Source of the DNA: a virus
Length of the DNA: 35,475 nucleotides
IMG/VR virus record: IMGVR_UViG_3300045738_000347
Span: 1-35,475 of that record
Direction: 5' to 3' (one strand)
The notes beneath the pieces are model-generated. The model was given only the letters and a program-made list of their open reading frames with translations, did no database searches and was not told where the DNA came from. This document shows positions 1 to 35,475 of this stretch, one piece after another. Position numbers and translations under genes: made by a program. Position 1 is the stretch's first letter. Each line of letters starts with the position of its first letter.

Positions 1-2
1 GA

Positions 3-1853
3 ATTTATTCTATAAATACATCAGGTGGTACTGCATCTCAAGGAGATTTAGTATTTGTAAGACAATTAAACGATGCTTCTATAGCGGAAGCACTTAGACT
101 TAAATCTGATAAATCAGCAACTTTTGCAGGAGCTGTAAATATAGCGGCTAGTCAAAAAATATATTTAGGTGGTAGTACAGCTAGGATGCAAGTTTACCAC
201 ACGGGTTCAAGTGGTGAAGCTCTTGTTGTAAATAAAGAAGGTAATTTAAGTTTAGTTAACCAAAGTCACGGTGATGATATTATATTTAAAACAGAAAATT
301 CTGGTGGAACTGTAGTAACGCCTTTAACTTTAGATAGTGCTGGAGCTGCAACTTTTGCAGGTAATATAATAATGACAAATGCTGGTAGTGGTAACGCATC
401 GATGACTATTAAATCAACAACTGGTGGTGATCCAACAATAACATTTAACAGTGCTGCTGTAAATAGAAACGGTGTTATAAATTTCCAAGATAATGGAACT
501 CAAATGGGGCAAATAGTATATGCTCATAATGGGGATTACTTAAATTTTTATACCGGTGGAGCTTCAGGCAGTGGTCATTTGGAATTAAGTTTAAAAGAAA
601 GTATTGGTGCGACATTTAGAACCGATGTATTGGTTCCAGCTGGTTATGTTGGTAGAGATGCTCATAATGGTGTTTATTTTGATACAGATAATGTAATACA
701 ATTTAGAGTAGGTGATGCGCTTAGATTTAGAATGAACCCTGATCATTTCCGTCCATACGTAGATAGTACTTATGATTTAGGTACATCATCATATTATTTT
801 AGACACACTTATACAGATGCTATTACAACTACAGGTAACGCAACTATTGGAGGACCAATAATAGCAGATGGTACTGGTGTTGCAGCTGGAACTTCTACAT
901 ATCTTCAATTTAATTTAGCTGGTTCTATTTCAGGTTTAGTTGGTTGTTCTGACGCTATAATTGGAGCAGCTGGTGATGCAAATGATATTATATTACACTC
1001 TCAAGCTGGTAGTGTATTTATAGCTAGTGCAAATACTGTAGCTTTAACTTTAGATGAAAGTCAAAATGCAACTTTTGCAGGGAATGTTACTGTTTCAAAG
1101 GCTGGTGCTAATCTTTACGTAACATCAACAAGTGGTACGCAAGCTACGTTAGAGATTGGGAGAAGTAGTGATACTAAGGCTCAAATTAGATGTGGGAATA
1201 CTGCTGCAAATGATTTTTGTATTTACGTTGGTGGATCTAATAGACTTCAAATATTAAATAGTGGTAATATTGGAATTGGTGTTACTGGCTCAAGTAGAAA
1301 AGTAGATATACGAGATACTTCAAATTCACAAAATACTGTATTAGCATATAATCAAGGAGCAAGTTTTACAGGAACAGTATATGAAGCTATTACTGATAGG
1401 ACTTCAAATTCTGCTTTTAATTTAATGAATCTTAAATCATCAACTACATCAATGTTTTTAGTAAGAGGTGATGGTAATGTTGGAATTGGAGATGCAACTC
1501 CTTCATATAAATTAGATGTAGCAGGAGATATAAGAGCAACTGCTGATGTGATAGCATATTCTGATGCTAGAGTAAAAGATAATATTACAACTATAGATAA
1601 TGCTTTAGATAAAGTAAGTAAATTACGAGGTGTTAGTTATACTAGAAAAGATATAGATGATAAATCAACTAAAATTGGTGTTATAGCGCAAGAAGTTATA
1701 GACGTATTACCTGAAGTAGTTAGTCAAGATGACGAAGGAAAATACTCTGTTGCATATGGTAATATGGTTGGGGTATTAATCGAAGCCATAAAAGATTTAA
1801 AAGCTGAAGTAGAAGAACTTAAAAACTCCAAATGCGATGGCTGTACCAAGTAG
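3..1853 (+). CDS. Tail fibre protein with C-terminal S74 intramolecular chaperone (5' partial)
   Basis: The reading frame is open from the left edge (codons from position 3), so the true start lies outside the window; the Met at 186 is internal. The protein is Gly/Ser/Thr/Asn-rich and repetitive, with in-frame ATFAG units and GNIGIG and GNVGIG units, the latter followed by residues like YKLDVAGDI, as in trimeric beta-rich fibres. The last ~97 residues match the peptidase S74 / intramolecular chaperone family: YSDARVKDNI, then KIGVIAQEV, then a helical end (IEAIKDLKAEVEEL). Counting from the Met at 186, the Ser459-Asp460 pair is the predicted self-cleavage site. In the family this domain trimerises the fibre and then cuts itself off. 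Likely role: receptor binding on the host surface. The S74 call is firm; the receptor is unknown. Confidence 0.88.
   Translation: MYSINTSGGTASQGDLVFVRQLNDASIAEALRLKSDKSATFAGAVNIAASQKIYLGGSTARMQVYHTGSSGEALVVNKEGNLSLVNQSHGDDIIFKTENSGGTVVTPLTLDSAGAATFAGNIIMTNAGSGNASMTIKSTTGGDPTITFNSAAVNRNGVINFQDNGTQMGQIVYAHNGDYLNFYTGGASGSGHLELSLKESIGATFRTDVLVPAGYVGRDAHNGVYFDTDNVIQFRVGDALRFRMNPDHFRPYVDSTYDLGTSSYYFRHTYTDAITTTGNATIGGPIIADGTGVAAGTSTYLQFNLAGSISGLVGCSDAIIGAAGDANDIILHSQAGSVFIASANTVALTLDESQNATFAGNVTVSKAGANLYVTSTSGTQATLEIGRSSDTKAQIRCGNTAANDFCIYVGGSNRLQILNSGNIGIGVTGSSRKVDIRDTSNSQNTVLAYNQGASFTGTVYEAITDRTSNSAFNLMNLKSSTTSMFLVRGDGNVGIGDATPSYKLDVAGDIRATADVIAYSDARVKDNITTIDNALDKVSKLRGVSYTRKDIDDKSTKIGVIAQEVIDVLPEVVSQDDEGKYSVAYGNMVGVLIEAIKDLKAEVEELKNSKCDGCTK
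117..1081 (+). repeat. In-frame 14-bp repeat encoding ATFAG in the tail fibre
   Basis: The 14-mer gcaacttttgcagg occurs exactly at 117-130, 348-361 and 1068-1081, always in the same codon phase (spacings 231 and 720 bp). A diverged copy encodes GNATIGG near 836-850. The copies mark repeated beta units in the fibre shaft. Identical DNA suggests recent duplication or recombination between units. Confidence 0.7.
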
Positions 1854-2325
1854 TGGAACATTAAGTTTATTAGGATTAGCCCGGGAAAAAGTACATGATG
1901 ATTATACTAGTGGAGCTATAAGTGGACTAATACCATTAAAATTTGTTACAATAGGTGGACAAGGTGGTTCACAGCAAGAAACTTATGACGCCACTAATAC
2001 CGATAGTGCATCATATCCAGATGGTAGTGCACCATATAATATGAGTGGTTGGTATAGTTATGATCATGATTTTGTTGCATTGAGTACAGCATATAGAACA
2101 GCAAGTAGTTATGCAAAACCATTAGCTGCGTGTAATCAAACAACAGATACACAAATATGGTTTAGTGGTAGTTTTAGTAATGGTGATACAGTATATACTA
2201 ATAGTGCTGGTTCAGCAACTTTAGCGGCAGGTAATTATGGTTATGGTTCAAGTGGTGGAAATGCAAGTTCAAGATTTACAACAAATTCCAGTGGTGTAGT
2301 AACAACTGGTCCAACCGTATGTTAA
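1837..2325 (+). CDS. Small tail-fibre-type structural protein
   Basis: 162 residues, starting 17 bp inside the upstream fibre gene in another frame, so the two are probably translationally coupled. The N-terminus MAVPSSGTLSLLGLAREK resembles the 'PxSGxxSL' segments that recur in fibre or decoration proteins of marine phages (recalled, not searched). The rest is rich in Ser, Gly, Asn, Tyr and Thr with no charged helical region, fitting an extended beta-structured virion surface protein. No enzyme motif is visible. The adjacent self-cleaving fibre suggests a fibre tip, adaptor or host-recognition accessory. The structural role is inferred. Confidence 0.6.
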   Translation: MAVPSSGTLSLLGLAREKVHDDYTSGAISGLIPLKFVTIGGQGGSQQETYDATNTDSASYPDGSAPYNMSGWYSYDHDFVALSTAYRTASSYAKPLAACNQTTDTQIWFSGSFSNGDTVYTNSAGSATLAAGNYGYGSSGGNASSRFTTNSSGVVTTGPTVC

Positions 2326-2329
2326 TATT

Positions 2330-2857
2330 ATGAAAATAAACGAAAACAATTTACAAGAACATACTGGATCAAGTTTTACATTAAAAAAGAACGATGGTGT
2401 ATCAAGATTATCATTTAATGTAACCGATTGGATTGATAATGCGGATTATTATGCTGAAATATTTCTTGGAAAATGCGAAGGTTGTCCAACTAGTAAAGCG
2501 GTATATGAAGGTTTATCTTATGATAAAGTGTTAGTTGGTGGATTAGGATTAGGATTAATACCACAATATTTAAAAACTGTAGATAACTGTAGTGTAGTAG
2601 ATGTTATAGAAAGTAATAGTGAATTAATAACATGGGTTAATTCAGAGGGATTTTTAGATGATTCTATTACTATTATAGAAGGTGATGCGTTAAATCATAC
2701 ACCTGATAAAAAATACGATTTAATTATAATCGATCTTTGGTGGAAAGAATCCGATATAACAGAAGAAATTAAAAATACTTTAAAAACTAAGTACTTATCA
2801 TACTTAAATACAGACGGTAGATTGGTTTTACCTCTTCTACCTGAAGAACTAAAGTAA
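2330..2857 (+). CDS. Spermidine-synthase-like / class I methyltransferase-fold protein
   Basis: 175 residues. It has a class I SAM-type Rossmann core: a glycine-rich loop VLVGGLGLGLIPQYL (about residues 67-81), an acidic strand VVDVIESN ending in Glu at the ribose-binding position, and YDLIIIDLWW (about 129-137) where spermidine synthases and methyltransferases carry their DxxxxD strand. This order fits the spermidine-synthase-like branch. The protein is shorter than bacterial SpeE (~280-290 residues): the usual N-terminal beta domain is cut to ~55 residues and the C-terminal part is missing. The substrate cannot be told from sequence. It starts 5 bp after the fibre-type gene, so it is probably co-expressed with fibre genes. 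It could be a small-molecule or protein methyltransferase, or non-catalytic. Confidence 0.7.
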   Translation: MKINENNLQEHTGSSFTLKKNDGVSRLSFNVTDWIDNADYYAEIFLGKCEGCPTSKAVYEGLSYDKVLVGGLGLGLIPQYLKTVDNCSVVDVIESNSELITWVNSEGFLDDSITIIEGDALNHTPDKKYDLIIIDLWWKESDITEEIKNTLKTKYLSYLNTDGRLVLPLLPEELK

Positions 2858-2929
2858 AATACACTAAAATAGTGTAATAAGATAATTAGCCCACTTGGGT
2901 TATATGTTTAACAATTTAAATTTAAAATT
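2858..2929 (+). promoter_or_regulatory. Intergenic segment with two small hairpins and a Bacteroidota-like promoter match
   Basis: This 72-bp gap separates the fibre/methyltransferase group from the next genes. It holds acacta-aaa-tagtgt (2861-2875, 6-bp stem) and tagccc-actt-gggtta (2887-2902, 6-bp stem with one G-T pair), neither followed by a T run. TTG at 2895-2897 and TAAATTTA at 2917-2924 are 19 bp apart, close to the Bacteroidota pattern TTG-N19-TAnnTTTG with the last base mismatched. Transcription would begin at or near the ATG at 2930, giving a nearly leaderless message. In DNA this AT-rich a chance match is quite possible. Confidence 0.25.
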
Positions 2930-3301
2930 ATGGCATTAAAAGGTGCATACAATTATAGAGGTATCGCTATAAGCGACGCTTATGTAAAAATTAATAACGT
3001 TAGTTGGAATTGCAATAGCAACCAAGTAACAACTGAAAAAACACCTGCTAAGTTTAATGAAGATGGTACTCTTAAAACAGCGGCCGTTATGGAAACTAAG
3101 TGGGTGGAGACTACTAATGGTAGTTATAGTGCAAGTGTATATAAGGATAAAGCAGCTAGAGACGCAGATCCAAATAATAGTATTACCGGTATTGGTGGTA
3201 GTGTTACAATGAGTGTTGCAGCTAGTGGTAAAAATCCATTAAATCAAGCGTATTTAGCAATGAAAGCTGAAGATGCTTATACAGATTATACAGATGCATA
3301 A
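2930..3301 (+). CDS. Small hypothetical protein, possibly a virion component
   Basis: 123 residues, starting MALKGAYNYRGIAISDAYVK, preceded by AAAATT directly before the ATG as at several other starts here. The sequence alternates polar and hydrophobic residues (SYSASVYKDKAARDADP, GSVTMSVAAS) and looks mostly beta-stranded, with no signal peptide, membrane segment or enzyme motif. Hairpins flank it on both sides, so it may be a separately expressed, abundant protein. Its place between fibre genes and the terminase block suggests a small structural or decoration protein, but I do not recognise the family. Confidence 0.7.
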   Translation: MALKGAYNYRGIAISDAYVKINNVSWNCNSNQVTTEKTPAKFNEDGTLKTAAVMETKWVETTNGSYSASVYKDKAARDADPNNSITGIGGSVTMSVAASGKNPLNQAYLAMKAEDAYTDYTDA

Positions 3302-3348
3302 CAGACTAGGACACTAGCCTGTTAAGATTGCTATTATTTATGTAATAG
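3301..3348 (+). terminator. Pair of stem-loops downstream of the 123-residue gene
   Basis: acagactag-gaca-ctagcctgt (3301-3322) is a 9-bp stem with one A-C mismatch and a 4-base loop, beginning on the last base of the stop codon. A second stem, ctattat-ttat-gtaatag (3331-3348), has 7 pairs including one wobble. Neither is followed by a clean T run, so they could be weak terminators or mRNA-stabilising structures rather than classical intrinsic terminators. Confidence 0.4.
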
Positions 3349-3386
3349 TAATAGTATTGAAATTAAGTAAAATTAAATAAACAATT

Positions 3387-3674
3387 ATGAATAAGAAAGC
3401 AGAGAATGCTAACGTAGTTAGCGAAACTAAAAAAATCACTGAAGAGCAATTAAAAGATCTTCAGGGACATGTAAATAAGATCAATCAAGCTCAGTTACAA
3501 CTGGGTCAATTGACTTCGCAAAAGCACGGTGTGTTAATGGCTATACCAGACCTTCAAAAACAATTGCAAATTTTTCAAGAGAAGATGGAGGAAACGTATG
3601 GTAAAGTAAGTATAAACATACAGGACGGTAGTATCCAAGATATACCAAAAGCTGATGAGCAAGCTAATACGTAA
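3387..3674 (+). CDS. Small coiled-coil protein of unknown function
   Basis: 95 residues. Residues ~17-70 are a Gln/Lys/Leu-rich amphipathic helix (EEQLKDLQGHVNKINQAQLQ to LQKQLQIFQEKMEETYG), most likely a coiled coil. A short polar tail (GKVSINIQDGSIQDI) follows. There is no signal peptide or membrane segment. It is the first gene of a chain of overlapping small genes leading into the terminase: its last 20 bp overlap the next gene. A helper in packaging or assembly is possible by position, but no function can be assigned. Confidence 0.75.
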   Translation: MNKKAENANVVSETKKITEEQLKDLQGHVNKINQAQLQLGQLTSQKHGVLMAIPDLQKQLQIFQEKMEETYGKVSINIQDGSIQDIPKADEQANT

Positions 3675-3876
3675 GATAAGTGTTGGTAAAGATTATAAAA
3701 ATGACGCTATGCATTATGCTGTTGGACAAGAAGTCTACGGCGGGCATACTATTTGCAATATAATAGAAGAAGTTACGAAATATAGTATATTTATTAAAAA
3801 AAACAACGAGGTATTACCTTGGAAAGATTTTAATAAAAATATGGCTATATCTGTAGAATATAACCTAGAATATTAA
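3655..3876 (+). CDS. Small conserved-looking phage protein of unknown function
   Basis: 73 residues, overlapping the upstream gene by 20 bp and the downstream gene by the last base of its stop codon, which supports it as real and translationally coupled. It has the pattern ISVGKDYKNDAMHYAVGQEV, then HTICNIIEE, then YSIFIKKNNEVLPWKDFNKN, suggesting a compact beta fold with a Trp-containing loop. I believe similar short proteins accompany terminase genes in marine phages, but this is memory only. No catalytic or membrane signature is visible. Confidence 0.7.
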   Translation: MSKLIRKISVGKDYKNDAMHYAVGQEVYGGHTICNIIEEVTKYSIFIKKNNEVLPWKDFNKNMAISVEYNLEY

Positions 3877-4475
3877 TGCGTAGTATTTATGATTTTATAA
3901 TTACTCCAAAGAAATCTAGGTACAATAATACTAAAAAAATTGGTGATAAAGAATTGATACTAAACACAGAGATTTTTAATCACCAATATGTTAGTAGAGA
4001 AGCTATTGTAAAATACACACCATTAGTTACTAAAACTAAAATACAACAAGGTGACGAGGTAATCGTTCATCATAATGTATTTAGAAGGTGGCATAATGTA
4101 AAAGGTATTGAAAAAAATAGTAGAAGCTATATTGATGAAAATACATATGCCGTTAAAGAAGATCAGATATTTTTATATAAACATAATAATACATGGTGTA
4201 CTCTAAAAGGTTATTGTTTTATAAAACCAATTAAATCTAATGATAAATTTGGGATAAATAAAGAAAGACCTTTAATTGGTATAATGAAATATACTGATAA
4301 AGATTTACCTAATATAAACAATGGTGATTTGGTGGGATTTATACCGGATATTGAATATGAATTTATAATTGATGGTGAAAGATTATATAGAGTATTAACA
4401 CAATTTATTACAATTAAATATGAATATCAAGGAGACGAAGAAGAGTATAATCCAAGCTGGACACAAAGCTGTTGA
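3876..4475 (+). CDS. Probable GroES-like (chaperonin-10 fold) protein, two tandem domains
   Basis: 199 residues. Each half resembles chaperonin-10. In the first half (about residues 30-110) GDEVIVHHNVFRRW is followed by YAVKEDQIFLYK, recalling the GroES segment 'GDxVxF...' that leads to the terminal strand. In the second half, GYCFIKPIK recalls the GroES start 'IRPLxDRV', and GDLVGFIPDIEYEFIIDGER with LYRVLTQFITIKYEYQ parallels the GroES end 'GDxVxF...Y...I.GEE....ILAI'. In T4, the GroES analogue gp31 with host GroEL folds the capsid protein. A comparable role here fits the position upstream of terminase, portal and capsid, but is inferred. The 3' end overlaps the next gene by 56 bp. Confidence 0.5.
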   Translation: MRSIYDFIITPKKSRYNNTKKIGDKELILNTEIFNHQYVSREAIVKYTPLVTKTKIQQGDEVIVHHNVFRRWHNVKGIEKNSRSYIDENTYAVKEDQIFLYKHNNTWCTLKGYCFIKPIKSNDKFGINKERPLIGIMKYTDKDLPNINNGDLVGFIPDIEYEFIIDGERLYRVLTQFITIKYEYQGDEEEYNPSWTQSC

Positions 4476-4692
4476 AGAATTAATTAAAGTTGCTAAAGAA
4501 CCGATAGTGGATTCTGATGAAGATATATCAGCAGATCGATTAAAAAACGCAGCTGCAACAAAGAAATTAGCTATATTTGATGCTTTTGAAATACTAAATA
4601 GAATTGAAGAAGAAGAAAGTATATTAGAAAATAAACCACTAAAAAGAAAAGATAATACATTTACTGGTTTTGCTGAAAGTAGATCGAAATAA
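4420..4692 (+). CDS. Candidate small terminase subunit
   Basis: 90 residues, charged and almost entirely helical, with an Ala/Lys-rich stretch (ADRLKNAAATKKLAIFDAFE) and an acidic segment (NRIEEEESILE) before a basic tail. It begins inside the preceding gene (56-bp overlap) and its TAA shares a base with the ATG of the large terminase (TAATG), the usual place for TerS. There is no clear helix-turn-helix, and the length is short for TerS (typically 110-180 residues). The assignment rests mainly on position and helical character. It might instead be another small packaging accessory. Confidence 0.45.
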   Translation: MNIKETKKSIIQAGHKAVEELIKVAKEPIVDSDEDISADRLKNAAATKKLAIFDAFEILNRIEEEESILENKPLKRKDNTFTGFAESRSK

Positions 4693-6914
4693 TGTACAAA
4701 CAAACGTTATATAAAATAATTGAACCAATTCGCATCAACACCTTAAAACGATTAAATAAAGGTAAAAAATGGAAATACGGTTATAACAAAGAACACGATA
4801 TTGTTGTTATAAGTAAAACCGGAGTGATTGGTGAGATATATGATATTCAAGGATTTAAAATTGCATTACCAAAACCCACTAATATTTACAAGAGATCGAA
4901 TAAAAAATCTGAACAACACTGGGAGAAATTCGAAGATAAAAACGAATTAAGAAATATTAAAACTATATTTGACTGGAGGGCTTATCCTGATAGTGCAAAA
5001 GAACAATGGATAAACTACATCAATGAAGAATTTAATAGAAGAGAAAATGGCTTTTGGTTTAACAATAATGGTGTTCCCACTTATTTGTCAGGAACTCATT
5101 ATATGTACCTTCAGTGGTCAAAAATTGACGTGGGTGCTCCGGAGTTTAGAGAATCCAATAGATTATTCTTTTTATTTTGGGAAGCTTGTAAGGCAGATAA
5201 ACGCAGTTATGGTATATGTTACCTTAAGAATAGACGATCTGGTTTCAGTTTTATGTCAAGCGCTGAGAGTGTTAACCTTGCTACTATATCAAGCGACTCG
5301 CGATATGGTATACTTTCAAAGTCTGGTTGGGATGCCAAGAAAATGTTTACTGATAAGGTAGTACCAATATCGATCAACTATCCATTCTTTTTTAAACCGA
5401 TTCAAGATGGGATGGACAGACCTAAAAGTGAATTAGCATATAGAGTACCAGCGGTAAAATTTACTAGAAAGAAATTACAAATTAATGAAAAACTTGAAGA
5501 TATTGTAGGTTTAGATACGACAATAGATTGGAAAAATACTGGTGATAATGCTTATGATGGTGAAAAACTAAATTTACTAGTACACGATGAAAGTGGCAAA
5601 TGGGAGAGACCTGAAAATATACTACACAATTGGAGAGTTACAAAAACATGTTTACGTTTAGGTAGTAGAATTATTGGAAAGTGTATGATGGGATCAACAT
5701 CTAACGCTTTAGATAAAGGTGGTGGTAATTTTAAAAAATTATTTAATGATTCTAATGTAAATAAAAGAAATAAAAATGGACAAACAAAGTCCGGTTTATA
5801 TAGTTTCTTTATACCGATGGAATGGAATTATGAAGGATTTATGAACAAACATGGTATGCCAGTATTTGATACACCAGAGGATACTGTTTATTCATCGTAT
5901 AATGATCTAATAGACGTTGGTGTTATAGAACATTGGGAGAATGAAGTTGAAGGTCTTAAAAATGACCAAGATGCTTTAAATGAATTTTATAGACAATTCC
6001 CTAGAACTATTGAACATGCTTTTAGAGATGAAACAAAACATAGTATTTTTAATCTTGCTAAAATATATGAGCAAATAGATTTTAATGATGAAGTTAATAA
6101 TTCATCACAAATAACAAAAGGAAATTTTCAATGGGTTAATGGTGTAAAAGATACAAAAGTTATATTTTATCCAGATTTACAGGGAAGATTTAATGTTAGT
6201 TGGGTACCACTAAGTAAATTACAAAATAATATTACATTAAAAAATGGTATTAAATATCCAGGTAATGAGCACATGGGTGCTTTCGGATGTGATAGTTATG
6301 ATATATCTGGTACCGTAGATGGTCAAGGATCAAAAGGTGCTCTTCATGGATTAACTAAATTTTCTATGGAAGACGCTCCACCAAACCAGTTCTTTTTAGA
6401 ATATATAGCTAGACCACAAACCGCTGAAATATTTTTTGAAGATGTGTTAATGGCATTAATATTTTATGGTATGCCAATATTATGTGAAAATAATAAACCT
6501 AGATTGTTATACTATATAAGAAGAAGAGGTTATAGAGGTTATTCAATGAATAGACCTGATAAACTTTGGAATAAATTATCAGTTACAGAAAAAGAAATTG
6601 GGGGGATTCCAAATTCTAGTGAAGATATTAAGCAAGCACACGCATCTGCTATTGAAATGTACATTCAAGACAACGTTGGTTTAAAACAAGATGAAACGCA
6701 TGGGAATATGTATTTTAATAAAACATTAAATGATTGGTCAAGATTTGATATAAATAAACGAACAAAATTTGATGCTACAATTAGTTCTGGATTAGCAATA
6801 ATGGCATGTAATAGACATTTGTATAGACCAAATGCTCAAATAAAAAAAGAAAAAGTAAATATTGATATGGCTAGATATAAAAATACTGGCATGAGATCAA
6901 AAATAATAGATTAA
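4692..6914 (+). CDS. terL: Terminase large subunit (packaging ATPase-nuclease)
   Basis: 740 residues. The ATPase half has KNRRSGFS at 179-186, resembling the deviant Walker A of lambda gpA (KSARVGYSK), where the key lysine begins the motif. LLVHDESGKW gives Walker B Asp299 with catalytic Glu300, and MMGSTSNAL with a following Gly-rich loop fits the coupling motif. The C-terminal half is the RNase H-like nuclease, with a first acidic strand GCDSYDISG (Asp534, Asp537). Function: cuts concatemeric DNA and pumps it through the portal. It starts on the overlapping stop of the candidate small subunit, and the portal follows 3 bp later. The family is confident; I did not pin down the remaining nuclease acidic residues. 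Confidence 0.88.
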   Translation: MYKQTLYKIIEPIRINTLKRLNKGKKWKYGYNKEHDIVVISKTGVIGEIYDIQGFKIALPKPTNIYKRSNKKSEQHWEKFEDKNELRNIKTIFDWRAYPDSAKEQWINYINEEFNRRENGFWFNNNGVPTYLSGTHYMYLQWSKIDVGAPEFRESNRLFFLFWEACKADKRSYGICYLKNRRSGFSFMSSAESVNLATISSDSRYGILSKSGWDAKKMFTDKVVPISINYPFFFKPIQDGMDRPKSELAYRVPAVKFTRKKLQINEKLEDIVGLDTTIDWKNTGDNAYDGEKLNLLVHDESGKWERPENILHNWRVTKTCLRLGSRIIGKCMMGSTSNALDKGGGNFKKLFNDSNVNKRNKNGQTKSGLYSFFIPMEWNYEGFMNKHGMPVFDTPEDTVYSSYNDLIDVGVIEHWENEVEGLKNDQDALNEFYRQFPRTIEHAFRDETKHSIFNLAKIYEQIDFNDEVNNSSQITKGNFQWVNGVKDTKVIFYPDLQGRFNVSWVPLSKLQNNITLKNGIKYPGNEHMGAFGCDSYDISGTVDGQGSKGALHGLTKFSMEDAPPNQFFLEYIARPQTAEIFFEDVLMALIFYGMPILCENNKPRLLYYIRRRGYRGYSMNRPDKLWNKLSVTEKEIGGIPNSSEDIKQAHASAIEMYIQDNVGLKQDETHGNMYFNKTLNDWSRFDINKRTKFDATISSGLAIMACNRHLYRPNAQIKKEKVNIDMARYKNTGMRSKIID

Positions 6915-6917
6915 CAA

Positions 6918-9326
6918 ATGATACATAAAAACAAAAAAAATACCTTCCCAAGTCAATCGGTTAGTGATGCTGAAAAATCTACTTTAGAATATGGTACACA
7001 AGTAGCGAATGCTGTAGAATCAGAATGGTTTAAAAAAGATGCTTCAAGTGCTAAATATTTAACCACACAAAATAATTATCATAAACTAAGATTATATGCG
7101 CGAGGAGAACAAAGCATACAAAAATATAAAGATGAACTATCTATTAATGGTGATTTAAGTTATCTTAATTTAGATTGGAAACCTGTACCTATTATACCTA
7201 AATTTGTAGATATTGTTGTTAACGGAATATCAGAAAGAGCATATGAATTAAAATCATATTCTCAAGACCCTTCTTCATTGAAAAAACGAACAGATTATGT
7301 TAAAGGTATACTTGATGATATGAAATTAAAGCAATTTAAAAACGTTGTGTTAAGTGCATCGGGTGTTAATACTTTTAATAATGATCCAGATACTTTACCT
7401 GAAAATGATCAAGAAGTAGCATTACATATGCAATTGGATTATAAACAATCTATAGAAATTGCATCAGAAGAAGCATTAAATAATTTGTTTGATTTAAACA
7501 AATATGATTTAATTAAAAAAAGATTAGATTATGATTTAACAGTGCTGGGTATAGCTGCGGTAAAAACATCTTTTAACACAGCTGAGGGAATTAAAATTGA
7601 TTATGTTGATCCAGCTACTTTAGTGTATTCATATACTGAATCACCACATTTTGAGGATTTATTCTATGTGGGTGAAGTGAGGCGTGTTAATATATCAGAA
7701 TTAATGAAGCAGTTTCCTAATCTATCCCCAGAATATGTTAAGAAATTAGAAGAACTTGGTCCATCCCACAAAACACAAGGTATTGCATCCAGTGCACTCC
7801 AAAAACATGAGGGATCAATTGATGTGTTATATTTTGAATATAAAACATATAACCATCAAGTATACAAGATAAAAGAAGGTGCTAGTGGTGGTAATAGATC
7901 AATTAAAAAACCAGGTGATTTTCAACCACTTGATCCAGAGAATTTTCAAGTTGCTAGAAGAGCAATTGAAGTGTTATATGCTGGTGCGAAGATAATTGGT
8001 ATGGATGATATTCTTGATTGGAAATTATTGGAAAATATGACACGACCTAAATCTGATGTAACGAAAGTTCAAATGAGTTACAGTATGGTTGCACCTAGAT
8101 TATATAAGGGTAGAATGGAATCTTTAGTTAGTAGGATGATATCATTTGCTGATATGATACAACTAACTCATTTAAAACTACAACAAGTTTTAGCTAGAAT
8201 GGTTCCTGATGGAGTTTATTTAGATGCTGATGGTCTTGCTGAAGTTGATCTTGGTAATGGAACAAATTACAATCCGCAAGAAGCATTAAATATGTTTTTC
8301 CAAACTGGTAGTGTAATTGGTAGATCAATGACACAAGATGGTGAATTTAATAATGGAAAAATACCAATACAAGAATTAAGTTCTGGATCTGGTGGTCAAA
8401 AAATTGCTAGTTTAATTAATTCGTATAATTATTATTTACAAATGATAAGGGACGTAACCGGATTAAATGAAGCTAGGGATGGTAGTACACCTGATTCTAA
8501 TGCGTTGGTTGGTGTTCAGAAACTTGCTGCAGCAAATTCAAATACAGCAACTAGACATATTTTACAGGGCGGTTTATATTTAACATTAAAAACAGCAGAA
8601 GCATTATCATTAAGAATATCTGATGTACTAGAATTTTCAAAAACCAAAAATTCATTTATAAATTCATTAGGTCGATTTAATGTAGGTGCATTAGAAGATA
8701 TTAAATTCTTACATTTACATGATTTTGGTATATTCTTAGAATTAACACCAGATGAAGAAGAAAAACAACTCCTTGAAAATAATATTCAAATGGCGTTACA
8801 GAAAGAACAAATACAATTAGAGGATGCTATCGATGTTAGAGAAATCAAAAATTTAAAATTAGCAAATCAACTATTGAAATTACGTAGACGTAAAAAGTTT
8901 GAGCAAGATAGAAAATTACAAATGGAAAATATTCAAGCACAAACACAATCAAATGCTCAAGCGGCACAAGCGGCGGCGGCGGCAGACATGCAAAAACAAC
9001 AAGGAATAGCGGAAAGTAAAGTACAAATAAATCAAGCACAACTGGAATTTGATATTAAAAAAATGGAGACAGAAGCACAAATAAAAAAAGAATTAATGCA
9101 ACACGAGTTCAATCTGAATGTTCAATTAAAACAAATGGACTTAGATGTTGTAAGTAACAAAGATACTATAAAGGAAGATCGTAAAGATGAAAGAACAAGA
9201 ATTCAAGCATCTCAACAATCTGAATTAATAGATCAAAGAACTAACAAAAAACCACCAAAAAAATTTGAATCCTCAGGGAATGATAATTTAGGGGGTTTTG
9301 GTTTAGAGCAATTTGAACCACGTTAA
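6918..9326 (+). CDS. Portal protein
   Basis: 802 residues, directly after the large terminase. Portal-like features: an N-terminal helical region with YARGEQSIQKYKDEL, WKPVPIIPKFVDIVVNGISE (about 92-111), LDYDLTVLGIAAVKTSF, and YVDPATLVYSYTESPHFED near residues 229-247. These resemble portal/head-tail connectors of podovirus-like marine phages. The last ~190 residues are a long Gln/Lys-rich coiled coil (RRRKKFEQDRK, MQKQQGIAESKVQ), which may form the extended portal barrel seen in P22-like portals. A GCG codon run at 8970-8981 encodes part of an Ala stretch. Function: 12-fold DNA entry channel at the capsid vertex. Size and order support the call. Confidence 0.85.
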   Translation: MIHKNKKNTFPSQSVSDAEKSTLEYGTQVANAVESEWFKKDASSAKYLTTQNNYHKLRLYARGEQSIQKYKDELSINGDLSYLNLDWKPVPIIPKFVDIVVNGISERAYELKSYSQDPSSLKKRTDYVKGILDDMKLKQFKNVVLSASGVNTFNNDPDTLPENDQEVALHMQLDYKQSIEIASEEALNNLFDLNKYDLIKKRLDYDLTVLGIAAVKTSFNTAEGIKIDYVDPATLVYSYTESPHFEDLFYVGEVRRVNISELMKQFPNLSPEYVKKLEELGPSHKTQGIASSALQKHEGSIDVLYFEYKTYNHQVYKIKEGASGGNRSIKKPGDFQPLDPENFQVARRAIEVLYAGAKIIGMDDILDWKLLENMTRPKSDVTKVQMSYSMVAPRLYKGRMESLVSRMISFADMIQLTHLKLQQVLARMVPDGVYLDADGLAEVDLGNGTNYNPQEALNMFFQTGSVIGRSMTQDGEFNNGKIPIQELSSGSGGQKIASLINSYNYYLQMIRDVTGLNEARDGSTPDSNALVGVQKLAAANSNTATRHILQGGLYLTLKTAEALSLRISDVLEFSKTKNSFINSLGRFNVGALEDIKFLHLHDFGIFLELTPDEEEKQLLENNIQMALQKEQIQLEDAIDVREIKNLKLANQLLKLRRRKKFEQDRKLQMENIQAQTQSNAQAAQAAAAADMQKQQGIAESKVQINQAQLEFDIKKMETEAQIKKELMQHEFNLNVQLKQMDLDVVSNKDTIKEDRKDERTRIQASQQSELIDQRTNKKPPKKFESSGNDNLGGFGLEQFEPR

Positions 9327-9343
9327 CATTAACATTAACATTA
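9323..9343 (+). repeat. TTAACA tandem repeat over the portal stop codon
   Basis: Three and a half copies of the hexamer TTAACA run from 9323, including the portal TAA, into the gap before the scaffold-like gene. The rest of the 34-bp gap is AT-rich with no hairpin. Probably a slippage product; no function is apparent. Confidence 0.6.
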
Positions 9344-9360
9344 TTTTATAAAATTATATT

Positions 9361-10575
9361 ATGGCAAATGCAAAAACAAAAAAAACCGAAAAGGTTGTAG
9401 ACAAAGTAGTTAAAGAAAAAACTGAAGCTAAAGTTGTTGACCAACCTAAAGAGGAAAAAAGTAGCAACTTCAAGGAAGATGGTACTTATAAATTAGATTT
9501 AAATAAAATCAATAAACAAGATAAGGCTGTTGAAGAACAAAAAACAGATAAAGTAGATGTAGATACATCTACAGAAACCGATAAACAAGAAGAAAAAGTT
9601 GAAAGTAAAAAGGAAATAGAAACACCTGTTCTTGAGGAGATTACTAACGAAAAACAAGATAGTGATCAAGAAGCTACTGATGAAATAAAAACTGATCAAG
9701 TAGAAATAGAAAAAGAAGAAATTAAAGAAAATACTCCAGGAATGGACCTACCAGACAACATGAAAAAAGTCGTTGACTTTATGAATGAGACCGGTGGATC
9801 ACTTGAAGACTATGTTAGGCTCAATGTGGATTATTCAAAAACAGATGATAGTACTCTTTTAGAAGAGTATTATAGACAAACGAAACCCCATCTATCTGCA
9901 GATGAGAGAAACTTCTTAATTGAAGATAATTTCTCTTATAATGAGGATGTTGATGAGGTTACAAATGTCAAACGTAAAAAACTTGCTTTTAAAGAAGCGG
10001 TTGCAGAAGCTAGAAAAAGTTTGGAGCAAATGAAAGGTAAATACTATGACGAAATTAAAATGGGTTCAAAGTTACCTCCTGAGCAACAAAAGGCAATAGA
10101 TTTCTTTGATCGTTACAACAAAGAGCAAGATCAAGTTAAAAAACTAACAATAAAGCAACAGGCACATTTTGATAAAAAAACAAACGAGGTTTTCGACAAT
10201 AAATTCAAAGGTTTTGAATTTTCAGTTGGTGATAAAAAATATCGTTATAATATCAAAGATGTTGAAGCAAATAAAACAGCACAAAGTAATGTACTAAATG
10301 TTTTTAGTCCATATATAGATAAAAACAATCTACTTCATAATGCTAGTGGTTATCATAAATCATTATTTGCTGCAAGAAACCCTGATGCTATTGCTAATCA
10401 TTTTTACCAACAAGGTAAAGCTGACGCTGTTTCAGAAATTACTAAGGATTCAAAAAATATAAATATGGATCCTAGGAAAACTGATACAAGTTCAGTTGAT
10501 ACTGGAGGGGTAAAATATAAAGTGATTAGTGGTGACGATAGTTCAAAACTTAAATACAAACTTAAAAATTATTAA
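9361..10575 (+). CDS. Scaffold-like capsid assembly protein
   Basis: 404 residues, lying exactly between portal and major capsid genes, where tailed phages usually encode the scaffold. The first ~125 residues are low-complexity and very rich in Lys, Glu and Asp with few hydrophobics (KKTEKVVDKVVKEKTEAKVV), so probably disordered. The middle (about 130-270) is charged and helical (KRKKLAFKEAVAEARKSLEQ). The C-terminus is basic and Lys/Tyr-rich (KVISGDDSSKLKYKLKNY); in several phages the scaffold C-terminus binds the coat protein. No protease motif is seen. Composition and position support scaffold; homology is not demonstrated. Confidence 0.65.
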   Translation: MANAKTKKTEKVVDKVVKEKTEAKVVDQPKEEKSSNFKEDGTYKLDLNKINKQDKAVEEQKTDKVDVDTSTETDKQEEKVESKKEIETPVLEEITNEKQDSDQEATDEIKTDQVEIEKEEIKENTPGMDLPDNMKKVVDFMNETGGSLEDYVRLNVDYSKTDDSTLLEEYYRQTKPHLSADERNFLIEDNFSYNEDVDEVTNVKRKKLAFKEAVAEARKSLEQMKGKYYDEIKMGSKLPPEQQKAIDFFDRYNKEQDQVKKLTIKQQAHFDKKTNEVFDNKFKGFEFSVGDKKYRYNIKDVEANKTAQSNVLNVFSPYIDKNNLLHNASGYHKSLFAARNPDAIANHFYQQGKADAVSEITKDSKNINMDPRKTDTSSVDTGGVKYKVISGDDSSKLKYKLKNY

Positions 10576-10592
10576 AATAAAAATTAAAAATT

Positions 10593-12053
10593 ATGGCAAT
10601 TACAAGTCCAACGGACCCCATAGCGGCGCCCGTTAAACAAACAGCAGATGCTAACTACTTAGATTTTAGCACCGGTTGGGCACAACAATATCTACCAGAG
10701 CTTTACGAAGCGGAGGTAGAAAGATATGGTAACAGAATGTTATCAGGCTTCTTATCCCAAGTAGGGGCAGAAGAAGCAATGGCATCAGACAAGGTAGTCT
10801 GGTCGGAACAAGGTAGATTACATATTTCTGTAACTACTGCAGCGTCAGCTGACATAGCGAATGATAAAATTACTTTTTCTTCGCAAGCAGATGCTGAATT
10901 ATTTAGAATCAATGACACAGTATTGTTATATTGTACAGTTGATGGTACTACAGCGGCTAACGTTGGAAAAACTATCAAATGTCTCGTAACAGCTGAAGAT
11001 TATTCTAATAGTAAAGTAACGGTTATTCCTTATGGTCAAGCTACATTAGATGCTGGATCAGGAGCTATAGGTACTTTTACCACAGCTTCTGTTTTTAGAG
11101 CTATGGTATATGGTTCTGAGCATAAAAAAGGTGCTTCTTTAACTAGAAACGCTTTAAATCCAAGCTTCCAAACTTTCGACAACAAACCAATTATAATCAG
11201 GGACAGATTCATTATTAATGGTTCTGACGCTGCTCAAATAGGTTGGGTTGAAGTAAGTGGTGAAGAAGGACAAAGTGGTTACTTATGGTACTTAAAAGCT
11301 GAAGGTGATACTAGAGCACGTTTCAATGATTATCTTGAAATGTCAATGGTTGAATCTGAAAAAGCAGTGGGTACACAATTAGACTCAACTTTAGGAACAG
11401 GTACAGGAGCAACAGGTTCTCCGGGTACTGAAGGTTTATTTTCAGCTATCAATTCAAGAGGTCATGTTAGTGTAGACACTATGATCGGAACATTTGCTAC
11501 TGATTTAGCTTACTTTGATGCTATTCTTGCAAAATTTGATGCGCAAGGAGCGATTGAAGAAAACATGTTATATTTGAATAGAGATACTACTCTAAAAATT
11601 GATGATATGTTAGGAGCACTTAATAGAGGTGAGGCACTTAGTGCATCATTTGGTGTGTTTAATAACTCTGCTGATATGGCTGTTAATTTAGGTTTCAATG
11701 GATTTAGAAGAGGTTCTTATGACTTCTATAAAACTGATTGGAAATACTTAAATGACAAACAAGCACATGGTAGCAATCCAGAAGGAGTTGCTAATACAAA
11801 CATCACAGGTGTAGTTATACCGGCTGGTACATCTTCTGTATATGACGAAGGAATGGGTAGAAATATTAAAAGACCTTTCTTACACGTTAGATATAGAAAA
11901 TCTGATACCGAGGATAGAAAATTAAAAACATGGATCACGGGTTCTGTTGGAGGTAATGTTACTTCTGATGAGGATGCAATGATCGTTAATTATCTATCAG
12001 AAAGATGTTTAGTTGTACAAGCAGCTAACAACTTTATGTTATTAAAAGCTTAA
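10593..12053 (+). CDS. Major capsid protein
   Basis: 486 residues. Assigned from position (after the scaffold-like gene and before head-tail genes), size, mixed alpha/beta composition and a strong dedicated terminator just downstream. The N-terminus (NYLDFSTGWAQQYLPELYEA, about residues 21-40) looks like the N-arm and helix of a HK97-fold coat protein. The centre holds ENMLYLNRDTTLKIDDMLG, and the C-terminus IVNYLSERCLVVQAANNFML is typical of coat proteins of this phage group as I recall it. Codon use is slightly less AT-rich (GCC, GCG, CTC codons near the start), consistent with high expression. No signal peptide or enzyme motif. HK97 fold is inferred. Confidence 0.75.
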   Translation: MAITSPTDPIAAPVKQTADANYLDFSTGWAQQYLPELYEAEVERYGNRMLSGFLSQVGAEEAMASDKVVWSEQGRLHISVTTAASADIANDKITFSSQADAELFRINDTVLLYCTVDGTTAANVGKTIKCLVTAEDYSNSKVTVIPYGQATLDAGSGAIGTFTTASVFRAMVYGSEHKKGASLTRNALNPSFQTFDNKPIIIRDRFIINGSDAAQIGWVEVSGEEGQSGYLWYLKAEGDTRARFNDYLEMSMVESEKAVGTQLDSTLGTGTGATGSPGTEGLFSAINSRGHVSVDTMIGTFATDLAYFDAILAKFDAQGAIEENMLYLNRDTTLKIDDMLGALNRGEALSASFGVFNNSADMAVNLGFNGFRRGSYDFYKTDWKYLNDKQAHGSNPEGVANTNITGVVIPAGTSSVYDEGMGRNIKRPFLHVRYRKSDTEDRKLKTWITGSVGGNVTSDEDAMIVNYLSERCLVVQAANNFMLLKA

Positions 12054-12075
12054 TAACATTATATATATAAAGAGT

Positions 12076-12107
12076 TAGGCGCTTCGGCGCCTACCCCTTT
12101 ATTTTTT
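12076..12107 (+). terminator. Strong intrinsic terminator after the capsid gene
   Basis: A perfect 7-bp stem taggcgc (12076-12082) / gcgccta (12087-12093) closes an exceptionally stable TTCG tetraloop in the C(UUCG)G context. It is followed by ccccttta and a run of six T (to 12107). It is the most GC-rich element in an AT-rich region and the only classical Rho-independent terminator I see in the window. It would shut off or attenuate the terminase-portal-scaffold-capsid transcript after the capsid gene. Confidence 0.88.
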
Positions 12108-12130
12108 AAATTATTTAATTATATTATATT

Positions 12131-12892
12131 ATGAAAAACGTAAAAGAAAAAGCTATTCCCACAGCTGAGAAAAAATGGGAAATTAAAGATAGAACATATA
12201 CGTTAACTGGTCCATATACACCATTAACATATATGCTTAAATCTAAGAATGTATTTTGGTTTGATGAAGAAAAAGGTTATCAAAGAGAATTAAAAAATAC
12301 AACAAATCAAATAACACCTTTTGTTGATGAATTTAAAGGTGATGCTAGATTAGAACATATAACATTTGATGATGGTGTTCTTAAGGTACCAAAAGAAAAA
12401 GTAACTTTACAAAAATTACTTTCTTTATATCACCCAGCTTTAGATAAAGAGTATATTGAGTTTAATCCTATTAAAGTAGCACATGATGAAGTTGCTGATA
12501 TTGAATTAGAAATAGAAGCTTTAAATCTTGCTAAAGATTTAGATATTGAACATATTGAAGCAATTTTACGAGTGGAACAAGGTAGTTCTATTAACACGCT
12601 GACATCTAAAGAATTGAAAAGGGATATTTTAGTTATGGCTAAAAATAATCCACAGTTATTATTAGATTTAGCAAAAGATGAGAATGTTGAACTTAGGAAT
12701 TTTGGTATAAAAGCTGTTGAAGCTGGATTACTTAATTTATCAGGTGATAACAGATCATTCACATGGGGAAAAAATAAAAGGAAAGTTATGACAGTTCCTT
12801 TTGATGAACACCCATATTCTGCGCTAGCAGTATTTTTCAAAACCGATGAAGGTTTAGAAATATATAAAAACATAGAAAAAAGATTAAAATAA
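12131..12892 (+). CDS. Hypothetical protein between capsid and tail genes
   Basis: 253 residues, the first gene after the capsid terminator, with ATTATATTATG at its start. The N-terminal ~110 residues have mixed beta character and aromatic motifs (YTPLTYMLKSKNVFWFDEEK). The central part (about 115-200) is acidic and helical (DEVADIELEIEALNLAKDLD). The C-terminus has RSFTWGKNKRKVMTVPFDEH. No signal peptide or membrane segment. The position suits a head-tail connector or a minor head protein, but I do not recognise the family. Confidence 0.7.
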   Translation: MKNVKEKAIPTAEKKWEIKDRTYTLTGPYTPLTYMLKSKNVFWFDEEKGYQRELKNTTNQITPFVDEFKGDARLEHITFDDGVLKVPKEKVTLQKLLSLYHPALDKEYIEFNPIKVAHDEVADIELEIEALNLAKDLDIEHIEAILRVEQGSSINTLTSKELKRDILVMAKNNPQLLLDLAKDENVELRNFGIKAVEAGLLNLSGDNRSFTWGKNKRKVMTVPFDEHPYSALAVFFKTDEGLEIYKNIEKRLK

Positions 12893-12908
12893 TTAATCAC
12901 TTTATAGG

Positions 12909-12931
12909 ATGGTCATTCTATGAGTGACCAT
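12909..12931 (+). terminator. Stem-loop in the gap after the 253-residue gene
   Basis: atggtcattc (12909-12918) pairs with gagtgaccat (12922-12931) over 10 bp with one wobble and a 3-base loop. It lies in the 60-bp gap before the next gene. The downstream sequence is A/T-mixed rather than a T run, so it may attenuate transcription or protect mRNA ends rather than terminate fully. Confidence 0.45.
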
Positions 12932-12952
12932 TACTATAAATAAAAAGAAATT

Positions 12953-14020
12953 ATGGCAATAAATATAGATTCAATATATAAATCAGTACTATCAATTTTA
13001 AATAAAGAACAAAGAGGTTATATTACACCGGATGAATTTAATAAAATTGGTAAACAAATGCAATTAAGTTTGTTAGATCAATCATTCACACAATATAATA
13101 AAAGTATTAACTTACAAAATACACATGCGACCAATGAAGGATATGCTGACTTGCCACAAAACATACAAAATAAAATTGATGTTTTTTATAAAACAAGTGA
13201 TATTACATTAAGTAATGGTATTGGAACTTTACCAACTGATTTATATAAAATTATTAATTTATCAATAAGTAATCAAACAATAAAATTAGAAAAAGTTGAT
13301 AAAGATAAAATTCCTTATTTATTATCTTCCCCACTGACACGTCCGTCAGAAACATTTCCAATATATTATACAAGAGTTAGTGATATTATTGTAGAACCAG
13401 CATTAAGCGACCTAGCGTGGACTGGTGGTGCTGTTAAAGCAGAATATATTAAAGTTCCATCATCTCCAAGATGGGGTTATAGTATTGATGCAACATACGG
13501 TACAAATATATATGATGATAGAGTATTTGTAGATACTGGTTTAGTAACGGGTGTTGGTGAATTAACATCATCTAGTGCTTCCACTGACTTAACAGGTACT
13601 GATGGTTCATACGAATTTATTAAAGCTGTGTCCGGAGGTAACGGTTGGATTAATGGAGTGGGAACAGGTATTGGCGCTAAGTTAAAGATAACAGTAGATT
13701 CTAATGTTTTTACGGTTGATGTTATTGACGTTGGATCGGGATTTGCTATAGGAGATACAATTATAATTTCAACAGCTAGAGATACAGATATTAGTAGTAA
13801 TCATATGAATTTAAATAGTAATTTAGTTATAACCCTATCTGCTACAGATATATATAATAGTAGCACGATAGGTTCAACAAATTTTGAATTACATGAATCT
13901 GAAGAATCTAATTTAATATTAGGAATTTTAAGTTATTGTGGCATCACAATAAAAGACCCAACAATTACACAACAAGCCGGTCAAATTCTACAAGCAAACG
14001 AAACAGTAAAACAACAATAA
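12953..14020 (+). CDS. Head-tail connector or tail structural protein with Gly-rich beta module
   Basis: 355 residues. The N-terminal ~200 residues are helical then beta-rich (NIDSIYKSVLSILNKEQRGY, ILNKEQRGYITPDEFNKIG, YIKVPSSPRWGY). Residues ~235-305 form an inserted module: GVGTGIGAKLKITVDSN, then VDVGSGFAIGDTI-like sequence, ending NLVITLSATDIYN. The same module appears in the 1419-residue protein downstream. Preceded by a hairpin and the AAATT-ATG start context; the next gene starts 2 bp after its stop. The position corresponds to head-completion or adaptor proteins of podoviruses, such as T7 gp11. Structural role likely; exact identity not established. Confidence 0.65.
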   Translation: MAINIDSIYKSVLSILNKEQRGYITPDEFNKIGKQMQLSLLDQSFTQYNKSINLQNTHATNEGYADLPQNIQNKIDVFYKTSDITLSNGIGTLPTDLYKIINLSISNQTIKLEKVDKDKIPYLLSSPLTRPSETFPIYYTRVSDIIVEPALSDLAWTGGAVKAEYIKVPSSPRWGYSIDATYGTNIYDDRVFVDTGLVTGVGELTSSSASTDLTGTDGSYEFIKAVSGGNGWINGVGTGIGAKLKITVDSNVFTVDVIDVGSGFAIGDTIIISTARDTDISSNHMNLNSNLVITLSATDIYNSSTIGSTNFELHESEESNLILGILSYCGITIKDPTITQQAGQILQANETVKQQ

Positions 14021-14021
14021 A

Positions 14022-15185
14022 ATGCCAAATAAAGGATTATTAGGAACAACAACAAAACAGTCATATTATAGTCAAAGCCAAAGCTTTACAACAGCTAATG
14101 GCACAATAACTGGATCAAGTGGTGAATTTACTTTAACTACAGCTTATTTTCCTACATTACCAACCGCTGAATCTCAAATTCAAGTTTTTATTAATAATGT
14201 AGAAATAAATAAATCTAATTATACATATAATGTCGGTAGTACTTACCGTATTGTTTTTTCAAGCATAAATACTAATGCTAGCGTACAAGTAACCGCCACT
14301 GGAGCACCATTAACTGGTTTAGTTGTAAAAGTAAAAGAATCAACTAAAGCAGAAAAATATGGAGGATATAGGTATATATCATTACAAGATATAACAAATA
14401 ATTTTATGATTGGATATGTTGGGAACGGTAAATTAATAAAAAATATTCAAAGATCTGATATATTATTTTACGCGAGAAGGGGTATACAAGAATTTGCGTA
14501 TGATGTTTCAAGGGTTGAAAAAATACAAGAAATTGATCTTGGTCCAAATTTAAATATAACCATGCCTCAGGATTATATTAATTATGTTAAAATAACATGG
14601 GTGGATGATGCTGGTGGGGAGCATTTGATTATGCCTGCTAGGTATACATCTAAACCCTCAGAATCAATTCTTCAAGCGTCTGATTATACATACATGTTTG
14701 ATGAAGATGGTGACACTTTAACAGGTAGTTCAACAATAGATACTAATTTTAAAGATAATACCGTTTTAAATTTAAATAATGCTATTAATGATGACTATTA
14801 TTATAATACTGAATATAATAGTGGTGGAAGATATGGTTTAGAACCAGAATTAGCAAATAAAAATGGGGTTTTTATAATAGATGAAGCTAACGGTACAATT
14901 AATTTTAGTAGCGACTTGAATGAAAAAACTATAATATTAAAATATATATCTGATGGTGTTGGTACAGATAGCGAAATGCAAGTACATAAATTTGCTGAAG
15001 AAGCTATGTATAAACATATTGCATTTAATATACTATCTGCAAAAGAAAACATACCAGAATATATTATTAATAGATATAGAAAAGATAAAAGAGCCGCTTT
15101 ACGAAATGCTAAAATAAGATTATCAAATGTAAAAATTGAAGAATTAACTCAAGTAATGAGGGGTAAAACAAAGCATATTAAATAA
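14022..15185 (+). CDS. Tail adaptor-type structural protein
   Basis: 387 residues. The N-terminal ~90 residues look like a beta-sandwich (VFINNVEINKSNYTYNVGS). A more conserved-looking core follows: YRYISLQDITNNFMIGYVGN, then SDILFYARRGIQEFAYDVSR. I associate this with head-to-tail adaptor or tail-tube proteins of marine podovirus-like phages (recalled, not searched). The end is basic and helical (IINRYRKDKRAALRNAKIRL). It starts 2 bp after the 355-residue gene and ends 7 bp before the large tail gene, so it is one expression unit with them. No enzymatic motif. Confidence 0.6.
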   Translation: MPNKGLLGTTTKQSYYSQSQSFTTANGTITGSSGEFTLTTAYFPTLPTAESQIQVFINNVEINKSNYTYNVGSTYRIVFSSINTNASVQVTATGAPLTGLVVKVKESTKAEKYGGYRYISLQDITNNFMIGYVGNGKLIKNIQRSDILFYARRGIQEFAYDVSRVEKIQEIDLGPNLNITMPQDYINYVKITWVDDAGGEHLIMPARYTSKPSESILQASDYTYMFDEDGDTLTGSSTIDTNFKDNTVLNLNNAINDDYYYNTEYNSGGRYGLEPELANKNGVFIIDEANGTINFSSDLNEKTIILKYISDGVGTDSEMQVHKFAEEAMYKHIAFNILSAKENIPEYIINRYRKDKRAALRNAKIRLSNVKIEELTQVMRGKTKHIK

Positions 15186-15192
15186 AGAATAA

Positions 15193-18100
15193 ATGGCGGA
15201 GATAATAAACACTTTTCTAAAAGGTAAAATGAATAAGGATCTTGATGAGCGACTTATACCTAAAGGTGAATACCGCGAAGCACAAAATATTCTTATTGGA
15301 GATTCAGAGGATGCTGATGTTGGTGCAATTGAAAATATTTTAGGAAATAAATTAGCATACCAAAATGTGTTAGCTGTTAATGCAAATTCTAACGTAATAG
15401 GTCATTGTGTAGACATTAAAACCAAAAAAATCTTTTGGTTCATAACGGATTTTCTTGGAAATAGTAATAGTGTAAGAACTATGTCACGTGCGGATAATTC
15501 ACATAATTGTAAAATTATAATGCTTGACACATCAACTAGTAGTGCTGTACCTATAACGCTGGTAAGTGGTTATTTTTTGAATTTTAGTAAATCTCATTTA
15601 ATCACCGGTGTTAATATTATAGAAGATTTATTGTTTTGGACAGATGATTATAATCAACCAAGAAAAATAAATGTTACCACCGCACAAAATGATCCAACAT
15701 ATTACAATTGTGAAGAAAAAATATCTGTAGCAAAAGTACCACCATATACACCAGCTATTTTATTAGAGCAAATTTTACCAACAGCTGCTATGACATTAAC
15801 ACGGGTAACAGCAACAACGATAGCGGGTGGAAATCCAACTAATGGTGACTATGCAAATTTAGCCACAACAACAAGTGGTGATGGTACAGGTGCTATAGTT
15901 AGAATTGTGTTTACATCAACCCCAGCTATTGCGTCTATCACCGTAACAACATCTGGATCTGGTTATTTACCGGGTGATACTCTAATTACAGCAGCCTTTG
16001 ATACTGACAAGGTTGTAACAATAACACTTCAAGATAATGACTTTAGCCTTTTAGGTGATGGTACAACACTAACTAAAGATAATAATGTAAAATCAGAATA
16101 TTTAAAAGAACGTTTTGTGAGATTTTCTTATAGATATAGATATGATGATGGGGAATATACAACATTTGCACCTTTTACACAAATTATTTTTAAACCATTA
16201 AATAGTGGAAAAATATCAGATTTAGCTACAGGTTCAGGATATACATCTGGTTACAGTAAACACGATGTATACAAAAAAGGTATTGTAAAAATAATGGAGA
16301 ATGATTACAATAAAGTAGAAATAAGAATCCCATTACCATCTATTGATGAATTTAAAACAACTAAATCAACATGGGTTAATGATTTAAAATTAAGAAATGT
16401 TGAAATTTTAGCTAAAGAATCAGATGGAATATCAGTACAGGTAGTTTCTGATATTAAAGTAGATACAGCAAATACTTCGTTTACAGATAACGTAATACAA
16501 TATACAATAAAACCAAAAACAGCCGGTAATACTATATATTATAGACACGCTTATAAACACATTTATCGTTCTGAAAAACCATATAAAACATTACCTGAAG
16601 ATCAAACCGTTAGAGTGTTTGATAAAGTTCCAGTTAGAGCAAAAGCACAAGAAATTGCCGGTAATAGATTAATATATGGTAATTTTACAGAAAATTATGA
16701 TTTACCTAATGATGAACTTGGTAATCAAGGAATAAATTATTTAATAAATTCTAGTACCAAAGGATCAAGAGAACAAGGGGATACCAGCGGTTTTAGACAA
16801 TATTTACAAAAGGCGTACAAATACCATTCGCTAAAACAAAAAAGAACATATCAAGTTGGTGTTGTTTTAATTGATAGGTTTGGCAGGCAATCACCTGTTA
16901 TATTATCTTCAAATGCGGAGACAACTTTAACAAAAGCACCAGATACATACACAAATCCAGTAGAACAAGGTTCATTTGCTAATAATTATGGTAGTGCATA
17001 TAGTTGGAGTAATGCGGAATTAGCTATAGGTAAATCGTTAGATATAGAATTTAAAGATACAAGACTTGTTCCTTTTGCAAGTGCTTCTAACCAAAATAGA
17101 TCTAATGAGCTATTCAATGGTACTATTAATGATACATGTTTAGTTGATGGTAAATTATTAACAATACCAACTGTAACAGCTAGTAGTAATGGAACTACAG
17201 CAGCATTAGCAACTGTTACCGTAACGGGTAGTGGTAGTGGCGCAACATTAAAACTCATATCATCATCAGCTAATATTAATAGTGCAACAGTTGTAGCAGC
17301 TGGTTCTGGTTATGCTGTGGGAGATCAAATAAAAGTAACAGATACTGTTATGGAAAATGACACCAATATTGGAACAACAGGTGGTGATTTAGTGATTACA
17401 TTAACCTCGAGCGATATAAAGAATTTTTATAATCCACATGGTTGGTATGCATGGAAACTTGTTGTAAAACAAACAGAACAAGATTATTATAACGTGTATG
17501 CTCCACATCCTGGCGATAGTTGGAATAATACAGAACATTATTTTGATAATAGCATAGAGGGAAGGAGTTGGTTAACATTACATGGTGACAACATCAATAA
17601 AGTGCCGCGTGACGTTGAAGATGTAGACGTATCAAGAGAAGGTGTTTCTGGATCAAATGTAAAATTATATCCAAAAGTAGTGTCATTAGATGCAGATACT
17701 TCTGGTCCAGCAGATTTACCACTAGATCGTGCTAATTTAGCATATTCTATAAGAAATACAGACACGACTGATTATATTGATGTGATTAGTATTGGTACAG
17801 CTAAAGATCAAAACTTATTTAATTCTGCAGTGAAAACAGATGTTACCGGAGATGACGCTGGTATAACTGGATTTTCTGTATATTCATTTGTGCATGGACA
17901 TGATAGAAACCCTATTGTAGCAGAATTACCAAACTTAAAAACAAGTGGTAGTAACAATAATGCTGGTGTTAGAGGTACTGTTGCTGCCGCGACAACAAAT
18001 TCTACCACAGTAACGGTTAACCCAGAAAAAACAATAACTGTTGGGCCTAGTGGGAGTTCATATAATGTTGGTCCATTTAGTGGTGGGGAAAATAAAATTG

Positions 18101-19452
18101 AAATAGGTATGCGTGTAACAGGTCCAAGTATATCACCAGATAATATAAACGTACCAGTTCTTGTTTCTAACGTAACTGGTGGTAGTGGTGGGTCACCTTG
18201 GTCAATAACACTTTCTGAAGATCAATCCATTGCTGCTAAAGAGAATTTATTTTTCTCATTACATAAAACTGGTTTAACAGTTTTTGAAACAAAACCTATA
18301 GAATCAAAATTAGATATATTCTATGAAACAACAACATGTGGTTTATTAAAAGATATTAATGAACAAGTAAGTGAAGTGACAAACGCCCCAACAAATTTAC
18401 ATTTCAATTCAACTAACAATAAAACAGAAGATTTTGAAGAAAATAATGCCAGTGCAACAGTCATAGGGGGAGCGGTTAATACATTAGATTGTGACATAAC
18501 TCCAGGTTCTTCTAATACTGTTACATACTCACTAAATAGTGTAAGTAATGGGGCTGGGGAATCTAACCTGAATAGTAAATTTCAGGTATTATCTAATGGA
18601 AAAGTTAGAACGGCAGGAGATTTTGCTAGACGTAATTCAGTTGCTTTAGATAAATACAATTTAGAAATAAGATTTGATGAGAGTAATGCTGGTGTTGCAA
18701 CGGATACTGTTGTTATTGAAGTATTGAATTCAGATCCAACAATTACAGCCACAACACCACAAAGTGTTGTGATCAATGCTTTAACTGGAACCCCTGTTGT
18801 TGCGGGTACAGCAGAAAATGGAGCACAATTAAGTAGTTCTAATTTAGATGTTATTAATTTAACATATAGTTTTGTGATGGGTGATACTGATTTTAATACA
18901 TTTTTTGAAGAAGATACAAGCACAAGTGATGGTAATTGGGGTTTTAAAACAACAAGTAGTTTCAATGGCTCGGAGTTCTTAGGTGGGTCTCCTAGTGATA
19001 GACTAATGACAGTTACGGTAACAGACGCTGAGGGAGCAACCACTAGTGTCGCTGTTCGTATAGATGTTGTTGATACAAGAGTTTCAGGTCAGCATGCTAC
19101 ATTACCAAACGGTAGCAATGAGGGACCACCTAATGGCAGTAATTATAAGCTTTGTTTTTCTTATCAAAGTTCAAGTGTTTGTACGAGTTGTAATGAAATT
19201 AGTGATCTTTGGATACAAAAGGGTACTGACCCTAGTAATCCAAATAACCCAGCAGCTAGTTTAACACAACACGAATTGATCCCTGGAAATATAATATTTA
19301 CTAACGAAACTGGTAACACAAGAGCCGGTTTGGGTCATTATAAATTTTATAAAACACTTGATGGTAATTGGTATTACGGAACGGTTACCACGGGATCCGA
19401 TGATTATAATGCGGGTCAAAGATATGTTTCATCAGTAACACAATGTAGTTAA
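15193..19452 (+). CDS. Large tail protein (nozzle/tube-type) with repeated beta modules and a cadherin-like C-terminus
   Basis: 1419 residues. The N-terminal ~650 residues contain motifs I know from tail proteins of similar phages: MNKDLDERLIPKGEYREAQN, LLFWTDDYNQPRKINV, ERFVRFSYRYRYDDGEYTTF, and VFDKVPVRAKAQEIAGNRLI. Two copies of a Gly-rich module interrupt it: about 229-280 (GDGTGAIVRI, SGSGYLPGDTLI) and about 679-740 (GSGSGATLKL, AGSGYAVGDQIKV, DLVITLTSSDIKN). Residues ~1179-1300 resemble a cadherin- or Ig-like domain (NSDPTITATTPQSVVINALT, MTVTVTDAEGATTSVAVRID). The tail end is Cys-rich (LCFSYQSSSVCTSCNE). Position and N-terminal motifs suggest the short-tail nozzle (T7 gp12-like); surface domains may bind glycans. 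The role is inferred. Confidence 0.65.
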   Translation: MAEIINTFLKGKMNKDLDERLIPKGEYREAQNILIGDSEDADVGAIENILGNKLAYQNVLAVNANSNVIGHCVDIKTKKIFWFITDFLGNSNSVRTMSRADNSHNCKIIMLDTSTSSAVPITLVSGYFLNFSKSHLITGVNIIEDLLFWTDDYNQPRKINVTTAQNDPTYYNCEEKISVAKVPPYTPAILLEQILPTAAMTLTRVTATTIAGGNPTNGDYANLATTTSGDGTGAIVRIVFTSTPAIASITVTTSGSGYLPGDTLITAAFDTDKVVTITLQDNDFSLLGDGTTLTKDNNVKSEYLKERFVRFSYRYRYDDGEYTTFAPFTQIIFKPLNSGKISDLATGSGYTSGYSKHDVYKKGIVKIMENDYNKVEIRIPLPSIDEFKTTKSTWVNDLKLRNVEILAKESDGISVQVVSDIKVDTANTSFTDNVIQYTIKPKTAGNTIYYRHAYKHIYRSEKPYKTLPEDQTVRVFDKVPVRAKAQEIAGNRLIYGNFTENYDLPNDELGNQGINYLINSSTKGSREQGDTSGFRQYLQKAYKYHSLKQKRTYQVGVVLIDRFGRQSPVILSSNAETTLTKAPDTYTNPVEQGSFANNYGSAYSWSNAELAIGKSLDIEFKDTRLVPFASASNQNRSNELFNGTINDTCLVDGKLLTIPTVTASSNGTTAALATVTVTGSGSGATLKLISSSANINSATVVAAGSGYAVGDQIKVTDTVMENDTNIGTTGGDLVITLTSSDIKNFYNPHGWYAWKLVVKQTEQDYYNVYAPHPGDSWNNTEHYFDNSIEGRSWLTLHGDNINKVPRDVEDVDVSREGVSGSNVKLYPKVVSLDADTSGPADLPLDRANLAYSIRNTDTTDYIDVISIGTAKDQNLFNSAVKTDVTGDDAGITGFSVYSFVHGHDRNPIVAELPNLKTSGSNNNAGVRGTVAAATTNSTTVTVNPEKTITVGPSGSSYNVGPFSGGENKIEIGMRVTGPSISPDNINVPVLVSNVTGGSGGSPWSITLSEDQSIAAKENLFFSLHKTGLTVFETKPIESKLDIFYETTTCGLLKDINEQVSEVTNAPTNLHFNSTNNKTEDFEENNASATVIGGAVNTLDCDITPGSSNTVTYSLNSVSNGAGESNLNSKFQVLSNGKVRTAGDFARRNSVALDKYNLEIRFDESNAGVATDTVVIEVLNSDPTITATTPQSVVINALTGTPVVAGTAENGAQLSSSNLDVINLTYSFVMGDTDFNTFFEEDTSTSDGNWGFKTTSSFNGSEFLGGSPSDRLMTVTVTDAEGATTSVAVRIDVVDTRVSGQHATLPNGSNEGPPNGSNYKLCFSYQSSSVCTSCNEISDLWIQKGTDPSNPNNPAASLTQHELIPGNIIFTNETGNTRAGLGHYKFYKTLDGNWYYGTVTTGSDDYNAGQRYVSSVTQCS

Positions 19453-19454
19453 AA

Positions 19455-20867
19455 ATGGGAGCAACAATAGAAATAGCATATTACAACACATTTATCTTAG
19501 CAGGTGGCGGTACCGCTATAACAAATCAAGGAACACCCGTTGAAAAAGAAGGGGAGTATCACGTTGAAGAAGCGCGTATACACGGTGGGTATAATGAACC
19601 TGGTGTCGACTTTGGTGTTAGAGCACACATAACAAATGAAAAATACCAATCAAGGACAAGAGAAAATGCTTTAATTTATTCTGGTATATACAATTCAAGA
19701 ACAGACATAAATAAAACAAATGAATTTTCAGTTGGTGCTGATATTACAAAAGCTGTTGATATAGCAAATGGAAGTATTCAAAAATTATATGCTGAAGATA
19801 CTAATTTAAATATTTTTCAAGAAAATAAAGTAAGTAAAGCATTGATAGATAAAGATGCTATATATACTGCTGAGGGTACACCTATACAAGCATTATCCAA
19901 TGTTGTTATAGGAATAATTTCACCATACGTAGGTAAATATGGTATTAGTAAAAACCCAGAAAGTTTTGCGGTGTTTAGTAATAGAAAATATTTTGCAGAT
20001 AAAAGTAGGGGCGTTGTATTAAGATTATCTAGTGGAACTGATGGTGGAGATGGTATAACACCAATATCCATGTACGGTATGAAAGATTTTTTTAAAGATA
20101 AATTATCACTAAGTACATTAATATATGGTACATATGATGCACAAAAAGATCATTATGTTATTTCTTTACAAGGTGATTCAGTTAACCTGTCTGGAACAAA
20201 ACATTTTATTAATATTAAAAAAACAGGTGACAACCAAATAGAAGGTGATATAACGGATTATTTAACAGTAAGTTTTGGTGAAGAAGAAAAAGGTTGGGTT
20301 TCTTTTTATACATATAAACCAAATTTTGGATTTAGTTTAGAAAATAATTTTTATACTTTTTATGGAAAAGATTTATACAAACATTATAACACCTCTGTTG
20401 GTAGAAATAATTTCTATAATGCTGTATACAATGATTCATCTTATGTGGATTGTATATTTAATGATGAAGTATCTATTGTAAAGAGTTTTTTAACAATAAA
20501 TTACGATGGAAGTACGGGTTGGGAAGCAGATGTTTCTTCTAGTGGTTATAAAAATATAAAAAGTGATGGTAGTTATTATACTTCAATAGCAGAAGAAGGA
20601 TATAAAATTCCTAAAGAAGGTGTAATGATACCTAATGTACACCCTGCACAACCAGCGGGTTTTGTTAGGAAAGAAGGAAAATATTTTGGGTTTATTAAGA
20701 ATAAAGGTAATGATAAATTTAATGATAACTCACAATTCACAACAACTGGATTACATGGTAATTATTTAAACACAACGTTACGATATTGGAATCCAAATGA
20801 AAGTTCCACTGTTAATAAGGCTGAATTATTTTCCGTGTCTAGTGAAGCAAAATTTTCATCAAAATAA
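19455..20867 (+). CDS. Tail structural protein
   Basis: 470 residues, starting 2 bp after the 1419-residue tail gene. It is beta-rich with few helices, and has a segment I associate with phage tail proteins: IQKLYAEDTNLNIFQENKVS followed by KALIDKDAIYTAEGTP (about 114-150). Strands with Gly/Tyr turns then recur (LSLSTLIYGTYDAQKDHYVI, GWVSFYTYKPNFGFSLENNF), which would suit a beta-propeller or beta-solenoid tail component. In some relatives these motifs may sit in the same polypeptide as those of the upstream protein, so the pair may form one complex. No signal peptide, no enzyme motif. Confidence 0.6.
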   Translation: MGATIEIAYYNTFILAGGGTAITNQGTPVEKEGEYHVEEARIHGGYNEPGVDFGVRAHITNEKYQSRTRENALIYSGIYNSRTDINKTNEFSVGADITKAVDIANGSIQKLYAEDTNLNIFQENKVSKALIDKDAIYTAEGTPIQALSNVVIGIISPYVGKYGISKNPESFAVFSNRKYFADKSRGVVLRLSSGTDGGDGITPISMYGMKDFFKDKLSLSTLIYGTYDAQKDHYVISLQGDSVNLSGTKHFINIKKTGDNQIEGDITDYLTVSFGEEEKGWVSFYTYKPNFGFSLENNFYTFYGKDLYKHYNTSVGRNNFYNAVYNDSSYVDCIFNDEVSIVKSFLTINYDGSTGWEADVSSSGYKNIKSDGSYYTSIAEEGYKIPKEGVMIPNVHPAQPAGFVRKEGKYFGFIKNKGNDKFNDNSQFTTTGLHGNYLNTTLRYWNPNESSTVNKAELFSVSSEAKFSSK

Positions 20868-20872
20868 AAAAT

Positions 20873-21331
20873 ATGGATTTAACTAAAATAAAATCTATCG
20901 ATACTTTACAACGGTTTATAATAGATAATAATGATAAAGAGGGTTTTTATGGTGATGGGAAAAATATACCAACTATAGATGAAATACCAATAACACATAA
21001 ATTTGCAGATCAAATATACATTAGACAAATGGATATGAAAAAAGATCAAGTTGTTGTTGGTTGTATGCATAATCATTTACATGCTTGGTTTTTAATGACT
21101 GGTAGTGTAACAATTAATGATAATGGTAAAATTATTGAATATGTGGCACCTTATTATACAATTTCAAAACCTGGTGCAAGAAGAATTATTCGTGCTATTG
21201 AGGATTCTATATTTATAAGTATACATAAAAATCCATCTAACACAAAAAATAAAAAAAAATTAGAAAAAGAAATAGTTTCTATAACTAAGAAAAAATTTAT
21301 GAAATACAAACAACTAAATAAAAAATTATGA
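20873..21331 (+). CDS. Phage cupin-fold protein
   Basis: 152 residues. Cupin motif 1 is seen in VVVGCMHNHLHAWFLMTGSV with candidate metal ligands His66, His68 and His70. The second half, APYYTISKPGARRIIRAIED followed by SIFISIHKNP, matches the pattern 'PPGTRR..yalEDt....HpT' that I know from small cupins encoded near tail and virion genes. Motif 2 lacks the usual His. The C-terminal ~40 residues are Lys-rich (KKKLEKEIVSITKKKFMKYK). The stop overlaps the ATG of the next gene (ATGA). The function of these phage cupins is not settled; a virion or assembly role is inferred from the neighbours. Confidence 0.72.
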   Translation: MDLTKIKSIDTLQRFIIDNNDKEGFYGDGKNIPTIDEIPITHKFADQIYIRQMDMKKDQVVVGCMHNHLHAWFLMTGSVTINDNGKIIEYVAPYYTISKPGARRIIRAIEDSIFISIHKNPSNTKNKKKLEKEIVSITKKKFMKYKQLNKKL

Positions 21332-22476
21332 CATGGGTAATGTTAGCAATAGGAACAGCAACGGCGATTGCTGGTGCAGTAGCAAAAAATAAATCAGCTA
21401 AAGATGCAGAAGAAAAAGCCAAGTCGGCAAAGCAGGAATATGGGGCTCAGTTAAAAGCAGCTGAAGCTCGTAGACAAGACATTACTGATCCTTTTAAAGA
21501 CATTAAGGATTTAAGTGGTATGATTAGAAATCCATACGCTGGTTTACAGGTTGCAACTCAAGCCGCGGAATTCCAAGCAGAGGAAGCTGATTTATCTTTA
21601 GCATCATCCCTTGACACATTGAGAGCAACTGGTGCAAGCGCTGGTGGAGCCACCGCTTTGGCACAGGCAGCATTGAGGAGTAAAAAAGGTATTTCAGCTA
21701 ATATAGAACAACAAGAGGCACAAAATACAAGACTCAGAGCACAAGGAGAAACTCAAATGCAAGGTATGTTAATGCAAGAAAAAGCTAGAGTACAAGGAGC
21801 TAGAGCACAAGGGGAACAGTTTATGTTTGGTGCTAGGGAACAACGAGAGGGTATTGAACTAGATCGTTTAGCAGGTTTAATGGGTAATCAACAACAACAG
21901 GAAAATGCATATAGTATGGCGCGTATGAATGTGTGGGGTTCTGCATTAGGACAAATAGGAGGTGCAGCAATGGCCGCTGGGGGTCAAAATCTCGCAGCAG
22001 GTAAAACGACATTTGGTAGCAATACACCTGGAGGTAATCCATTTTCCACCGGTACAAATACATTAAATTGGGGTCAGTACCAGAACCTGCCAACTCAAAT
22101 AAAAATTCCTATGTCCAGTTGTTTTACAAAAGGATCATTAATTAAAATGTTTGATGGTACTTTAAAAGCAATAGAAAACATTAAAATTGGAGAGTGGGTT
22201 AGAACTGGTGCGAATAAAAAAGGTGTTGTTAAACAAACGCTAATACACGCTATTAATAACAAAATAAATATATACAGACACAATGAAACGGGTGTCACGG
22301 GTAGTCACTGGGTATTCTTAGCCGGTGAGTGGATGCCTGCGAGAAGATTACGTTGGATATTTAATTGGGATAAAAAACAAGAATTAGTTGACAACGTATA
22401 TAACTTAGAAATAAAAGGAGATAACGAGACTTACATAACAAACAATATTATAGTTTCAGGAAAACTTTACAAATAA
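21328..22476 (+). CDS. Internal virion protein with C-terminal Hint (intein-like) domain
   Basis: 382 residues in three parts. Residues 1-25 are a hydrophobic Gly/Ala segment (WVMLAIGTATAIAGAVA). Residues ~26-190 form a long Ala/Gln/Glu helical region (SAGGATALAQAALRSKKGIS, NTRLRAQGETQMQGMLMQEK) like T7 gp14-type ejection proteins. After a Gly/Asn linker, residues 265-382 are a Hint domain: block A CFTKGSLIKMFDGTLKAIEN with IKIGEWV (Cys265), block B TGSH (Thr324, His327), block F VYNLEIKGDNETYITNNIIV. It ends NIIVSGKLYK: the His-Asn pair needed for C-terminal splicing is replaced by Ser377-Gly378 and no real C-extein follows. N-terminal thioester cleavage would therefore be possible, splicing not. 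Hint assignment is strong; activity is inferred. Confidence 0.82.
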   Translation: MTWVMLAIGTATAIAGAVAKNKSAKDAEEKAKSAKQEYGAQLKAAEARRQDITDPFKDIKDLSGMIRNPYAGLQVATQAAEFQAEEADLSLASSLDTLRATGASAGGATALAQAALRSKKGISANIEQQEAQNTRLRAQGETQMQGMLMQEKARVQGARAQGEQFMFGAREQREGIELDRLAGLMGNQQQQENAYSMARMNVWGSALGQIGGAAMAAGGQNLAAGKTTFGSNTPGGNPFSTGTNTLNWGQYQNLPTQIKIPMSSCFTKGSLIKMFDGTLKAIENIKIGEWVRTGANKKGVVKQTLIHAINNKINIYRHNETGVTGSHWVFLAGEWMPARRLRWIFNWDKKQELVDNVYNLEIKGDNETYITNNIIVSGKLYK

Positions 22477-22488
22477 AATAATAAAATA

Positions 22489-24210
22489 ATGGGAGAATAT
22501 CAAAATCCAACATATCGAGGTATAAAAGATCCAAGCGCATTTACTAATGCTTTTAATCAAAGTTTTAGTTTATGGTTTGATAAAGTAACTGCAATATTAA
22601 TAAATAAGAAAAATCAAAAGACAAAACAAGCAATAGCATACCAACAATCTAAAGATGATTATGCTAAAAAAGTTCATGGATTCTACACTGATAATAAAAA
22701 AGAAATTGATAGTGCAAACTCAGCCCACTTGGGTGTAGTTAAAAGTATTAATTTTTTAAACGAGCAATATACGAGGTATGCAAGCAATAATCAATTAACC
22801 GATGGAGATTTTAGAAGATCAGGTGATGAGTTCAAAATGGCTATTACACCAATAAATCTTATGAGTGGGACTTTTTGGGGGGACAATTCTGTTAATTTAA
22901 CGAATCTTAATATGGGTCATGGTAATGATTTCCAACTCCTAAAACAACTCAAAATAGATGTAGAGGGTTCAACTGATGAACAAATACAAGGAATGTTTGG
23001 TTTGAATCTACTCATGCCAGGTCAACCCGTGCCTGAGGGTTATAGAGTAGGGCAGATATATGGTAAAGATATAGTATTATCCACTGGTGAAAAAATAACG
23101 CCAAGTGAATTAACAAGGATGTTAATACAAGCTAGACACCCAGGTAATAAGCTTCATGGAGAAAATACCTCTATGTCTGCTATAAACACGGGTATGGATG
23201 TGTTGGTTGATAATGCAAACAGTAATACTAAAAAAAATATAGATGTTCAATATAGGGGTGATGTAGGTGGGAATTACGATGATTATGAGAAACAAAGGGA
23301 TGATGATTTTACAACTCACGTGAAAAATGAAGTGGATGATTGGAGTGGAAAGAATAATTTTTCCCCCACTTTATGGCATAATAAAATGAACGTGAGAGAT
23401 AAATTATTCAGTGAGGGAGATATAGATCCTAATGGTAACGCGATGAGTGCTGAAGTGGCTGAAAGATTAAATCGTTTGGAATTTGGTGATATTCAAAAAA
23501 TGTTAAACAATATGGAAAGTGAAGGAAATACTGGTGTAGATAGCACGTGGCCAGGTGATGACACACCGGGGTTAGGTATACCTGAAGAGGGTGCTGAATT
23601 ACCAACACAGATAGATTATGATTTAGCTAGTTATATTATTGATGCACAAAATGGAAAAATAGTAGATTATTTAGTTAAAGAAAACATAGATAAGTTAGAT
23701 GCGGTTACTCGTCCTAAACCTTTAACTATAAAAGAAAGTAAAAAACCTTTCTACGAAATTAAAACAGAAAATCAAGGAATATTGTATGATAATTACGAAT
23801 CTGATTTTAGTGAATTAATGAGTGTGTACACAGATCCTGAGCGTTACACGGTTGATAATGTTACTGTTAGTGGAAAAAGTTTACAAGATTTTCTAATGCA
23901 TAAAGCTATTAAAGTTGGAGATAATAATACTACCATAATGGCAGTTAAATTAGGTGAAAATAAAGAGAAAGCATTTAATGAGGATGGATCACCTAATAAA
24001 GCTTATAAATCTGGTGGTGTATTGACGCTGAGCGTTGAATGGGCTAAAAAAAGTGGAGGTGTAGTAACACTTGATAAAGAATATGATTTAACACTTATGA
24101 ATCATAATGATTTCTATGAATTAATAGGTGGACTTACAGGAACTCTTAAACCCGAAGAAGTTATAAATGAAAATAAACGATACGGTAGAATCAATCAAAA
24201 TCCATATTAA
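22489..24210 (+). CDS. Hypothetical internal virion-type protein
   Basis: 573 residues between the Hint-domain protein and the giant protein, with 12- and 18-bp gaps, so one operon. It is hydrophilic, Asn/Asp/Lys-rich and mostly helical at the N-terminus (FNQSFSLWFDKVTAILINKK, KQAIAYQQSKDDYAKKVHGF). An acidic, Gly/Pro-rich stretch lies near 355-375 (STWPGDDTPGLGIPEEGAEL) and a beta-rich region towards the end. No membrane segment or catalytic motif is visible. By position it corresponds to a T7 gp15-like ejection protein, but I see no sequence support for that beyond order and size. Confidence 0.6.
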   Translation: MGEYQNPTYRGIKDPSAFTNAFNQSFSLWFDKVTAILINKKNQKTKQAIAYQQSKDDYAKKVHGFYTDNKKEIDSANSAHLGVVKSINFLNEQYTRYASNNQLTDGDFRRSGDEFKMAITPINLMSGTFWGDNSVNLTNLNMGHGNDFQLLKQLKIDVEGSTDEQIQGMFGLNLLMPGQPVPEGYRVGQIYGKDIVLSTGEKITPSELTRMLIQARHPGNKLHGENTSMSAINTGMDVLVDNANSNTKKNIDVQYRGDVGGNYDDYEKQRDDDFTTHVKNEVDDWSGKNNFSPTLWHNKMNVRDKLFSEGDIDPNGNAMSAEVAERLNRLEFGDIQKMLNNMESEGNTGVDSTWPGDDTPGLGIPEEGAELPTQIDYDLASYIIDAQNGKIVDYLVKENIDKLDAVTRPKPLTIKESKKPFYEIKTENQGILYDNYESDFSELMSVYTDPERYTVDNVTVSGKSLQDFLMHKAIKVGDNNTTIMAVKLGENKEKAFNEDGSPNKAYKSGGVLTLSVEWAKKSGGVVTLDKEYDLTLMNHNDFYELIGGLTGTLKPEEVINENKRYGRINQNPY

Positions 24211-24228
24211 TTTTAAAATCTAATAATA

Positions 24229-27200
24229 ATGGCAATAGATATTAGCAATGATAGAAAAAAGTTTATACAAGAACTATACGCACAATATAATTTATCGGAT
24301 GAGCTTACTGATCAAAAGCTAAAAGATATATTAGATTGGGAGGCTAATCTTGAAATGCAAAATCCAAAATTATATGATTTTAAAACTTCGGTTAATGAAA
24401 ATTTTAAAACAAAAATTGCCCACAAAGGTATAAAACCAATAAGCGCGGTAACTACAGAAAAAACACCAATAAGTGATGATAAAACATACCAAGCCCCAAC
24501 TTTAAAAGATATTGAAGGAAATGTTTATTCTGCTGTAGCTGAACAATTTTTAGATGAGAAAGACATAGACAAGGGAGCTCCAGAGCAATTGACAGAAAAG
24601 GATTTTAAATTAAATGAAGATGATTTTTTACAAAAAGCAAAAAGGGTTTATCCCGACAAATTTGAATTCAAAACAGCACAATGGGGTAAAGACGCTATTA
24701 AAATAACAAACAAAGAAGGTAAATCTAAAGTTATACAACTAAACACACCAATACTCTCTTCAACGGGAAGAAAAGGAAACGAACTCGCGTTCCAACAATT
24801 CACAGATTTTATAGATGCAAGTATAAAAGGCATTTCACCAAAATCAAAAACAGCAAAAATATATAGTAAAACAAAATTAAAAAAAGACGAATATTACCGT
24901 TTAGAGGTTAAGGGCTCGGGAAGTGTAAAACCAAATATAGATGACAAAGAGTATACTAAAAAAATGGAAAGATTGGTGAATAAGGTTGAAGAGCTTACGG
25001 CTGGTATTATTACAAACCCAGGTGCATATATAGATGAGTTACCGGCAGACATGAACATGTTTGATACAGAGTGGCTTGACAGTGGTAACAATCAAGAGCG
25101 TATAAAAGATGTTATATATGAAAGTGTAGTTAGGAAATCAAAAAATTATTTAGGTGGCAGGTTAGATAGAGATTCTTTTGATGCGATTATTGGTGCGGGA
25201 GGTGCTGGTTTATATAAGAACATAATGGAAATTCAAAAAAAGAAAGAAAGTAGAAAGAGAACAATAGAGGTATTAAAAAACAATCCTGTGGATACAGATA
25301 GAGTCGCGTGGGAAGATATTGAGCAGTATAAAAAACGTGATTCAAAACAAAAAATTAAAATTCAATTAGTTAAAGAAATAAGAGAATTAAATAAACAATT
25401 AAAAAACGCTACAACTACAGCAGACAAAAACAGCATACTGCTACAAATTAAAGAAAAAGAAAAACAAATAAAAAGAAACGCAACATCTAAAGATATTAAC
25501 TTCCAGCTTTTACCTGGTCAAAAACCAACAACAATAAATAAAGATTTAGCATCAATATTTTATGACATGTATGAGGTGGATACCGCAGAAAATATGATTC
25601 ATTGGGCTGAGTCACTTTTAAATAATATGGATGAAAAATTACTTAGCATAGATAAAAATATAAATATAGGTAAGATTTCTATATATGACGCGTTTACAAT
25701 GTTAAGAAAAGATAAAATAAGTGAATTTGATTATCTTGTTAATATGGGTGAAGAAAAGAAAATAAAAATTGATCTATCGGGGTTTAAAAAAATCTCATTT
25801 ACAAGAAGTAGGGTAGTAGGCGCATTAAATAGACACCTTGATGATAAAACTAGAAAATCAATAAAAAATAATATACTATCAATATCCTATGATGATATAG
25901 ACTTAATGAAGGAAGATATGGATTTTACAGACCTTAAGGGAGCTGTCAGTGAAGAAGATTTTAACTGGATGAAGATACACAAATCTGCTATAGAAAAAAA
26001 CACATCTGAGAGACACGTATTATATGATTTAACAGAAATGAATCGAGATCCTGGGTATGTAGATAAACCTGGTTTTGTTGTAAATATGTTACAATCAGCA
26101 GTATCATCTACGCTACAAGATATTTTTGGGTATTCAAAATATGAAGCTAATAAAGTCGCCACTCTCAGTGAACAAGGTAGGGCTGATGTTTGGTTGAGTG
26201 AATTTCAAGATTTAGTAACAGAATACAATGAGACATATGGAGAAGATAATCCTATTCAGTTAACTAAACAACAAATAAAGAATTTAGAGAAATCATTGAG
26301 TGCGACCATAGCAGAAGGAGCCGGTCATTTTCTTCCCATAATAGTAAAATTAGGTATTATTGGGCGCGTTGTCAATCCTTTATTATCAATAACGGGTGTT
26401 GCTAACAAGCTAATGAAAATGACACAAAGTAAGAATCTATACACACGTTTAGAGGGTCATTTTCTAAATAGTATGATTGAAGAAGCTAAAGGTCAACCTG
26501 CTGGGTTTGGTGTAGGAACTATGTCAGTATTTTATGGCGCTAATGTTGCGCTCCGTGGAATAAAATTCCATCCAATGTGGAATCCTGTAATGCAAAAAAT
26601 TGTTAAACAAGGTTTTACTGGTTTGGGAGCTTCTGAAGTGTCTCTATTGTTAGATGAAGGTTTGTTAAAAAATAATGATTTTAAAGCTGTTTGGAATGAA
26701 TTATATGGTGAATACAGTGATTTTGAGAAAAGAATGTTAGTAACTTTGATTAATTTTAAAATGCTTGGTGCTACACATATAAAACCATCAGATCTTCCAT
26801 GGAAAAGAACAATTGATGGATTAAAAAATTTGGAATTAAGAGCGCAAAAAGATAAACTTGATGTTATATTAAAATATGAACAAGATTTAAAAGAAGGAAA
26901 AGTTAAATATGATGATAAAATATTAGGTACAGAGGATTTATCACCTATAGAGTTGTTTGCAAGGGGAAAAGCACAAGAGAAATATCAAAGTAAATATGAT
27001 GCATATAACGCTACAGAAGCAGACGCCGCAATGGCTTTTGATGTTTCAACTAAAGCATATGAAATAAACCCGGAACATCCAAATTTTGAAAAAAATGTAA
27101 AAGAAAGGTTACTTGATCCATATAATAACGCATTACGTGAAGTTATTGGTGAAAATTTTGAAAATATAGAACTCAAATGGGTTGAAACCTTAGGTGAAGG

Positions 27201-30200
27201 CATTCCCGCTGAATACAATCCTAAAACAAATGTTATAAGCGCTGTAAAAGGCAAATTTAATATTGAGTTATTTAACCATGAAATAAGCCATGCCACAACA
27301 CGTAATTATTTTAAAGCAAATCCCACCATTCAAATGAGTTTTGCTAAATCATTTGCACGGAAATTTAGGAAATTTAATTTTGAAATAACAGATCCATTTG
27401 ATGGAAAACGAAAAAATATAAAACAGTTCATCAAAGAAAATTATGGGAAAAATGGTAAAGTATTAGACTTAAGAAGCGAAGAAGCTAGAGTCAATTTTAA
27501 TAATGAATTTATAAGTTACGCAATGCAGTTATTAACAAGACCAGAGGTTAATAGAAGTATGAATGCTGTAAATGTGTTTCAAGAAATGGGGGATGTGGTA
27601 AAATCTCATTTTGAAGGACTTGGTATGAAAAATAATATCACCACAATGGAGGGGTTGATAAATGGTATGGCTAGATTAGGTAGAACTAATTTGTTCGGTA
27701 CAACATCACCAAATCAAATACAAAATTTAATGGAAGGTTTTAAAAATCTTGGTATTTTCATGACCGACAAAAGTATTAGTAAGCGAGATTTTTCTCAAGA
27801 AAGGTTTGAGGCAAAAGATATATCGGAGGCTGCTAGGGAACTAAACAACTTTGTTGAATCTAGTTTTAGGTTATTAGACTGGAAGAATTTGAGTGAAAGT
27901 AAAAAGAAAGATTTCGGTGAAAAAATGGGGATACATTATGAAGGGCGTATAAGGGGTATTTTAAAAAATAGATACCCAGATTTAACACAAGAACAAATTG
28001 AAAATATTTCCACGCTTTTTGTCGATAGGAATGCTAAAGATGGTTTTACAGGTTTAGTTACATTATTTGATCCTGCTAAAAATGATAGCATAACTGGTTA
28101 TCTTTATAATGCAACAGGAGGTATTGAAGTGAGATTAAGAAAATTTGTTGCAGCAGAAAAAACCGGTCATACTAGACTTGAGGATCCTGCTTATATGGGT
28201 GGTGAAACATCTACTACATTAGGGGAAACAATACCTGATCCTTCTACTCTAAAAGGTCCAAAGATAGAATTAGGTAAAAAACAAAATGAAGTAGATCCTA
28301 CAACGGATTTAACTCCAATACAATTAACAAAAGCTAGAGATGGAATAAATACTTTACATGATCAAAACATATTAATATTTGATTATAAAACACAATCGTT
28401 AGACCCTAAAAGTTTAGCCAAATTAACAAACAAAATAATAGACCCAATTACTAGAGAGAGACTTGGAATTGAATCGAAACCTGGTAATGCTTATACTGAA
28501 GGAGATGTTAAAAAAGTTATCAAGTGGCTCAAAAAAACAACAACACATAATGGTAAAAAAATAACAATTGGTGAATTAATATTTAATGGAATGCCTATAA
28601 GTAATGTAAACCCAAATACAGGTAAAGAAATGGGTATACGAACCGTTATGAAACAACTCCTATATGACTACAAAACGGATAGAGCAAAAATTACCAAAGT
28701 TGGACAAGGTACTGGTATAAAAATAAAGAAAAATTGGTTAGAAATAGGTGGTATAGAAGGAATAGAAAAAATATTTGAACAACTAAAAAAAGAAGGTAAG
28801 AGGGGTCATCTAAATCTCGCTGAGGCTTGGGTGGATCAGTACAATAAATTACTTGGCAATACTTTAGCTAGAGAAAAAGCTAAAACAGAAAACGCAAAAG
28901 CAGAAGTTTTAGAAGAAATGACTGGTGGTTATATTGACTTAAAGGCCGTGGAGATAAAAAACGAATGGAACAGGGTTCCAGGAATGACTGAGAATATGGT
29001 TCAATATTATATAGGTGAATACGCTAAAGATCCAGATAAATTTAAAAGTAAATATTCACAAGAGACCATAGATATGGTTGAAAATATTATAAAAGTAGAA
29101 GCTTACAATAGATTTATAGAAGGAAAAGCAAGTGCTGCACATTATGACTTAAATACAATTAAACTTAAAGATATAACATTAAGCAATGGAGATAAAATAA
29201 CGAAAAAAGAACAACAAGACATATCCAACGATATTACATACCTAACAAAAGACCCAACGGGTAAAAAATATTTACTTGAAAAATATGGGGGAGAAAAAGA
29301 CATAAGAGAAGTTGATGTTAAGCGCACGGAGGAATTTGTAAAAATGGCTCAAGAATTTTCTGAATATTTGCCAAAAGGAATGGGGGGTGGATTAAAAGGT
29401 TTTGCTAAATTTTTATCAGGCATACAAAGTAGATCAACTGCTCAAATTGGTAGTAAAGACACAAAGGGTTTTAGAAAACTTAGAAATAAAGATGGTGAAA
29501 AGTTTGATGCTCTAGAATGGTGGATGAATCCTCCATTCAAAAATATCGGTAAAAACAAAAAAGCACAAGAACTATATAAAAACTTAACATTCAAAGATTT
29601 CAAGCAATTAACAACGTTAAGAAAAGCTTATGAAAAAGCGCTTAAATTAAGAGAAGAAGGTAAAATAGAAGAAGCAGATAAAGTTCTGGAAAAAACATTT
29701 TCTCTAGAAAACGAAAACGTTAAAAGGAAATTATACTATCAATTTAACTCAGCAAAACAACTTTGGTTAGAAGATGCACCTAATAAAAAAGAATATTTAA
29801 GAAGATATAGATACATATTAACACTGGGTAAACTGCAAGATAACATTGTTGGTGGTGAAAGAGCTTTGGTTCCAATACATGCTGTGTATTTACCCGGTGG
29901 ACAAGTAAAGGGAATTAAATTAGAACATATACAATCTATGGTAGAACGATCTCTTGAAACAGCTAGAGCCATTGTTGAAGGTAGGTGGATAAGCGAAGGT
30001 AAAAAATTAACAAAAAGTTATAAAGGTGTTTTGGGAGAAAAAGAATCATTTGATGTAATTGATTTTGTTGGTGGTAAAACCAATACAAGTGGAATAGCTA
30101 AACTTGTCGTTGACATGGAAAAATTAAAATATTATCGTATAGTTGGAGACAAGGGTATTACAAACGTGACATTATATGATCAACTTATGCATACAACTGC

Positions 30201-33024
30201 ACAAAGTTTAGGTAGAATGGGTAGAGAATTAACACAACCGTATATTAAAGATATGTTTTATAAGTATGTGGCTTCAAAAGCAGAATCAGATAGAATTACA
30301 TTAGAAAAAGCTATCAAAGATCCTAAGTGGGCAAAAATACACGCGCGTCATGTTCAAGCAGTTATTAAATCAGGATTACATGCTGATAAAAATATGAGTA
30401 CGTCTCAACTCGCTGAACTTTTAAATCTTAAAACAAAAGCAGCGCGGATATATTTAGATCCTAATGCTAAAAAGAAAGGTGGTAGTGTTTATGATTTAGA
30501 TAGAACATTGTATGAGGGTATAGAAAAAGTTACGGTTACAATGCCAAGTGGTAAGAAATTAAGATTAAATTCTGAAGAGTTTGCACGTGAGTATGATAAA
30601 CTACAAAAAGAAGGTGGGGAATTTGATTATTTACAATTTGACAAGATGTTTGGTAATAAAAAAGGTCCTTTATTTAAACATTTACTTGAACAGCAAGAAC
30701 AACACGGTAGTGAACACTTGTATATTTTAACAGCAAGGTCACCAGGTGCAACAAAAGCAATTCACGAGTGGTTGAAAAGAAATGGTGTAGATATGCCAAT
30801 AGATAATATTGTTACACTACAAGATGGTAGGCCAGAAGCAAAAGCAAATTGGTTTATTGGTAAGATAGTTGAGAAAAACTATAATGATTTATTTTTTACT
30901 GATGATATGAAAGCTAACGTAAATGCTGTAAGTAAAGTATTAGATAAATTAGGTATTAATTCAAAAATTAGAGAAGTTAATGCACAAGCCGCTAAAGATT
31001 TGAGTTCAGATTGGAACAGGATGATTGAAGAAACCACGGGTGTGGAAGCGTTTAAAGTAATTTCACAAGCAACGGCAAGAAAATCAGGTAGAGATATAGA
31101 TAAATGGAGATGGTGGTTACCCTCAAGTGCACAACACTTTTTAACATTAAATTATAAGTTTTTTGGAAAAGGAAAACAAGGTGACAAACATAGGGAATGG
31201 TTTGATAAAGTATTAGCTGAACCGTATGCTAAAGGAAACTATCAACTAAATATAGAAAGAGCAAGACTTAGGGATGATTATAAAGCCCTATTAAAGGACA
31301 ATAAAAATGTTAAAAAAATTCTAAAAAAAGATACTGGTTATCGTGGTTATACGTTTGAACATGCGGCTAGAGTATACTTATGGGATTCATTTGGTATTAA
31401 TATGGAAAAGCATGGGTTAACTAAAACCGACACAAAGAAGTTGATACAAATAGTAAAATCAAACCCAGAACTTCAAGCGTTTGCAGATCAACTCCCTGGA
31501 ATTGCTAATATTAAAGAAGGTTACATTGCACCTAATAAATATTGGGTGGATGAAGGTATAGCACATGATATAAGAAATATTGGTGGAAAAGTATATAGAA
31601 AAGAGTTATTAAAAACATGGGTGGATAATAAAAATAAAATATACACACCAGATAACTTAAATAAAATAGAGAAAATATACGGGACTAGATATAGGGAGGC
31701 TTTAGAAGATATATTATATAGAATGGAATACGATACAAGTAAATCTTTTGGTAAAGATAGAAAAACTAATTCTTTATCTAAATATATTTCAAATGCCACA
31801 GCAACGGTTATGTTTTTAAATAGAAGATCCGCATTAACGCAAACTATATCATCATTGAATTTCATTGAAGCAACTGGACCTAATAATATTTGGGCAGCAG
31901 CTAAAGCATTTGCTGGAAATCCAAAACAATATTGGAAAGATTTTGTTATGATATTTAATTCACCAATGTTAAAACAAAGAAGATTAGGTAATAAATTAGA
32001 TGTTAATTATGCGGAATTAGTTAATACCATGAGAGATAAAAAAGATCCAATTACAGCGGTTTCAGCATGGATGTTAGAAAAAGGATTTATTTTTACTAAA
32101 GGTGCTGATAGTTTTGCTATTGCGTTTGGTGGTGCTGGGTACTATAGGAATTATATAAACCATTATTTGAAAAAAGGTATGTCAAAAGTGGAAGCAATAA
32201 AAACAGCATTTTTGAAATTCCAAGAAGCATCAGAACCTACACAACAATCAACAAGAGCTGACCTTATATCCCAAGAGCAAGCAAGTCCCGTTGGAAGATT
32301 CGTACATAATTTTCAAAATGTATCTCTACAAAATAACAACAATATGTATAGGGGTATTTTAGATGTTATTAATGGTAGGGGTGATATGAAAACAAACATA
32401 TCAAAAATAATATACTACGGCGCTGTACAAAATATTATGTTCTTAAGTTTACAACAAGCATTATTTTCAGCATACTTTGATCCAGAAGATACAGAAGAAC
32501 TACAACAAGCAAAAGTTAACGACAAAATGGTAGGTATTGGTAATGGTATGTTGGATATATTATTAAGAGGTAGTGGTATTAGTGGTGCAGTTGTATCAAC
32601 ATTAAAAAATGTTTTAATGCAATATGTTAAAGAAACTCAAAAGGGTTATAAAGGAGATCAAGCTAAAGTGTTAATTCAAGCATTAAACTTTTCCCCTTCA
32701 TTGGGATCAAAAGCAAGAAAATTCTATAGTGCTCTACAAGATGATAAATTTAGTAAAGAAACCACCATTCAACCAACACTACTTGCGGCTGAAGCTATAA
32801 CGAATATACCATTTAATGAATTCTACGAAATGGTGGGAGATGGGGTATTATTAAGTAATCAAGAATTAGAAAATTGGCAAAGATTGTCTATAATATTAGG
32901 TTATAGACCTTGGCACGTTGGTATTGATGTCAACGAGGGAGATGAGGAAGAGACGGGTGGTGATCTAAAAATCTCAGATCTTGAACTTATTGATCTAGAA
33001 ACTTCAGATTTAAAGATAAATTAA
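24229..33024 (+). CDS. Giant polyvalent internal virion protein with zincin and HAD-phosphatase motifs
   Basis: 2931 residues, one uninterrupted frame. Seen in order: helical, charged N-terminus with a coiled coil near 380-425; hydrophobic, possibly membrane-active stretches at ~695-735 (HFLPIIVKLGIIGRVVNPLL) and ~755-780; metallopeptidase motif HEISH at 1017-1021, with EFISYA (Glu1093) as likely third zinc ligand; a Lys-rich middle; a HAD-type set with DLDRT (Asp2089, Asp2091), LYILTAR (Thr2168), Lys2205 and TDD (Asp2225-Asp2226); and a C-terminal block with ADSFAIAFGGAGYYRN (~2626-2641), which I associate with large polyvalent phage proteins. No lysozyme or transglycosylase motif is apparent. 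The position matches T7 gp16, ejected with the DNA; enzyme domains could act in the host. Targets are unknown. Confidence 0.7.
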   Translation: MAIDISNDRKKFIQELYAQYNLSDELTDQKLKDILDWEANLEMQNPKLYDFKTSVNENFKTKIAHKGIKPISAVTTEKTPISDDKTYQAPTLKDIEGNVYSAVAEQFLDEKDIDKGAPEQLTEKDFKLNEDDFLQKAKRVYPDKFEFKTAQWGKDAIKITNKEGKSKVIQLNTPILSSTGRKGNELAFQQFTDFIDASIKGISPKSKTAKIYSKTKLKKDEYYRLEVKGSGSVKPNIDDKEYTKKMERLVNKVEELTAGIITNPGAYIDELPADMNMFDTEWLDSGNNQERIKDVIYESVVRKSKNYLGGRLDRDSFDAIIGAGGAGLYKNIMEIQKKKESRKRTIEVLKNNPVDTDRVAWEDIEQYKKRDSKQKIKIQLVKEIRELNKQLKNATTTADKNSILLQIKEKEKQIKRNATSKDINFQLLPGQKPTTINKDLASIFYDMYEVDTAENMIHWAESLLNNMDEKLLSIDKNINIGKISIYDAFTMLRKDKISEFDYLVNMGEEKKIKIDLSGFKKISFTRSRVVGALNRHLDDKTRKSIKNNILSISYDDIDLMKEDMDFTDLKGAVSEEDFNWMKIHKSAIEKNTSERHVLYDLTEMNRDPGYVDKPGFVVNMLQSAVSSTLQDIFGYSKYEANKVATLSEQGRADVWLSEFQDLVTEYNETYGEDNPIQLTKQQIKNLEKSLSATIAEGAGHFLPIIVKLGIIGRVVNPLLSITGVANKLMKMTQSKNLYTRLEGHFLNSMIEEAKGQPAGFGVGTMSVFYGANVALRGIKFHPMWNPVMQKIVKQGFTGLGASEVSLLLDEGLLKNNDFKAVWNELYGEYSDFEKRMLVTLINFKMLGATHIKPSDLPWKRTIDGLKNLELRAQKDKLDVILKYEQDLKEGKVKYDDKILGTEDLSPIELFARGKAQEKYQSKYDAYNATEADAAMAFDVSTKAYEINPEHPNFEKNVKERLLDPYNNALREVIGENFENIELKWVETLGEGIPAEYNPKTNVISAVKGKFNIELFNHEISHATTRNYFKANPTIQMSFAKSFARKFRKFNFEITDPFDGKRKNIKQFIKENYGKNGKVLDLRSEEARVNFNNEFISYAMQLLTRPEVNRSMNAVNVFQEMGDVVKSHFEGLGMKNNITTMEGLINGMARLGRTNLFGTTSPNQIQNLMEGFKNLGIFMTDKSISKRDFSQERFEAKDISEAARELNNFVESSFRLLDWKNLSESKKKDFGEKMGIHYEGRIRGILKNRYPDLTQEQIENISTLFVDRNAKDGFTGLVTLFDPAKNDSITGYLYNATGGIEVRLRKFVAAEKTGHTRLEDPAYMGGETSTTLGETIPDPSTLKGPKIELGKKQNEVDPTTDLTPIQLTKARDGINTLHDQNILIFDYKTQSLDPKSLAKLTNKIIDPITRERLGIESKPGNAYTEGDVKKVIKWLKKTTTHNGKKITIGELIFNGMPISNVNPNTGKEMGIRTVMKQLLYDYKTDRAKITKVGQGTGIKIKKNWLEIGGIEGIEKIFEQLKKEGKRGHLNLAEAWVDQYNKLLGNTLAREKAKTENAKAEVLEEMTGGYIDLKAVEIKNEWNRVPGMTENMVQYYIGEYAKDPDKFKSKYSQETIDMVENIIKVEAYNRFIEGKASAAHYDLNTIKLKDITLSNGDKITKKEQQDISNDITYLTKDPTGKKYLLEKYGGEKDIREVDVKRTEEFVKMAQEFSEYLPKGMGGGLKGFAKFLSGIQSRSTAQIGSKDTKGFRKLRNKDGEKFDALEWWMNPPFKNIGKNKKAQELYKNLTFKDFKQLTTLRKAYEKALKLREEGKIEEADKVLEKTFSLENENVKRKLYYQFNSAKQLWLEDAPNKKEYLRRYRYILTLGKLQDNIVGGERALVPIHAVYLPGGQVKGIKLEHIQSMVERSLETARAIVEGRWISEGKKLTKSYKGVLGEKESFDVIDFVGGKTNTSGIAKLVVDMEKLKYYRIVGDKGITNVTLYDQLMHTTAQSLGRMGRELTQPYIKDMFYKYVASKAESDRITLEKAIKDPKWAKIHARHVQAVIKSGLHADKNMSTSQLAELLNLKTKAARIYLDPNAKKKGGSVYDLDRTLYEGIEKVTVTMPSGKKLRLNSEEFAREYDKLQKEGGEFDYLQFDKMFGNKKGPLFKHLLEQQEQHGSEHLYILTARSPGATKAIHEWLKRNGVDMPIDNIVTLQDGRPEAKANWFIGKIVEKNYNDLFFTDDMKANVNAVSKVLDKLGINSKIREVNAQAAKDLSSDWNRMIEETTGVEAFKVISQATARKSGRDIDKWRWWLPSSAQHFLTLNYKFFGKGKQGDKHREWFDKVLAEPYAKGNYQLNIERARLRDDYKALLKDNKNVKKILKKDTGYRGYTFEHAARVYLWDSFGINMEKHGLTKTDTKKLIQIVKSNPELQAFADQLPGIANIKEGYIAPNKYWVDEGIAHDIRNIGGKVYRKELLKTWVDNKNKIYTPDNLNKIEKIYGTRYREALEDILYRMEYDTSKSFGKDRKTNSLSKYISNATATVMFLNRRSALTQTISSLNFIEATGPNNIWAAAKAFAGNPKQYWKDFVMIFNSPMLKQRRLGNKLDVNYAELVNTMRDKKDPITAVSAWMLEKGFIFTKGADSFAIAFGGAGYYRNYINHYLKKGMSKVEAIKTAFLKFQEASEPTQQSTRADLISQEQASPVGRFVHNFQNVSLQNNNNMYRGILDVINGRGDMKTNISKIIYYGAVQNIMFLSLQQALFSAYFDPEDTEELQQAKVNDKMVGIGNGMLDILLRGSGISGAVVSTLKNVLMQYVKETQKGYKGDQAKVLIQALNFSPSLGSKARKFYSALQDDKFSKETTIQPTLLAAEAITNIPFNEFYEMVGDGVLLSNQELENWQRLSIILGYRPWHVGIDVNEGDEEETGGDLKISDLELIDLETSDLKIN

Positions 33025-33049
33025 CGAGAAAGTAAGTAATAAATATAAT

Positions 33050-33346
33050 ATGGCGACACAACAAACTCAAACAACAAAACAACTATTAGGATTACTTGAA
33101 TATAAAGTAAAACAAATTTTTACTGAAATTAAAGATATGAAAGCTGAAAATTCAGCTGCTCACCAAGAGGTTAAAGATGATTTAAAATTTCTTAAAAATA
33201 ATATATTTGACCCTAACGAAGGTATATGGTCAGAAGTAAAAGAAAATACAGCTTTTAGAAAAGAAACAAAAAAATACAAAAACGCATTTGGGCTTGGATT
33301 TTTTGGTTTATTAGGTAAACACATTTACGATATATTTAAAACATAA
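33050..33346 (+). CDS. Small coiled-coil protein with C-terminal hydrophobic segment (possible holin or lysis accessory)
   Basis: 98 residues. Residues ~8-50 form an amphipathic helix (KQLLGLLEYKVKQIFTEIKD), followed by GIWSEVKENTAFRKETKKYK and a short hydrophobic C-terminus (AFGLGFFGLLGKHIYDIF, about 79-97) that could be a single membrane anchor. The layout resembles XhlA-type proteins that sit near phage holin and endolysin genes. The next genes encode envelope-targeted proteins and an M15 peptidase start, which supports an envelope or lysis role. The hydrophobic stretch contains Lys and His, so membrane insertion is not certain. Confidence 0.5.
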   Translation: MATQQTQTTKQLLGLLEYKVKQIFTEIKDMKAENSAAHQEVKDDLKFLKNNIFDPNEGIWSEVKENTAFRKETKKYKNAFGLGFFGLLGKHIYDIFKT

Positions 33347-33350
33347 ACTT

Positions 33351-34439
33351 ATGAAACAATTATTAACATTAATTTTTCTGTTTATTAGTATGAATGCTAA
33401 TGGTCAGTTTTTTAAAAAAATATTCAAACATTCTACTATTTATACATCGGGTAATATAACAATGCCTCGTGAAGAGATTAAGAAAGAGTTTTTTGTAACC
33501 CAAGAAGGTGAAGTAAGGAATATTACAGTTGAACCAGAATTTGATTATATATATTCTATTGGTTGGAGGAAATTAGCTAGATTTGATTACGAGAATAGAC
33601 AAAATATTTTTTATGATGGATCAGAAAGACCTATAGCATTATCATCAGGTGTTGGTAATGTGGATAATTGGGAGTGGTTATTTAATTATGACTGGGTGAG
33701 AGATAGAGGAAATGAATTCAACAATAGCAGATATTTCTTAAGATATTTAGGACCATGGTATATTATTAAAGGTGAAATAAGAGAAGAAGGTGCTATTGAT
33801 TTCAACTATACAGCCGCTGATATTAGAGGTAGACTTAAAATAGGGGATAAGTTTAATTTATCATTAGGTGGTATATACAGAACTTCTGATAAAGTTTTTG
33901 GTTTAAATCCAATAGAAGAATATTTAAAACCAGATACAGCACAATGGTGGGATCTTGCTTACGATTATGAATATGACGATCATGGGTATTCGATAAACGA
34001 TGATGATTATGATTGGTATTGGACAAATGCTGATGGTGAAAGAGTTGCAGATACAGATTTAGATTTTAGAAAACATATTTTTAAAAACATTGTTAATGAT
34101 TATAACAATGAAGTATTTAAAGGTATTGGTAGAATGGGTTATTTATCTATGATAGTAGGTTATGACTTCTATCATTACACTGAGAATTTTTGGTTACATA
34201 ATTATGTGAGTTTAATGCCATTTCATAAACAAATATCTGGAGATAAAGAATTTGGTTATGGGAAGTTTTATGCGATTGATAATGATGGAAAAGAGAATTG
34301 GGTTGATTATCAAGTTGGTTTAGTTTTAGGTTTAAAAATTAAAAGAGCATTTGGTTTTTTTTTAGAAGGTGAATATTCCAGGTTATGGGATAAAGATATC
34401 TATAATGCAAAAATTGGATTCAATATAAATTTTAGATAA
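33351..34439 (+). CDS. Exported, probably outer-membrane beta-barrel protein
   Basis: 362 residues. A clear signal peptide, MKQLLTLIFLFISMNANG, with predicted cleavage before Gln19: ending in a small residue followed by Gln is typical of Bacteroidota. The mature part is rich in Tyr, Trp, Asp, Asn and Gly, with amphipathic strand-like stretches (ADIRGRLKIGDKFNLSLGGI, GYLSMIVGYDFYHY, YQVGLVLGLKIKRAFGFFLE). It ends IYNAKIGFNINFR, an outer-membrane-type terminal strand apart from the last Arg. A very acidic region (YDYEYDDHGYSINDDDYDWY, about 206-225) looks like an extracellular or Ca-binding loop. It shares a base with the next gene. A phage-coded surface protein could block superinfection or alter the envelope; function unknown. 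Confidence 0.72.
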   Translation: MKQLLTLIFLFISMNANGQFFKKIFKHSTIYTSGNITMPREEIKKEFFVTQEGEVRNITVEPEFDYIYSIGWRKLARFDYENRQNIFYDGSERPIALSSGVGNVDNWEWLFNYDWVRDRGNEFNNSRYFLRYLGPWYIIKGEIREEGAIDFNYTAADIRGRLKIGDKFNLSLGGIYRTSDKVFGLNPIEEYLKPDTAQWWDLAYDYEYDDHGYSINDDDYDWYWTNADGERVADTDLDFRKHIFKNIVNDYNNEVFKGIGRMGYLSMIVGYDFYHYTENFWLHNYVSLMPFHKQISGDKEFGYGKFYAIDNDGKENWVDYQVGLVLGLKIKRAFGFFLEGEYSRLWDKDIYNAKIGFNINFR

Positions 34440-34819
34440 TGACCAAGAATATAACTGAAATAGGTGAGGATACTAAATTAGGACTGGATGTTGATGGTGA
34501 TGGAAAACCAGATTTTCATATTAATTTAAAAACAATTGGTATGATTGTTGTGGCGATCGTGTCGGTAACTATGTTTTATTTTCAAATTCAAGCAGACATA
34601 GAAGAAGCAAAACTATTACCAATAATAGGTACGGGTCAATATGTTATAGATGCATCAGATGCAAAAGCAACAGCAACATATCCACCAACAAGAGTAGAAT
34701 TTCAAATGAAAGATCAGATGAGTAGAATGACGATAGATCAGTTAATGGAAAAAGTTGATGAAATAGAAGATGATATACAAGAAATTAAAATTGAATTAGC
34801 AAAAAAAAGAGATAGATGA
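34439..34819 (+). CDS. Small single-pass membrane protein with DxDGDG calcium-like motif
   Basis: 126 residues. Residues 17-25 (DVDGDGKPD) match the Asp-rich core of thrombospondin-type-3 or EF-hand-like calcium loops (Asp17, Asp19, Asp21, Asp25). A membrane segment follows at about 33-50 (IGMIVVAIVSVTMFYFQI). The remainder ends in an acidic coiled coil (QLMEKVDEIEDDIQEIKIEL, 101-120). There is no signal peptide. The start overlaps the previous stop (TAATG) and its stop overlaps the next start (ATGA), so the three genes are tightly coupled. A holin/spanin-like lysis role or an anchor for the neighbouring exported proteins is possible; no family recognised. Confidence 0.62.
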   Translation: MTKNITEIGEDTKLGLDVDGDGKPDFHINLKTIGMIVVAIVSVTMFYFQIQADIEEAKLLPIIGTGQYVIDASDAKATATYPPTRVEFQMKDQMSRMTIDQLMEKVDEIEDDIQEIKIELAKKRDR

Positions 34820-35187
34820 AAAATTTAATTATATTTGCAATATTGATTTTAATGACATCTAAGGGATTTTCACAAGACTTCATACATCAGGATGATTTTA
34901 AAAAGAAAACGTCTCAGGGAATAGTCCTTGTTGAATTCTGGGCAGAATTTAATGCAATGAACCAAATTAATCTTAAAAAACTATATGATTGTAAGAAATA
35001 TAGGGTTGATATGAGTTTAGATCCGTCTTTAATGATAACACATAAAGTCATGGCCGTTCCAACCGTAGTATTGTATAATAATGGAAAAGAAATAAAACGA
35101 TTTTTACCAACCGTTATGATGAAACTAGATGCTGAAATAAAAGATATACAAAAAGAAATTGATAAGTTAGTTGATGATAAATTTTAA
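34816..35187 (+). CDS. Exported thioredoxin-fold protein lacking the active cysteines
   Basis: 123 residues. Signal peptide about 1-20 (MKNLIIFAILILMTSKGFSQ), Bacteroidota-like. The mature part follows the thioredoxin pattern: IVLVEFWAEFNAMNQ (36-50) aligns with the thioredoxin segment 'xLVDFWAEWCGPCK', with CGPC replaced by Asn46-Ala-Met-Asn49. The strand KKYRVDMSLDP and AVPTVVLYNNGKEIKRF (80-96) keep the cis-proline (Pro82) and following strand. Only one Cys (Cys59) remains, outside the active-site position. It cannot do standard dithiol redox chemistry. It is more likely a binding or scaffold protein in the periplasm, or anchored to a neighbour. Fold is likely; the target is unknown. Confidence 0.7.
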   Translation: MKNLIIFAILILMTSKGFSQDFIHQDDFKKKTSQGIVLVEFWAEFNAMNQINLKKLYDCKKYRVDMSLDPSLMITHKVMAVPTVVLYNNGKEIKRFLPTVMMKLDAEIKDIQKEIDKLVDDKF

Positions 35188-35210
35188 TATAAAAATAAAT
35201 AAGTAAGATT

Positions 35211-35369
35211 ATGATAAAATTTAAAAATGGATGGAAATCTCACGCTAAACAAAATGACAGATACATTATTGAAATAAGATTCGGTAAATGTTCTCTGTTA
35301 GAAATTTACTTTGATTATTCAAGTAAAAAATTTGTTTTAGGATTGTGCAATTTCTTTATACATAATTAA
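35211..35369 (+). CDS. Short hypothetical ORF (52 residues)
   Basis: ATG at 35211 with the same ATT-ATG context as other starts here, ending at TAA 35367-35369, one base before the next start. Predicted product begins MIKFKNGWKSHAKQNDRYII and ends LCNFFIHN. It is basic and aromatic with no signal peptide or clear membrane span. It fills the gap between the thioredoxin-fold gene and the peptidase gene, which supports it as real, but the family is unknown and it could be non-coding. Confidence 0.5.
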   Translation: MIKFKNGWKSHAKQNDRYIIEIRFGKCSLLEIYFDYSSKKFVLGLCNFFIHN

Positions 35370-35370
35370 C

Positions 35371-35475
35371 ATGATAAGCGAACATATAAGTTTTAAAGAA
35401 GCCGTACATAGTAACACAGCAATGCGACTTGGTATAATTAACGTACCAGATAAAGAAGCATTAATGCATATACAA
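35371..35475 (+). CDS. Start of peptidase M15-type protein, probable endolysin (3' partial)
   Basis: The first 35 codons before the window ends: MISEHISFKEAVHSNTAMRL then GIINVPDKEALMHIQ. This closely resembles the N-terminus of phage and bacterial M15 (D-Ala-D-Ala carboxypeptidase-type) proteins as I recall it: 'ISxHISYKEAxxSxTAxRxGIxNxPxxxxLxxM'. The catalytic zinc-binding residues lie beyond the edge and cannot be checked. In many phages infecting Bacteroidota and others, this family is the endolysin or a peptidoglycan-editing enzyme. The small membrane proteins just upstream fit a lysis cassette. Confidence 0.72.
   Translation, partial: MISEHISFKEAVHSNTAMRLGIINVPDKEALMHIQ

Follow-up and report, generated by a model that had tools for sequence, protein, structure and literature searches.

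Organisation of the locus

The sequence analysed here, hereafter denoted the window, is a viral contig of 35,475 nucleotides (IMG/VR record IMGVR_UViG_3300045738_000347). An open reading frame of 382 residues on its plus strand (21328–22476; stop codon at 22474–22476) encodes a protein with two parts. Residues 1–264 (21328–22119, plus strand), the predicted mature product, constitute a gp14-like part which is mostly helical and carries a glycine/threonine/asparagine-rich linker at residues about 219–262. Residues 265–382 (22120–22473, plus strand) are assigned to a Hint domain, a domain best known as inteins or within Hedgehog proteins. The codons of Ser264 and Cys265 (22117–22122, plus strand) mark the predicted cleavage junction, which is placed by residue numbering and by the first cysteine (Cys1) of related domains; the codon of Cys265 occupies 22120–22122, where an earlier, sequence-only reading of this DNA had correctly put it.

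The landmarks of the Hint domain are block A, starting at residue 265; VTGSH at 323–327, which contains Thr324 and His327; block F, beginning with VYNLE at 357; and VSGKLYK at 376–382, after which the protein stops. The C-terminal His-Asn, the following Cys/Ser/Thr and the C-extein of class 1 inteins are all absent. The next gene begins 13 bases past the stop codon, at 22489, and no continuation of the Hint domain was found in another frame, both other frames across the end being full of stops; the short end is thus not an obvious frameshift. In composition, examined as a check for recent transfer, the Hint-coding part has the same total GC as the contig (0.316), with GC3 at the 94th percentile of stretches of equal length.

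The gene at 22489–24210 (plus strand) is a separate open reading frame of 573 residues, not a C-extein, and is followed by one of 2931 residues (24229–33024, plus strand). By position the two correspond to T7 genes 15 and 16, the latter encoding the large ejection protein. The 2931-residue product matches no Pfam family; its residues 2160–2234 show weak similarity to a polynucleotide-kinase PHROG (E=2e-4). The gp14-like gene is immediately preceded by one for a 152-residue protein (20873–21331) related to short tail fibre and adhesin PHROGs (E=4e-19). Further upstream, two consecutive open reading frames (15193–19452 and 19455–20867) resemble the muzzle protein of crAss-like phages, the Pfam families being PF25731 for its N-terminal part and PF25729 for its C-terminal domain; the muzzle looks as though it had been divided between two genes.

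Identification of the Hint domain

The Pfam family Vint (PF14623) matches residues 264–367 with E=5e-6 and 26.8 bits, and scores 28.4 bits in a six-frame search (cut-off 27 in both cases). Weaker matches within the last 118 residues are to the Pfam families Hint (E=0.003) and Hom_end_hint (E=0.016) and, among PDB sequences, to PI-SceI (E=0.0067); NCBIfam gave no match. Against profiles of three groups of phage Hint domains (A, B and C, described below) the window scores 55, 54 and 68 bits, respectively, while the best of 2,000 shuffles reached 16, 11.5 and 10 bits, which places the Hint assignment well beyond chance.

An AlphaFold model, for which aligned phage Hint domains served as input, has a pLDDT of 87.8 and a pTM of 0.79, and retrieved 22 PDB entries with Foldseek at E<=0.001. 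Among solved structures it comes closest to 8r2c, a Vint domain of Tetrahymena (Foldseek E=1.7e-6; VIA Z 15.0 over 115 residues at 2.0 Å); the BIL2 domain, a BIL from Clostridium, several inteins and Hedgehog 1at0 (Z 12.9) are also among the best matches, and VIA Z scores overall are 15.0–11. The N-terminal nucleophile and the block-B Thr-x-x-His are present as Cys265, Thr324 and His327; at F:4, the Asp of block F seems to be replaced by Asn (VYN), a residue found there in many phage Hint domains. The sequence-only reading had proposed a C-terminal Hint domain from blocks A, B and F, together with a structural comparison as a check. Pfam Vint, the profiles, and the match of the predicted model to Hint folds with Z up to 15.0 bear the proposal out, and these sequence- and model-based comparisons confirm that the open reading frame at 21328–22476 ends in a real member of the Hint superfamily.

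Close relatives of this copy were not found. A search of viral contigs with the window Hint alone gave no relative, and tblastn of the full 382-residue protein against the phage collection gave no match; with the Hint alone, tblastn gave hits in 29 records, the best at E=6e-3, and most of these fell within genes for helicases, terminases or DNA repair. A Vint scan covering the window itself, two phage genomes and 45 related records from IMG/VR, 48 in all, found the domain in the window only.

Vint domains (PF14623; 8r2c) resemble that of the window in being C-terminal, in their conserved blocks A and B and in lacking an intein end; the window differs in having no VWA or Vwaint domain upstream and in coming from a phage, not a eukaryote. 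Vint is defined by a VWA–Vwaint–Vint architecture (PMC2362128); VWA was absent from the Pfam scan of the window protein, which does not have this architecture.

Relationship to other phage Hint domains

Phage Hint domains were gathered by a block-A pattern and by alignment, and fall into three groups. Class A domains are C-terminal and end in FxDYxE (for example L070, L089 and L125); group B domains are intein/BIL-like, end in VHN and are often tandem or internal; class C domains are C-terminal and end in HN[FY]xxxxFVVSGLGDN (for example L266, L268 and L352). With the end removed from both profiles and query, the window remains nearest to class C, at 64 bits compared with 57 (A) and 50 (B). 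The class C set was itself picked by its VSG end; the best tblastn hits retrieved by block A only (L266, L267 and L268) are nevertheless class C. Judged from these comparisons, the VSGKLYK of the window is an ordinary class C end, shortened to KLYK after VSG. The sequence-only reading had described a lost splicing end, which holds in so far as there is no His-Asn, although the Ser-Gly end is a feature of the class and not a unique loss. Its further claim that canonical splicing should be impossible is supported by the absent His-Asn.

Class A and class C domains share with the window the C-terminal position, Cys1, the block-B His and the lack of a His-Asn end. They differ in being carried by other, mostly unannotated phage proteins, while the window Hint lies on a gp14-like protein and, unlike class C, stops right after VSG-KLYK. 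Some phage proteins (L342, L343, L172 and L357) carry Hint domains in tandem, those ending in HN being followed by a final class C domain (VSGLGDN); in another (L162), two HN-ending domains are directly followed by an S74-like stretch (SDARLKRNIELID...).

For the Cys1 count, domains of classes A and C were gathered using nothing but their distal ends. All 91 distinct class A domains keep Cys1, as do all 17 class C loci extending far enough to show it; the block-B His is kept in 90 of the 91 class A domains, and the class A Hint is the last domain of its protein in 113/114. The intein His-Asn occurs in neither set. With an invariant Cys1 and no His-Asn, formation of an N-terminal thioester, followed by cleavage or transfer and not by splicing, would be expected, and the pattern is consistent with selection for the N-terminal step only. 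Many phage proteins end in such a Hint, with a Cys1 that is invariant in these sets and without a splicing end, which points to a widespread self-processing step.

This agrees with what is described for characterised relatives. Thr B:7, His B:10 and residue F:4 function in the N-terminal splicing step, and type B BILs, which are without block G, cleave but do not splice (PMC4031507). The window, having no HN, likewise appears to lack block G and would thus be expected to cleave but not to splice; it differs from type B BILs in having nothing sizeable after the Hint. The Hedgehog Hog domain, which shares the Hint fold, needs the first acyl shift alone (PMC7664689), although there a sterol-recognition region follows the fold, with which the window protein ends. 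By analogy with these relatives, we infer that the window Hint may perform the N-terminal chemistry. The sequence-only reading had considered cleavage at Ser264-Cys265 possible, and the intact Cys265, Thr324 and His327 favour this. The survey of homologues that it suggested gave a divided answer: Cys1 is conserved in related phage Hint domains, but no other gp14-like family member bears one. Only one of 149 members carries a Hint, and no close sequences were found for this copy; the signs of selection come from its relatives.

The gp14-like family

An initial search of IMG/VR found 61 relatives of the gp14-like part; a wider search with residues 1–264 found at least 546 among at least 599 matched stretches. 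The family alignment (A3) has 32 invariant columns. Metagenome-assembled genomes with gp14-like relatives are mostly from Flavobacteriaceae, Saprospiraceae and other Bacteroidetes, and the terminase of the window is nearest to that of MW202828 (63%), then to those of Elemovirus phages of Flavobacterium (45%). The host is described as marine bacteria of Bacteroidetes type.

The order of the gp14-like, 573-residue and 2931-residue genes parallels T7 gp14-15-16 and Elemovirus gp20-19-18. Elemovirus gp20, annotated as a virion structural protein, is a relative of the gp14-like part (hhalign E=5.8e-7) and weakly matches T7_gp14 (PF24072; E=0.0043); the window matches PF24072 below the cut-off (E=0.031; 14.6 bits, cut-off 27). 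A direct hhalign comparison with T7 gp14 was not significant (E=0.24), so the protein is 'gp14-like' by position and not a proven member. Its model is helical and of low confidence (pLDDT 66), with no significant PDB match. The sequence-only reading had seen a T7 gp14-type internal virion protein in the N-terminal part. Family and gene order make an internal virion (ejection) protein probable, although sequence homology to T7 gp14 itself is only marginal; virion-proteomics literature on its relatives was not found.

The C-terminus varies within the family. Among 149 distinct complete members, 136 have plain ends (median 240 residues; IQR 223–259), 12 have a putative Peptidase_S74 C-terminal domain (junction at 192–283), and one, the window, has a Hint (junction at 264). 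Cleavage between Ser264 and Cys265 would leave 264 residues, close to the usual family length. The S74-like ends bear the signature SDRRLKK...GVMSDE...VDYS and, where scanned, match phrog_6121, annotated as virion structural protein, with E values as low as 1e-14, while their best match to PF13884 is below the cut-off (18.2 bits, E=0.003; cut-off 22). In characterised examples, Peptidase_S74 is a self-cleaving C-terminal chaperone domain. It is unrelated to Hint in fold and chemistry, but takes an equal position on the gp14-like family in these 12 relatives.

Proposed role of the Hint domain

We lean, without great confidence, towards an internal-virion (ejection-type) protein with a non-splicing C-terminal Hint that would cut itself off by thioester chemistry. 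After folding of the Hint, Cys265 would attack the carbonyl of Ser264 in an N–S acyl shift, aided by Thr324 and His327, and the thioester would be resolved by water or a small thiol, which would release the Hint as a fragment of 118 residues and leave a protein of 264 residues, a normal length for the family. Cleavage, presumably hydrolytic, would rid the protein of a domain needed only transiently for assembly or folding, either ahead of virion assembly or in its course; the removable domain may help folding, serve as a tether or work as a timer. The observations behind this proposal are the predicted fold, the catalytic residues, the missing His-Asn, Cys1 conservation in relatives, the length match and the S74 slot in 12 relatives. 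Counted against it are the Asn at F:4, the presence of a Hint in 1/149 members and the sub-threshold Pfam scores of the S74 matches.

The same Asn, the tail truncated after SG and the dispensability of the domain in other gp14-like relatives would also suit a passive structural or binding module, in which the fold is kept and cleavage is absent or negligibly slow. We judge this unlikely, if by no means negligible: Cys265, Thr324 and His327 are all retained, and a passive module would not need the Cys1 that is invariant in related C-terminal phage Hints. Use of the Cys265 thioester for ligation, by which an amine, lipid or virion protein would be joined to the gp14-like part, as cholesterol is to Hedgehog, is improbable. 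The conserved N-terminal chemistry implies a thioester intermediate and the Hedgehog Hint fold is matched with Z 12.9, but the domain ends four residues past VSG, too soon to accommodate a region recognising a sterol or adduct, and no partner gene was identified; with nothing after the fold, the Hedgehog-like lipid coupling raised by the sequence-only reading is not upheld. Least plausible is a decayed intein on its way out, having lost its C-extein and splicing end, since, for all that the Hint fold is common to inteins and the last strand YITNNIIVSG resembles YIADNYVVHN of the HN-ending class, the end is typical of class C, the nearest class even without ends and one recovered without VSG selection, and no C-extein equivalent lies downstream.

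Returning to the self-removing domain, the gp14-like C-terminus might be a slot for removable self-cleaving domains, S74 or Hint, and phages might widely use C-terminal non-splicing Hints as one-shot virion-maturation proteases; this generalisation we offer tentatively, as possible though rather doubtful. A literature search of open papers found no studies of Hint domains on phage virion proteins. Family members with a Hint, without one and with S74 instead provide a ready control for its role.

The window phage has both S74 and Hint, as a clear Peptidase_S74 domain (residues 520–573; Pfam E=1.9e-17) is found in the product of 3–1853, an open reading frame cut by the contig start which probably encodes a tail fibre or spike.
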